Assembly: GCA_948144175.1 (NCBI GenBank)
Contig: CANXME010001990.1
Span: 1,674,001-1,738,000 of the forward strand
Length of the DNA stretch: 64,000 nucleotides
Direction: 5' to 3'
DNA from: Closterium sp. NIES-65
Taxonomy: Eukaryota > Streptophyta > Zygnematophyceae > Desmidiales > Closteriaceae
The position numbers were made by a program, and so were the translations under genes. The notes beneath the pieces were generated by a model. That model had not been told where the DNA came from and made no database searches. It was given only the letters and a program-made list of their open reading frames with translations. Every line of letters begins with the position of its first letter. Within the stretch, counting starts at the first letter, position 1. Positions 1 through 64,000 of the stretch are shown here, piece after piece.

Positions 1-168
1 TGGCTAGAATGCGCCGAGCTCGGTTGCAGTACTCGGTCGCCGTCTCCTTGTCGCCCATACGCAAGTGCGTCAGCTGCCCCTCAAGCTAGGCGATGAACAA
101 GTCGCCGGTCACCTGGTAGGTCGACTCGATGAAGTGCCACGCCCGGTGGCTGGCGTCAAGGTACTCCC
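1..168 (-). mobile_element. Copia gag fragment, J family
   Basis: Read on the reverse strand, this stretch encodes part of a copia-type gag helical domain. It matches the plus-strand gag of element J at about 21,565-21,725 closely: both share the strings RAWHFI, STYQVT, DLFIA and EGQLTHLRMG. The match stops near 168, where gypsy reverse-transcriptase sequence begins, so this is a scrap of a second J-family copy. The rest lies outside the window or is gone. No target duplication can be judged because the left edge is off the window. Confidence 0.82.
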
Positions 169-171
169 GAG

Positions 172-1080
172 GAATTTCATGCCATTCAGGCTAAGGAATG
201 CCTCAGCTGTGCTCCAGAGAGTAAAGGATGCGGTGCTGCGGCAAGTGAAGAATGCGGCCTGCTACATAGATGACGTAATCATCTTCAGTCCCGACAGCGA
301 CACGCACGTCAACGACATCGAAGCGACGCTGGCCGCCATCCAAGCAGCAGGGCTGACTTGCCACCCTGGGAAATGTCGGTTCGGACACAGCAGCGTGGCG
401 TACTTGGGGTTTGAGGTGGCAGGAAGGGAGCTGAGCATCCAGAAGGCGACGGTAGAAGTGTTGACAGGGTGGGGCGCCCATAGGACAGAAGCGGATTAAG
501 AGGGCTACTGGGCTTCCTGAATACTACCGCAAGTTTATAGCCGACTTTAGCAAGAGAGCCGCACCGCTGAACAAGCTGCTGAGAGAGGATCAGAAGTGGC
601 AGTGGGAAGAGGCGCAAGAGGGGGCACTGAAGGGGTTGATGGAGGCAGTAAAGGAAGGAGCAGTACTGAAGCTGCCTGACAGAAGGGCGCCATTTGTGCT
701 CTACACGGACTGGAGGAGTGTAGGGATTGGGGCAGTCCTGAGCCAAATGGAAGATGGGCAGAAGAAGGTGGTGGTGTTCACCAGCAGGACATGCAACCCA
801 GCAGAGGCGAACTATTCCTCATACGAGGGCGAGGGGCTGGCAGCGGTGTCGACAGTCGGACACTTCCGAGTCTATCTACAAGGCAGGCACTTCATGTTGG
901 TGACCGACCATCAGCCCTTGATGTGGCTCATGCAGAACCAGACACTGACGGGGCGGAACACGCGGTGGGCAATGAGATTGCAGGAATATGACTTCACCGT
1001 GAAGCACCGCCGCGGGAAGACAATGCAGCACGTGGATGGGTTGTCAAGGAAACCACCAAAGGAGAAGGATGAGCCGGGCA
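172..1080 (+). pseudogene. Gypsy A reverse transcriptase and RNase H block
   Basis: The block starts in the RT palm. The catalytic motif reads YIDDVIIF at about 263-286, followed by the thumb region with CHPGKC and VAYLGFEVAG. RNase H follows: LYTDWRSVGIGAVLSQ near 700-750 and TDHQPLMWL near 903-930, typical of gypsy RNase H. Known family function is copying element RNA into DNA and removing the RNA strand. The block is part of a broken fossil copy and is not expected to act. The counterpart in B is at 6,526-8,160. Confidence 0.88.
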
Positions 1081-1109
1081 CAGGACTAGAGCCACCCGCA
1101 GCAGCACTG

Positions 1110-2470
1110 ACCGCCATGGTCAAGGAGCAGGGGCCAGGAGGAGAACCGACGCGAGGGGCAGCAGACGTCTGGCAGGACGCTGAGACAGTGGCATGGATAA
1201 AGGGAGAGACAGCCGAGGACGAGGGAGCGGGGTCCAGGGCCCGGGCAAGGGGGCAGCACTACAGGTGGTTCCAGGGGCAGGTGCAGCTGAGGACCAAAGA
1301 CGGATGGAAGAGGGTGCCAGAGCCAGGGGAGTGGGAAAGGATCATTGAAGAAGTGCATGAGAAGCTGGGGCACTACGGCGCGCTGCGCACGCAACAGCTG
1401 CTGCAGACAGGATGGTGGTGGGTAGGGATGCGGAAGGAGGTGAAGGAATGGTTGGAGAAGTGTGAGCTCTGCTGCAGGAACAAGGCAACCCTGCTGAAAA
1501 GTCAGGCAGAGCTCCAGCCGCTAGCAATTGTGGAGCTTGGATACAGGTGGTCACTAGATATAGCCGGGGAACTACATGTGAGCATGAGGGGAAGGAGGTA
1601 TATTATGCTCATGATAGAGCACGTGAGCAAGTGGGCAGAGACACGGCCATTGGTGAACAAGACCGCGGCGGCCGTGGCGGAGGCATTTGAGGAGATGGTG
1701 CTGACGAGGTTTGGGGCGTGTGGAGAGGTACTGACTGATCAAGGCACCGAATTTCAAGGGGAGTTCGATGAGCTGCTAGCATCCAACGGCATCCAGCACC
1801 GCACCACCTCCAGGTACCACCCGCAGGCAGATGGCCTAGCAGAGAGGCTGGTGCAGACGGTGAAGAAGGGGTTGCGGGTGTACGGAGAGGCGCACAAGGG
1901 GGACTGGGACAAGAGGCTGGCATGAGTGATGGCGGGGTACAGATTCAGTAAACAGGCCGCACTGAACGACGTGTCCCCCAACTATCTGCTCTTCGGGAAG
2001 CAGCCCATACTACCAGTGGAAGCGCCACGCCTGCTGACAGACAGTGTGTCAGCAAAGACAGCAGAGATGTGGGTAGCACTGGCAGACGCCAGAGCCGTGT
2101 ACCTGAAGAAGATGCTGCCCGCAGCAATGGAGAGCCTGAAGGTGGCTCAGCTGAGAGACATTCACCGATACCAACAAAGGCAGTTGGGAAGGAAGCAGCA
2201 GTAGGATCCTCGCCTGGAGGAAGGACAGGAGGTATACGTGCGGAGGGCAAAACGGGATGGGCTGGACCTGGGGGTGTCCCAACAGAGGTGGACGGTCCGG
2301 GAGGTGAGAGAGTCAGGGGTGCTGGTATTGGAGGATGAGAAGGGGAAGAGATTCATGGACGATGTGACGAATGTGGCGGTTGTGGGCAAGGGCAAGCAGG
2401 AACGGGCTTACCACGGTCCCATGACCAGGGCGAGGACGGCAACAAGGGGTCATAGGAGGGGGCAAGAGTG
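1110..2470 (+). pseudogene. Gypsy A integrase block
   Basis: An N-terminal HHCC zinc-binding region (HEKLGHYG, then CELCCRNK) lies at about 1,355-1,485. The integrase core follows, with SLDIAG near 1,550, LTDQGTEF near 1,735 and GLAERLVQT near 1,830, giving the D, D and E catalytic positions. A C-terminal module with EVYVRRAKRDG and ESGVLVLED lies at about 2,225-2,400 and may be a small target-binding domain; I see no clear chromodomain. The LTR begins a few bases after this block. Fossil copy, broken. Confidence 0.87.
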
Positions 2471-2482
2471 AGTGCATTACAG

Positions 2483-3155
2483 TGTCACATTTGCATGAAT
2501 GTGAAGGGTAAGGTAGTGAGGTAAAAGGGCTGTAAATACTGTAGATACTGTACATAGCGGAACAGAGTTCAACGAGGATGGAAGCCGAAGAGGTATTCGA
2601 CATTTCGCGAACGGAAAAGGGAGTTGGGGAGCTGACGGTTGCCGAGCCTGAGGGTCAGAGGGTTGCATGGGTGAGAGAGGAGCTGGAACTTACGTAAGCA
2701 AGGTGGGGCGGGCTGTAGAAACAGAGGCAGGCTAGGCAGCGGCAGCGGGAAGCAGCAGAGCAGGATGGGAAGGATGGGTGTACGTGTGCATGCTTGTTTG
2801 CTTTCTCTATGTGTGCAGGATAGGTTCGGGGAGCCAGCTGGATCTGGAAGTAACAGTTGGAGGACGAGCAGGCAGGGCAAGGAAGGGTGGCAAGAGGCAT
2901 CACGGTTGTAAGCCTGCGTGAAGCAGTTCATAGCTGCTAGCGTAGGCAGGGATGATGGGACCGTAGTATGGTGGTGGCTTTGCTGGTAGAATAGGTGGAT
3001 TCCTGAATCTACTATCCATTGCTTGTATGTTTCCCTTGTACACGAGAGTTTTTGGTGCAGATCAAGCAAACGGTGAATAGAGGGAGATATGACGAGCAAA
3101 GAGCTGTAGTTAGAGGAGAGTAGGTGAAGTGTGTGACGGAGCAGAGAGCTCATCA
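2483..3155 (+). repeat. Gypsy LTR shared by A (right) and B (left)
   Basis: A 673-bp LTR that begins TGTCACATTT and ends CTCATCA, so it has the usual TG...CA ends. It is about 98% identical by eye to 9,765-10,436 (roughly 13 differences). It directly follows the integrase of A and directly precedes the gag of B. One LTR therefore serves two internal regions, as expected after recombination between neighbouring or tandem copies. No 5-bp target duplication fits its two sides. I could not recognise a tRNA primer-binding site just after position 3,155. Confidence 0.9.
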
Positions 3156-3177
3156 CATACAAGCAATCAGAGAAGGC

Positions 3178-4473
3178 ATGCCCACGAGGTCAGGATTAGA
3201 TTTCGCCGTGAAGGAACCGATAGTAGTGAGTGAGACAATGGAAGGCGATGGAAAGAATGAGGCGGAGGCTCATGGAGCAGCAGGCGCGCACGGCGCGGAA
3301 GGAGGCGGGCTTGGAAGGCCTGGGGGAGCCACGGGCTCTGACACCGCACACGAAGGAACGCGAGAGACGGATGAAGCGGGAGGAGAAGGCGAGGCGGGGA
3401 AGCCAGTTTCTGAAAAGGGTGGCGTCACCGCCGGAGGGAGGACAGGGGGCGATCGACCGTATCAGCGTAGTGCATCATGGCAGGGGTTTGAGGAAGAAGC
3501 AGCTTCGTCGCGATGGCGATACACCATGCTCCCGAAGGTGGAAGTGCTGGAACGATTTTCAGGTGAGGTTCGGCAAGGCCCTTCCCTGAAGAACTACGTG
3601 ATGCAGTTGGAGAACTTGCGAGCGCGGTGGGAGCAAGATCAGCTGGCGGCAGAAGAATTCTTCCGGGGATTGGCGAATACGCTGACAGGAGAAGCGGAAA
3701 CCTACTACCGAATCTGCCGCCACGAGCTGCTGGACAAGGCTGCGCAGGGAAGACCGGGAGAAAGAGATCCGACGAAGCGGTTCTTGGAGATGCTGCGCGA
3801 GCAATTTCCGCTGCAGACACCGAAGCGGGTCGTGGAGTTCAGAGATTTCAAACGAAGAACGGGCGAATCCTTATTGGCGTACTACGGACGTATGGTGGAG
3901 CTCGGGGAGGACATGAACTGTACCGATCAAGGTCGGCTCATCAGTAAATTCCTGAACAGGTTGAACTATGAATTGCAGCGGAATGTGCAGGTGAAAATCT
4001 TCAAATTGGGGGCAGCAGCGATACTGAAAGTCGCGTACGAGACTGTAAAGAGGGTGGAGACGGATCGCAGGCTCTTCGAAGTGGAGCGCACCGTGGAGAG
4101 GTTGGCAGAGAGGCGACGGCCAGCGTGGAGCGCCAGTCCAGTTGAGCACGAGCGGCCACCGAGAGGTCCGGCGGACGTGCGCAAATGCCACAACTGCGGC
4201 CGGAGTGGACACCTGCGACGGGACTGCCGCAACCCACCGGCATGCTTGGTTTGTGGCAAGGAAGATCATTTGAGGAGGGATTGCCCGGAGGCACCTACGT
4301 GCGACAAGTGTGGGAGAAGGGGACATTTGGAGAGAGACTGCTACGCGCGACATGGGGAGCCCAGAGAGAAGGGGGAAGTGGCAGAGATGCGCGCCGAGAT
4401 AGAACGGCTGAGGGCGCAGCTGGAGAATCGAGAAAAGGGGACAGAGAGGAGGCCAGCTATGGTGGCGAGGTAG
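3178..4473 (+). CDS. gag: Gypsy B gag polyprotein
   Basis: Predicted 431-residue gag, taking the ATG at 3,178 just after the LTR as start (the frame is open further upstream, but that part lies inside the LTR). The first ~100 residues are Gly/Glu-rich and low complexity. A capsid-like helical domain follows, from LERFSGE through FLEMLREQFP and FRDFKRRTGESLLAYYGRM to VAYETVKRVE. Three CCHC zinc knuckles of the form CX2CX4HX4C come next: CHNCGRSGHLRRDC, CLVCGKEDHLRRDC and CDKCGRRGHLERDC, at about 4,187-4,334. A short charged coiled-coil candidate (EMRAEIERLRAQLENREK) ends the protein. Gag of this family packages element RNA in cytoplasmic particles. Confidence 0.9.
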   Translation: MPTRSGLDFAVKEPIVVSETMEGDGKNEAEAHGAAGAHGAEGGGLGRPGGATGSDTAHEGTRETDEAGGEGEAGKPVSEKGGVTAGGRTGGDRPYQRSASWQGFEEEAASSRWRYTMLPKVEVLERFSGEVRQGPSLKNYVMQLENLRARWEQDQLAAEEFFRGLANTLTGEAETYYRICRHELLDKAAQGRPGERDPTKRFLEMLREQFPLQTPKRVVEFRDFKRRTGESLLAYYGRMVELGEDMNCTDQGRLISKFLNRLNYELQRNVQVKIFKLGAAAILKVAYETVKRVETDRRLFEVERTVERLAERRRPAWSASPVEHERPPRGPADVRKCHNCGRSGHLRRDCRNPPACLVCGKEDHLRRDCPEAPTCDKCGRRGHLERDCYARHGEPREKGEVAEMRAEIERLRAQLENREKGTERRPAMVAR

Positions 4474-4641
4474 GAGGAAGAAGAAGAAGGAAGCGAAGAG
4501 GAGTTCTGTTTAATGGCGAGACCGGCGAGGGAAAGGGATGAGCCAGGATTGAGGCCAAGGGAGAGGCACCTCAGGCAGAGGACAGAGGGACAACAGCAGT
4601 ACGGGCCGAGGTGACAAGCGGGAGAGGACAGGAGGGGGTTA

Positions 4642-6519
4642 GTGCCTCGTCGGCACCCGCTGGAGAGGCTCAGCTGTGCTGCGTCAGTATTGGTGGCAAA
4701 GAGAGGATATATCATGATAGGGGGGCTGCCGGTGAAGCAGGCCATTATTGATACTGGAGCTCATCCGGTGCTAATAGGAAGGCGACTGGCGGAGCAGTTG
4801 CAGCTGGACAGACCAGAAAGGCAGATAGCTGAAGGACTGCTACTCATGACGACGGAAGGAGGCGGTACAAAGTGGATGCTGAAGACACGGGCGACGGTGG
4901 AGATCATGATCAGGCAAGGAAGCCCCCAGGAATGTTCGGTGAAGCTGCAGTTTGGCGTCTCACCATCAGAGGATTATGACTTGCTGCTAGGAGTGGAGTT
5001 CTTCTACAGCATTGGTTCGACCATCTGCATGTGGGAAGAGCGATTGATGTATCGAGTGACATACAGGGAATACGACGGATGCGTGGCGGAGCTGCCGGTG
5101 CGCTTTATCCGACGCGAACCTAGAGAGGCATATCAAGCTGAGGTGAAGACGGCAGAAGAAGAGCTGGGGCGCCTGAACCGGGAAGTGCTGGAGGAGGAGA
5201 GGAGATACCGAGATTGGCATCGCCAGCGGTGGGGAGAGAGCAGCAGCCTGCGGCAGCTGCACTTGGATAGCAGGGTGTTTCAAAAGCCGATTGTGCTGGT
5301 GGAGTTGTTTGGTGGGATCAGCACGGGGTTAGCAGCGGTGCTGAAGGCAGGGCTGCAAGTGGAAAAGTACATCTACGTGGAGAACGATGACGTTGCGAGC
5401 ACGATATCCTGGCATCACATCAAGAAACTGGAAGAAAGATGCCCCTCCCAGCTGTACGAGGTAGCGGTGGAACGATGGGCAGAATGGATATGCCACCGAG
5501 TGGAGGATGTAAGGGAGGAGACGCTTGCGCACTGGGGGCACATAGACCTGGTGGTGGCGGGCTGGGAATGCCAGGGGATGTCGCGAGCAGGGGAGGGACG
5601 AGGAATGGCAGACCCAAGGAGCGGGCTGTTTCGGGAATTAATCAGGATCCTGAAGCTGATCAAGCGCAAGCAAGGGGAGGTGGCGTATACAGTGGAGAAT
5701 GTGGACACGAGGGACGACCAGAGAGAGGTGGTGAAGCAAGCAGAGGAGGAGATCCGAGGGGAGCTAGGAGCAGGAGTGGCATGGGATGCCACCCGGAATG
5801 GTAGCAGGACGCACAGGACGCGAAGGTATTGGCAGAACGTGGTACCAGAAGCTGTGCTGCAGTATGAGCTGTCGCTGATGGAGCGGCCGAAACCACGACT
5901 GGTGGCGGATATACTGGAACCCGCACGGACCCCAGCGCTGGTGCGACACCCAGATCATGAGACGCAGTACCCATGCAACGAAGTCGGCAAGCCAAGGCAG
6001 GCCTGGCCCATGCTGGTGACTTACAAGAACGCAAAGGGATTTAAGCTGAAGGACGGGCGGGAGGGACCAGGGATGGTGTTTGATTGGTTGAAGGAAGTGT
6101 GGGAAGAGCCGATTGCGCCAGAAGGGGAGCTAGCCATGGGCTTTATGGTAGGCGCCACGGCAAGTGTGGAAGTGACGGTAGATCACAGGAGGAGGGCGCT
6201 GGGGAAGGCCATGGACCTCAACGCCCTACACTGGCTGATAGCGACGATGGACCGACACCTCGAGCGCAACAAATGGGAGCGTAGGAGGGACCATGCGGCA
6301 CGGGCAGATCCGAAGACAGAGGGTGATGAAGTCAAGAAGAGTCAGGCAGAGAAATTCTTGGAGCTCCTAGAGGAGGTGGCATGGGAGATGCGAAGGAGGG
6401 GAGTGCCGCAAGAGAAGCGGATGGAAGGGCTGAACGACCCCACGGGGACACCGGGAAGATATCCGGATCAGGACGAGGACGAGGAGACATGGTGGGAAGG
6501 AGAGCCAGAGATGGATTGA
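4642..6519 (+). CDS. Gypsy B protease plus DNMT3-like methyltransferase
   Basis: An open frame of 625 codons within the pol region. Residues about 25-160 form a retroviral-type aspartic protease: AIIDTGAHPVLIG carries the DTG active site, and DLLLGVEFF matches the second conserved strand. Residues about 160-212 are a charged linker. Residues about 213-540 are a cytosine-5 DNA methyltransferase domain (listed separately). The last ~85 residues are an acidic, Glu/Arg-rich linker leading towards reverse transcriptase. The first codon is not ATG, and such pol regions are usually expressed with gag, so the true start is not claimed. A pol-embedded methyltransferase is highly unusual for gypsy elements. 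Confidence 0.88.
   Translation: MPRRHPLERLSCAASVLVAKRGYIMIGGLPVKQAIIDTGAHPVLIGRRLAEQLQLDRPERQIAEGLLLMTTEGGGTKWMLKTRATVEIMIRQGSPQECSVKLQFGVSPSEDYDLLLGVEFFYSIGSTICMWEERLMYRVTYREYDGCVAELPVRFIRREPREAYQAEVKTAEEELGRLNREVLEEERRYRDWHRQRWGESSSLRQLHLDSRVFQKPIVLVELFGGISTGLAAVLKAGLQVEKYIYVENDDVASTISWHHIKKLEERCPSQLYEVAVERWAEWICHRVEDVREETLAHWGHIDLVVAGWECQGMSRAGEGRGMADPRSGLFRELIRILKLIKRKQGEVAYTVENVDTRDDQREVVKQAEEEIRGELGAGVAWDATRNGSRTHRTRRYWQNVVPEAVLQYELSLMERPKPRLVADILEPARTPALVRHPDHETQYPCNEVGKPRQAWPMLVTYKNAKGFKLKDGREGPGMVFDWLKEVWEEPIAPEGELAMGFMVGATASVEVTVDHRRRALGKAMDLNALHWLIATMDRHLERNKWERRRDHAARADPKTEGDEVKKSQAEKFLELLEEVAWEMRRRGVPQEKRMEGLNDPTGTPGRYPDQDEDEETWWEGEPEMD
5281..6260 (+). other. DNMT3-like cytosine-5 methyltransferase domain in element B
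   Basis: Conserved motifs appear in linear order. Motif I (SAM binding): VELFGGISTGLAAVLKAG at about 5,299-5,352, matching the DNMT3 pattern LFDGIATGL. Motif II-like: YIYVENDD. Motif IV with the Cys-Gln pair: DLVVAGWECQGMS at about 5,548-5,586, followed by DPRSGLFRELIRIL, which parallels the GRLFFEFYRLL stretch of DNMT3. Motif VI: YTVENV near 5,686-5,703. Motif VIII-like: RTHRTRRYWQNVVP near 5,813-5,854, paralleling AHRARYFWGN of DNMT3. Motif X-like: ALGKAMDLNALHWLI near 6,199-6,243. The order I-IV-VI-VIII-X is not permuted, unlike plant DRM enzymes. The known family reaction is transfer of methyl from SAM to cytosine C5; whether this copy ever worked is unknown. Confidence 0.85.
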
Positions 6520-6525
6520 GATTCT

Positions 6526-8160
6526 GTGGAGGAGGAAGATCCCACAGAGAGGTGGATCTCCGACCCGGACGAGGTTCTCCTGGGACCTAGCAGGGCCTAC
6601 ATGGCAAGAGATGCGGCAGAGAAAGGGGGACGGGAGCAGAAATCGGAGGAAGAAGCAGAGGACGCAGGTGGTCGAGAGATGGCAGGACCAGTGACAGCTG
6701 GGGTGACAGGAGACATGGAGAGGAGGATGGAAACGGTCCTACCTGCAGTGGCTGAAACACACTGGGACATAGGAGGCGCCATGGAAGGGACAGCGGCGAT
6801 TAGGTTGGAAGCCGTGTTGCGGCAGCATGCGGCAGCATTCGCACACACAATACAGCAGCTAGGCAAGTGCGTGACCAGTACCATGCGTCTGCCCCTGACC
6901 AGCGAGGTTCCAGTGTACCAGCGGCGGAGGAGGATGAGCCCGCAGGACATCAGCATCTGTACAGAGAAATGTCAGGAGCTGTTAGAAGCAGGCCTGATCA
7001 GACGGTCAACATTGGACTACGCAGCAGCCACGGTCGTAGCAGCACGGATAGACCTGACGGGCACAGCTTTGTCCCGTCGCATGTGCGGGGACTACCGGGG
7101 GCTAAACAAGGTGACAGCAATGGACAGATACCCAATGCCGATGGCATAAGAAATCTTCGACCAGCTGCAAGGAAGCTGAGTCTTCTCCATGCTAGACCTG
7201 CGACAAGGCTTCAACCAGATTCCCATAGCTGAAGAGGACAAAAAAAAGACTGCGTTTCACGGGCCGGATGGACTTTATGAGTGGAACTTCATGCCTTTTG
7301 GTTGAGGAATGCATCAGCAGTGTTTCAGCGAGTGATGGGTGCGGTGCTGCGAGAGGTGAAAGGGGCAGCATGCTACATAGATGACGTGATTATCTTTAGG
7401 CCGGATGCAGAGACACATGTGCGGGACGTAGAGGCGACTCTAGCGGCAATTGAAGTGGCAGGCTTGACCTGTCACCCTGGGAAGTGCTGCTTTGGACACA
7501 CCAGCGTGGCGTATTTGGGGTTCGAGGTGGCAGGGGGGGAGCTTAGCATCCAGAAAGCTAAGGTGGAAGTGTTAGATCGGGTGGAAAGGCCGAAGGACAC
7601 AAGCAGCCTGCGAGCCCTGCTGGGCTTCCTCAACTATTACAAGAAGTTCATTGAGGATTTTAGCAAGAAGGCAGCGCCCCTGGATAAGCTGCTGAGGGAA
7701 GAGCAAAAGTGGCAGTGGGAAGAGGTGCAAGAGCAGGCCCTGCGCGGCTTGATGGAAGCACTCAAGGCCGGGGCAGTACTAAAGCTACCTGATGGGCAGC
7801 AGCCATCTGTCCTGTATACGGACTGGAGCAGCGTAGAAATGGGGGCAGTGCTGAGTCAAATGGAGAGTTGGGTGGAAAAGGTGGTGGCCTTCGCGAGCAG
7901 GACCTGCAGTCCGGCTGAGGCCAACTACTCGTCTTATGAGGGAGAAGGGCTGGCAGCAGTCTGGGCAGTGGGACACTTTCGTGTGTACCTGCAGGGATGG
8001 CACTTCACGTTAGTGACAGACCATCAGCCGCTACTGTGGCTGATGCATAACCAGACACTGACTGGGAGGAACGCGTGCTGGGCCATGAAATTGCAAGAGT
8101 ACGATTTCACGGTGAAGCACAGGCCCAGGAAGACGATGCAGCACGTGGATGTGCTCCCGG
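6526..8160 (+). pseudogene. Gypsy B reverse transcriptase and RNase H block
   Basis: RT fingers are seen with VYQRRRRMSP, CQELLEAGLIRRS and CGDYRGLNKVTAMDRYPMP; the palm carries YIDDVIIF at about 7,374-7,397; the thumb has CHPGKC and AYLGFEVAGG. RNase H shows LYTDWSSVEMGAVLSQ near 7,813 and TDHQPLLWLMHNQTLTG near 8,018. The layout matches A (172-1,080), which lacks the N-terminal part in this window. The block is broken in this copy. It lies directly downstream of the methyltransferase frame, consistent with a single pol region of the order PR-MTase-RT-RH-IN. Confidence 0.9.
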
Positions 8161-8199
8161 CACAGAGCCGGAACCAGAGCAGGAGCCCCCTTCAGCAGC

Positions 8200-9487
8200 A
8201 CTAACCGCCATGGTCAGCGAACGAGGGGCAGGAGGAGGACAGCAGAGGGGTGCAGCCGATGTGTGGCAGGATGAGGAGACCCTGAAGTGGATCAAGGGTG
8301 AGACAGCCAAGGACGGGGGAGCCGGGGCAAGAGCGAGAGCGCGGGGGCAGCATTATAGGTGGTTTCAAGAGCAGGTGCAGCTGCAGACGAAGGATGGGTG
8401 GAAGCGGGTACCGGCGCCGGCAGAGAGGGAAGGGATAATCCGAGAGGTGCACAATAAGCTGGGACATTACGGTCCACTGAGGACGCTGCAGCTGCTACAG
8501 ACGGGCTGGTGGTGGGCAAGGATGCAGAAGGAGGTGAAGGAGTGGGTGGAGGGGTGTGAACTATGCTGCAGGAACAAGGCGAGTCTGCTGAAGAGTCAGG
8601 CCGAGCTACAGCCCCTAGACATCGTGGAGCTGGGGTATCGTTGGTCATTGGACATTGCAGGGGAACTGCCAGTGTCCAGGAGGGGCAGGCGGTACGTGCT
8701 GCTCATGATTGAGCATGTGAGCAAGTAGGCAGAGGCGAGACCATTGGTGGCGACGACGGCAAAAGCGGTGGCTGAGGCCTTCGAGGAGATGGTGCTGACA
8801 AGGTTCGGTGCGTGCGGGGAAGTGTTGACAAACCAAGGCACGGAGTTTCAGGGGGAATTCAAGGAGCTGCTAGCAGAGAATGGCATCCAGCACCGCACCA
8901 CCTCCAGGTATCACCCGCAGAGCGATGAGCTTACAGAGAGGCTTGTGCAGACGGAAAAAAACGGGATCCGCGCCTACAGGGAGGCGAATAAGGGGGACTG
9001 GGACAAGAAGCTAGCCTGGGTGATGGTGGGGTACAGGTTCAGCAAGCAAGCCTCATTGAAGGATGTCTCCCCATACTACCTGCTTTTCGGAAAGCACCCC
9101 ATAATGTCGGTGGATGCACCAAGATTGATACTAGATAGTGTCACAGCAAGGACAGCAGAGAAGTGGGTAGCGCTGGCTGACGCGAGAGCCAGGTACTTGA
9201 AGAAGATGCTGCCGGCAGCAATGGAGAGCCTAAAGGTGGCGCAGCTGCGGGACATCCATCGTTACAAGCAGCGGCAGCTCAACATTATGGTGGGAAGGCA
9301 GGCAGCTGTCGAGGAAGGGCAGGCGGTGTATGTGCGGCGAGCGAAGCGAGATGGGCTAGATGTGGGAGTATCACAGCAGAGGTGGGAGGTGAAGGAGGTT
9401 CGTGAATCGGGAGTACTGGTGCTGGAGGATGCAAAAGGGAAGCGAGTTATGGACCACGTTTACAATGTGGCGCTCGCAGGAAAGTAG
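8200..9487 (+). pseudogene. Gypsy B integrase block
   Basis: The zinc-binding N-terminus has HNKLGHYG and CELCCRNK near 8,450-8,580. The core carries SLDIAGEL near 8,650, LTNQGTEF near 8,825 and ELTERLVQT near 8,930. The C-terminal module has AVYVRRAKRDG and ESGVLVLED, as in A. Gypsy integrases join the finished DNA copy to host chromatin. The block is broken. The 204-bp direct repeat begins about 70 bases after it. Confidence 0.88.
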
Positions 9488-9558
9488 CAAAAGGTGGGAG
9501 GCTACACAAGTCCCATGACCAGGGCGAGGACGGTAGCAGCAGGTCACGGGAGGGGGCA

Positions 9559-9762
9559 GGAGAAGTAGCTATCAGAACACTCTAGGAGAACCAGAGGAAA
9601 GGTTGGCAAGGGTGGTGACAACAGAGAAATAAGGTGAACATGGACAAGGGAAGGAGAAAGGTGCCAAAAAGGGGGGAAGAGAGGCAGGGGGCACAACACA
9701 CGGAAGAGTGAGAAGTAGGAGAAGGAGAGTGAGGAGAGGAGGGGGAGGGTAGGTATCCGACA
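9559..9762 (+). repeat. 204-bp direct repeat, left copy
   Basis: A purine-rich 204-bp stretch starting GGAGAAGTAG and ending GTAGGTATCCGACA. It recurs at 10,439-10,642 at about 94-95% identity by eye, on the other side of the right LTR of B. Element A has nothing like it between its integrase and LTR. It is far too long to be a target-site duplication. Confidence 0.9.
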
Positions 9763-9764
9763 GC

Positions 9765-10436
9765 TATCACATTTGCATGAATGTGAAGGGTAAGGTAGTG
9801 AGGTAAAAGGGCTGTAAATACTGTAGATACTGTACATAGCGGAACAGAGTTCAACAAGGATGGAAGCCGAAGAGGCATTCGACATTTCGCGAACGGAAAA
9901 GGGAGTTGGGGAGCTGACGGTTGCTGAGCCTGAGGGTCAGAGGGTTGCATGGGTGAGAGAGGAGCTGGAACTTACGTAAGCAAGGTGGGGCGGGTTGTAG
10001 AAACAGAGGCAGGCTAGGCAGCGGCAGCGGGAAGCAGCAAGCAGGATGGGAAGGATGGGTGTACGTGTGCATGCTTGTTTGCTTTCTCTATGTGTGCAGG
10101 ATAGGTTCGGGGAGCCAGCTGGATCTGGAAGTAACAGCTGGAGGACGAGCAGGCAGGGCAAGGAAGGGTGGCAAGAGGCATCACGGTTGTAAGCCTGCGT
10201 GAAGCAGTTCATAGCTGCTAGCGTAGGCAGGGATGATGGGACCGTAGTATGGTGGTGGCTTTGCTGGTAGAATAGGTGGATTCCTGAATCTACTATCCAT
10301 TGCTTGTATGTTTCCCTTGTACACGAGAGTTTTTGCTGCAGATCGAGCAAACGGTGAATAGAGGGAGATATGAGAAGCAAAGAGCTGTAGTAAGAGGAGA
10401 GTAGGTGAAGTGTGTGACGGAGGAGAGAGCTCATCA
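9765..10436 (+). repeat. Gypsy B right LTR
   Basis: 672-bp partner of the LTR at 2,483-3,155, matched end to end at about 98% identity. It ends CTCATCA like its partner. It sits between two copies of a 204-bp direct repeat. Five-base duplications do not match between the outer flanks of the two LTRs, which agrees with recombination having moved or exchanged ends. Confidence 0.9.
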
Positions 10437-10438
10437 TT

Positions 10439-10642
10439 GGAGAAGTAGATATTAGAACACTCCAGGAGAACCAGAGGCAAGGTTGGCAAAGGTGGTGACA
10501 ACAGAGAAATAAGGTGAACATGGACAAGGGAAGGAGAAAGGTGCCGAGAAGGGGGGAAGAGAGGCAGGGGGCACAACACACGGAAGAGTGAGAAGTTGGA
10601 GAAGGAGAGTGAGGAGAGGAGGGGGAGGGTAGGTATCCGACA
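10439..10642 (+). repeat. 204-bp direct repeat, right copy
   Basis: Second copy of the repeat at 9,559-9,762, beginning two bases after the right LTR of B. It runs without a visible break into further purine-rich sequence to about 10,860, so it may be the edge of a longer 3' segment of another gypsy copy of the same family. Confidence 0.9.
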
Positions 10643-10930
10643 ACAGAGAGAATCAGCAAGGGAGGAGAAGAGAGACCAAGGACAGAGGTGCAGAGGCAAG
10701 AAGTCTGGGATTCAGTGGGGCTGAGGGGAGTAGGGGAGGTCAGGACAGGAAGGGTGAGAGCGGGGAAGAGGTGAGAAAGAATAGAGATGAGCAGAGGAGA
10801 AGAGGGAGTAGCAGAAGGGCAGGAAGGAGGAGGTGAGTTTCGATTAGCACTGCCACGCTGGAGGAGTTGCGACTATCAACTAGAAAAATCTCCAAAAACT
10901 GTGCAAAGGCGATGCGGGAACCTCTTCCCA
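10643..10930. other. Purine-rich stretch with no recognised gene
   Basis: Rich in A and G with GGGGAGTAGGGGAGG-like runs up to about 10,830, then more mixed sequence. I see no coding similarity. It may be the untranslated 3' region of a further gypsy copy, continuing from the 204-bp repeat, before the old copia element C begins. This is inference only. Confidence 0.4.
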
Positions 10931-10965
10931 ACTAGCTCAACCTGGTCAACCAGCTGCGAAAAGCC

Positions 10966-11607
10966 GTGATACCGCCGCATACCTTCTCCCTCAACACAGA
11001 CAGATCAACAACAACTGTCCCCCGTCCAAGTGATGAAGTCATCAATTCTGCGCAAGCACGCTTTCTCAGCGTTTCAAAAATTAAGATTGCTGCTGTGTTT
11101 GACGGCAAAGATTTATATACATGGAGTTTTGAGCGGGCGCTCCTTCTACAAACAGCGCAGATCTACCACAACTTCGACGGCTCCTACCCTAACTCGGTGG
11201 AAGACACCAACGACGCCCACTCAGTACTACAGCGAGTCCCTCATGGCGTATAGTGTGCTGCGATGCAACATGACGCCTGCGGAGCAACTCGACATCCGCT
11301 CCTACAAAGAGAGAGCTGCTCCAGCCTTGGAAGCCTAGAAGAACCTCGTTGAGGTATTTCAGCCAAAGGACTCAGTCACCTATAGCAGGCTCCTGCAGCA
11401 ACTCATGGAGACAAAGATGGGGCACGGGGAGAAAGCGAATACATATATTAACTGCTGTCGGAACATTCGTGACCAGATCACAAAGCATCGAAGCGCGATT
11501 TCAGAGGAGATCTTTGTCAAAATCGTCCTCCAAGGACTTGGGCGTGAGTGGAAGTCCTGCAAAACAATACTCTGACAATGCGGAATCATTTCAGAAGCCG
11601 CGCTATG
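10966..11607 (+). pseudogene. Copia C gag block
   Basis: Encodes a copia gag with PRPSDEVINSAQARFL, FDGKDLYTWSFERALLLQTAQ and FDGSYPN, matching the gag of G at 39,036-39,575 (TWSFELVLLLQIAQ, FDGSYAG). Its later part, with LLQQLMETKMG-like and YINCCR-like segments, also matches G. The block ends at the insertion point of element D and resumes at 18,459. Broken fossil. Confidence 0.8.
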
Positions 11608-11736
11608 TGTGAAGACTAGAACAAGAATGGATGAACGAAGGAATGAAAGTGATACAAATATGAAACCCTAGAATTGTTTACCCCTTAGTATCTAGCCCGC
11701 TACAGCCTACACAGGCTAGATCATATAAGTTTGACA
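11608..11736 (-). repeat. Element D LTR (3' end of element)
   Basis: 129 bp, TGTGAAGACTAG...TTTGACA on the plus strand. It pairs with 18,330-18,458 at about 95% identity. The polypurine-like run next to it reads CTATGGGGGTG on the element's own strand. Confidence 0.95.
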
Positions 11737-12009
11737 CACCCCCATAGGCAAAGTGGGGGAGAACAAGGGGTCACAAGACCAGTCAAGCAAAGCAAGGCGA
11801 AGTAAGCTCAGGGTGGATCACAACGTCACCACACATTCCGAGCACAAGTTCAAGGCCACAAGGCCAGTTCACATGCAGAGGTATATATGCAACAACAACA
11901 ACACAGTGATCTCTACCTTGCAGAGCAAGCATACAGGTATATATATATGTAACAGTACAAGCAAGGTCAAGAAGTGAGCAAGTGAGGCAAGGTAGGTACA
12001 AGACCTAAC

Positions 12010-13440
12010 AGAGTACAGAAGCGCTGATGGTCACAAGGCGCAAGTGCCTTGGTGAAGATATCAGCAGTGTTGGCCTCAGAGGCCACGTAAGCAAGACGTA
12101 GTTGACCGCGCTGCTGCAGCTCACGAGCAAGGAAGTAGCAAAGAGCGATGTGCTTCGTTCTGTGCTCCAGTCTGTGCTCCCGACACAAGGCCAGCATAAC
12201 CTTGTTGTCTACTTACAGAACTGGAGGAGAACGAGGCGGCTCTCCTAGGTCAGTCAGCAGGTAGGTGAGCCAGCGTAGCTCTTGTGCAGCCATGGCCCCT
12301 GTGTAGATCTCAGCCTCACAACTAGAGCCAAGAACAGAAGACGAGCGGGTAGACCGCCACGAAACATAGCCGGAGCCAAGGCTGAAGGTGTAACCCTGTG
12401 ACGACCGCTGCGTAGCCTGGTCCTCAGCCCAAGAAGCGTCTGCGTGACCAGTGAGGACCAATGGACTCCGCCCTCTAAGCACAAGCCCCATGCCCGACGT
12501 ACAGCACAAGTAGCGTGCCAGAATGCTAAGAGGGTATGCAAGGTCAGGTCGAGTGCAGGTCATCAGGTACATGAGACAGCCAACAAGCTCTGGGTATGGG
12601 CCACTCGACTCTACGGACTCATCCGAAGGCAGAGCTGAGAGCGAGTGGCGAGTAGGCAGAGGAGTGGTCTGAGGCGAGGAGTACGTGAAGCCGAAGCGCT
12701 GAAGGACCTGCTCCACCATGTGTGAGTGAGTCAGGGTAATGGTGCGACGTGCTCTGTCCCGAGTGATCTGCAAGCCAAGGTAGCTGCGCAGTTCACCAAG
12801 GTCTGTGCACGTGTGTCTCTTCTGCAGCTTGGACTTCACGTGGGCGAGTCCACCAGTGTGAGCAGTGGCAAAGACCAAGTCGTCGACGTACACGAGGATG
12901 TAGAACGACGGCAAAGAAATGTCGGTGCGCAGAAACAGCGACGGGTCGGCAGTAGAAGGAGCAAACCCAAGAGCCGCAAGTGTAGTCCTCAGAGTGTTGT
13001 GCCACTCACGAGGTGCCTGACGGAGACTGTAGACTGGCCGCCGGAGGCTCCACTGGGTACCAGGAGGAACAGACCCGTGAAGCCAGGTGGGCAGCGCAGC
13101 CACATCTCCTCGTGCAGACTGCCCTGCAAGAAAGCAGTGCTGAATTCAAGAGAGTGAAGCTCGTAGTCACGGTGAGCGGCTATGTGCAGCAGTACCCGAA
13201 GAGTGGTCATCTTCGGGGTGGGAGAGAAGGTCTGAAAGTAGTCAACTCCCTGCCGCTGACTGAACCCAAGAGCCACGTAGCGCGCCTTGAAGACAGGCGG
13301 AGAACCCGGCGGCCGCTTCACCCTGAAAATCCACATGCCACTGACGATGTTCGCCCCAAGAGGGGGAACCTCGTCGACGTAGGTGCCTGTGGACTTCCAG
13401 GAAGCCATCTCTGCATCCATGGCTGCCTGCCACTGAAAGA
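12010..13440 (-). pseudogene. Element D reverse transcriptase and RNase H block
   Basis: On the reverse strand, RT shows MDAEMASWKSTGTYVDEVPP, WIFRVKRPPGSPPVFKARYV, STAFLQGSLHEEMWLR, YSLRQAPREWH and the catalytic YILVYVDDLVFATA. RNase H shows LTGHADASWAEDQATQRSSQ, SCEAEIYTGAMAAQELRWL and HRTKHIALCYFLA, with the C-terminal AYVASEANTADIFTKAL. These are classic copia signatures and match E (35,280-36,817) nearly residue for residue. Broken copy. Confidence 0.92.
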
Positions 13441-14066
13441 GTAGGGACCCTCTATCGCCTCCGCGTAAGAGCGCGGAGTCGGGATGTCTGGTGCATCCGG
13501 ATCTCCCTCACGGGCAAGTAGCATGGACACAAGATGAGGTAAAGCAGCAGCAAAGGACTGGAACTCCTCCTGCCTGTCCTCAAGGACGTCCGTGCTAAGG
13601 GCACACTCACCCCCGATGAACGGAGGACAGACAGACTCAGACTCAGCGACAAGACTAACAGCGTAGTCTAGGCGACAACGAGCAGCGAAATTGATAAGCT
13701 CAGAAACTAAGGCAGACACGGCAGCAGACTCAATGGAAGGGTCGGTGACAACAGTAGCAAGGAGACGCGTGACAGTAGGACTGGCAGCACGAAGGGAGTC
13801 CGACTACGGGTCGGCAAGAACAGGAAGAGAGGACTCAAGAGGAGAGGGCAAAGGGGCACGCAGCGGAGCAGTGGAGGGACGCAGAGACATCCGGTGCGTG
13901 CCGGGGACAGGGGGAGGACGCTGACGCGAACCACGACCACTTGCGAGCAGCACGGACAGGCGACGCAGGACGAGACGCAGGCTTACGACGCTCAGTAAGA
14001 CCTCCAGTAGGACCAGTGTAGGGAGAAGGAGCAGGCAGGAGAGGTAGGCTGTAACTATGACTCGGA

Positions 14067-14950
14067 CTAGACAGGCGGTGGACACTCTAAGGGAGGAGCC
14101 GGAATAGCAGAGGGCGGAAGACCAAGAACCTGCTCAAGGAGCGGAACGAAGTACGGCCCCGGCGGCTCAGCACCACCAGCACCAGAAGGGACAGCACTAG
14201 CACCCCAAACGACAGCACTCGCGCCAGCAGCACCCCCAGCTCCAGCAGTGCCAACTCTAGTACCCTCAGAGGCACCAACACCAGAGGCACCCTCAGTACC
14301 AACACCCCCAGCAGCTCCAGCTCCAGCCGGACCACCAGAAGATGCAGCGGGACCAGCTCCAGCACCCTCAGTAGCACCGACGCCTCCAGCACCACTAGCT
14401 CCAGTACGAGAAGCACCCGCAGGCCGAGCAGCTCCTGTACTCCCAGTACGAACACCTCCGGGACCCGCGGCACTAGCACCCTCAGCAGCAACAGAACCTC
14501 CAGCACCCGCAGCACCCCCAGCTCCAGCAGCTCGCCTCCAGCGCCGGGAAAACCACTCACGCAGCTCCTGTGGAGAGAGGAGCTCCCGCCGAGACGAAGC
14601 ACCCGAAGAACCTCCAGGCCCAGCACCGCCAGACGCCACACGAGTAGGTCCAGGACCCTCAGACTCCGCACCCCCAGACGCAGCACCCCCAGGCTCAGCA
14701 CCCTCAGACGCAGCACCCCCAGGCGTAGTACCCCCAGGCTCAGCACCCCCAGGCGCAGCACCCCCAGAGACAGCACCCTCAGGCTCAGCACCCCCAGAGT
14801 CAGCACCCCCAGGCTCTGCACCCCCAGAGTCACCACCCCCAGACCCAGCACCCGCAGGCTCAGCACCCTTAGCAACACCCGAGTCAACAGCTACCTCGAC
14901 AGAGTTGACAGCGTCTACCTGAGACATACCTGAGGGGGCAGGACCCTGAG
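14067..14950 (-). repeat. Element D Gly/Ala-rich integrase-RT spacer repeats
   Basis: A coding minisatellite of 15-bp and 30-bp units giving runs such as GGAEPGGADSGGAEPE on the element strand. It holds the motif LSPQELREWFSRRW near 14,540-14,580. The spacer separates integrase from RT in all four members of this family. Units without stop codons keep several frames open, so overlapping reading frames here mean nothing. Confidence 0.85.
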
Positions 14951-14989
14951 GGGGGAGGGGGTCTACCGGAGGGAGAGCAGGCGTAAGGA

Positions 14990-16010
14990 AGAGCGGCGGG
15001 GGGGGGGGGAGGGACGCACTGCGGTAGGGGAAGAGACGGTAGTAGGGAACCGACTCGTCAAACGTGACGTCATGGGAGGACAGAACATGGTGCAAGGTGG
15101 GGTGGTAGAACTGCCAGCCCGGCGCGTCAGTGTGGAAGCCAAGGAAGATGCAGGGAACAGCACGAGGGGACAGCTTGTCCGCAGACAAGTCGCGGACAAA
15201 CGCCCGAGATCCCCAGACACGGAACGCAGACGCATCACCAACCTTCCCCGTCCACAGCAAAGCAGGGGAGGTCTCCGGCATGGAGACTTGGGGCTGAAGG
15301 TTGATCTGATGCGCCGCGTACCGAACCGCAAACGGCCACAGAAAATGGGGGGCAGCCGCATGGACCATGGAGGTACAAGCGACGTCCATGACCATGCCAA
15401 TGCGGCGCTCAGCAATCCCATTTTGCTGCGGAGAGTCCGGAAGCGTGAAGGTCTGGCGGATGCCTCGTGCACGACAGAAGGGTCGCTAAAGGTCCGAGGA
15501 GAACTCTCCGCCTCTGTCAGAGTGCAGCCGTAGAACAGGAAAGTCCGAGCTGAAACTCTCTCCGAGCTGGAGACGAGCCGCGCGGATCCAGGCAATCAGC
15601 ACCTCAGTGACCTCACCCTTGCTGCGCAAGGGGAAGACCGCGGTGTAACGCGAGTAGTCGTCAACCACCAGCAGGAAGTAACGCTCGTGACCCTTTCCAC
15701 GAACGCGGGCTGGGCCCCACACGTCCATGTGAAGTGTCTGCAGCGGAGCCTCTGTCGGAGGAAACATGGAGGAGTGAGGAGCAGCGCGCTGCCGCCCCTC
15801 GACGCAGGGAACGCAGGTGGGGGCAGGCCCCGGAGGAAGGGGAGGGAGGGACCGGGGGAGACCAGAGACAAGGACACGGGAGGCCATGCCTCGGAGACGA
15901 TGCAGGGAGGGGTGACCAAGTCGGTGGTGCCAGAGGAGAGTCTGGTGAGACTGGAGACGGCACGAGCAGGGGGCAGACTCAAGATCAGACCCGGCCGCTG
16001 CAGCAAACAC
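14990..16010 (-). pseudogene. Element D integrase block with GAG-pre-integrase
   Basis: Reverse strand. The zinc-binding pre-integrase segment has LLWHHRLGHPSLHRLRGMA. The core has LHMDVWGPARVRGKGHERYF, VVDDYSRYTAVFPLRSKGEV, LRLHSDRGGEFSSD and a NGIAERRIGMV-type glutamate region. The C-terminal part has VRYAAHQINLQP, SPALLWTGKVGDASAFRVWG and LSADKLSPRAVPCIFLGF, usual for copia integrases. Broken fossil copy. Confidence 0.9.
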
Positions 16011-16201
16011 CTGACTCGACGCAGCTACCTAACCAGACGTAGTAATTGGAGGAGACTCAGTAGTCAATGTTTACAGGCTCGACCCCGGCTGACGGGTAAA
16101 CGTGGCCAAGTGTCGGCCCGTCCGAGCACACGCACAGTGGGTCAGAGGCTGACTCACAGTAGTGAACTAGTGAACCCCCCTATCCTGTAGGTCAGCACCA
16201 C

Positions 16202-17030
16202 TCACCAAGTTCGTAGAGAACGAGGGGAGGTACAGACCTGACAGGGTGCAGACGGGACAGCACCCGAGTCAAGGGTGAAGGTGTGAACGACCGCAGCAAG
16301 CGGAGCATCAGAGAGAGCAGACTCGCCAGCACTTGGAGCAGGAGACTCACTATTACCTAGAGCAGCAGCCTCACCAGCACCTGAAGCAGGAGACGCACTA
16401 GCACCTAGAGCAGCAGCCTCACTAGCACCTGGAGCAGGAGACGCACGAGCACCTAGAGCAGCAGCCTCACCGACACCTGGAGCCGGAGACGCACGAGCAC
16501 CTAGAGCAGCAGCCTCACCAACACCCAGAGCAGCAGAGTGGATACCTGGGTCAGGCGGCACACATAGGTGACAGGCACCCTCAGCACTAGGAGACAATGC
16601 ATACATTGGAGTGAGAAGAGCATCATAGTCAAGAGCAAAGATGTCTACCCTCTGCCTAATTAGCTCGAGCAAGGAGGGGAGCTCAGCGTCGTCGCAGAAC
16701 ACTGTACGCCAAGCGTCGCTCAAACGGGCGAAGCAGTGGGACTTTGTGTGGCCAGGAGTCCCGCAAAGCTGACCAGATCGGACACCCGTGCGAATGACAT
16801 ACGGGCAGCCAGCAGTACTCAGTGACCCTCCACTCTGCGCGTACCGCTCGCGAAGCGGCTGGGGCGAAAGGGTCTCGCGCGGACGACGCTGCGGCTACAC
16901 CTGGGCACGACAAGAAGCTCTCAAACCACTCACTCCAGGACGACTCCCACTACGGCCTCCCCGACAACCCCAACTAGCGTACCACTCATGAAGCTGTTGG
17001 GGCGTGAGAGACTCACACGAACGGCGCTGG
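16202..17030 (-). pseudogene. Element D gag C-terminal and protease block
   Basis: Reverse strand. Contains a REWYAS-type motif, then the zinc-finger-like string CPYVIRTG...GQLCGTPGHTKSHCF shared with E, F and I, then SDAWRTVFCDDAELPSLLELI and a long Ala-rich repeat (AAALGARASPAPG). A protease start is suggested by FTLDSGA near 16,270. No canonical CX2CX4HX4C knuckle is visible. Broken fossil. Confidence 0.75.
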
Positions 17031-17249
17031 AGCTGCATCTGGCCAAGCCAGGTGCAGCAGTAACAGTAGAAAGAGCAGTAGCAGCAGGAGCAGCAGTAAT
17101 AATAGAAAAAGCAGTAGCAGCAGGAGCAGCAGTAATAGTAGAAAGAGCAGTAGCAGCAGGGCAGTGCTCACCAGTGGCGAGAAGGGAAGAGTCCAGCTGC
17201 GGTTGGGGCTCAACGGCGGCGTCAGCTTGACACCGGCGGTGGCTCGGCG

Positions 17250-18260
17250 GCGGCGGCTCGACAGTGGCGGCTCGACCGCGGCGGCGGCTCGATAGCGGCA
17301 GCGGCGGCTGTTGCGGCAGCAGTAGGGCCTGGGCGGCAGCGGCGGTGGCGACGGCGGCAGCGGTGGCCAGCAGTGGCGGCGGCTGCAGTTGGCAGCGGCG
17401 GCGGCTGCACGGCACAAGTGGCCGCTGCTGCTGCTGGGGCCGGGAGGGGCCGGGAAGGTGCCGGGAAGGGGCCGCGAAGGGCGGCAACAGGGCCGCTAAG
17501 GGGCCACGAGGGGGGGCCACGAGGGGGGGGGGGGGCACGAGGGGCCGAGTGGGGCCGCGGAGGGCCGCGAAGGGCGGCGACGGGGCCGCAGCGGGCGATT
17601 ACCGCGCCGCAACGGGCGGGGACGGGGCGGCAACGAGCGGCGACAGTGTCGCGAAGGGGCTACGAGGGGCCGAGAGGGGCCGCGGAGGGCCGCGAAGGGC
17701 GGGGACAGGGCCGCAGTGGGCGGCGACGGGGCCGCGAAGGGGCCACGAGGGGCCATGAGGGGTCGTGGAGGGCCGCGAAGGGTGGCGACCGGGCCGCAAC
17801 GGGCGGCGACAAGGCCGTGAGGGGCGGCGTCAGGGCCGCTGCGGGCGGCGACAGGGCCGCGGAGGGCGGCGACGGGGCCGAATGGGCGGCGACGGGGCCG
17901 CCCTGGACGGCGACGGGGCTACCCTGGACGGCGACGGGGCCGTGAGGGGCTGCTACGGGGCCGCTGCAGGCGGTGACGGAGCCGCTGCGGGTGGCGACGG
18001 GGCCACTGCGGGCGGCGACGGGGCCGCTGCAGGCGGCGACGGGGTCGCTGAGGGCGGCGACGCGGCCGCAAGGGCGGCATGAGGGCCGCAATGGGCGGCA
18101 ACGGGGCCGCTAAGGGCGGCGATGGGGCCGCTAGGGGAGCAACGGGGCCGCTAAGGGGACGCGAGGGGCCATGAGAGGGGCCTCTAAGGGGGGGCGACGC
18201 GACAGGAGGGCGGCCCACGGGGCGCGCCTCGGGCAGGGGCGACTCGCGCTCTGGGCAGAA
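17250..18260 (-). repeat. Element D GC-rich repeat leader
   Basis: About 1 kb of GC-rich imperfect tandem repeats (units around GGCGACGGGGCCGCTGCGGGC on the plus strand, mostly 18-24 bp) between the primer-binding site and gag. Many frames are open on both strands only because of the composition. Equivalent leaders with different unit sequences lie in E, F and, shorter, in I. Confidence 0.85.
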
Positions 18261-18317
18261 CAAAAAATTATCGAATTTAAGTGGTAGGCCCTAGGAAGCG
18301 TTCCCACTAGGGAACCT

Positions 18318-18329
18318 GCTCTGATATCA
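18318..18329 (-). other. Element D primer-binding site
   Basis: On the element strand, TGATATCAGAGC follows the LTR with no gap. It is one base from TGGTATCAGAGC, the site complementary to the 3' end of plant initiator tRNA-Met. It sets the orientation of D and marks the inner edge of its left (5') LTR. Confidence 0.88.
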
Positions 18330-18458
18330 TGTGAAGATTAGAACGAGAATGGATGAACTAAGGAATGAAAGTGATACAAATATGAAACCCTAGAATTGTG
18401 TACCCCTTAGTATCTAACCTGCTATAGCCTACACAGGCTAGATCATATAAGTTTGACA
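18330..18458 (-). repeat. Element D LTR (5' end of element)
   Basis: 129 bp, TGTGAAGATTAG...TTTGACA on the plus strand, paired with 11,608-11,736. The duplicated CTATG follows at 18,459-18,463, after which element C resumes. Confidence 0.95.
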
Positions 18459-18463
18459 CTATG

Positions 18464-20165
18464 TGCCGCCCTCCTCACTGAACATCAGGACAAAGATTCG
18501 AGTAAGACAAGCTCCGCGTAGCGCCGAGAGCGCCTCGCCTTCAATACAGACAACCGAATAGAGCGATGACAACCAAGGCGCTAATGTTGCAAAATCTGCA
18601 AAACCTTTGAACACTTAACGGACCGATGCAAATCCCGGTCCAATTATTGCCACCCAAATTCCACTCACCATAACAAGTGGGTCGGCCGACAAGACACTCG
18701 TCACTTTCAGCCTCGACACCAAGCTTCTCGCCCTCTTGCACAACACCAACAACAATAGCAGATACAAGCAAGAGCTACCACAAACGTAATCGCTAACATG
18801 GCGACAAGACGTCGCCCACGCACTGCTGAACCAGACGAGAAGGGTGGAACAAACCCCTAACAGAGAATAACCACTACGATGATGAGGACGTGCAAGATTC
18901 GCATCAACCAATACAACTACGGGAAAGTCCACCCCACGACAACCAAAGTTTTGTTCCCGTGGGATGGAGAGAAGCTGACCTCTTTGAGAGAAGGTTCAAG
19001 GCGACCCTGGTGACTCCGCGATCCGTACTCCTCCTACGCAAAAACAACAAGTACAACACCTGGTACCTAGAGAGCTGATGCGGAAAGCACATGGTGGGAT
19101 CTGTCCGATACATCTCGAATATCAGCCGCGCTCCTGACACCTACGTCGCTGTCGCCAACAACGAGCAACTGCGCGCTAGCGAGCAAGGCATTGTGGTGTT
19201 ACAAGCTCGAGACAGCAACACGCACATCACGTTCAATGACGTGCCTTACGTGCCGAATTTGCGTTTCAACTCGCTGTCCGCGGGACAACTCAATGACTGC
19301 GGAGTCATGCTCGCCGCGAATCCCTACACGCGCGACCTCATCCTAACCTACGCTCCTCCCGACACACCCGCTGAGTCGCACAAGTATCTCGGGAGAGCTC
19401 GCTCGCTTGGCGGCGTCTACGTGCTAGACTTCAACATACCCAACTGCCAGGCATCATCAGTCGAGCTCGTGGACCTTGTCCCCCTGGACTTCCCTTACAT
19501 GAACATGGAGTCATGGCACCACCCAGACAGTCGGTCGTGGATCCGCCGCAGTCCTCACCCTCGTGAGATAAATCTGCACCAACCCGGTACCGCCGGATTT
19601 TGTACCACTTGCTTCACACCCACAGCAAGCCGCACAAAAGAAGTAGAGAGAGATCTCACGATGATTCAAGAGGTGGAGAGCGCCAAAGCGGACCCAAGAA
19701 GCATTACAAAAATGGTGTGGGCTGTTGCCTCTCATTGCATCTTTGGGGATGAAAAAAAAGTTGGAATGACGGCATCAGCATGACCCCACGCTCAGAAACG
19801 CTCCGCTGGCTTATGAAGCAAACACCACGACATTCGACAAGGAGAACCGCCCGCGCCCTTATTCTCGCGACATCTACCGAACCATCGACAAGGAGTGGAA
19901 AGATCCTGAAGCACCTGATGAGGTGAGCGTCAAAGAGGGAGAAGACAAGGCAAGGGCAGAAAAGAAAGCGAAACTATATGAGGAGCGCATGACGGCAGGA
20001 TGGGACGAGGAGTCAGCACGACGCGGTGGGTGGGGACACGACGACGATGGCGATGGCGGCACCACAGGAGCAACATGGGGATCTGCAACTGGCGCGTCAA
20101 GCACCGTTCAAGGATGGGGAACTGGCGGATGGGGGAACCTAAACAATGAGATGAAGGCGACCTAA
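18464..20165 (+). pseudogene. Copia C zinc knuckle and protease-region block
   Basis: A canonical zinc knuckle, CKICKTFEHLTDRC (CX2CX4HX4C), lies at about 18,591-18,632. Further on, ISNISRAPDTYVAVANNEQL, ITFNDVPYVPNLRFNSLSAG and LNDCGVMLAANP match the copia protease and its flank (19,091-19,450). The later part, with PHPREINLHQPG, matches G near 40,240. It ends in a Gly/Asp-rich stretch. Broken and old. Confidence 0.75.
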
Positions 20166-20896
20166 CCCAAGACGAGACGGAGGACTGCGCTGGTCGACCA
20201 TGCGTGGTTGCCTGGTCGACCGGGATACCCGAGCAACGTGCGCGAGTGTCGCCGGGGTGGAGTCTGCGAGGCCGACCTTGGGGGTGGTATCCCGAGGTCG
20301 ATGTGGTTGGTGGGCGAAGTCGCTAGCATGGAGTCTGCTAGGCGTCTGCGCTGTGCTCGTGACAAGGTGTGGAGCGCCAACCAGGTGCACGCACCTGCGA
20401 AGCAGGTGCACCGTTGTCCTGCGGGTGCAACGCTGTGCAGCCGACTTGCTGCAGCGTTGGCACACTGTGGACTTGCAACGTTGGCGCACCGCTACTCTGC
20501 AACGCTGGAGCGGTGCGAGCGCTACTGCGCTGGAGCGCGGTCGACCATGCTACGCTCGAGGTCGACCAGCAGCCTAGCTTGCTCTGATGTAGTCTATGTT
20601 GCGAATGTTGTTGCTATCATTCTTGTCATGTTTTCCGAGTGAAACTCTTGCAAACTCTCCCCGTAAACTAGCAAGCAGCGTGAACACAAGGAAACGACTA
20701 AGGAATAAACGCAGAGATCACACGAGCACCCGTGCCTAGCCCGTTGTCTAGCTTCAATTGCTAAAGTTATCTCCGCATGGTGCGGTGAGCGTGAACGACA
20801 TCGCGACGTAGTTCAGTTTAGCCGAATTTGCACTTACCGCTCTTGTTCGTAGGCCGGCAGCCGTGTAGTCACTAGCGTGCGCGTAGGACGCCGATG
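20166..20896. other. Unresolved 5' region of element J
   Basis: Begins after the last C-like codons. It is GC-rich, with repeated GGTCGACC strings near 20,190-20,215 and 20,535-20,575, then a less GC-rich part to 20,870. It could hold the left LTR and leader of J, but no partner copy is visible on the right, and no primer-binding site was recognised. No coding similarity. Confidence 0.4.
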
Positions 20897-22330
20897 TCAT
20901 GGACACCTTGGAGGCAGAGCTGGAGGATGCGAGGAGACGCCATGAGGCTCAAGAGTACGGGGCAATACCCTGGGCAGTCGTCAAGGCAGGACTCCGCTTC
21001 GTGTGGGCGGCCGAGTACCCCCCTTCTCGACCAGCCTCTCCTTGACCTGTGAACAACGACGGCGGCGTCGGCGTAGGCGTCAACGCCGGTGGAGGTCACA
21101 TCGGCAGTAGTGCGGGAGGCACGCCGAGGGAACGAGGTGTAATACACGCCGGTAAAGCCGGCGGCGTTCAAGCCCGAGGGATGCGGTCGTCGGCGGCTGC
21201 AGGTTCCTTGCAGGTCGACGTCGGAGGTTGACGGAGCGGACTGTCGCCGATGTCGGCGATCCAGGTGACGGCTGGCGGGATTTCATCGAGTTAAGGCTAC
21301 TTCAAGTTTATGCCGGACACGATCTTGGTTACCCCGCCGCTCGTTGGTTGACCGGTCATACTCACCTGCAAGGAAGCCATTGAGCCCCAGCTGGAGATGG
21401 CCGGGCTGATCGGCTTCGCCCGAGGGACCGTGGCAACGCCGGAGGAGCACCACTCTCACTTACGAGTGGAGTTTCGCGCCGTGCAGCTGTTAACCTTCAC
21501 GCTCATCTCGCGGTGCTGCTCGACGGGCGTGCAGATTGCCTTGAAGTGGTGCCGGGTGTACCTCGACGCCGGCCAGCGGGCATGGCACTTCATCAAGTCA
21601 ACGTATCAGGTCACCGACGACTTGTTCATCGCCCAGCTGGAGGGGCAGCTGACGCACCTACGTATGGGCGACGAGGAGACTACTACTGACTACTGCAACC
21701 AAGCCCGGCGAATCCTCGCCACCATAAGGATGGCCAGCGCGTAGTACTCGACAGCGTCGTACATCACGCACGTCATGCAGGGACTCTCGAGCAGCTACAA
21801 CCTCTTGAAGCGGCTGTCAATGGCGCTGAGCACGAGGGCGACGCTCAACGAGGACAACTTGACCTCGTACATCCTTCAAGACGAGGTGATGTAGGAGGCT
21901 GAGCGATCCAAGGAGCTCCTGGCGAAGACAAACTACGTCGCCGCGGCAAAGCAAGGTGGTTGAGCGGGGCAGCGTGGGCAGCGTGTTGGCGGTGGTAGCA
22001 GTGGGTGGAAGTCGGGGAAGGATGCCGACAAGCAGAACTCAGCTACGAGTTGTTGTCGAGGAGGAGGAAGTCGGCGTCGGGAGTGCTGGATCTGCCACAG
22101 CCCCGACCACCTCTCCTTCGAGTTCCCCGACCGCAGCGATACCGACGATGACAACGCCAAGGGAGGCCGCGGGATTTTGGCCAGCCGCGCAAGGAGAAGC
22201 AGTCGACCTCGACAAAGGACGCCGACTCCTCTGCTGGCGGCAAGGGGCGAGATGGCAAGGCGGCGTCATGCTCACTGGTCGGCGTCGTGGAGCCGACCGT
22301 CTCGCTGGCGTCGGAGGCCGACGAGGACTT
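20897..22330 (+). pseudogene. Element J gag block
   Basis: Gag helical domain with MAGLIGFARG, CRVYLDAGQRAWHFIKSTYQ, EGQLTHLRMGDEETTTDYC and QARRILATIR at about 21,397-21,744; the same region occurs in reverse at 1-168. A zinc-knuckle-like string, CWICHSPDHLSFEF, lies near 22,090-22,130. The block is rich in local repeats and broken. Confidence 0.75.
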
Positions 22331-22337
22331 CTAGGCG

Positions 22338-23320
22338 GTGGCGGCAGCTGTGCAGGCAAACCCGGCGGTGGTTCTACTCGACAGCGGCTGCTCGCACCAC
22401 CTGATGGGAACGAAGGAGACCTTCGTCAACTTGGAGCCGAGCAGTAACGTGAAGCACGTGCGCGGCTTCAATAGGGCGCTGCAGGACGTTCAGGGCCGCG
22501 GCACTGTCGCTCTGCGCGGGGAGGCCGGGAAACAGGTGCTCATCCACGACGTGCTCTATGTTCCGGACGTACGAGCGAACCTGCTTTCAACCGGCCAGCT
22601 GAAGGAGAACGGTGTGAAGTTGCAGGAGGACGGCGACGGGATGCTGCTCGTCTTGGCGGCTGGAGACGTCCTTGGTCGGGCATCCTACAGCGGGCGAGTC
22701 CTCTACACCGACCTGCGTCCCTGCTCGACGAGGTCGACGATGCCCACGACGGAGGTCGTGGCCCTGCGGGCGATCGTCTCGGCGACAAAGGCAACGCCGG
22801 TCAGGTTGCACGCGAGGCTTGCGCACGTAGGCATGGACTCCATCCGGAGCTCAGCGAAGCACGAGGTCGCCACCTGGCTGGACCTCAAGTCGGCGTCTGC
22901 CGCCGACTCACCGTGTGTTTCTTACGTTGACGGGAAGCTGGCGCGACACACCTTTCCCAACAAAGGCTCCGATGCTGACGACGTGCTGGCCGTCGTACAC
23001 GTTGACCTGTGCGGGCCGTTCCGCGTAGCTTCCAAGGATGGCAGCCTGTACTTCTTGCTGCTGAAGGACCGCAAGACCTGCTACATGTGGGTGAGGCTGG
23101 TCATTAAGAAATCGGGTGCGTTGCGGGAGTTCGTGCAGTGGCTGGCAGTGGCTGAGAGGCAGACAAAGCGGTCGGTGTTGATGCTGCGCTCTGACCGGGG
23201 AGGGGAGTTCCTCGGGAAGCAGTTCACTGACTTCGTGAATGGCAAGGGGATCGTCCACGACCTGACCTGCCCGGACACACCATAGCAGAACGGCATGGCG
23301 GAGAGGGAGATGTGCACGGT
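22338..23320 (+). pseudogene. Element J protease and integrase block
   Basis: Protease: VVLLDSGCSHHLMG (D-S-G active site), then VLIHDVLYVPDVRANLLSTG. Pre-integrase segment: RLHARLAHVGMDSIR. Integrase core: VVHVDLCGPFRVASKDGSLY, LMLRSDRGGEFLGKQF and a NGMAERE-type glutamate near 23,290. These are typical of copia. The frame from 22,338 stays open for about 315 codons. The copy as a whole is broken. Confidence 0.85.
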
Positions 23321-23806
23321 GGTAAAGTTGGTGAGGACGATGCTGCTGCACATGGGTGTGCAGCACCAGTGGTGACTCCGACGTTGGCCTCCGGCGATGA
23401 GGGGAGCAGTGGGGCGTCACCTGTAGCACCGGCCCCAAGCATCGCCGGTGGCCGACGAGATGCTGTGCCAATCGGTCTGGGAGCGAAGGCGACACCAACC
23501 AGGAGGCAGCAGGTGGTGCCGCCAACTTTGGTGAAGTCGGCGAAGGAGGCAATTGCAAAACAGCAGTCGACAAGGGAGCCGGCAGCAGCAACGACGACCG
23601 AGGAGCATTCATCGACCGGGCAGTCGGCAGGGGAGCCGACCGCAGGGGAGCAGTCGGCTGGGACGCCGACTAAGGTGCAGCAGGACACTGAGGACAGTGA
23701 CACCGGTGACGATGGAGGGGACGCCGAGGAGGTCCAGTCAGGAACACGGCGCACAATCCGACTTTAGAGGTCGCCTGACTTCTTTGTCCCCGCTGCCTTC
23801 ACCACA

Positions 23807-25468
23807 GTGTACGACGTGGACGATGATGACGTGCTGTACGACGACGCGGAGGAGGATGAGGAGTTTCCGGAGCTTGACCCCGACATGCATGCCGACCGCG
23901 AGCACCGCTGGGACATCTCGACGATGACAGTGAAGGAGGCGTTGGCAAGGTGGAAGGGCTCGGCTGTGAAGGCCACCATGGAGGAGGAGATCCGCAGCCT
24001 CATCAACATGGGCACATGGGAGCTGGTTGAACGCCCACCAGGAGTGAACATTATGAAGAACCGGTGGGTGTTGACGATGAAGTACCACATCGACGACACC
24101 GTTGAGCGAAAGAAGGCGAAGCTGGTCGTGAAGGGCTTCACGCAGGTGTACGGCGCCGACTACGACAAGACGTTCGTGCCGGTGGGCAGCTACGTCACGC
24201 TGAGGATCTTCCTCAGCATCATCGCCGTCCTCAATCTCAACCTAATGTAGCTCGACATGAAGAACGCCTTCCTGCGGAGCAAGCTGGACCGGGTGCTTGT
24301 ACATGTCCCAGCCGAACTACTTCAACAACGCAATCGGCCGGGTGTGCAAGCTGCTGAAGAGCCTCTACGGGCTGCAGTCGCCGCTGCTGAGGTACTTGGC
24401 GCTCAACAACGTGTTGGTCGGCGCTGGGTGGAAGAAGAGCCAGGTCGACAAGGCTCTGTACTTCAAGGTTGGCGACGACGGAGTGGGCTGCTGGGTGCTG
24501 GTCTACGTTGACGACCTGCTCGCCGCCAGCAGCAGTCCCGAGATGCTGAAGGAGTTAAAAGAGCTGTTGGAGGCCGCCTTTGAGCTGTGCAAGATCTCAG
24601 CAGTGCAGAAGTACCTCGTGCTGGAAATCGTGCGCGACATGTCGGCGGGGAAGCTACGACTGCACCAGCAGGGCTACGCCGACAAGCTGCGTAGGCGCTT
24701 CATCAACGAGGAGCAGTCCCGGCGCACCCAAAAGACGCCGGTCTCGGTCGACGCCTACGCCAAGCTCATCGACGACGAGGAGGCGCAGAAGGTCGGCTCG
24801 CTGCAGATCGCAGCGACGACGACGAGGCCGGACATCGCCTTCGCCTGCAGCAAGCTGGGGAGTGGCCTCAAGGTGAGGAGCAACCAGCACTGGCGCGAGG
24901 TCGACCGCTGCCTCACCTACCTCGCCAACACGCGTGACACCGCCCTACAGTTTGGCGGTGGTCCTGAGTTGCTGGAGCTGGTCGGCTACTTGGACGCCGA
25001 CGACGCCGGTGACAAGCAAAACCGGACGAGCACGGGCAGCTACGTGTTCGTCTACGGAGGGGCCGCGGTCTCCTGGTCGAGCCAGCGCATCAAGTGCACG
25101 ATGCTGTCGTCGACCGAGTCGGAGTACGTGGCGGCCATCGAAGCCAGCAAGGAGGGAGGCAGCCTTCGCTTCCTCCTCGCAGAGTTCCGGTAGCTGGACG
25201 CCGGGAAGCCGACTGTCCTGCGGGTGGACAACAAGTCGGCCATCACGGTTGCCGAGGGCATGGGGTTGACGGGAAGCGGCGACAGGCTTGGCTGCAGCAC
25301 ATGGTGAAGCGCGAGAAGTTCGCGCTGAGGTACATCCCGACCACTGAGCAACCGGCCGACTTCCTAACAAAGGCACTGCACTATCGGGCCTTCAGACGGT
25401 GCTCCGTTGCAATCGGCCAGGTGCGCTTGGCCGACGTGGGCGCCGGCGACGACGACGTGCAACAGTAG
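23807..25468 (+). pseudogene. Element J reverse transcriptase and RNase H block
   Basis: RT: ALARWKGSAVKATMEEEIRS, GTWELVERPPGVNIMKNRWV, AKLVVKGFTQVYGADYDKTF, LYGLQSPLLR and the catalytic WVLVYVDDLLAAS near 24,495-24,530. RNase H: VGYLDADDAGDKQNRTSTGS, YGGAAVSWSSQRIKCTMLSS and TESEYVAAIEASKEGG, ending with FALRYIPTTEQPADFLTKAL. Matches copia order and motifs. Broken fossil. Confidence 0.88.
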
Positions 25469-25576
25469 GTGCCATGTGCGCTTGCATGGCTGGTGCGGTG
25501 ACCGGCGTGCTGTATGTTCTGTGCATGCCGCTGAGCTTTTCTTCGAGCAGTGCTGCCGTGTGGGCTGGGGGAGCCC

Positions 25577-26662
25577 TGTTGGTGTAAGGGCCTAATAAAG
25601 TCAAGCTATTAAGACGTTATCAAACTTAAAACCTCTCCTTCGGGTCACCTCCAAGGGTCCTTGGGTGCCTGGTACAAGACCAGCCCCTATCCTCCGGTCC
25701 GAGATTGTAGAGAGAGGGATCAAGAATGACTTAGTCAAAATAACAAGAGTACCTTGAACGTCGCGCAGCGTATCGTGCAGACCGTCGACCGGATTAAGCT
25801 TAGAACTTCCTATATCGAAGCTCACTCCAAGAGCTTTAAAATAAGCCAAGTTGCCTCGCGAAAAATTCTGCCATTATGAAGTTATGGCTCGGACAGCGTT
25901 TGCCTAGCGTTGGAGTGCTAGCGTTGACTCGGGCAGCATTTTGCCGTCGCACCGCGTAGAAACGAAATTCCAAGAAGGGAGGAACTCGCTTGAATCAAAT
26001 TGACTATATTAAGGTACAAACAGAGAAGGAATATATAGTTCTAGCTAGCAAGGACCATGGGAATAAACCTGGGAACAACTAGGGATGATCCCAAATAATT
26101 CCAAGCAACAGAACCAACATGGCTGGACAAAACAGCAGGTGGTAGGTTGGTAAACAACCTCTGGTTCTGTTTTTCCAACCTGGGAAAACAACAACCAGGT
26201 TCAGGTCCTAAAAAATAGAACCTGATTTGTCTTTGCCCAACCAGCCAAATGCTGGTTCCACTGGTTTCCCCTAGCCCTGTAGCATGCAGATACAGACAAA
26301 CAACATCCAACCTTCACCTAAATTGTACCCCTATAGTGCCTGCCCTGCTACACTATAGTCAACCAAACAAAACAGTACAATTTCAAGTTGGATAGAACTG
26401 AATCTGCACAATCAATTCAACCGAACCGCAAAGCTTCCATCTTGGGTTCCTTTGCGAGCTCGTCCTTTCTGCTTGTACTGTTCATAGCGCGTACAATGTT
26501 GTGCCGAAGCGCATAATGCGCGAGTACCTGCAAATGCTTCAAGCGAAAATTGCGAAAGCAAACAAACACACGAACATTCCATTCACACCCAAATGCATTC
26601 GCACACGCATACTCATACAAACAGACGGCAGGATGTCGTGCAATGTGAATTTGCACCCAATA
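25577..26662 (-). repeat. Solo LTR L1 (family of element H)
   Basis: A 1,086-bp stretch from TGTTGGTGTAAGGG to GCACCCAATA, collinear with L2 and, over its first ~840 bp, with the left LTR of H. It is flanked by AGCCC (25,572-25,576) and AGCCT (26,663-26,667), a 4-of-5 target duplication. With no internal element sequence it is a solo LTR, left by recombination between two LTRs. Orientation is inferred from H, whose primer-binding site shows the family reads on the minus strand here. Confidence 0.88.
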
Positions 26663-26744
26663 AGCCTGAGTGTTAACGCGGTAGGGGAGTGTCAACGGGA
26701 GTGTTGTGTGGCCCCGTCCTCGCTTTAGCAGAGCCGACGTCGGA

Positions 26745-27540
26745 TGTGCGGGGGTTGTATCCCACACAAAACCACCTGCACCATCTCTCCCCGAGCTGCC
26801 CTTACGCACAATCCTACCCCTCTGAGGAACCAAGCACCAATCGCTACAAGAAGCTGCAGAAAGTCTACGGGGACTACATCGTCCTCACCTATGAGGGCAT
26901 CAACGATGAACAGTACACACTCACCTTCATGGACGCATACTCTCGCTACGTCTGGATCGCCAACGTTGATGTTCACACCGAGGCTCCTAAAACCGTCCGC
27001 ATCCGTCTTGCACACGTGCACGGGAGTTAGGAAAGAAGCTGGAAATCTTGTAGACCAACGGCGGTAAGGAGTTTTGCAGCAACGAGCTTGAAAAGTTCCT
27101 CGTCGAAAAGGGGATCACGCACCAAATCTCACTCCCTTATGCTCACCAGAAGGAAGGCGTCGTAGAGAGGGTGAACCGCACCCTCACGACGAAGGTGCGC
27201 GCCCTCATGAATCAGGCAGGCCTCCCCAAGAAGTATTGGTTGTACGCCATGAACCACGCCGTATGCCTGCACAACCTTCTCTCCACATCGGCCAATAGGG
27301 GCAACCTCTCCCGCACATAAAATGGACCGGCTCAAGGGGATATACCTTCATAATGAGGGTTTGGGGGTGTGTGGTGCAGTATCGGCCGACTTCGGCCACC
27401 ATCGGGAAGTTCAGTCACCGCGCACGCTAGGGAGTTCACCCGGGACTCAGATTTGAGTGCAGAGGCTGGCTTATCCTAGACATTGACACCAACCAGATCG
27501 TACCTGCGCATGACATCATTTTCTACGAGCAACTCACCTT
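26745..27540 (+). pseudogene. Copia C integrase block
   Basis: Resumes C after J. Shows CTISPRAAL, a TNRYKKLQKVYGDYIVLTYEG-like stretch, YTLTFMDAYSRYVWIANVD, SNELEKFLVEKGITHQISLP-like sequence, AHQKEGVVERVNRTLTTKVR-like sequence and a YWLYAMNHAVCLHNLLST-like end. It aligns with G integrase at 41,494-42,285. Broken. Confidence 0.82.
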
Positions 27541-28765
27541 GCAGCAATGGATCAACGACCAGTGCAGCAACATCGCATGCGCTTACGCAAATAACTGCCG
27601 CAGCTTTGCATCTCCAGATGACGAGTTAGCAGCAGCAGCACTTGACCACAACCCTGCCGCCGAACATCTCGGCGTTCCGCCTCGCCCACGCGACGACGAC
27701 GATGATGATGACAGCGATGACGCTCTCGCGCCAGGATCATCACGTTGCCAAGCTGAGCCAAGCGCTTTCCCACTCGGCCATAAAAGTGATGATGACGATG
27801 TGGTGGAGGTCACCATCATAGACGTCGCAAACGCCTCCAATGTCACTGGCCTCCAGCTTCTCGACCTACACACGTCTGTCACTACTCTCAAGCGCACCGT
27901 CAAGCCTAAGAATCCACGCCAGGCCCTCACTGGCCCCTACACCAAGGAGTGGCGTGCAGCTATGGACGCAGAGCTGAAGGCGCTAGGATCACATGATACG
28001 TGGGTTCTAGTCGATCGAGCAGCAGTGAAGGGGAGGAGGGTGCTAAGCGGGAAGTGGGTGTTTTGCCTGAAAACCAATACTAACGGAACTATCGAGAGCT
28101 TCAAGGCACACTGGGTCGTACGCGGTTACGACCAACGCCACGGCATTGATTTCGATGAATCCTTCGCTCCCGTCAGCCGCCATACCTTTGTCAAGATTCT
28201 ACTCGCCATTGCTGCCGCTAACTAAGCACCTACCATTGTTGCAGATCAACGTCAAGAACGCGTTTTTGTACGCGCTGGTGGATGCAACCATTTTCGTGGA
28301 GCAGCCACATACCTATGGGGAAGGAGACCCCAGGGACTGCCAGCTGAAGAAAATCCCTCTACGGTTTAAAGCATATGCCGTGTCACTAACAACATCACCT
28401 GCACAAAATCCTCCTGGAAATCGGCTTCAAGTAGCTGCCGCACTACCCGGGAATGTATCGCCTTCACTTCAATGGCGACTACATCCTTCTGACCGTCTAC
28501 GTCGACGATTTGCTGTACACCGGCACCTGCAACAAACTCCTTAACCTGTTCAAGGAGAATCTAGCGGAGCGCATTGACATCACCATCAACCACAACATCA
28601 CGCAGTTTCTGGGGCTGAACATTACCTACGAGCCAGATGCAATTCATATGTTAGCCTCCAAATACGCAGAGCAGCTGAAAGAACGCTTCAAAATTTTGCC
28701 CGCACCACTCTCAACTTCTTACCGCAACCCCAATGTTAACTACAAATTAGACAACAAACCCTGTT
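27540..28765 (+). pseudogene. Copia C reverse transcriptase block
   Basis: An acidic stretch (DDDDDDDSDD) near 27,690 precedes RT. RT shows ALTGPYTKEWRAAMDAELKA, VLSGKWVFCLKTNTNGTIES, RGYDQRHGIDFDESFAPVSR, INVKNAFLYALVDATIFVEQ and the catalytic YILLTVYVDDLLYTGT near 28,480-28,525, then FLGLNITYEPDAIHMLASKY. It matches G in the same order. Sequence past 28,765 is unrelated to G. Confidence 0.85.
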
Positions 28766-29300
28766 AGAGACTAAGGACGGAGTCTATGAAGATTAGGAGC
28801 CGAAATATCTCAAAATAGTTGGGCCTAGTTTCTGGACAGAAAGGTCGAGTTCTCAAGAAACGTCGTCGACAACAATTGCACAGTTAAAACTTCACCAAAC
28901 TCAGATATGTTGTAGCCCTAGTCTGTGGCTACAATTCCCAATTTGAGTCATACGATAAAGTGAAGTATTTCTTGAGTTATGAATTTCGGCGCACTAGGGG
29001 GTAAGCTGCCATCGAATCTTAACTCAATCACAATTGTCTCACAATTTCACAATTACTACACAAGAGAGTTTGAGTAGCAATAAACCAGGTGGGATGGAAT
29101 AAGGAGGACGAGAGGGAAGGTCCCAAGATAGTCCCCAACCAAGAAAACCCCATGCCACACAATTCCCCTCTCCATAGGCAACCTCACTTTCACTTTTGTC
29201 ACTTTCCCAACCCATGCCATCCACCTTGCCTAACTTGGCCGCACTTGCCAACCTGGTTTGGCTCCTCCCAACCACTTGGCAGCATCTTCGGTACAGCACC
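28766..29300. other. Unassigned stretch between C and the satellite
   Basis: Less GC-rich than the elements around it. It begins TGTTAGAGACTAAGG, an LTR-like start, and contains CTCAAGAAACGTCGTCGACAA and long A/T-rich text. No partner copy lies in the window and no coding similarity is evident. It may be a piece of an LTR from a family not otherwise present here. Confidence 0.35.
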
Positions 29301-29442
29301 ACGTCGCGCACGGGCCTATCTTCACACTGTTTTCCCTGCTCAATTGTTTGGAACACCATATATTCCTACTACGTGCTGCGAATGGTACCAAATCTGTCCA
29401 GCATGCTTGCAACATAGTAAATGCTTGAATGATAAAGGGTAA
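29301..29442 (+). repeat. 180-bp satellite, left partial unit
   Basis: Matches the first unit of the tandem array at 37,161 at about 94% identity, starting ACGTCGCGCACGGGCC. It stands on the left side of element E while the array continues on the right, so E lies within or beside a satellite block. Confidence 0.85.
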
Positions 29443-29792
29443 CTTTGCAACATAGTAAAGCCTTTAGAAATTATTCAGGTACCCGAGAAGTTGGGCAAAA
29501 TACTACGGAGTGTAGAGAAGGGTCGTGCGTTCCATGGAGTTAATATTCTCTCCCCGCAGCACAGTGTTAAGGCTCCCCGTCGCCCACAGGTAAAGCCTAT
29601 ACAGCTGCCAAGGCTTAGAGGAGACATCCAGGCTCAGGAAAAATTATACAAGCCTCGGAAAAATCCTCCTACCCCCCAGGTGAAGTTGGAAAGCGCTGAG
29701 TCAGGTATAGGAAAAACGGAAGGTATTAAGTTTGATGTACCCTATGATCCTATTAACAAGACCCTCTTTGGCTACTCAGCACAGCAAAAACC
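29443..29792 (+). other. Unidentified basic, proline-rich reading frame
   Basis: An open frame of about 117 codons runs from just after the satellite to the left LTR of E; no ATG starts it. The predicted stretch is Lys/Arg/Pro-rich (HSVKAPRRPQVKPIQLPRL, EKLYKPRKNPPTPQVKLE, GIKFDVPYDPINKTLFGYS). It resembles none of the gag or pol proteins in this window, and the composition differs from its neighbours. An AG preceded by a short pyrimidine-poor stretch lies near 29,478. It could be a host exon, a captured gene piece or part of another repeat. I do not recognise the family. Confidence 0.35.
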
Positions 29793-29923
29793 TGTCAGAT
29801 TATCATAGCTGATGCATGTTTGTAGGCTATAGTGGGGTAGCACATATGGGGTACAGCTTTCTAGGGTTGTATTTGTACCCAACTCTGACTTAGTCATTCT
29901 CATTCCTGTTCACTTGTTTCACA
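29793..29923 (+). repeat. Element E left LTR
   Basis: 131 bp, TGTCAGATTATC...TTTCACA, with two differences from 37,029-37,159. The low divergence marks E as the most recent insertion in the window. Confidence 0.95.
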
Positions 29924-29935
29924 TAGTATAGAGCG
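29924..29935 (+). other. Element E primer-binding site
   Basis: Directly follows the left LTR and corresponds in position to the initiator-tRNA-Met site of D, F and I (TGGTATCAGAGC type). Here it reads TAGTATAGAGCG, a diverged form. Confidence 0.65.
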
Positions 29936-30890
29936 GGTCCTTCCTTAGGACCGTTTTTTTTAGGGCCCACCGAAGCGCGCCCCGAGGCGCGCCCTTTTTT
30001 TTAGCGACCCCTCGGGTCGCCATTTCCCTCGCGGCCCCGCTGTCCCTCAGACGCGGCCCCGCCACCCCTCCTGATCGCGGCCCCGCCGCCTGCTTGACGC
30101 GGCCCCGCCGCCTCCACTGACGCGGCCCCGCCGCCGGCTCTGACGCGGCCCTGCCGGCCCGCCGCTGCACCCTACGGCCCGCCGCTGCACCCTACGGCCT
30201 GCCGCCTCACCTGACGGCCCCGCCGCCGGCTCTGACGCGGCCCTGCCGGCCCGCCGCTGCACCCTACGGCCCGCCGCTGCACCCTACGGCCTGCCGCCTC
30301 ACCTGACGGCCCCGCCGCTGCACATGCCGGCCCGCCGCTGCACCCTACGGCCCGCCGCTGCACCCTACGGCCCGCCGCCTCACCTGACGGCCCCGCCGCT
30401 GCACCTGCCGGCCCGCCGCTGCACCTGCCGGCCCGCCGCTGCACCCAGCGGCCCGCCGCTGCACCCTACGGCCCGCCGCCTCACCTGGTCGGCCCGCCGC
30501 TGCACCCTACGGCCCCGCCGCTGCACCTGCCGGCCCGCCGCTGCACCGGTCGACCCGCCGCTGCACCTGACGGCCCCGCCCCTGCATCTCCCGGCCGAGC
30601 CGCCCCAGCAGCAGAGCCGCCCCAGCAGCCGAACCGCCCTGGAGCCGAGCCGCCCGGGACCCGAGCCGCCCTGCCGCCAAGCCGCCCGGGAGCCGAGCCG
30701 CCCTGCACCCGAGCCGCCCTGCCGCCGAGCCGCCCGGGAGCCGAGCCGCCCTGCGCCCGAGCCGCCCAGCAGCCGAGCCGCTGTGCATCCGAGCCGCCCG
30801 GTCGCTGAGCCGCCTGTCTGCAGAGCTGCACGACCTGCCCTGCCCGGTGAGCACAGTCCCACTGACACTGCGAGCTCTTTCCCTACTGCT
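29936..30890 (+). repeat. Element E GC-rich repeat leader
   Basis: Two blocks of minisatellite. 30,130-30,590 has CGGCCCGCCGCTGCACC units of about 18-24 bp. 30,590-30,830 has GAGCCGCCCGGGAGCC-type units. Open frames on both strands result from the composition. The leader ends just before gag. Such long GC-rich leaders are expected to fold strongly in RNA; a role in translation or packaging is only a guess. Confidence 0.85.
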
Positions 30891-30913
30891 TGCACTGCGT
30901 CGCTATCGTCGCC

Positions 30914-31495
30914 ATGGCTACCCCTAGTGTCCTAGCTTTTGACGCTGAGGGTCGCGCCATTGATTTTGAGGTCTGGTTAGACGACCTGCAGCTGTTCTTA
31001 CAGTGCGACAGGGCTGGCGACCTTTCTCTCTTTGACCTCACCTCTGGCGCCTCTCCTGCTCCTACTGCTGATGCTGATCCCACTGTCCGCTCTCAGTGGG
31101 CCACCCGCGATGCTGCTGCACGTCTTGCTGTGCGTCGCCACCTCCCTACCTCTGAGCGTGCGCACTTTAGTCAGTACAAGAGTGCTCAGACCTTGTACGA
31201 CGCTGTAGTTGCGCGCTACTCCTCCCCTGCCACTGCTGCACTGAGCCGTCTCATGCTTCCCTACCTCTTTCCTGACCTCTCTGCCTTTCCCACTGTTGCT
31301 GACCTCATTACGCACCTCCGCACTAGTGACACTCGCTACCGCGCCGCCCTTCCTGCTGAGTTCTGCGCTAAGAACCCACCCCCCATGTACATCGCTCTCT
31401 ACTACGTAGTCGCGCGCCTCCCTGACTCCCTTCGCGTCGTCAGGGACCACTTTTTCGCAGTCTGTCCCACCACCCTCACCGTCGACCTCCTCTAG
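30914..31495 (+). CDS. gag: Element E gag, capsid-like part
   Basis: Predicted product of about 193 residues if read from the in-frame ATG at 30,914 (MATPSVLAFDAEGRAIDFEV). It has the layout of a copia gag (UBN2/DUF4219-like): WLDDLQLFLQCDRAG, SQWATRDAAARLAVRRHLPT, QYKSAQTLYDAVVARYSSPA, TVADLITHLRTSDTRYRAAL and YIALYYVVARLPDSLRVVRD. I can recognise this capsid-like stretch clearly only in E among the four family members. The Gly-rich and zinc-finger-like parts follow downstream. Confidence 0.82.
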   Translation: MATPSVLAFDAEGRAIDFEVWLDDLQLFLQCDRAGDLSLFDLTSGASPAPTADADPTVRSQWATRDAAARLAVRRHLPTSERAHFSQYKSAQTLYDAVVARYSSPATAALSRLMLPYLFPDLSAFPTVADLITHLRTSDTRYRAALPAEFCAKNPPPMYIALYYVVARLPDSLRVVRDHFFAVCPTTLTVDLL

Positions 31496-31591
31496 AAGGC
31501 CCTCCTTGCAGCGGAGAAGAGCATAGTCGCTGTAGGTGCTTCTCGTGGTGACCCTCGCACCCCCATCTTTGAGGGGTGCTCTCCTCCCCCC

Positions 31592-33067
31592 TTGCTGCCC
31601 TCTGTTGCCTCTGCTGCTGCTGCCGACCTGCTTGGTCTTGAGTCGGTCGGCGCGGCGTCTACCCCTAGTGGGAGACGTCGCTCCGGCAAGGGCAAGGGGG
31701 GCAAGGGCGCGGGTGGAGCTGGAGGGGGCGGTGGCGGTGGCGGCGGTGGCGGCGGAGGGAGTGGGGGTGGCGGCGGGACTAGTGGCGGGGGTGGTGGTGG
31801 TGGTGGCAGCAGCGGCGGAGACGGTGGTGGTGGTGCCAGCGGTGGTGGTGGAGGCAGCGGCGGAGGTGGAGGCGGCGGAGGTGGAGGCGGTGGAGGCGGC
31901 AGCGGAGGAGGCGGTGGTGGTGGAGGAGGTGGAGCTGGTCGGGGTGGTACCCAGCAGCGTAGCGGCGGTGGTGGTGGCCAGCGCTCGCAGCGGCAGCAGC
32001 AGCAGCGCTCGCGGGACATCCCTCCGCCTCAGCAGCTTCGTGAGTGGTACGCTGGGCGTCAGAGGGGTGGGGGTACTGGTCCCTGCACCTACGTTCTTCG
32101 TTCCGGCGACCGCGCGGGTGAGCAATGTGGGGGTGCCCACGCCACCCAGCGCTGCTTTGGCCGCCTGACGGACGCTTGGCATCAGCAGTTCCCTGGGGCT
32201 AGTGAGATCCCTCGCTGGGATGAGCTTCTAAGGGCTGGTGTAGCGATCTTTGATCTTGACTTTGATGCTATCCTTGCTGCTATGTATGCTGTGGATTATA
32301 GTGAGGAGAATGAGGGTTACCGGTGTTTCCAGCCCGACCCGGGCATTGGTACTGCTGCGCTAGGTGCTTGTGAGGCTGCTGCTCTAGGTGCCAGTGCGTC
32401 TGTGCTCCCAGGTACTGGTGAGACTGCGCTCTCAGGTACTGCGTCGTCCTCGTCCTCCCTCACTTTCACACTTGACTCCGGGGCTTCTCGGTCCTTCTTT
32501 CGAGACCGCACTACCCTTACGCCGCTCGGCCGGCCGGTTGCGGTCTCCCTTGCTGACCCCTCTGGGGGTCCTGTCCTGTCTCACTTCTCCACTGTCCTCC
32601 CGTGTCCGGCTGCCCCTTCGGGCACCCTGTCTGGTCTGTACCTTCCCTCGTTCTCTACGAACTTGGTGAGTGGAGCGGACCTGCAAGATGTGGGGGTTCA
32701 CCAGTTCACTCCTGCGAGTCAACGGGTGACCCACTGCACGGAGGCACGCACAGGCCGACACCTGGCCACGTTCTCGCGTCGGCCGGGGTCGAGTCTCTAC
32801 ACCCTGACTGTTGAGTCTCCTCCTGTCCCTGCGTCTGGTCAGGTGGCTGCGTCGGGTCAGGTGCTTGCTGCTGCGTCCCGGTCAGGTCCTGAGTCTGCCC
32901 CCTGTTCTTGTCGCCTCCTGTCTCACGAGACTCTCCTGTGGCACCACCGTCTTGGCCATCCCTCCTTGCCCCGTCTTCGGAGCATGGCTTCCCGTGTCCT
33001 TGTCTCTGGTCTTCCCCAGTCTCTCCCTCCTCTCCCCTCCGGGCCAGGACCTTCCTGTGTCCCCTGA
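31592..33067 (+). CDS. Element E gag end, protease and pre-integrase
   Basis: An open frame of 491 codons. It begins with the end of capsid, then a Gly tract of roughly 80 residues (31,701-31,950) coded by GGT/GGC repeats. Next come PPPQQLREWYAGRQRG, the zinc-finger-like CTYVLRSGDRAGEQCGGAHA...C, and a linker with FDLDFDAILAAMYAV. The protease follows with FTLDSGASRSFFRD (D-S-G) near 32,465, PLGRPVAVSLAD and GTLSGLYLPSFSTNLVSG. Last is the pre-integrase segment LLWHHRLGHPSLPRLRSMAS near 32,935. Expression with gag is usual in the family. Confidence 0.85.
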   Translation: MLPSVASAAAADLLGLESVGAASTPSGRRRSGKGKGGKGAGGAGGGGGGGGGGGGGSGGGGGTSGGGGGGGGSSGGDGGGGASGGGGGSGGGGGGGGGGGGGGSGGGGGGGGGGAGRGGTQQRSGGGGGQRSQRQQQQRSRDIPPPQQLREWYAGRQRGGGTGPCTYVLRSGDRAGEQCGGAHATQRCFGRLTDAWHQQFPGASEIPRWDELLRAGVAIFDLDFDAILAAMYAVDYSEENEGYRCFQPDPGIGTAALGACEAAALGASASVLPGTGETALSGTASSSSSLTFTLDSGASRSFFRDRTTLTPLGRPVAVSLADPSGGPVLSHFSTVLPCPAAPSGTLSGLYLPSFSTNLVSGADLQDVGVHQFTPASQRVTHCTEARTGRHLATFSRRPGSSLYTLTVESPPVPASGQVAASGQVLAAASRSGPESAPCSCRLLSHETLLWHHRLGHPSLPRLRSMASRVLVSGLPQSLPPLPSGPGPSCVP

Positions 33068-33142
33068 GTCGAGGGTCGCCTCCGGGCTACTCCTCACTCC
33101 TCCCACTTCCCCCCGACAGAGGCTCCCCTGCAGACGCTTCAC

Positions 33143-36100
33143 ATGGATGTGTGGGGCCCAGCCCCCGTCCGTGGGCAGGGTCACGAGCGCTACTTCCTGC
33201 TGGTGGTTGACGACTACTCGCGTTACACCACAGTCCTCCCCTTGCGCAGCAAGGGTGCGGTCACTGAGGTGCTGATCGACTGGATCCGCGAGGCTCGTCT
33301 CCAGCTCAGGAAGAGCTTCGGCTCGGACTTTCCTGTTCTGCGTCTGCACTCTGACAGAGGAGGAGAGTTCTCTTCTCGCCTTCTGCGGGACTACTGTCGT
33401 GCACGGGGGATTCGCCAGACCTTCACGCTTCCGGACTCACCACAGCAAAATGGGATTGCTGAGCGCCGCATTGGCATGGTCATGGATGTCGCTCGTACGT
33501 CCATGATGCATGCGGCTGCCCCCCATTTTCCGTGGCCGTTTGCGGTGAGGTACGCGGCGCATCAGCTCAACCTTCACCCCCGGGTCTCTCGGCCTGCAAT
33601 GTCCCCAGCCTTGCTGTGGACGGGGAAGGTTGGCGATGCGTCTGTGTTCCGTGTCTGGGGATCTCGGGCGTTTGTCCGCGACTTGTCTGCGGACAAGCTG
33701 TCCCCTCGTGATGCTCCCTGTGTCTTCCTTGGCTTCCCCACTGACGCCCCAGGGTGGCAGTTTTACCACCCCTCCTCTCGTCGTGTTCTGTCCTCCCAGG
33801 ACGTCACGTTCGACGAGTCAGTCCCCTTCTACCGTCTCTTCCCCTACCGCACTCCTTCCCTCCCCCCTCCCCCGGACTTCCTTGTGCCGGTTCCCCCCCC
33901 GGTAGACCCCCTCCCCCCTCAGGTTCCTGCCCCCTCAGGTGTGTCCCAGGTAGACGCCGTTGACCCGGTCGAGGTTACTGGTGACTCTGGTGCTGCTGCG
34001 GGTGCTGAGCCTGGGGGTGCTGACTCTGGGGGTGCTGTGCGCGGGGGTGCTGAGCCTGGGGGTGCTACTGCTGGGGGTGCTGGGCCTGAGGGTGCTACTA
34101 CGGAGGGTGCGGAGCCTGGGGGTGCTGAGCCGGGGGTTGCTGTGCCTGGAGGTGCTGGGTCTGGGGGTGCTGGGTCGGGAGCTGCTGAGCCTGGGGGTGC
34201 TGAGCTGGGAGCTGCTGAGCCTGGGGGTGCTGCGTCTGGAGCTGCTGAGCCTGGGGTTTCTCCTGCTGCTGCGTCTCGCCGGGAGCCCCTCTCTCCACAG
34301 GAGCTGCGCGAGTGGTTCGCTCGCCGCTGGAGGCGTGCTGCTGAGTCTGGAGGTGCTGCTGGAGCTGGAGCTGGAGCTTCTTCGACCGTCGAGGGTGCGG
34401 GTGCTGCCGGTCCCGGAGCTGCTGGACCTGAGGGTCCTCCTGGAGCTGGGGGTGCTGAGGGCGTTGGTGCTGAGCCTACTGCTGTTGGTCCTGCCGCTGG
34501 AGGTGTGGGTGGCGCTGGTGCTGTCGCTGAGGGTGCTGGTGCTGTCCCTACTGGGTCTAGAGCTGCCGCGCTGCCTCGGCCGTACTTCGTTCCGCTCCTG
34601 CAACAGGTTCTTGGTCTTTCTCCTCTAGTAGAGGGTCCACCGCCTGTCCAGTCGCAGTCCCTGCTGGAGCCTTCCTCTCCACTACCTGCTCCCTCTCCTT
34701 ACACTGGTCCTACTGGAGGTCTTGCTGAGCGTCGTGAGCCTGCGTCTTGTCCCGCGTCGCCTGTTCGTGCTGCTCGCGCTAGTGGTCGCAGTTCGCGTCA
34801 GCGTCCTCCTCCTGTCCCTGGCACGCACTGGATATCTTTGCGTCCGTCCACTGCTCCTCTGCGTGCCCCTTTGCCTTCTCCTCCTGAGTCCTCTCTTCCT
34901 GCGCTTGCCGACCCTGAGTCGGACTCTCTTTGTGCTGCCAGTCCTACTGTCACGCGTCTGCTTGCTACTGTCGTCACTGACCCCTCTTTTGAGTCCACTG
35001 CTGCGTCTGCTCTAGTCGCTGAGCTCGTCGACTTTGCTGCTCGCTGTCGTCTCGACTACGCTGCTAGTCTTGTTGCTGAGTCTGCGTCTGTCTGTCCTCC
35101 GTCCGTCGGGGGTGAGTGTGCTCTTGGCACGGACGTCCTAGAGGACAGGCAGGAGGAGTTACAGTGTCTAGCGACTGCTTCACCTCATCTCGCGTCTGTA
35201 CTGCTAGCCCCTGAGGGAGACCCGGATGCACCAGACATCCCGACTCCGCGCTCTTACGCGGAGGTCGTAGAGGGTCCCTACTCCTCTCAGTGGCAGGCAG
35301 CTATGGATGCAGAGATGGCTTCCTGGAAGTCCACAGGCACCTACGTTGACGCGGTTCCCCCTCCTGGGGCGAACATCGTCAGTGGCATGTGGATCTTCAG
35401 GGTGAAGCGGCCGCCGGGCTCTCCACCTGTCTTCAAGGCACGGTACGTTGCTCGTGGCTTCAGTCAGCGGCAGGGAGTTGCCTACTTTCAGACCTTCTCT
35501 CCCACCCCGAAGATGACTACTCTTCGGGTGCTGCTGCACATAGCCGCTCAGCGCGACTACGAGCTTCACTCTCTTGACTTCAGCACTGCGTTCTTGCAGG
35601 GTAGCCTGCACGAGAAGATCTGGCTTCGCCGTCCACCTGGCTTCACTGGGACTTTCCCTCCTGGCACCCAGTGGAGCCTCCGACGTCCAGTCTACGGTCT
35701 CCGCCAGGCACCGCGTGAGTGGCACGACACACTGAGGACTACGCTTGCGGCTCTTGGGTTTGCTCCTTCTACTGCTGACCCATCGCTGTTTCTTCGCACC
35801 GACACTTCCCTGTCGCCGCTCTACATCCTCGTGTACGTCGACGACTTAGTCTTTGCCACAGCGGACACTGCTGGACTCGCCTACGTGAAGTCCAAGCTGC
35901 TGAAGAGACACACGTGCACAGACCTGGGTGAACTGCGCAGCTACCTTGGCTTGCAGATCACTCGGGACAGAGCACGCCGCACCATTACCTTGACTCAGTC
36001 ACACATGGTGCAGCAGGTCCTTCAGCACTTCGGCTTCACGTACTCCTCGCCTCAGGCCACTCCTCTGCCTACTCGCCACTCACTCTCAGCTCTGCCTTCG

Positions 36101-36817
36101 GATGAGTCCGTAGAGTCGACTGGTCCGTATGCAGAGCTTGTTGGCTGCCTCATGTACCTGATAACCTGCACACGACCTGACCTTGCATACCCTCTGAGCA
36201 TTCTTGCACGCTATGTTGCTCCTGGGAGACACAGACCGGAGCACATAGCTGCAGCGAAGAGGGTATTGCGCTACCTGTGCAGTACGTCGGGCATGGGGCT
36301 AGTGCTTGGAGGGCGGAGTCCAGTGGTCCTTACCGGCCACGCGGACGCTTCTTGGGCTGACGACCAGGCTACGCAGCGGTCGTCACAGGGTTACACCTTC
36401 AGCCTTGGTTTCGGCTCTGTCTCGTGGCGGTCTACTCGCTGGTCTTTCGTTCTCGGCTCCAGTTGTGAGGCTGAGATCTACGCCGGGGCCATGGCTGCAC
36501 AGGAGCTTCGCTGGCTCACCTATTTGCTGACTGACCTTGGAGAGCCGCCTCGTTCTCCTCCAGTGCTGTATGTAGACAACAAGGCCATGCTGGCCTTGTG
36601 TCGAGAGCAGCGCTTGGAGCACAGAACGAAGCACATTGCTCTCCGCTACTTCCTTGCTCGTGAGCTGCAGCAGCGTGGTCAGTTGCGACTTGCGTACGTG
36701 GCCTCTGAGGCCAACACTGCTGATGTGTTCACCAAGGCACTCGCGCCTTGTGACCATCAGCGCGTTTGCACCCAGCTGGGTCTTGTACCTGTCTTGCCTC
36801 ACTTGCTCTCCTCTTGA
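33143..36817 (+). CDS. pol: Element E integrase, reverse transcriptase, RNase H
   Basis: A 1,224-codon open frame, the longest in the window. Integrase core, residues ~1-180: MDVWGPAP, LRLHSDRGGEFS and QQNGIAERR supply the D, D and E positions; GKVGDASVFRVWG and PCVFLGF follow. Residues ~275-400 are the Gly/Ala-rich spacer with LSPQELREWFARRWRRAA. A Pro/Ser-rich linker leads to RT at about residue 715: MDAEMASWKSTGTYVDAVPP, FKARYVARGFSQRQGV, STAFLQGSL and catalytic YILVYVDDLVFATA near residue 895. RNase H starts near residue 1,065 with TGHADASWADDQATQRSSQ and ends with ANTADVFTKALAPCDHQR. Order IN-RT-RH fixes Ty1/copia. Confidence 0.93.
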   Translation: MDVWGPAPVRGQGHERYFLLVVDDYSRYTTVLPLRSKGAVTEVLIDWIREARLQLRKSFGSDFPVLRLHSDRGGEFSSRLLRDYCRARGIRQTFTLPDSPQQNGIAERRIGMVMDVARTSMMHAAAPHFPWPFAVRYAAHQLNLHPRVSRPAMSPALLWTGKVGDASVFRVWGSRAFVRDLSADKLSPRDAPCVFLGFPTDAPGWQFYHPSSRRVLSSQDVTFDESVPFYRLFPYRTPSLPPPPDFLVPVPPPVDPLPPQVPAPSGVSQVDAVDPVEVTGDSGAAAGAEPGGADSGGAVRGGAEPGGATAGGAGPEGATTEGAEPGGAEPGVAVPGGAGSGGAGSGAAEPGGAELGAAEPGGAASGAAEPGVSPAAASRREPLSPQELREWFARRWRRAAESGGAAGAGAGASSTVEGAGAAGPGAAGPEGPPGAGGAEGVGAEPTAVGPAAGGVGGAGAVAEGAGAVPTGSRAAALPRPYFVPLLQQVLGLSPLVEGPPPVQSQSLLEPSSPLPAPSPYTGPTGGLAERREPASCPASPVRAARASGRSSRQRPPPVPGTHWISLRPSTAPLRAPLPSPPESSLPALADPESDSLCAASPTVTRLLATVVTDPSFESTAASALVAELVDFAARCRLDYAASLVAESASVCPPSVGGECALGTDVLEDRQEELQCLATASPHLASVLLAPEGDPDAPDIPTPRSYAEVVEGPYSSQWQAAMDAEMASWKSTGTYVDAVPPPGANIVSGMWIFRVKRPPGSPPVFKARYVARGFSQRQGVAYFQTFSPTPKMTTLRVLLHIAAQRDYELHSLDFSTAFLQGSLHEKIWLRRPPGFTGTFPPGTQWSLRRPVYGLRQAPREWHDTLRTTLAALGFAPSTADPSLFLRTDTSLSPLYILVYVDDLVFATADTAGLAYVKSKLLKRHTCTDLGELRSYLGLQITRDRARRTITLTQSHMVQQVLQHFGFTYSSPQATPLPTRHSLSALPSDESVESTGPYAELVGCLMYLITCTRPDLAYPLSILARYVAPGRHRPEHIAAAKRVLRYLCSTSGMGLVLGGRSPVVLTGHADASWADDQATQRSSQGYTFSLGFGSVSWRSTRWSFVLGSSCEAEIYAGAMAAQELRWLTYLLTDLGEPPRSPPVLYVDNKAMLALCREQRLEHRTKHIALRYFLARELQQRGQLRLAYVASEANTADVFTKALAPCDHQRVCTQLGLVPVLPHLLSS
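33985..34330 (+). repeat. Element E coding minisatellite in the IN-RT spacer
   Basis: Repeats of GCTGAGCCTGGGGGT and close variants (15 bp, often paired to 30 bp) encode GGAEPGGADSGGA-like runs. The unit length is a multiple of three, so gains and losses keep frame. The repeat is followed by the REWFA motif. Confidence 0.9.
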
Positions 36818-36832
36818 CTTCACTTGTACTGT

Positions 36833-36880
36833 GACATATATATATACCTGTTCTTGCTTGTCTAGTTTTATATATATGTC
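36833..36880 (+). repeat. Element E 3' inverted repeat (possible RNA hairpin)
   Basis: GACATATATATA pairs with TATATATATGTC across a loop of about 25 bases containing CTGTTCTTGCTTGTC. It lies between the end of pol and the polypurine run. F has the equivalent at 49,311-49,368 with a slightly longer stem. Confidence 0.7.
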
Positions 36881-37028
36881 TGTACTCCTGCATGTGAACT
36901 GGCCTCTGGCCCTGCTCTTGTGCTCGGACTGTGTGGTGACTTTGTGATCCACCCTGAGCTTGCTTTGCTTTGCTTTGCTTGACTGGTCTTGTGACCCCTT
37001 GTTCTCCCCCACTTTGCCTATGGGGGTG

Positions 37029-37159
37029 TGTCAGAGTATTATAGCTGATGCATGTTTGTAGGCTATAGTGGGGTAGCACATATGGGGTACAGCTTTCTAG
37101 GGTTGTATTTGTACCCAACTCTGACTTAGTCATTCTCATTCCTGTTCACTTGTTTCACA
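37029..37159 (+). repeat. Element E right LTR
   Basis: 131-bp partner of 29,793-29,923, preceded by the polypurine-type run CTATGGGGGTG. Satellite begins immediately afterwards. Confidence 0.95.
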
Positions 37160-37160
37160 C

Positions 37161-37850
37161 ACGTCGCGCACGGGCCTATCTTCGCACAGGTTTCCTTGCT
37201 CAATTGTTTGGAACACCATATGTTCCTACTACGTGGTACGAATGGTACCAAATCTGTCCAGCATGCTTGCAACATAGTAAATGCTTGAATGATCAAGAGA
37301 AACCTTACTACAACTAACAAACGGACGTCGATACAGCACCACGTCGCGCACTGGCCTATCTTCGCACCGTTTTCCCTGCTCAATTGTTTGAAACACCACA
37401 TATTCCTATAACGTGCTGCGAATGGTACCAAATCTGTCCAGCATGCTTGCAACATAGTAAATGCTTGAATGATCAAGAAAAATCTTCCAAAAAATGACAA
37501 GCCGATGTCGATACAACACAACATGTCGCATATGCCTATCCTTGCACAATTTTCCCTACTCAATTGTTTGAAGCATCATATCTTCCTACCAGATACTGCG
37601 AATGGCACCAATTCTGTCTTGCATGCTTAAAAATATAGTACATGTGTGAATGGCCAGATAAAACTGGTTACAAATGACAAATGAACGTCAAAACGACACA
37701 ACGTGCCACACATGCCTATCCTTCCACAATTCTCCATGCTCAATTGTTTGAAACAACGCACTTTCTTATGCAGAGGTGCGAATGACACCAAAAATTTCCA
37801 GCACACTTGCAATGTAGCGAGTGTTGAAAATATCTAAAGAACATTACAAA
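37161..37850 (+). repeat. 180-bp satellite array
   Basis: Four consecutive units start at 37,161, 37,341, 37,521 and 37,701, spaced exactly 180 bp. Each contains versions of GCTCAATTGTTTG, GCGAATGGTACCAAATCTGTC and CAGCATGCTTGCAACATAGTA. Units 1 and 2 are most alike; units 3 and 4 drift. The last ends in an A run. The length is typical of plant centromeric or subtelomeric satellites. Because 180 is a multiple of three, a reverse-strand frame stays open across units, which I do not take as a gene. Confidence 0.92.
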
Positions 37851-37872
37851 AAAAAAAAAAAAAAAAAAAAAA
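37848..37872 (+). repeat. A-tract of 25 bases
   Basis: Uninterrupted run of 25 A at the end of the satellite array. It could be slippage within the satellite's A-rich end or the tail of a retroposed sequence; no SINE or LINE body is visible on either side. Confidence 0.8.
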
Positions 37873-38880
37873 CACGGCGTTAAGATAACAATAGGTGTCG
37901 CATAGGCGGCATAAGCGTGCACGGGTTTATTTAAATACATTGGGCGAAGCCCTTATTTGATATCTGAGGTTATGTGCAGCATTATAGCATGAGCAGTTGG
38001 AAAATATGCAAGTCCATTGTATCATGTGAAAGATACCGGTATCTATGGTATACATTCATATGAAGATTGGTTTTCATATAACAAACATGACAACAAATAC
38101 ACCCTAGCCCAGAACCAGATTTATACAGAGTCGAATCACGTATCGGAATTACACAATCCAACAGAATTTGAGCGCAAAAATATCAAATTTCAGTTCGAGC
38201 CGCGGCCGGAACGAATGAGCAGCCTGGATTTTTGTTAAAAACCACGTGATTTGCTCCCGCAAAATTTCACAGGCGACGCGCGGGCGAATTTCAGAGTCAG
38301 AAATTTCAGTCGAGGATTTGAGGATGTTTGTGCATGAAAGTTGGACACAAACCCCTGCTCACACAAACCAAAAAAACCGGGAAGTTTGTGATGGTAACGC
38401 TCGAACCAACCTATACTCCTTGGTAGGAGTCAACGACGCGGTGATTAACGTTTGGTTTGCGGCGATCGAATGGGGTGAGCGTGGGCGACGAAGAGTGAGG
38501 TGCGGCAAACCTGCGATGGGCTGGGCAGGGTTTTGCACCGAATGCGGTTCGCTTCACGCGGAATTCCTTTGAGCGAAATTGGCGAACTAGCTCTGGGAAT
38601 GAGAGATCGCGCCCCGTGTTACTTGCTCTGTGAAGGAGAGATGCCAGAAGGTCTATTCGATATTAGCATATCCTTGTTTTATACAATCAGTAAGATATCA
38701 CTAGTGTGCGTATTGTTCACCGCATGTTTTGATCTGTTTTTATTGAAATGGACAGTAGCATATCCTTTTCCGTTCTTCGCGGCCCTGCTTACAGCGTACA
38801 ATACTGTTTCTGCCTACAGTACCCAACAGTGCACCGTTACTACTCGCGACACTAGCCTCGACCAATGTTCCCGCCACTGT
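37873..38880. other. Unassigned 1-kb stretch left of element G
   Basis: Moderate GC, no repeat partner in the window and no recognised coding similarity. Three short frames (38,017-38,238, 38,246-38,572, 38,500-38,886) have no family resemblance. It may be single-copy host DNA or the diverged left LTR and leader of G; it shows no match to G's right LTR at 57,653. Confidence 0.4.
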
Positions 38881-39035
38881 TCATGACGCGACTCAACCTT
38901 ACGGTTCGGTTTGTAACCCGCGCTCCAGACCTCCGCCTCGACATTTCTGCTCCAACCATTCCTCGTCCAAGCAAGGAAGCCGTGCTCGCAACTCAGAACA
39001 AGATTCTGAAAATCTGAAGGATCCACACCAGCACC

Positions 39036-39575
39036 ATGTTTAGCGGACGAGCTTTTTACACCTGGAGTTTCGAGCTCGTGCTACTTCTCCAAATCGCGCA
39101 AATATTTTGCTACTTCGACGGAAGCTACGCTGGCCCTACTAGCGACACTGACGACGCTAAGGCTCAGTTCTACAATGAGTCACTCAATACATATAGCGTT
39201 CTTCTCCGTAATATGGCGCCAACCGAACAACTCGCCATACGCCCCTACAAAGCCCATCAAGCTTCCGCCATGGCCGTCTGGAGCTACCTCACTAAAACTT
39301 ATCAGCCTAAGGACTCCGTACCATCCAGCCGCTTGCTCCAGCAACTCATAGAAGTGAATATGGCACCTGGGGAGAAGGCAAAATCTTACATCAATCGCTG
39401 CCGCAGTGTCCGCGACCAACTAATGAAGCTCGAAAACACAATCTTTGAGGACATGTTCGTTACCATCATACTTCGAGGATTGGGACCACATTGGAATCTC
39501 TACAAGGCTGTGCTTTGCAAAGAGGGCATAATCTCCAAGGCGCACCTCTGCGCTACTCTGCTGCACGAACAGTGA
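39036..39575 (+). pseudogene. gag: Copia G gag block
   Basis: An open frame of 179 codons with FYTWSFELVLLLQIAQIFCY, NESLNTYSVLLRNMAPTEQL, AIRPYKAHQASAMAVWSYLT, SRLLQQLIEVNMAPGEKAKS and FVTIILRGLGPHWNLYKAVL, the usual layout of copia gag. Matches C at 10,966-11,607. The 5' end of gag probably starts further left, near 38,900. Confidence 0.83.
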
Positions 39576-39578
39576 GAC

Positions 39579-41490
39579 ATGGATTTCAACCAAGAAAAGG
39601 GGACGCGCCGCGAACAAATCGCCTTCTACTTTAATCGTGATCAACAGAGGAATCGCAACACATGCCCACACCAGTATTACTTAAAAAACGGCAAAGCCTT
39701 TGGTCACTCCACCAAACGCACCCGATCCGGACCGCGACATGATTCCGCGCCGCGCAACAACTCCGCCTACGGTCCCGACCACACGCGACAAGCAAACCAA
39801 CCGTCTTCTGACTATCAGTCTGCCCCGTGCCAGCCATCGCAGCCCAACACACAGCGCACAACACAACACAACAACGACCGTCATGTCATGAGCAACATGG
39901 CGATGCGCATTCACCGCCGCACTCCGCGCACCAATCAGAGGCACCTCATTGTGCAAGACCTACAGTACATTCTTCTATCCTACGATCAGCTCGTTCACAG
40001 CTGCATTCTCATAACCACTGATCCAAAAACCCGCTGCATCCTCATGCACGGGAAAGAATACAGCAAACCCAACAGCATACCACGATACATCGGCAAAGCT
40101 CACTCCAGCAATGGCGTCTACATTTTCAACTTCGATATCCTTGATTGCAGCGCCGACTCAGGGGATCTCATTGATCTGCAACCACAGGACGTCGTGTGAT
40201 CTCACAAGCCTACTCATCATGACGGCCGCCCCTGGATCAAGTATCACGCTTATCCAAGGGAGATCGACCTTCACGCACCTGGACCCAACGGCCTCTCCCA
40301 GAACTGCCGCACACCAATAGCCTCCATAACTGAGAGAACAGGCAGTGCACAGCCACCCACACGCAGTCACAGCCCGCTATTCAACAGGGGCAAGGCACCG
40401 GCTGACGAAGGCGAATCCTCCGCTGTCGCAGCAAGGCGTCTGTCAACTACAGCAGCACGCGTAGCAGACGAATCTCCTGAAGAATCTGACTCATCCGAGG
40501 AGGCCGGACCAATCATCCAGCTCGCTGGCTTAGATATCGTCGAAGAAGCGGGATGGCAGACCCCTCACCCAGCTGGCATGAAAGATGAAGATCTCGCTGC
40601 AGCACTCACCACTTTTCAGCCGCGCAAGACTCGGACTGACCCCACTGTCCACGATCCCCTCCATCTCCTCACACGTTACACAGGACCAGGCGCGTTTGAC
40701 TCAAACAACAACTCCCTACCAATGACCAGGGACCTACCACGTCAATCACCCTTGGTCCCATCGCATCATGACCACCAAGGAGTTCTAGTGCCACAAAGAA
40801 GAAGAACGGCGTCGCCGCGCAGACGAAGAAGCAAAGGAGGCGGCAGCTGCAGGAGCTGGAGGATGGGGGAGCGAAGCTGGCACAACAGGATCAGGAGAGA
40901 CTGCACCAAACTGGGAAGCCCCCTCAATGTTGGACCAAGAGGAGCCGATAAACGACGTCACCGCTCACGCTGGCCAAGAAGCAGCAGACGAAGCCAGAGG
41001 ATCCGATGGGTCTCCACATCCCCTCGGCATCCCACCCACCGGTACCTCACCTACCAACGACTCCTAGGCTCCTCCCCAAACTCCCCAGACTCCCCAGACT
41101 CTCGACCGCAACACCATCTTGCCCTACCGCACCTATTCCCGAAGCCCGCTTCATATTGAGTCCACGCCCATTGGCCCCACAGACTCACCTGCTCCTAGCC
41201 CCACAACAACACACTCATTACCACCACATCACATGCCACGCCCACCCCGCAGACACAGATGACATCACACCACAACTCGCAGCCATCACCACTATCGCTC
41301 CAACTCCCACTGCTCGTGAACTCATCTTGCACTTGGCCTTTCAATCTCACCACAGCCCATCCCACTGCTACCTCCCACTGACATCGCCAAACTCATCGTC
41401 TTTTACACACGCTCACCTGCCATTCGTACCGAACCTGACCTCTGGCACAAACGCCTGCATTCACGCGCAAGTTTTCCTCCCCGGAACACT
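39579..41490 (+). pseudogene. Copia G gag end and protease-region block
   Basis: Continues the gag with a Thr/Gln/Asn-rich part, then QYILLSYDQLVHS- and YIGKAHSSNGVYIFNFDILD-type strings (40,080-40,180) that match the protease flank of C (YLGRARSLGGVYVLDFNIPN). From 40,200 to 41,490 it is Pro/Ser/Thr-rich and weakly conserved, ending with a pre-integrase-like LWHKRLHSR segment near 41,440. Broken. Confidence 0.65.
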
Positions 41491-41493
41491 GCT

Positions 41494-42290
41494 ATGCCAG
41501 ACGGCACTCTCGTCCCTATCAACACCACTCACCGCACGGACTGCACAATTTGCCCTGAAGCTGCTCTCAATCATCAGCCCTTCAAGCTTCTTGAGCCTAG
41601 AACCAACCGCTACGAAAAACTTGAGAAAGTTAACAGTGACTTTCTCGTACTCACTAAAACAGGCATTAATGGCGAAGAGTACACCCTCACTTTTGTCGAC
41701 GCCCATTCCCACTTTGTTTGGGTAGCCAATGTCTCCCACCGCAACAAGGCATTTGACATCGTCAAGGTCTGGCACGCCAATGCGGAGACTCAATCAGGCT
41801 GCACCATCAAACTTTGGCAAACTTACTACGCAGCCGATTTCAAGAGCGACAAAATGCAGGCCTTCATGAAGGAGAACGGCATCATTTACAAGCTCTCCCT
41901 CCCCTACGCACATCCCCAACAAGGCGTCGCGGCATGCACCAACCGAACACTCATGACCAAGGTTCGTGCACTTCTACAGCAGAGCGATGTTGACGCAAAG
42001 TACTGGCCCTACGCCATGCATCATATTGTCCGTTTTCACAACCTGCTCAGCACCACTGCCAACACCGACAACCTCTCTCCACACCTCAAGTTCACTGGCA
42101 AACAGGGCGACAACCTCTGGGGATGCATGGTGCAGTATCGGCACGCCGCAGCAACCACGGGGAAGTGTGAACGTCAAGCAAGTTGGGGTGTGCACCTTGG
42201 CATCGACTTCGAACACCACGCCTGGACCATCATCGACCACGACACATCACAGGTGCTCGCGGCGCGCGTCGTTATCTTCTACTAAGACCT
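41494..42290 (+). pseudogene. Copia G integrase block
   Basis: An open frame of 263 codons: TDCTICPEAALNHQPF, YEKLEKVNSDFLVLTKTGIN, YTLTFVDAHSHFVWVANVSH, MQAFMKENGIIYKLSLPYAH, NRTLMTKVRALLQQ, YWPYAMHHIVRFHNLLSTTA and FTGKQGDNLWGCMVQYR. It aligns with C at 26,745-27,540. Copia-type integrase core, fossil copy. Confidence 0.85.
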
Positions 42291-42439
42291 CACAAATCGC
42301 AAATTCCAGTGCAACCGCCACGCTGACCGCACCAGGGGCGAGACCAACATCGCGGAATACAAGCGCCCACCGCGCACCTTTGCCACACCCAAAGATGAAG
42401 CCGAAGCATTGCTCGAGGAACGGGATCCCATGGAAACAA

Positions 42440-42871
42440 CACTGACGACGACGTGGTGGAGGTCACCTACGGTCAGCGGCAAAGCCTCGAGCTCTCACGC
42501 CTCCACATTCTTGGCCTCCATACTGTTGTCTCTCATCTGCCGAAAGCGGTTGAACCCAAAACCCCACGCCAAGCTCTAACTGGCCCCTACGCCAAAGAAT
42601 GGCGCGCTGCAATGGATGCTGAAGTTGCGCGCTCGAAGCTCGAGACACATGGGTTCTCGCCGGCCGGGCGCACTAAAGGGGAGACGTGACCTTTCAGGCG
42701 AATAGGTATTCCGCGTCAAAACCGCTGTAGACAGCACCATTGAGAGCTTCAAGGCCCAATGGGTCGTTCGAGGCTTCAATCAGCGTAACGGCGTTGTGTT
42801 CGATTAAACTTTCGCTCCTGTTAGCCGTCACACCTCCGTCCGCGATCTCCTCACCATCGCTGCAGCAAAAC
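42440..42871 (+). pseudogene. Copia G reverse transcriptase, first part
   Basis: RT start with ALTGPYAKEWRAAMDAEVAR and an ESFKAQWVVRGFNQRNG-like stretch, matching C near 27,925-28,140. The text stops at the insertion of L2 and picks up again at 50,620. Confidence 0.8.
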
Positions 42872-42998
42872 TGTTGGTGTAAGGGCCTAATAAACTCAAG
42901 TTATTAAGACTTTTTGAAACTTAAAACCTCTCCTCGGGGTCACCTCCAAGGGTCCTTGGGTGCCTGGTACAAGACCAGCCCATATCCTCGGTTCCGAG

Positions 42999-43129
42999 TG
43001 TCAGAACATATAGCTTATACATTTGTGTAGGCTGTAGTGGGGTAGCCCATATGGGGTACAACCCAATTAGGGTTAGTACTTGTACCCAACTCTTTCATAG
43101 TTGAATCATTCTCGTTTCAGTTTTTCACA
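42999..43129 (+). repeat. Element F left LTR
   Basis: 131 bp, TGTCAGAACATATAG...TTTTTCACA, paired with 49,513-49,643 at about 97% identity. Confidence 0.95.
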
Positions 43130-43141
43130 TGGTATCGAGCA
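43130..43141 (+). other. Element F primer-binding site
   Basis: TGGTATCGAGCA directly follows the LTR; it is close to the initiator-tRNA-Met complement TGGTATCAGAGC used by D and I. Confidence 0.85.
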
Positions 43142-43229
43142 GGTTCCCTCGTGGGAACTGTTCCTAAGGCCCTACTACTGCTTCCGCTGCTACTCGATCT
43201 GTCGCACGCCCCGCTACTCGATTTTCTTT

Positions 43230-44070
43230 TTGGCGCGCGCCCCGAGGCGCGCGGCCCCGCTACCCCGTCGCGCCGCCCTAGCGGCCGCGTCGCGCCGCCC
43301 TCGCGGCCCCGATCCGCCGCCCTAGTGGCCCCGTCACCTACCCTTGCGGCCTCAGCGCCGCCCTTCTTGGCCCCGGCTCCGCCCTTCCCGGCCCCGGCGC
43401 CACCTCGGCTGGCCCCGTCGCCTACCCCGGCGACCCCGACGCCGACCTTTCCGACCCGGCCCCGCCTCTGCTGGCCCCGTCGCCTGCCCCTGCGGCGCCG
43501 GCTCCGCCCTTCCCGGCCCCGGCGCCACCTCGGCTGGCCCCGTCGCCTACCCCGGCGACCCCGACGCCGACCTTCCCGACCCGGCCCCGCCTCTGCTGGC
43601 CCCGTCGACTACCCCTGCGGCCCCGGCGCTGCCCTTCCCGGCCCTGGCGCCACCTCTGCCGGCCCCGATGCCGCCCTTCCCGGCCCCGGCGCCGCCCTTC
43701 CTGGCCGGCCCCGGCACCACCTCTGCTGGCCCCGTCGCCGCTCCACCCGGCCCTGCCGCCGTCCCCAAGCGGCCCCACCATCACCACCGACCCGCCGGCG
43801 CCGCCGAGCTAGTGCCGAGCCACCCGAGCTGCCCGAGCCACCCGAGCCGCCCGAGCCGCCCGAGCCGCCCGAGCCGCCCGAGCCGCCGGGTCGCCGAGCC
43901 ACCGAGCTGCAGTTGCAGCCGAGCAGCCGTACCGCCGAGCCGCCGAGCCGCCCGAGTCGCCCGAGCCGCCGAGCCACCCGAGTTGCCCGAGCCGCAGTTG
44001 CTGCAGTGCCGCCGTGCCGCCGAGTCGCCGAGTCGCCGAGTCGTCGAGCCTGCTATTCCCACCACTGGTG
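43230..44070 (+). repeat. Element F GC-rich repeat leader
   Basis: Imperfect units around CCCCGGCGCCACCTCGGCTG up to about 43,790, with a ~130-bp higher-order copy (43,380-43,510 against 43,510-43,630). Then come GAGCCGCCCGAGCC units to about 44,050. Open frames on both strands reflect composition, not genes. Confidence 0.85.
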
Positions 44071-44160
44071 AGCCCCTGCCTTACTAGCGCGCTGCCTGCC
44101 GTTTGCTTGGCTGCCTGCCTTACTGCTGCTACTCCTGCTCCTGCTTCTACTGGCGGAGCC

Positions 44161-44993
44161 AGATGCAGCCCCAGCGATTTCAGCGTGAGTCCCTCACGCC
44201 CCAGCAGCTGCTTGAGTGGTACGCTAGTTGGGGTTGTAGGGGTGGCGCCGCTACTACTGCTACTACTACTGGCGGCGGCCAGATGCAGCTCCTGCAACGC
44301 CCACGCGCGTCTCTCACGCCCCAGCAGCTTCGTGAGTGGTACGCTCAGAGTAGAGGGTCTCTCAGTTCTGTTCGCTGCTCTTACGTGATTCGCACTGGTG
44401 CTCAGACAGGTCAGCCTTGTGGGATGCCTAGTCACACACCGTCCCGCTGCTTCGCCCGTCTGAGCGACGCCTGGCGTACCGAGTTTGGCGACGAGGCTGA
44501 GCTCCTCGACTAGGTGGAGTTGCTTAGGCAGAGGGTAGATATATTTGCGCTTGAGTATGATGCTATTCTCACTACCATGTATGCATTGCCTACTAGTGCT
44601 GACCGTGCCGGTCACCTGTGCGTACCGCCTGACCCGGGTGGTGAGGCTGCTGCTCTGGGTGCTAGTGTGTCTCCTGCTCCAGGTACAGGTGCGGCTGCTG
44701 CTCTAGGTGCTAGTGAGTCTGCTTCCTCAGGTGCGGGTGAGTCTGCTCTCTCAGGTACCACGTTGGCTCCGGCCTCTCACACCTTCACCCTTGACTCGGG
44801 GGCATCCCGCTCCTTCTTTCGAGACCGCACCACACTCACGCCGCTTGGTCGGCCAGTTGCACTCTCTCTGGCAACTGGGGCCCCTCTGGGGGCCCTCTCC
44901 TTGCTCACTTCTCCACTGTCCTCCCGTGTCCGGCGGCCCCCTCTAGCACCCTGTCTGGTCTTTACCTCCCCTCGTTCTCTACGAACTTGGTGA
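44161..44993 (+). pseudogene. Element F gag end and protease block
   Basis: Two tandem copies of an ~110-bp segment each encode MQ(P/L)...SLTPQQL(L/R)EWYA (44,163 and 44,284). The zinc-finger-like CSYVIRTGAQTGQPCGMPSH...C follows near 44,378-44,452, then LSDAWRTEFGDEAELLD, Ala-rich repeats, and the protease start FTLDSGASRSFFRD near 44,790 with PLGRPVALSLA. Broken fossil. Confidence 0.82.
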
Positions 44994-45179
44994 GTTGTGC
45001 TGACCTGCAGGATGCGGGGGTTCACCAGTTCACTCCAGCGAGTCAGCGGGTGACCCACTGCACAGACGCTCGGACAGGCCGACACCAAGCCACGTTTACT
45101 CGTCGACCGGGGTCGAGCCTGAACACACTTACCACTGCGTCCAGTCCCTGCGTCTGGTAGGGTAGCTGCGTCAGGTCAG

Positions 45180-46150
45180 GTGTTTGCTGCAGCGTCCAGG
45201 TCTAGTCCTGAGTCTACCCTCTGTTCGTGTCGTCTCCTGTCTCACGAGACTCTCCTCTTGCACCACCGCCTTGGTCACCCCTCTCTGCTTCGGCTGAGAG
45301 GCATGGCCTCTCGTCTTCTTGTTTCTGGTCTTCCCCGGTCCCTCCCTCCCCTTCCTCAGGGCCCTGGCCCTACCTGTGTCCCCTCTGTCGAGGGGCGCTA
45401 GCGTGCTGCCCCTCACTCCTTCCAGTTTCCTCCGACAGAGGCCCTATTGCAGACGCTTCACATGGACGTGTGGGGCCCAGCCCGCGTCCGTGGACAGGGT
45501 CACGAGCGCTACTTCCTGCTCGTTGTTGACGACTACTCGCGTTACACTGCAGTCTTCCCCTTGCGCAGCAAGGGTGATGTCACTGAGGTGCTGATCGACT
45601 AGATCCGCGCAGCTTGTCTCCAGCTCAGGCAGAGCTTTGGCTCGGACTTTCCTGTTCTGCGTCTGCACTCGGACAAAGGCGGAGAGTTTTTCTCTGGCCT
45701 TGTGAGAGCCTACTGTCGCGCACGGGGCATGCGTCAGACCTTCACGCTTCCGGACTCTCTGCAGAAAAATGGGATTGCTGAGCGCCGCATTGGCATGGTC
45801 ATGGACGTCGCTCGTACGTCTATGATGCATGCAGCTGCCCCCCATTTTCTATGGCCGTTTGCGGTGAGGTACGCGGCGCATCAGATCAACCTTCACCCCA
45901 GGGTCTCCAGGCCGAAGACCTCCCCAGCCTTGCTGTGGACGGGGAAGGTTGGCGATGCGTCGGCGTTCCGGGTCTGGGGATCTCGGGCGTTTGTCCGCGA
46001 CTTGTCTGCGGACAAGCCCTCCCCTCTTGCTGCTCCTTGCGTCTTCCTGGGGTTCCCCCCGGACGTGCTTGGGTGGCAGTTCTACCACCCCACCTCTCGC
46101 CGTGTTCTGTCCTCCCAGGACGTCACGTTTGACGAATTGGTCCCCTACTA
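45180..46150 (+). pseudogene. Element F pre-integrase and integrase block
   Basis: LLHHRLGHPSLLRLRGMAS, a MDVWGPARVRGQGHERYF-type core start near 45,463, LRLHSDKGGEFF near 45,660, NGIAERRIGMVMDVARTS near 45,770, VRYAAHQINLHPRVS, SPALLWTGKVGDASAFRVWG and PCVFLGFPPD. Matches E and D. Broken. Confidence 0.88.
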
Positions 46151-46309
46151 CCGCCTCTTCCCCTACCGCACTCCGTCCCTCCCCTCGCCCCCGCTCTTCC
46201 TTGTACCAGGTCCCCCCCAGGTAGATCCCCTCCCCCCTCAGGGTCCTCCCCCTTCAGGTGTGTCCCAGGTAGACGCAGTCAAGCCTGTCGAGGTCACTAG
46301 TGACTGCTG

Positions 46310-46760
46310 AGGGTGCTGAGCCTGGGGGTGCTGAGCCTGGGGGTGCTGGGCCTGGGGGTGCTGAGCCTTGAGATGCTCTGCCTGGAGGTTCTCCGGGTGC
46401 TTCATCTCGCCGGGAGCCACTCTCTCCACAGGAGCTGCGCGAGTGGTTTGCCCGGCGCTGGAGCCGTGCTGCTGGTGCAGGAGGTTCTTCGACTACTGGG
46501 GGTGCTGAGCCTAGGGGTGCTAAGCCTGAGGGTGCTGAGCGTGGGGGTGCTACGCCTGGGGGTGCTGAGCCTGGGGGTGTTGAGCCTGGGGGTGCTGAGC
46601 CTGGGGGTGCTACGCCTGGGGGTGCTTTGCCTGGGGGTGCTGGGCCTGGGGGTGCTGAGCCTGGAGGTGCTTCGCCTGGAGGTTCTCCGAGTGCTTCGTC
46701 TTGCCGGGAGCCACTCTCTCCACAGGAGCTGCGCGAGTGGTTTGCCCGGCGCTGGAGCCG
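46310..46760 (+). repeat. Element F coding minisatellite in the IN-RT spacer
   Basis: 15-bp units of the GCTGAGCCTGGGGGT type, arranged as two blocks. Each ends in the same segment encoding LSPQELREWFARRWSRAAGA (about 46,420-46,475 and 46,720-46,775), so a ~300-bp unit has been duplicated in tandem. Confidence 0.88.
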
Positions 46761-47639
46761 TGCTGCTGGTGCGGGAGGTTCGTCGGCTACTAAGGGTGCT
46801 GCTGTCGCAGGTCCCGCAGGCGCTCATCCTGGGAGTACTGGAGCTGCTGGGCCTACAGGTTCGTCTGGAGCTGGTGCTGCTGAGGGTGTTGACGCTGAGA
46901 CTACCACTGGCCGTCCTGCTGGGGGTGCTCCTGGTGCTGGTGGAGGTTCTGGAGCTGCTGGAGGTGCTGCTGGAGCGGGTGCTCCTGCAGGAGGTACTGG
47001 TACTGTCCCTGCTGTTTTTGGCGTCGCCATGCGGCCTCGACCGTACTTCGTTCCACTCCTGCAGCAGGTTCTTGGTCTTCCACCTTCTACTGGTTCTCCT
47101 CCTACCTTCGAGTGTCCACAGCCTGTCCCGTCACAGTTACGGTTGCAGCCTACCTCCCCTTTGCCTGCTCCTTCTCCCTACACAGGTCCTACTCGAGGTC
47201 TTGCTGAGCGTCGTGAGCCTGCGTCTCGCCCTACGTCGCCTGTCCGTGCTGCTCGCGCTAGTGGTCGTGGTTCGCGTCCGCGTCCTCCTCCTGTCCCTGG
47301 CACGCACAGGATGTCTCTGCGTCCGTCCACTGCTCCTCTGCGTGCCCCTTTGCCTTCTCCTCCTGAGTCCTCTCTTCCTACTCTTGCCGACCCAGAGTCG
47401 GACTCTCTTCATGCTGCCAGTCCTACTGTCACACGTCTCCTGGCTACTGTCTTCACTGACCCTTCTTTCGAGTCCACTCCTGCGTCTGCCCTAGTTGCTG
47501 AGCTCGTCGACTTTGCTGCTCGCTGTCGCCTAGACTACGCTGGTAGTCTTGTCGCTACGTCTGAGTCTGTGTGTCCTTCGTCTGTCGGGGGTGAGTGTGC
47601 CTTTGGCACGGACGTCCTTAAGGACAGGCAGGAGGAGTT

Positions 47640-49300
47640 CTAGTGCCTCGCAGCTGCTTCACCTCATCTCGTGTCCGTACTGCTTACCCCTGAGGGAGAC
47701 CCGGATGCACTTGACATCCCGACTCCGCGCTCTTACGCGGAGGCGATAGAGGGTCCCTACTCCTCTCAGTGGCAGGCAGCTATGGATGCAGAGATGGGTT
47801 CCTGGAAGTCCACAGGCACTTACGTTGACGTTGTCCCCCCTCCTGGGGCGAACATTGTTAGTGGCATGTGGATTTTCAGGGTGAAGCGGCCGCCGGGTTC
47901 TCCGTCTGTCTTCAAGGCGCGTTACGTGGCTCGTGGCTTCAGTCAGCGGCAGGGAGTTGACTCCTTTCAGACCTTCTCCCCCACCCCGAAGATGACCACT
48001 CTTTGGGTAGTGCTGCGCGTTGCTGCTCACCGTGACTACGAGCTGCACTCTCTCGAATTCAGCACAACTTTCTTGCAGGGCAGCCTGCACGAGGAGATCT
48101 GGCTGCGCCGCCCACCTGGCTTCACTGGGTCTTTCCCTCCTGGTAACCAGTGGAGTCTCCGGCGTCCAGTCTACGGTCTCCGCCAGGCGCCACGTGAGTG
48201 GCACGACACGCTGAGGACTACACTTGCGGCTCTTGGGTTTGCTACTTCTACTGCCGACCCGTCGCCATTTCTGCGCACCGACACCTCTCTGCCGCCGTTC
48301 TACATCCTCGTGTACATCGATGACTTGGTCTTTGCCACAGCTGACACTGCTGGACTCGCCTACGTGAAGTCCGAGCTGCAGAAGAGACACACGTGCACTG
48401 ACCTGGGTGAACTGCACAGCTACCTTGGCTTGCAGATCACCCGGGACAGAGCACGCCGCACCATTACCCTGACTGAATCACACATGGTGCAGCAGGTCCT
48501 TTAGCGCTTCGGCTTCACTTACTCCTCGCCTCAGGCCACTCCTCTGCCTACACGCCAGTCGCTCTCAGCTCTGCCTTCGGATGAGTCCGTAGAGTCGAGT
48601 GGCCCGTATCCAGAGCTTGTTGGCTGCCTCATGTACCTGATGACCAGCACACGACCTGACCTTGCATACCTTCTTAGCATTCTTGCACGCTATGTTGCTC
48701 CTAGGAGATACAGACCAGAGCACATGGCTGCAGCGAAGAGGGTGTTGCGCTACTTGTGCAGTACGTCGGGCATGGGGCTAGTGCTTGGAGGGCGGAGTCC
48801 AATGGTCCTCACTGGGCACGCAGACGCTTCTTGGGCTGACAACCAGGCTACGCAGCGGTCGTCACAGGGTTACACCTTCAGCCTTGGTTCCGACTCTGTT
48901 TCGTGGCGGGCTACTCGCTTGTCTTCTGTTCTCGGCTCCAGTTGTGAGGCTGAGATCTACGCCGGGGCCATGGCTGCACAGGAGCTTCGCTGGCTCACCT
49001 ACCTGCTGACCGACCTTGGAGAGCCGCCTTCTTCTCCTCCAGTCCTGTACGTAGACAACAAGGCCATGCTGGCCTTGTGTCGAGAGCAGAGACTGGAGCA
49101 CAGAACAAAGCACATTGCTCTCCGCTACTTCCTTGCTTGTGAGCTACAGCAGCGTGGTCAGTTGCGGCTTGCGTACGTGGCCTCTGAGGCCAACACTGCT
49201 GATGTTTTCACCAAGGCAATTCCGCCTTGTGATCATCAGCGCTTCTGCACTCAGCTGGGTCTTGTCCCAGTCTTGCCTCACTTGCTCACCCCTTGACCTT
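47640..49300 (+). pseudogene. Element F reverse transcriptase and RNase H block
   Basis: RT: MDAEMGSWKSTGTYVDVVPP, WIFRVKRPPGSPSVFKARYV, YGLRQAPREWH and catalytic YILVYIDDLVFATA near 48,300. RNase H: MVLTGHADASWADNQATQRS, SCEAEIYAGAMAAQELRWL, LEHRTKHIALRYFLA and ANTADVFTKAIPPCDHQR. Nearly identical in layout to E. Broken fossil. Confidence 0.92.
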
Positions 49301-49310
49301 GTTTGTACTG

Positions 49311-49368
49311 TTACATATATATATACCTGCTCTTGCTTGTCTAACCTTATACATATATATATATGTAA
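49311..49368 (+). repeat. Element F 3' inverted repeat (possible RNA hairpin)
   Basis: TTACATATATATATA pairs with TATATATATATGTAA around a loop containing CTCTTGCTTGTC. Same place and same loop core as in E (36,833-36,880). Confidence 0.7.
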
Positions 49369-49512
49369 TCCTGCATGTGAACTGGCCTTATGGCCTTGAA
49401 CTTGTGCTCGGAATGTGTGGTGACTTTGTGATCCACCCTGGGCTTGCTTTGCTTTGCTTTGCTTGACTGGTCTTGTGACCCCTTGTTCTCCCCCACTTTG
49501 CCTATGGGGGTG

Positions 49513-49643
49513 TGTCAGAACATATAGCTTAAACATTTGTGTAGGCTGTAGTGGGGTAGCCCATATGGGGTACAACCCAATTAGGGTTAGTACTTGTTCT
49601 CAACTCTTTCATAGTTGAATTATTCTCGTTTCAGTTTTTCACA
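49513..49643 (+). repeat. Element F right LTR
   Basis: 131-bp partner of 42,999-43,129, preceded by CTATGGGGGTG. CCGAG follows, and then L2 resumes. Confidence 0.95.
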
Positions 49644-50619
49644 CCGAGTTTGTAGAGAGAGGGATCAAGTGGGACTTAGTCAAAACAGCAAGAGTACCTG
49701 GAACGTCGCGCAGCGTATCGTGCAGACCGTCGATCAGATAAAGCTGAGAATTTTCTATATCAAAGCTCGCTCCAAGAGCTTTAAAATGAACCAAGTTGCC
49801 TCGCGAAAAGTTCTGCCATTATGAAGTTATGGCTCGGACAGCGTTTGCCTAGTGTTAGAGTGCTAGCCTACTAGCGTTGACTCGGGTAGCATTCTGCCGT
49901 CGCACCGCGTAGAAACAAAATTCCAGGAAGGGAGGAATTCGCTTGAATCAAATTGACTATATCCAGGTACAAACAGAGAAGGAATAAATAGTTCTAGCTA
50001 GCAAGGACCTTGGGAATGAACCTAGGAACAACCAGGGATGATCCCAAATAATTCCAAGCAACATAACAAACTATGCTAGACAAAAAAGCAGGTGGTAGGT
50101 TGGTAAACAACCTCTGGTTCTGTTTTTCCAACCAGGGAAAACAACAACCAGGTTCAGGTCCTAAAAATAGAACCCGTTTCGTCTTTGCCCAACCAGCCAA
50201 AAACTGGTTCCGCTGGTTTCCCTTGGCCCTGTAGCATGCAGATACAGACAAACAACATCCAACCTTCACCTAAATTGTACCCCTAAAGTCCCTGCCCTTC
50301 TACACTATAGTAAACCAAACAAAATAGTACAATTTCGAGCTGGATAGAACTGAATCTGCACAATCAATTCAACCGAACCGCAAAGCTTCCATCTTAGGTT
50401 CCTTTGCGAGCTCGTCCTTTCAGCTTGTACTGTTCATAGCGCGTACAATGTTGTGCCAAAGCGCATAATGTGCGAGTACCTTCAAATGCTTCAAGCGAAA
50501 ATTGCGAAAGCAAACAAACACACGAACATTTCATTCACACCCAAATGCATTTGCACACGCATACTCGTACAAACAGACGGCAGGATGTCGTGCAATGTGA
50601 ATTTGCACCCAACAAAAAC

Positions 50620-50878
50620 ATCTCCCTCTCTGCCAGATGACGTAAAAAATGCTTTTCTCTATGCACATGTTGAAGCGCTCATCTTCGTCGAGCAACCTCA
50701 CACCTACAGCGATAGCGACACCGACGATCGCGTGAGTCAGCTCCAAAAATCCCTATACGACATCAAGCAGGCACCACGACTCTGGCAGCAGCACCTCCAT
50801 CAGATTGTCTTCAACATTGGCTTTATTCAGCTTCCTCACGACCCCGGAATGTACCGCCTCCTCTACCGCAGAGATTGC
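50620..50878 (+). pseudogene. Copia G reverse transcriptase, middle part
   Basis: Resumes after L2 with PDDVKNAFLYAHVEALIFVE, then LQKSLYDIKQAPRLWQQHLH and DPGMYRLLYR, as in C near 28,250-28,470. Ends at the insertion of element I. Confidence 0.85.
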
Positions 50879-51004
50879 TGTGAAAGAACGAGGAATGAAT
50901 GCACTAGGAAACATGTGCGTACAAGAAGGAAAACCTAAAAGTGTTGTACCCCATATTATCTACCCCACTATAGCCTACACAGACTATAGCATATAAGTTT
51001 GACA
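50879..51004 (-). repeat. Element I LTR (3' end of element)
   Basis: 126 bp, TGTGAAAGAACG...TTTGACA on the plus strand; paired with 56,519-56,644 at about 92%. Confidence 0.93.
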
Positions 51005-51201
51005 CACCCCCATAGGCAAAGTGGGGGAGAACAAGAGATCACAAGACCAGTCAAGCAAAGCACAGTAAGTTTAGGGTGGATCACAACGTTACCAGACATT
51101 CTGAGCACAAGTTCAAGGCCACAAGGCAAGTTCACATGCAAGATTATATATAAAGGTAAACAAGCAAGTGCAGGTATAGATAGATCACGGTACGAGCAAG
51201 G

Positions 51202-52760
51202 TCAAGAAGTGAGCAAGTGAGGCCAAGTAGGCACAAGACCTAGCATTGTACAGCAGCGCTGATGATCACAAGGCGGAAGTGCCTTGGTAAAGATATCAGC
51301 AGTGTTGGCTAGAGAGGCCACGTAAGCAAGGCGCAGCTGACCACGCTGCTGCAGCTCATGAGCAAGGAAGCGAAGAGCAATGTGCTTCGTTCTGTGCTCC
51401 AGTCTGTGCTCCCGACACAAGGCCAGCATGGCCTTGTTGTCTACGTACAGAACTGGAGGAGAACGAGGTTGCTCTCCTAGGTCAGTCAGCAGGTAGGTGA
51501 GCCAGCGTTGCTCCTGTGCAGCCATGGCCCCCGCGTAGATCTCAGCTTCACAGCTGGAGCCGAGAACAGAAGACGAGCGGGTAGACCCCCACGAAACAGA
51601 GCCGGAACCAAGGCTCAAAGTGTAACCCTGTGACGACCGCTGTGTAGCCTGGTCGTCAGCCCAAAAAGCGTCTGCGTGACGTGTGAGGACTACTAAACGG
51701 CGCCCTTCAAGCACTAGCCCCATACCCGACGTATTGCACAAGTAGCGCAACACCCTCTTCGCTACAGCCATGTGCTCTGGTCGGTGTCTCCCAGGAGCAA
51801 CATAGCGTGCCAAGATGTTTAGAGGGTATGCAAGGTCAGGACGAGTGCAGGTCATCAGGTACATGAGGCAGCCAACAAGTTCTGGGTACGGGCCACTCGG
51901 CTCTACGGACTCATTCGAAGGCAGAGCTGAGAGCGAGTGGCGAGTAGACAGAGGAGTGGCCTAAGGCGAGGAGTACGTGAAGTCGAAGCGCTGAAGGACC
52001 TGCTGCACCATGTGTGACTGAGTCAGGGTAATGGTGCACTGTGCTCTGTCTCGGGTGATCTGCAAGCCAAGGTAGCTGCGCAGTTCACCCAGGTCAGTGC
52101 ACGTGTGTCTCTTCTGCAGCTCGGACTTCACGTGGGCGAGTCCAGAAGTGTCAGCAGTGGCAAAGACCAAGTCGTCGACGTACACAAGGATGTAGAACGG
52201 CAGCAAAAAGGTGTCGGTGCGTAGAAACAACCACGGGTCGGCAGTAGAAGGAGCAGACCCAAGAGCCGCAAATATAGTCCTCAGTGTGTCTTGCCACTCA
52301 TGGGGCGCCTGGCGTAGACCGTAGAGTGGCCGCCAGAGGCTCCACTAGGTACCAGGAGGAAACGACCCAGTGAAGCCAGGTAGGCGGCGCAGCCAGATCT
52401 CCTCGTGCAGGTTGCCCTGCAAGAAAGCTGTGCTGAAGTCAAGAGAGTGAAGCTCGTAGTCGCGCTGAGCGGCTATGTGCAGCAGCACCCGAAGAGTGGT
52501 CATCTTCAGGGTGGGAGAGAAGGTATGAAAGTAGTCAACTCCCTGCCGCTGACTGAAGCCTCGAGCCACGTAACGCGCCTTGAAGATAGGCGGAGAATCC
52601 GGCGGCCGCTTCACCCTGAAAATCCAGATGCCACTGACGATGTTCGCCCTAGGTGGGGGAACCTCGTCGACGTAGGTGCCTGTGGACTTCCAGGAAGCCA
52701 TCTCTGCGTCCATGGCTGACTGCCACTGAGAGGAGTAGGGACCCTCGATTGCCTGAGCGT
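51202..52760 (-). pseudogene. Element I reverse transcriptase and RNase H block
   Basis: Reverse strand: MDAEMASWKSTGTYVDEVPP, WIFRVKRPPDSPPIFKARYV, STAFLQGNLHEEIWLRR and YILVYVDDLVFATADTSG. RNase H: VVLTRHADAFWADDQATQRS, SCEAEIYAGAMAAQEQRWL, LEHRTKHIALRF and ANTADIFTKALPPCDHQR. Same order as D. Broken. Confidence 0.9.
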
Positions 52761-53399
52761 ACGATCGAGGAGTCGGAATGTCTGGTGCATCCGGGTCTCC
52801 CACAGGGGCAATCTGCATGGACACGAGATGAGGCAAAGCAACAGCAAAACACTGTAACTCCTCCTGCGTGTCCTCAAGGACGTCCGTGCTAAGAGCACAC
52901 TCACCCTCGATGGACGGAGGACAGATAGACTCAGACTCAGCAACAAGACTAGCAGCGTAGTCTGGACCACAGCGAGCAGCAAAGTCCACAAGCTCAGCAA
53001 CTAAGGTAGACGCAGCAGTTGACTCAAAGCAAGGGTCAGTAACAGCAGTAGCCGTAAGACACGTGACAGTAGGACTGGCAGCACGAAGGGAGTCAGACTC
53101 CGGGTCAGCAAGAGCAGGAAGAGAGGACTCTAGAGGAGACGGCAAAGGGACACGCAGTGGAAGGACGCAGCGCCATCTTGTGTGTGCCCGGGACCGCAGG
53201 AGGACGCTGACGTGGAGCACGATGACTAGTGCGAGCAGCACGAACAGGCGACGCAGGACGAGACGCAGGCTCACGACGCTCAGGAAGACCTCCAGTAGGA
53301 CCACTAAAGGGAGAAGGAGCAGGCAGTGGTGAGTCGGGTTGTAACTGTGAGTTAGGCTGGACAAGCGGTGGACACTCTAAGGAAGGAGCAGGACTAGTA

Positions 53400-54240
53400 A
53401 AAGGCAGGAGACCAAGAACCTACTCAAGGAGCGGAACGAGTACGGCCGCGGCCACGTAGCGCCTCCAGAACTAGCAGGGACAGCACCATTACCCTTAGCG
53501 GCAGCACCAGCGCGAGCAGCACCTCCAGCTCCAGCAGCGCCAACTCCAGCACCCTCAGAAGTACCAGCGCTAGCAACACCTCCAGCGCCAACACCCATAG
53601 CAGCTCCAGCTCTAGTAGCTTTAGCAGCACCTACTTCTCTAGTACCGCTAGCACTGCCAGCAGCTCCAGCACCAGGAGCACCCCCAGGCCCAGCAGCTCC
53701 AGTACCCCCAGTAGCACCAGCAGCTCCAGTACCTCCAGCAGCACCCGCACCACCTCCAGCTGGACCAGCTCCAGCAGCTCCAGCAGCACCCCTAGTCCCA
53801 GCAGCTCCAGTACCGTCAGTACGAGCACCTCTAGGACCAGTGGCTCCAGCACCTCTAGCGCCGACCCCAGGGTCAGTAGCAACAACAAATTTAGTAGGCT
53901 CAACTCCCTAAGCTCCAGCTTTAGCAGCACTACGGAGGCTGCGACAGTACCGAGAGTACCACTCACGCAGCAGCTGGGAACAGAGAGCGCCCCCAGGCGC
54001 AGCAGCCGTAGGCTAAGGACCTCCAGACGCAGCACCCCCAGGGACCGCACCCCCAGGCTCAGCACCTGCAGTCTCTGCACCCTCAGGCTCAGCACCCGCA
54101 GTCTGCGCACCCCCAGGCCCAGCACCCCCAGTCTCCGCACCCCCAGGCTCAGCACCCCTAGTCGCAGTACCCCCAGACCCAGCACCACCAAGCTCAGCAC
54201 GCTCAGGCTCAGCACGCGCAGTACCTCGCGCACGACCAGA
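53400..54240 (-). repeat. Element I Gly/Ala-rich IN-RT spacer repeats
   Basis: Short coding repeats of GCTGGTGCTG and GGTGCTGAGCCTGGGG type on the element strand, with an LLREWYSRY-type motif near 53,945-53,975. It matches the spacers of D, E and F in position, with a different repeat make-up. Confidence 0.8.
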
Positions 54241-54289
54241 GTTGACAGCTATCTCGACAGGCTCTACCGGGTCTACCTAGGAAACACTT

Positions 54290-55450
54290 GAGGGAGCAGG
54301 ACCCTGGGGAGGCAGGGGGTCTACCAAGGCAGCACCTAGCGTGAGGAAGAGCCGTAGAGGGGGGAGCGGGGCAGTGCGGTAGGGGAATAGACGGTAGAAG
54401 GGGACCGACTCATCAAATGTGACGTCCTCGGAGGACAGAACACGGCGCGAGGTGGGGTGGTAAAACTGCCAATCAGGCGCGTCAGGGGGGAAGCCAAGGA
54501 AGATGCACGGAACAACACGGGGGGACAGCTTGTCCGCAGACAAGTCACGGACAAAAGCCCGAGATCCCAAGACACGAAACGCAGACGCATCGCCAACCTT
54601 CCCTGTTTACCGCAAAGTAGGGGAGGTCTCCGGCATGGAGACCCGAGGCTGAAGGTTGATCTGATGCGCCGCGTACTGAACCGCGAACGGCCATAGAAAA
54701 TGGGGAGCAGCCGAATGGATCATGGACGTACGAGCGACGTCCATGACCATGCCAATGCGGCGGTCAGCAATCCCATTTTGCTGTGGAGAGGCCGGAAGCG
54801 TGAACGTCTGGCGGATGCCCTCTGCACGACAGAAGGCTCGCGGAAGGTCAGAGGAAAACTCTCCGCCTCTGTCGGAGTGCTGACGTAGAACAGGTAAGTC
54901 CGAGCCTAAACTCTCTCTGAGCTGGAGACAAGCTGCCCGGATCCAGTCGATCAACACCTCTGTGACGTCACCCTTGCTGCGCAAGGGGAAGACCGTGGTG
55001 TAACGCGAGTAGTTGTCACCCACCAGCAGGAAGTAACGCTCGTGACCCTATCCACGGACGCGGGCGGGGCCCCACACGTCCAGGTGAAGCGTTTGCAGCG
55101 AAGCCTCTGTCGGAGGAAACTCGGAGGAGTGAGGAGCGGCGTGCTGCCGCCCCTCGACGCAGGTAGAGGCAGGCCCCGGAGGAAGAGGAGGGAGGGACCA
55201 GGGGAGACCAGAGGCAAGGAAACGAGAGGCCATGCCTCTGAGATGAGGCAGGGAGGGGTGACCAAGGCGGTGGTGCAAGAGGAGAGTCTGGTGAGACAGG
55301 AGACGACACGAGCAGGGGGCAGACTCAAGACCAGACCTGTAGCAAACACCTGACCCGACGCAACTACCTGACCAGACGGAGCAAGCGGAGGAGACTCAGT
55401 AGTCAGTGTGTACAGGCTCGACCCCGGCTGATGGGTGAACGTGGCCAAGT
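54290..55450 (-). pseudogene. Element I integrase block
   Basis: Reverse strand: a HHRLGHPSLPHLRGMASRFL pre-integrase segment, LHLDVWGPARVRG, NYSRYTTVFPLRSKGDVTEV, LRQHSDRGGEFSSDL, NGIADRRIGMVMDVARTSM and LSADKLSPRVVPCIFLGF. Copia integrase, broken fossil. Confidence 0.87.
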
Positions 55451-55549
55451 GTCAGCCCGTCCGAGCACACGTGCAGTTGGTCACTCGCTGACTCGCAGGA
55501 GTGAACTGTTCAACCCCTCTATCCTGTAGGTCAGCACCACTCACCAAGA

Positions 55550-56180
55550 CAATGCATACATTGCAGTAAGAATAGCATCATAGTCAAGAGTATAGATATC
55601 TACACTCTGCCCGAGTAGCTGCATCAGACAGGGAGCTCAGCCGCGTCGTTAAACTCCGTACGCCAGGCGTCTCTTAGACGGGCGAAGCAGCGGGACTCCG
55701 TGTGACCGAACGTCCCGCAAGGCTGACCAGTCCGAGCACCAGTGCGAATGTCGTACGGACAGCGAGCAGTACTATGTGACTCTCCACTATGAGCATACCA
55801 CTCACGAAGCTGCTGGGGCGAGAGAACCGCGCGCGGACGACGCTGCAGCTGCATCTGGCCACTACAAGCAGCTCCCGAACTTCTCACTCCAGGATGACTC
55901 CCACTACGGCCACCCCAACAACCCCAAGTAGCGTACCACTCACGAAGCTGCTGGGGCGTGAGGGACTCACGCGGACGTTGCTGGAGCTGCATCTGGCCAC
56001 CGCCAGGAGCAGCAGGAGCAGTGGTAGCCGCAGTAGCAGCAGCAGTAGCAATAGCAATATTCGCAGCGCGGCCACCCCCACAACCCTAACTAGCGTATCG
56101 CTCACGAAGCTGTTGGGGGGTGAGGGACTCACGCGGGCGGCGTTGGAGCTGCATCTGGCCACGCCAGGAGCAGCAGTGGC
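55550..56180 (-). pseudogene. Element I gag end block
   Basis: Three successive copies of the segment encoding MQLQ(Q/R)RPR(E/A)SLTPQQLREWYA-like text (around 55,800, 55,930 and 56,100). It also has CPYDIRTGARTGQPCGTFGH...C near 55,690-55,765, the family's zinc-finger-like motif, then LRDAWRTEFNDAAELP. Broken. Confidence 0.8.
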
Positions 56181-56427
56181 AGTAGAAAGAGCAGTAGCAG
56201 TAGAAAGAGCAGTAGCAGGAAGAGCAAGAGTAACAGCAGTACGGGCAGGGCAGTGCTCACTCGTGGTGAGAAGGGCCGCGAGGGGCCGTGAGAGGGGCCG
56301 CGAAGGGCCGCGGAGGGGCCGTGAGGGGCCGTGAGAGGGCGCGATGGGCCGATAAGGGCAGAGGACGCGTCGGGAGGGCAGGCACACGGGGCGCGACTCG
56401 GGCAGGAACGAAGCGCGCTCCGGGCAG

Positions 56428-56467
56428 GAAAATATATATATCTATATATATGTATATATATATATTT
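56428..56467. repeat. AT-rich palindrome in the leader of element I
   Basis: An imperfect TA microsatellite flanked by AAAATATATA and TATATATTTT, which pair as an inverted repeat of about 40 bp. It lies about 40 bases inside the primer-binding site on the leader side. Confidence 0.8.
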
Positions 56468-56506
56468 TCCTGGTGGGCCCTAGGAAACGTTCCCACTAGG
56501 GAACCT

Positions 56507-56518
56507 GCTCTGATACCA
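56507..56518 (-). other. Element I primer-binding site
   Basis: On the element strand TGGTATCAGAGC follows the LTR with no gap, a perfect match to the plant initiator-tRNA-Met complement. Confidence 0.92.
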
Positions 56519-56644
56519 TGTGAAAGAACGAGTGATGAATGCACTAGGAAACAGGAGGGTACAAGTAGGAAAACCCAAAAGTGTTGTACCCCATATTATC
56601 TACCCCACTACAGCCTACACAGAGTAGAGCATATAAGTTTGACA
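56519..56644 (-). repeat. Element I LTR (5' end of element)
   Basis: 126-bp partner of 50,879-51,004, next to the primer-binding site. G resumes after the flanking ATTAC. Confidence 0.93.
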
Positions 56645-56649
56645 ATTAC

Positions 56650-57650
56650 ATCCTCCTTACGGCGTACGTGGATGACCTTCTTTACACTTGCACCAGCAAC
56701 GATCTCCTTGCCCAGTTCGAGAAAAACCTCAGCAACCGCGTCAAAATCACGAGCACCGATCAAGTGACCTAGTTCCTGGGCCTCAACATCTCCTACGCAG
56801 CTGACGCCATTCATCTCTCCGCCTCCAAGTACACTGAAACCCTCTCCACCAAATTCAACATCAAGTCTGCCAACCTCTCAACTCCTTATTGCATCCCGGC
56901 CACCCCGACCAACCCAAACACTTCCCGCTCACCCCCTCCGGTCATCGGCTGTATCAGTAGCAACTCGGCTGCCTCCTCTTTGCTGCCATGACATGCAGGC
57001 CTGAATTGTCCTACATCTCGAGCTAGCTCGCTCAGTATGCCAAGCGGCCTGAAAGGGAGCATATGCTGGATCTACATCGTGCTCTCTCGTACTTCATCTC
57101 CACACCGCACATTGGCCTCACCTACTCACCCCCACGACTCGCTCCTTCAACTTCGTTGGCTACGTGGACGCAGATCATGCTGCCGACCCTGCAAATTGAC
57201 GGTCCAGATATGGTTTCCTTTTCCACCTCGAGCCCACTGGTCATATTTCATAGAATTCCCGGAAACAAGAAATGGTGGTGCTCTCCTCTGCAGAAGCCGA
57301 ATTCATCGCTGCCACATCAGCATTTCGCGAAGGCCTTTGCCTTCAGGAGCTACTCCAGGAGGCAAAAATTGCGATGTTTGCAAGCTTCAAACTTCACTAC
57401 GACAACTAAAGCGCGATAAAAAATCGCGAACAAGCCTGGTTTCGGTAACCGCACCAAGCTCATCCCACTCCGCTACTTCTTCGTCAAAGACGAAGTTGAC
57501 AAAGGCAAAGTCATCTTGATTTCTACCCCACTAGTGACATCGCAGCTGAATTCTTCACCAAAAAATTGCCACGTAAGCAGTCCTATCACTGGGAAACATC
57601 TGCGGCATAACCAAGCGCGTCAAGACTTCGCTCCTCCAGGAAAGAAGGGG
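56650..57650 (+). pseudogene. Copia G reverse transcriptase end and RNase H block
   Basis: RT resumes with YILLTAYVDDLLYTCTSNDL (catalytic YVDD near 56,665), then FLGLNISYAADAIHLSASKY-like text. RNase H is represented by VGYVDADHAADP-like sequence near 57,155-57,200, KQEMVVLSSAEAEF near 57,270 and REGLCLQELLQEAK. A polypurine run (AAAGAAGGGGAG, 57,641-57,652) marks the inner edge of the right LTR. Broken. Confidence 0.83.
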
Positions 57651-57652
57651 AG

Positions 57653-58066
57653 TGTTAGGATATGGAATAGTTAAATAAACATTCCTAAGTAACTAATCTT
57701 TAACGCGAAAATGATTGGAGGGAGGACGAAAGACCAAGCAACAAGACAGTTATCGAAGACAGTTACAAGCAGGAAGAATCCGAAGTGCAAAGCGCGGGAA
57801 AACTTCTAACGGTTACCGGACCGCGTACGGTTATCGAACCGCACGTTTGCAATCCTGCATCTAGATTAGCCCTAAGGGGAATGTACCCCCTCAGAGTACA
57901 TGGCTAATTAGGACCCTTCGCTCGTTGTACAATATCTGTTTCGAAAGTCTTACAATCCCAAGTGGGACTTAGCGAAGGATCGTTTAGGGTTGATCGCAGG
58001 TAGTGTTGCAGCAAAAGTGTTAACCTCAGGTCAGAGTGACTGTAAATGACTGAGATGATAATAGCA
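57653..58066 (+). repeat. Copia G right LTR (right edge tentative)
   Basis: Starts TGTTAGGATATGG straight after the polypurine run. The right edge is set at ...AATAGCA where the reverse LTR of K would begin, giving 414 bp. No left partner was found to confirm it. Confidence 0.6.
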
Positions 58067-58321
58067 TGCATACATCGAGTTTATATCGGAAGGAACAGGG
58101 AATACGAAAAGACATAGACTAGCCGTGTACTCCAGCGAATTTCAAACTGTGTGGCACGGGAACCAGTTTCAAACCTGTTTTCGCTCTTTTCATTCCAAAT
58201 GTTTCTGCCTGCATCAGTCTTGGTCTGACGGTTGCTGGTGTCGCTTTGACTCTTCGTACTCGGTAGAGTCGGCTCCTGCAGCATACAAGAATGCCTTCTC
58301 ATTGAATTTCATATCGTAACA
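58067..58321 (-). repeat. LTR of copia fragment K (edge tentative)
   Basis: On the reverse strand it starts TGTTACGATATGAAA just after a GGGGAG polypurine run, mirroring the start of G's LTR (TGTTAGGATATGG). The two LTRs are tail to tail. The join is placed at GCA/TGC but is not proven. Confidence 0.55.
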
Positions 58322-58935
58322 CTCCCCTATATTGCTGGGCGCGCAAGGGGCTGACTCTCTTGACTACTCCCGTGAGGTCCAATCAGTGCTTGTACTGGTG
58401 ACGTGGCAGTCGCTTGGTAAGGAAGTCGTCTGCCATAGGGCAGTACGAGAGGTCAACTTTACCCTGGTCAATTTCATCCTTGACAAAAAAGTATCAAAGC
58501 GCAATGTGTTTCGTGTGGTTCACGAACCCCAGCTTATTCGCTCTAGTTGTCACAGTGAAGGCGAAAAGTGGGCGGCGCTTCCTGCAGCACTTCTTGCAGG
58601 TACAGGCCTTCGCGAACTGTGGCTGTCGCGGCGGTGTACTCTATTTCAGCGGATGACGGGGCAACCATCTCCTGCTTCTGTAAGTTCCAGGGGATTGGTC
58701 CTGTTGGCTCCAAGCGGAAGACGAAGCCGGTTCGTGGCCGACAATTCGCAAGATCAGCGGCATGATTTGCGTCCACGTAGCCATAGAGGTTGAAGGAGGT
58801 TGTCGTCAACGTGGAGTAGGAGAGCCCGATGTGAGGTGTTGAAATGAAGTACCGTAGGGCGCACTCTAGGTCTACTGGCTTACCGGAGTAGTGTGCCAGT
58901 TTGCTGGCGATGTACGAAAGGTCGGGTCAGCATGT
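58067..58935 (-). mobile_element. Copia fragment K, 3' end
   Basis: Reverse-strand remnant of a copia related to C and G. It holds the end of RNase H (LYGYVDANHAADLANCRPRT, KQEMVAPSSAEIEYTAATAT, REGLYLQEVLQEAPP, 58,543-58,809) and its 3' LTR. It is cut off at 58,936 by the left edge of H. The RNase H text parallels that of G near 57,155-57,380, but the two are distinct copies in opposite directions. Confidence 0.8.
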
Positions 58936-59778
58936 TGTTGGTGTAAGGGCCTAATAAACTCAAGCTATTAAGACTTTGTCACACTTAAAACCTCTCCTCG
59001 GGGTCACCTCCAAGGGTCCTTGGGTGCCTGGTACAAGACCAGCCCCTATCCTCGGGTCCAAGTTTGTAGAGAGAGGGATCAAGAGGGACTTAGTCAAAAC
59101 AGCAAGAGTACCATGAACGTCGCGCAGCGTATCGTGCAGACCGTCGATCGGATTTAGCTGAGAATTTCCTATATCGAAGCTCGCTCCAAGAGCTTTAAAA
59201 AGAACCAAGTTGCCTCACGAAAAGTTCTACCATTATGAAGTTATGGCTCGGACAGCGTTTGCCTAGTGTTGGAGTGCTAGCGTACTAGCGTTGACTCGGG
59301 TAGCATTTCGCCGTCGCACCGCCTAGAAACGAAATTCCAGGAAGGGAGGAATTTGCTTGAATCAAATTGACTATATTCAGGTACAAATAGAGAAGGAATA
59401 TATAGTTCTAGCTAGCATGGACCTTGGGAATAAACCTGGGAACAACTAGGGATGATCCCAAATAATTCCAAGCAACAGAACCAACCTAGCTGGACAAAAC
59501 AACAGGTGGTAGGTTGGTAAACAACCTCTAGTTCTGTTTTTCCAACCTGGGAAAACAACAACCAGGTTCAGGTCCTAAAAACAGAACCTGTTTTGTCTTT
59601 GCCCAACCAGCCAAATGCTAGTTCCGCTGGTTTCCCCTGGCCCTGTAGCATGCAGATACAGACAAACAACATCCAACCTTCACCTAAATTGTACCCCTAT
59701 AGTGCCTACCCTGCTAGACTATAGTCAACCAAACAAAACAGTACAATTTCGAGTTGGATAGAACAGAATCTGCGCAAG
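58936..59778 (-). repeat. Element H 3' LTR
   Basis: About 843 bp matching L1 25,577-26,415 and L2, starting TGTTGGTGTAAGGG on the plus strand. It joins RT-region sequence of H at about 59,778. The internal hairpin region of the family is present near 59,520-59,590. Confidence 0.88.
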
Positions 59779-61110
59779 TGAGAAAGAGCTTGCCTTCTGC
59801 AAGCCTCTCCCCCTTCTCATTCAGCACCTCAACCCCTTTCTGCTTCACCTGTGCAGATGCAGAGTATTGAACTCCAATGCTTGGGTGAGAGTTCAGATAC
59901 TTCACCACACGCTCGGCTGCATCCACGTGCTCCTCTGATGGATTCTGCACCACCCTGTCCAGCTGCCCAACCGAGAAAGAGATGTCGGGCCTCGTGTGAA
60001 CTGCTGCATACAAGAGGCTGCCCACCAAGGACTGAAATTGCTGCTGCTCCTTGGCCTCAACCCCTTCATCCTCTGCAGCTTTCACAAGCTTGAATTCTGC
60101 TGGCAGGGGAGTTGCAACTTTGCGCTCATTCTCAATCCCGTACTTCTCCCCAAGCTCCTTGATGAACTTCTCCTGGTGCAGCTTCAACCACCTGTGATCC
60201 AGATCCCTCTCGACGTGCATCCCGAGGTAGTACTTTACCTCCACAAGGTTCTTGCACTTGAAGTTCTCCATCAGCTGCTGCTGCACCTACTGGATCTCCT
60301 TCATGCTGCTGCTAAAGAGAAGAATGTCGTCCACATAGATCAGAATCAGCACAAGCTTCTCCTCCTCCCCCTTGAGAAAGAGGCTCTCATCACAGCTGCT
60401 GGTCCTGAATCCCATCTACTCTAAAACAGCTGCCAACTTCTGGTACCAGCAGCGTGGCGCCTGCTTCAAGCCATAGAAGGACTTTTTCAGCTTGCACACC
60501 CTGCCCGCACCATCCTCATACCCAGGTGGCTGCGTCATGTACACATCCTCCTCTGAGATCCCATTGAGGAATGCTGTTGATATATCCATCTGAATGATGA
60601 ATTTCCCACTAACGGTTGCATCTGCCAACAAGACACGGAGGGTAGGGGGTTTGGCAGTGGGAGCAAAGATCTCATTGAAGTCCCGCTTCTCCTTCTGCAT
60701 AAACCCCCTAGCCACCAGCCTACTCTTGTAGGTGGTGACCTGTCCCTTGTCATCGGTCTTGATCCTTAGCACCCACTTGCACTCTACGGCATTCTTCCCC
60801 TCAGGCAGCACCACCAACTCCCATGTCCCATTCTCTAGCAGGCTTTGGTACTCAGCATCCATGGAAACCAGCCACTTCTCCCTATCTGGTCCAGCTAATG
60901 CCTCCTCCATGCTAGCTGGTTCCTCTGGTGCAGGGGCAAGAAAACAGTAGGCAAGTTCATCCTCCTCATCCGGATCATAGCCATGCGGTAGAATCAGCAA
61001 TGCCTCCTCGGTCCCAAGCTGCTGCTCCGCTACATCAGCTCCTGCAGTCAGCTTCCTAGTAGCCATACGGGTACGTCCTGGCCTGGAGACGGGTGTCTCC
61101 CATCCCTTCA
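59779..61110 (-). pseudogene. Element H reverse transcriptase block
   Basis: Reverse strand: LAGPDREKWLVSMDAEYQSL, NGTWELVVLPEGKNAVECKW, YKSRLVARGFMQKEKRDFNE, MDISTAFLNGISEEDVYMTQ, SFYGLKQAPRCWY, catalytic YVDDILLFSSS near 60,320, then LVEVKYYLGMHVERDL and LVGSLLYAAVHTRPDISFSV. The block ends near the start of RNase H (LTCAD). Copia type. Broken. Confidence 0.9.
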
Positions 61111-62210
61111 TAACGACACTCTTTGGCTTCTTAGTTTTCCCCTGCTGCTGCTCTCTCCCCTCAGATCCAGCAGCTCCACTAGTGCCAGTCTCCACATCAT
61201 TTTCTCCACCAGCAGGTGCCTCCTGTACCTTCTTTCCATCACCACCCTCTGCAGCTGCCTCTCCCTCCTCCCACACACTAGGAGTCAGGTCCAGCTGCAT
61301 GGTGATCTGTTCCATTTGCTGGGACACCCTGGCCTCCGGCTGTTTCTCCCAGCTCCCATACATCATGCCCTCAACAAACTTCACATCCATGTTGTCAAAC
61401 AACACACCCTTGGAAGGTTCCCACAGCAGCCATCCCTTGCTCTCACCAGCCAGCCCCAAATGCACACACCAGACTGCACTCACCCCCAACTTACTGCGGT
61501 AGGTCTTGGGGACGTGGGCGACTGCCATGCAACCGAACACCCTCAGCATATCCACCAGCGGCTTCCTCCCAAGCCACCTCTCCAACGGCACCCACGAGTC
61601 ATCCCCAACCTTTGTGAGTACCCTGTTCCTAGCGACGGTAGCGTGCCGAACAGCATGGGGCCACATCAAGTTGCCCAGCCCATATTCTATGAGCAGCGCC
61701 CTAGCTGTCTCCAGAATTGTCCGGTTCGCCCGTTCTCCTACACCGTTAGACTATGGGGTGTAAGCCGTGGTCAGCTCCCTCTGGATGCCCTGCTTCTTGA
61801 GCCAGGCCGTCATCTCAGCTCCAAGGAACTCACCACCCCGATCTGTCATAATCCGCTTCACCACACATTCCGCTTGCTTCTCCACGAATGGCAGCCAATC
61901 TTCCCGTATCGTAGAGGCGGCATGGTCCTTCTGCTTCAGCGGATATGCCCACATAAGCCTACTCCAATCATCCACTATGGTCATAAAGTACCGCTTCCCC
62001 TTGTGCCTCTGAACCGGCAGCGGCCCCACCAAGTCCATGTGGACCAGCTCCAATGGCTTCTTGCTCCTGCCAGCTACACTATGGAAGGGGAAACGGGTAA
62101 ACTTAGAGAGCAAACAGATTTCACAATTCTCATCAGGAGGCTGTCCGTTCAGCTTCAGACACATAACGGCTCCATCTTTCTCCAACAGCTTCAACAAGGG
62201 GATTGCCACA
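61110..62210 (-). pseudogene. Element H integrase block
   Basis: Reverse strand: CEICLLSKFTRFPFHSVAGR, ELVHMDLVGPLPVQRHKGKR, FMTIVDDWSRLMWAYPLKQK, VKRIMTDRGGEFLGAEM, a NGVGERANRTI-like glutamate region near 61,735, RVFGCMAVAHVPKTYRSKLG and VWCVHLGLAGESKGWLLWEP. It then runs into an acidic, Glu/Gly/Lys-rich linker. Copia integrase with D, D and E positions visible. Broken. Confidence 0.9.
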
Positions 62211-62401
62211 TGCCCGAAGCGTCGGTGTGCCGTTGCCCAGTCCGTCTACCCAGATCTGGCCGACACTTTCACACCAACCCCTCCAACGGCATTGCACTCC
62301 CCCTGGGATGCAGACCCCTCTCCAGCCTGCCCCCCACCGTGCCACGCCAATGCCGGCAGCTGCCACAAAGATCTGTACACGTCCTTGCTCTCTTGCAGAT
62401 C

Positions 62402-62698
62402 TCAAAGCACCCGATTGCCCAGCTGCCCCTTGTAAGTGCGTGCCCCATCCGTGTTAGTACTCACCCCAGCCTTGCCAAGCTTACGGAGGGAGATGAGGTT
62501 GGCCTTGAATTCATGAACCAGAAGAACGTCGTGCAACACCACCGGCTTGCCATCCGCTCCCTTAAACGCAGCTCGTCCCGCACCCGCCACCTTCAGCGCG
62601 TGTCCAGAGGCGGAGCACACCTCGTTGATCGGTGCAGCGCGTACGTGGTCCAGCAGGTCCTTGCGCGGCGTCATCGTCCAAGCAGCGCCCATGTCCAA
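62402..62698 (-). pseudogene. Element H protease block
   Basis: Reverse strand: MDMGAAWTMTPRKDLLDHV with the D-x-G-A active site, VLHDVLLVHEFKANLISLRK (typical strand before the flap) and GQLGNRVL. It follows gag directly. Confidence 0.82.
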
Positions 62699-62701
62699 TA
62701 C

Positions 62702-63886
62702 CTAATAGTCCAGGGGGTGCAGCTTTGCTCCATCCTTGGCAGAGGCGTCTTCTATCTCCCCCTGCTCTCCGATATGGAAGAACTGGCCCGCGGTGCGCTC
62801 CTTCTTCTTTTCCGCACCGCCGTTGCTCTTCGGGTTGTTGTCGGAAGAATCGGCGACCATGCTCGCGCCGTTTTTCTGGTTCCTCCACGCGCCGCCATTC
62901 TGTTGACGATTCTGGGGGGTCCATCCATCGGGTTCCTTATAGCACAAAAACCAGGGGTGCCCATCTTTCTCACGATACCAGCAACTCCCTTTTATTTTGC
63001 CACCAGCACCCGACTTGCCCCCACGTCCAGATTTCGCACCGCGACCCCAACCGGTACCTCCTTGTTGGTCGTTGGAGTCGTCGTCCTTCTTTGCAGCGCG
63101 TCCAGCACCACCAAAGCCACGTCCTCTGCCACGTCGGCTTCCTTGCATCCCATAGCCGCTGCTGCCGTCGTCTCCACCCCTCAGTTGGCGGCGACGGAAG
63201 TCCTCCTCCATAATCTTTGTCCGAACCCACTTGAGTGTCCATGAGCTCTGGTTCTGCGGCAGGCTCAATCCGCTCGTGAATTGAAGCCACGATTCCGGCA
63301 GCAGCGAGAGCATCTTTAGGCACTTGGTCTGCTCCGGGTAGGTGATTCCCGCGGTCGCCAACTTCGCGTAGAGGTTGCGCAATTTGTCCAGGACAGGTTG
63401 CACCGGCTCTCCCTCACTCAGGCGCAACGCGGATAGCTCCCTCTCCAGCATCAATGTTGCAACAACGGAGGTCGGGGCGTGCAGCTCCTTCAACACGGTC
63501 CACGCCTTCGGACCGCACTCAACCTCCGGCAGCATGTGCATGACGTGGTGACGCCGGTTCAGCTCCAAAATCTGCAACATCAAATAGTAGCCAGCCGAGG
63601 AGCGTTCTTCCCAATCTTCCTGCAGCGCAGGGTCACTCGGTCTAGGCCCCTCCCCAATCATTAGTTTCAGCAATCCAATTTGACGGAAATAGAGTTGCAT
63701 TTTCCAGGCCCAATCATCATAGCCTTCACCATTGAACTTCTCGACGGTGAAATTCTTCAGCACCTCCTTGACCAGCGAGCCCTGGTTTGTTCGCGCTCCC
63801 CTTGGCGTTGAAACACCAGAATCATGGCTGCCGCTACGATCTTGGGCTGAAGATTCACCAGCTCCCGTCGAGGTGTTGCCCGCCAT
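62702..63886 (-). CDS. gag: Element H gag
   Basis: Open frame of 394 codons from an ATG at 63,886. The N-terminus is Ser/Thr/Gly-rich, followed by a copia gag (UBN2-like) domain: VEKFNGEGYDDWAWKMQLYF, GYYLMLQILELNRRHHVMHM, AWTVLKELHAPTSVVATLML, LDKLRNLYAKLATAGITYPE and LLPESWLQFTSGLSL. A Gly/Arg-rich tract (RRGRGRGFGGAGRAAKKDDD) precedes the zinc-knuckle-like CWYREKDGHPWFLCY. The protein ends in a Lys/Glu-rich tail just before the protease. Family role: particle formation and RNA packaging. Confidence 0.87.
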   Translation of the reverse strand: MAGNTSTGAGESSAQDRSGSHDSGVSTPRGARTNQGSLVKEVLKNFTVEKFNGEGYDDWAWKMQLYFRQIGLLKLMIGEGPRPSDPALQEDWEERSSAGYYLMLQILELNRRHHVMHMLPEVECGPKAWTVLKELHAPTSVVATLMLERELSALRLSEGEPVQPVLDKLRNLYAKLATAGITYPEQTKCLKMLSLLPESWLQFTSGLSLPQNQSSWTLKWVRTKIMEEDFRRRQLRGGDDGSSGYGMQGSRRGRGRGFGGAGRAAKKDDDSNDQQGGTGWGRGAKSGRGGKSGAGGKIKGSCWYREKDGHPWFLCYKEPDGWTPQNRQQNGGAWRNQKNGASMVADSSDNNPKSNGGAEKKKERTAGQFFHIGEQGEIEDASAKDGAKLHPLDY

Positions 63887-63917
63887 AGCTGCCTATATCG
63901 AGGATCACTATAACGCA

Positions 63918-63929
63918 GCTCCGATACCA
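63918..63929 (-). other. Element H primer-binding site
   Basis: On the element strand TGGTATCGGAGC lies three bases inside the LTR edge. It is one base from the initiator-tRNA-Met complement and fixes the orientation of H, L1 and L2. Confidence 0.85.
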
Positions 63930-63932
63930 GCT

Positions 63933-64000
63933 TGTTGGTGTAAGGGCCTAATAAACTCAAGCTATTAATTTTTTATCACACTTAAAACCTCTCCTCGGGG
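63933..64000 (-). repeat. Element H 5' LTR, first 68 bases
   Basis: Starts TGTTGGTGTAAGGG and matches L1, L2 and the 3' LTR of H up to the end of the window. Confidence 0.9.

Follow-up and report, generated by a model that had tools for sequence, protein, structure and literature searches.

Can a retrotransposon carry its own DNA methyltransferase as a regular part of its polyprotein, rather than as a chance addition, and if so, what could be the use of such an enzyme there? The question is raised by an open reading frame of the window (the whole stretch of 64,000 nucleotides of Closterium sp. NIES-65 which was analysed). We describe the element around this frame, its copies and relatives, and the mechanism which they suggest.

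A methyltransferase inside a gypsy element

The frame (4642-6519, protein P0001, 625 aa) encodes an aspartic protease followed by a C5 methyltransferase, as the first-pass annotation had read from the letters. That reading depended on a significant match to a C5 methyltransferase profile, and the match exists: PF00145 gives 34.9 bits (E 1.5e-8) for a cut-off of 22. The protease, recognised by its DTGA, gives 23.0 and 22.9 bits with two profiles whose cut-offs are 24.3 and 28.2; the corresponding region of the AlphaFold model is a strand-rich domain with pLDDT mostly above 75. The methyltransferase motifs which the annotation had listed are present as VELFGGISTG, WECQ, ENV and HRTRR, which we take to be motifs I, IV, VI and VIII, and as a C-terminal stretch which we take to be like motif X; motif IV is without its usual proline (see below).

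The annotation had also called the enzyme DNMT3-like, and the structural comparisons agree. When the frame is modelled as it stands (mean pLDDT 82.1), the best Foldseek match is DNMT3A (E 6.4e-19, TM-score 0.82 by target length). A profile made from 39 relatives and compared with the solved structures gives 78.5 bits with DNMT3A and 67 with DNMT3B; the same profile gives 35.8 bits with 4onj ("DNA methyltransferase", presumably the tobacco DRM), 35.7 with HhaI, 22.8 with DRM2 and 21 with DNMT2, while no chain named DNMT1 appeared in this search at E 0.001. We rejected an enzyme of the DRM or DNMT2 type, as DRM2 and DNMT2 score far under DNMT3A. The domain thus answers to the DNMT3 family, the closest fold and the closest profile match being both DNMT3 and the order of the motifs being unrearranged.

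The window contains, from 2483 to 10642, a Ty3/gypsy retrotransposon with Gag, protease, C5-cytosine methyltransferase, RT-RNase H and integrase (Table 1). The Pfam domains of the frames 3124-9487 follow the order of a Ty3/gypsy Gag-Pol, with PR, RT, RNase H and then integrase, and the RT of a relative (P0092) is closest to that of Ty3 among solved structures. No phage-integrase (tyrosine recombinase) domain was found in the six element frames scanned with Pfam; a DDE integrase is present instead. The Gag-like frame likely starts at ATG 3178, and the segment 6526-7149, which taken alone has no Pfam match, was assigned as the start of RT by its motifs. A related element (171-2468), 75% identical, adjoins this copy. 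The ratio of observed to expected CpG is 0.70 in the element and 0.76 in the window, a gap too small for an argument.

Table 1. Parts of the element, in positions of the window
Feature	Position	Strand	Evidence or remark
Target site duplication ACAG, left	2479..2482	+	Same as 10643-10646; chance match of 4-bp flanks at fixed ends p=0.0042 in window sequence
Repeat A1, left end of element, TGTCA...	2483..3155	+	98.2% identity to A2 over 671 bp
Gag-like ORF, three CCHC zinc knuckles	3124..4473	+	PF00098 E 2.3e-12
Aspartic protease domain (DTGA)	4714..5004	+	PF13975/PF13650 E 1.3e-4, under curated cut-offs; strand-rich in model
C5-cytosine methyltransferase, DNMT3-like	5272..6252	+	PF00145 E 1.5e-8; DNMT3A top PDB profile match; Foldseek E 6.4e-19
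RT and RNase H, frame-shifted in this copy	6526..8204	+	PF00078, PF17917, PF17919 within 7281-8204
Integrase, H2C2 zinc finger and DDE core, two ORFs	8075..9487	+	PF17921 E 1e-16; PF00665 E 9.2e-5, under cut-off
Repeat B1	9559..9762	+	96.1% identity to B2
GC between end-type CA of B1 and start of A2	9763..9764	+	Belongs to joined-ends junction
Repeat A2	9765..10436	+	Repeat mapping, edges inspected
Repeat B2, right end of element, ...CCGACA	10439..10642	+	Repeat mapping, edges inspected
Target site duplication ACAG, right	10643..10646	+	Same as left copy 2479-2482

Frame 1 of this copy encodes Gag, PR, DNMT and the start of RT, with stops at 4471 (which separates the Gag-like frame from the protease), 4612, 6517 and 7147; the RT carries on in other frames, and RNase H and integrase extend across several. 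The RT which the annotation had placed downstream is therefore there, with RNase H and integrase besides, but it is spread over several frames, and the limits of the frame 4642-6519 are not those of a gene. The methyltransferase of the window departs at 13 of the 220 positions which are invariant in 13 other stop-free domains; other stop-free domains depart at 0-2 such positions, and that of locus L074 at 11. Because of the stops in frame 1, the RT in other frames and these departures, the copy looks inactive. This apparent inactivity goes with A repeats (see below) which are nevertheless 98% alike. In other copies the DNMT match is free of stops and lies in open frames which reach up to 2234 codons.

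Repeats, ends and insertion

The coding region had been described in the annotation as lying between a pair of LTRs, and on this point it has to be corrected. Self-BLAST of the window aligns 2485-3155 with 9767-10436 (A, 98.2%) and 9559-9762 with 10439-10642 (B, 96.1%). The repeats follow the order A1-coding-B1-A2-B2, which is the DIRS arrangement, the outermost bases of the element are TGTCA and CGACA (TG...CA), and ACAG, a 4-bp target duplication, stands on either side. For nine further copies in this genome, we fetched the pieces expected to contain the ends. Five of these copies have the layout A-coding-B-A-B, which makes six copies with that of the window, and an ordinary LTR pair is ruled out by the repeat mapping in these six. 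In C1577, C1755 and C1191, A measures 663-664 bp at 99.5-100% identity and B 180-190 bp at 98.9-100%; the near-perfect identity of A shows that these three are recent insertions. In C802 and C1834, which belong to subfamilies with a DNMT 56 and 60% identical to that of the window, the A repeats are 99.5 and 99.0% identical and the B repeats 97.7 and 97.8%. Four of the five copies are flanked by 4-bp duplications of their own (ACGG, TGCG, CATC, CCAG), a second, less natural end of C1834 fitting the same 4 bp too; C1577 has no target duplication and sits in tandem repeats. In the fetched pieces of the four remaining copies (C244, C2050, C1175, C1450), the A and B repeats were not found. Of the features which define Ty3/gypsy elements, integrase-type ends with a short target duplication are thus found in the window and in four of the five further copies with both ends, whereas the place of the two identical LTRs is taken by A-coding-B-A-B in six copies.

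The junction of B1 and A2 is a palindrome, GACAGCTGTC (GACA-GC-TGTC), which occurs once in each of the five other copies and with one change in the window. It reads as the right end of the element, GC and the left end, joined together.

One could suppose that the arrangement is an accident of the window copy, due to the partial deletion of an LTR or to a nested insertion, in a family with ordinary LTRs. The copy is indeed decayed and adjoins the related element mentioned above, and the fetched pieces of four of the nine other copies have no A/B repeats. However, the layout recurs in five other copies, two of which come from the subfamilies of 56 and 60% identity and four of which have their own target duplications, and it is also the layout given for KnitGypsy-Dnmt3 in the legends of Fig. 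4c and Fig. 1e of PMC5890265. We regard such an accident as extremely improbable.

Copies and relatives of the element

The genome (874 Mb in 2400 contigs) was searched with PF00145, which gave at least 123 scored matches among 902 candidates, and with the domain of the window, which gave at least 122 scored matches among 1440 candidate stretches, the window's own counted; several matches of equal score may stem from duplicated contigs. The annotation was prepared to give up its reading if the domain were absent from other copies, and the domain is present in many. This also rules out that the DNMT was added by chance in one copy. As to the order protease-methyltransferase-RT, for which the annotation had proposed a survey, exact strings were sought in one frame at 30 loci: DTGA lies upstream in 22 and the RT motif downstream in 23 (the window's locus counted). 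A host gene caught by a nearby insertion is ruled out as well, the domain order being alike in relatives and copies. Fourteen of the 30 loci, the window's among these, have a stop-free DNMT domain. For the 29 of their 91 pairs with Ks between 0.05 and 1.5 (the other 62 being outside this range or undefined), the median Ka/Ks is 0.063 (range 0.031-0.102); nine of these pairs, which are not independent, include the decayed window copy. The DNMT is under strong purifying selection. The family is real and conserved, and the window contains a broken copy of it.

Protein searches (the best 120 of 132 matches being taken from the last) brought together 216 proteins, the window copy counted. In the first search, 37 of the 40 matches came from Closterium (NIES-53, 54, 64, 65, 68 and Naga37s-1), the best of them with 78% identity over 67% of the query. 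The other named hosts among the matches listed are Marchantia polymorpha, Calypogeia fissa, Sphagnum (P0058, P0085), Monoraphidium neglectum, Haematococcus lacustris and Cymbomonas tetramitiformis, and the remaining matches are transcriptome or environmental sequences without organism name. No match listed bears the name of K. nitens (best 120 of 132 in the last search, many without organism name). The proteins fall into two architectures. The named streptophytes, together with some of the environmental sequences, have PR-DNMT-RT-RH-IN; the named chlorophytes and many other sequences have RT-RH-DNMT-IN, to which a PHD finger is added in 95 of 123. The DNMT lies between PR and IN, in the order as seen, in 204 of the 205 proteins which have another recognised element domain (the sole exception is the gene model P0083), and it stands alone in 11 of the 216.

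For the motif alignment we kept those proteins whose DNMT match covers at least 250 profile positions, 169 of the 216. In a tree of 74 of these 169 domains (14 near-duplicates omitted, 18 chosen, 22 of the RNase H side taken at random, Sphagnum absent), 8 rows are unlabelled, and over the 66 labelled ones the position of the DNMT changes once; another domain tree was built from those 56 of 100 proteins in which a single long DNMT match occurs. In a tree of 46 rows, from which Sphagnum is also absent and whose outgroups are 14 viral methyltransferases and a DNMT3A fragment, the 31 gypsy DNMT domains form one clade (bootstrap 99, SH-aLRT 93). Scanning viral contigs with the DNMT alignment gave 47 loci, through the single pattern AGW[PE]CQ[GD]x[ST], and the plus-strand frames of at least 120 aa in these loci contain no RT. 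With the RT alignment, 83 stretches of viral contigs were matched and no relative was found, so that an RT tree would have no outgroup. A single capture is not shown from the side of the RT, and a sister family without DNMT may exist.

A broader reading would make the gypsy-DNMT elements of the green lineage a single lineage, whose enzyme was captured once, and would see in the DNMT and in the split repeats with their joined ends a single module for replication. The capture would then not be private to Klebsormidium, and the lineage would either predate the separation of chlorophytes and streptophytes or have spread across it; the cDNA would pass through a joined-ends form, receive its methylation in the particle and be inserted afterwards by an integrase of the ordinary sort, and the altered motif IV described below would be an adaptation of the enzyme to this task. 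Taken jointly, we find these propositions doubtful.

Possible function and known counterparts

In nearly all C5 methyltransferases, a proline precedes the catalytic cysteine. The window has a glutamate at this place, as do all 30 loci of this genome. Among the aligned domains, the 15 long ones of the Closterium set, which come from 14 Closterium proteins and from the window, all have E-C, and the seven long liverwort domains all have P-C. The domains on the protease side have P in 29 cases and E in 12 (n=41), those on the RNase H side have E in 91, P in 25, A in 2 and S in 1 (n=119), and the unplaced ones E in 6 and P in 3 (n=9). Outside the 169, two shorter Closterium proteins (P0010, P0014) have a serine, and Calypogeia P0036, which is not one of the seven long liverwort domains, has a glutamate. 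The catalytic cysteine (one gap), the glutamate of ENV and the second arginine of motif VIII are each present in 168 of the 169 domains. E in place of P might lower or change the activity.

The reading which we prefer, and which we hold as a whole to be very probable, is that of a decayed Ty3/gypsy copy with a DNMT3-like C5 methyltransferase in its Gag-Pol, the enzyme presumably methylating the cDNA inside the particle. It starts from the order Gag-PR-DNMT-RT-RH-IN, the split repeats, the ends with their duplications, the purifying selection and the young sister copies. Inside the particle, the protease would release the DNMT along with RT, and the released enzyme would methylate the new double-stranded cDNA before its insertion by the integrase; this could protect the cDNA, or could make the new copy resemble resident, already methylated DNA. 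For DIRS/PAT elements it has been proposed that the ends are restored from an internal copy. By analogy, the B1-GC-A2 unit, which looks like the joined ends of the element, is probably the template which restores both ends in replication; the ends would thus come from an internal copy, and yet insertion would proceed through a DDE integrase. From its placement between PR and IN in both architectures, the DNMT should be packaged with RT and meet the fresh cDNA, and a like argument was made in 2018 for DIRS elements (PMC5890265). Methylation of the element's own cDNA by an enzyme borne on its polyprotein is, as far as sequences allow one to judge, the best mechanism. The annotation had suggested that the element might methylate its own DNA or hide its copies in silent chromatin, and both stay at the level of inference. 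Three observations tell against our reading: the E-C motif, the failure of the KnitGypsy enzyme to methylate in yeast (see below), and the four copies in whose fetched pieces the A and B repeats were not found.

The enzyme might on the contrary act mainly on the DNA of the host, of competitors or of invading viruses, for defence or for control of its niche, instead of methylating the element itself. An antiviral role has been put forward in print as a hypothesis (PMC6338049), and the Ka/Ks values tell us that the enzyme is conserved; but in both architectures the enzyme is enclosed in the polyprotein, before IN and on the near side of PR, and from there it would accompany RT and the cDNA; we find this alternative improbable. 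Nor do we give much credit to the idea that the domain is no longer a DNA methylase but binds or modifies RNA, or has become structural, with E-C as the mark of the change. E-C is indeed common (12 of 41, 91 of 119 and 6 of 9 domains in the three groups above, and every locus of this genome), but the three residues which remain in 168 of 169 domains, and the occurrence of both P-C and E-C among related domains, make such a loss quite improbable.

The origin of the domain could also lie in a phage or bacterial methyltransferase rather than in a eukaryotic DNMT3. With the family profile, the methyltransferase of Xanthomonas phage XbC2 reaches 72.7 bits, near the 78.5 of DNMT3A; with the window protein alone it scores higher than DNMT3A (46.4 and 32.9 bits); and in the tree it pairs with DNMT3A (93/85, on a long branch) beside the gypsy clade. 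Against this, among solved structures DNMT3A matches best both by profile and by fold, and the tree behind the placement of XbC2 contains a single DNMT3A fragment beside 14 viral sequences, of which 13 had been found by a motif. We think such an origin unlikely, though it deserves serious attention. The descent of the gypsy DNMT from a eukaryotic DNMT3 is likely rather than proved, since DNMT3A and the long-branched XbC2 are together the nearest outgroup of the clade.

As host silencing usually uses the same mark, DNA methylation, elements bearing a DNMT are a natural test of whether self-methylation is of benefit, and the combination of split repeats with integrase-type insertion raises a directly testable question of replication. 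The scored matches in this genome (at least 122), the recent insertions, the strong selection and the relatives in chlorophytes, liverworts and Sphagnum suggest that, in the green lineage, a retrotransposon with a DNA methyltransferase is no rare oddity.

The kind of element was already known. KnitGypsy-Dnmt3 of Klebsormidium nitens, described by de Mendoza et al. (2018, PMC5890265), is a gypsy element whose Pol includes a Dnmt3-class enzyme; its repeats are arranged as in DIRS, A-coding-B-A-B (Fig. 1e legend), and yet its authors named it Gypsy from its domain composition. They reported purifying selection (Ka/Ks < 0.2), inferred that the lineage of K. nitens had captured the enzyme independently, and observed no methylation with its DNMT in yeast, a result which they judged inconclusive (PMC5890265). 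The Closterium element is of the same kind, the comparison being with the published description and not with sequences: it is a gypsy element of a streptophyte alga with a DNMT inside Pol, DIRS-like repeats and purifying selection on the DNMT (median Ka/Ks 0.063 here, < 0.2 there). It differs in host lineage. E-C at motif IV and the 4-bp target duplications are seen in the Closterium element; the consulted passages of PMC5890265 mention neither for KnitGypsy-Dnmt3, and state neither its domain order within Pol nor its copy number. The annotation had hesitated between a new family and a relative of a known case; the second fits, the element being of the KnitGypsy-Dnmt3 class, and a new family at the level of kind is not supported.

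The relevant part of an opinion article (PMC6338049) mentions Gypsy or DIRS elements with a methylase from green algae and charophytes, and states that land plants such as tracheophytes lack them. The portions consulted of PMC8226300 and PMC6453930 contain nothing on retrotransposon-borne DNMTs. In the open-licence literature, we found no paper which treats Closterium, retrotransposons and DNA methyltransferases together, and none, by title or opening of the abstract among the matches listed, on the wider spread (chlorophyte, liverwort, split-repeat). Beyond what we found in print are the Closterium host, the relatives in liverworts, Sphagnum and chlorophytes, the single clade of the treed domains, the two positions in Pol with one change on the tree, E-C in 30 of 30 loci, and the integrase-type insertion of an element with split repeats.

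Other retrotransposons with methyltransferases are more remote. We take PAT to be among the DIRS-type elements with a Dam-like adenine methyltransferase. The methyltransferase of DIRS/PAT elements is an N6-adenine enzyme, structurally unrelated to the Closterium DNMT, and these elements have a tyrosine recombinase; the likeness is in the special layout of repeats combined with an accessory methyltransferase (PMC5890265). SymbioLINE-Dnmt (PMC5890265) also bears a C5 methyltransferase, but it is a LINE with an orphan class of DNMT, mostly in a separate upstream frame, unlike the Closterium element. SymbioDIRS-Dnmt3 of Symbiodinium (PMC5890265) shares the DNMT3-class domain in Pol and the A-coding-B-A-B repeats; it is a DIRS element with a tyrosine recombinase, whereas in the Closterium element the integrase is of the DDE type and the target duplications measure 4 bp.

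Surroundings of the DNMT element in the window

The retrotransposon carrying a DNMT3-like methyltransferase in Pol (the DNMT element) is inserted immediately after a related gypsy element, of which the RT-integrase part alone is in view, as its 5' portion extends past the start of the window. When the window is compared with itself, this part is 75% identical to positions 7283-9562 of the DNMT element. Elsewhere we noticed a 1224-aa reading frame, open along its whole length, which on visual inspection resembles an integrase-RT polyprotein of the Copia type; pieces resembling it are found repeatedly across the window.

Locations of the features discussed in this part
Feature	Sequence	Positions	Context
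RT-integrase portion of related gypsy element	window	171-2468	
Array of 15-bp period	window	14574-14903	within minus-strand ORF 14067-15395
Copia-like ORF	window	33143-36817	
Cytosine methyltransferase (L001)	phage XbC2	1510-2394	

Additional domains of the RNase H-side elements

Among the proteins with the RT-RH-DNMT-IN order (RNase H-side), 95 of 123 contain a PHD finger, perhaps a chromatin reader used for target choice; in P0092 and P0095 it is placed after the integrase. A G-patch domain is present in some of these elements (the environmental proteins P0039, P0119, P0165, P0198 and P0207), and in P0039, for which its position was examined, it follows the DNMT.

Similar sequences in phage and cyanobacterial records

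The methyltransferase of Xanthomonas phage XbC2 matches the PDB structures of HhaI and DNMT3B with about equal scores, and a small tree groups this enzyme with a fragment of DNMT3A. A relative of the protease-DNMT ORF of the window (34% identity across query residues 35-564) is encoded by locus L049 (CADCWO010000201.1), recorded as a Synechococcales cyanobacterium MAG; this contig is probably a eukaryotic contamination.
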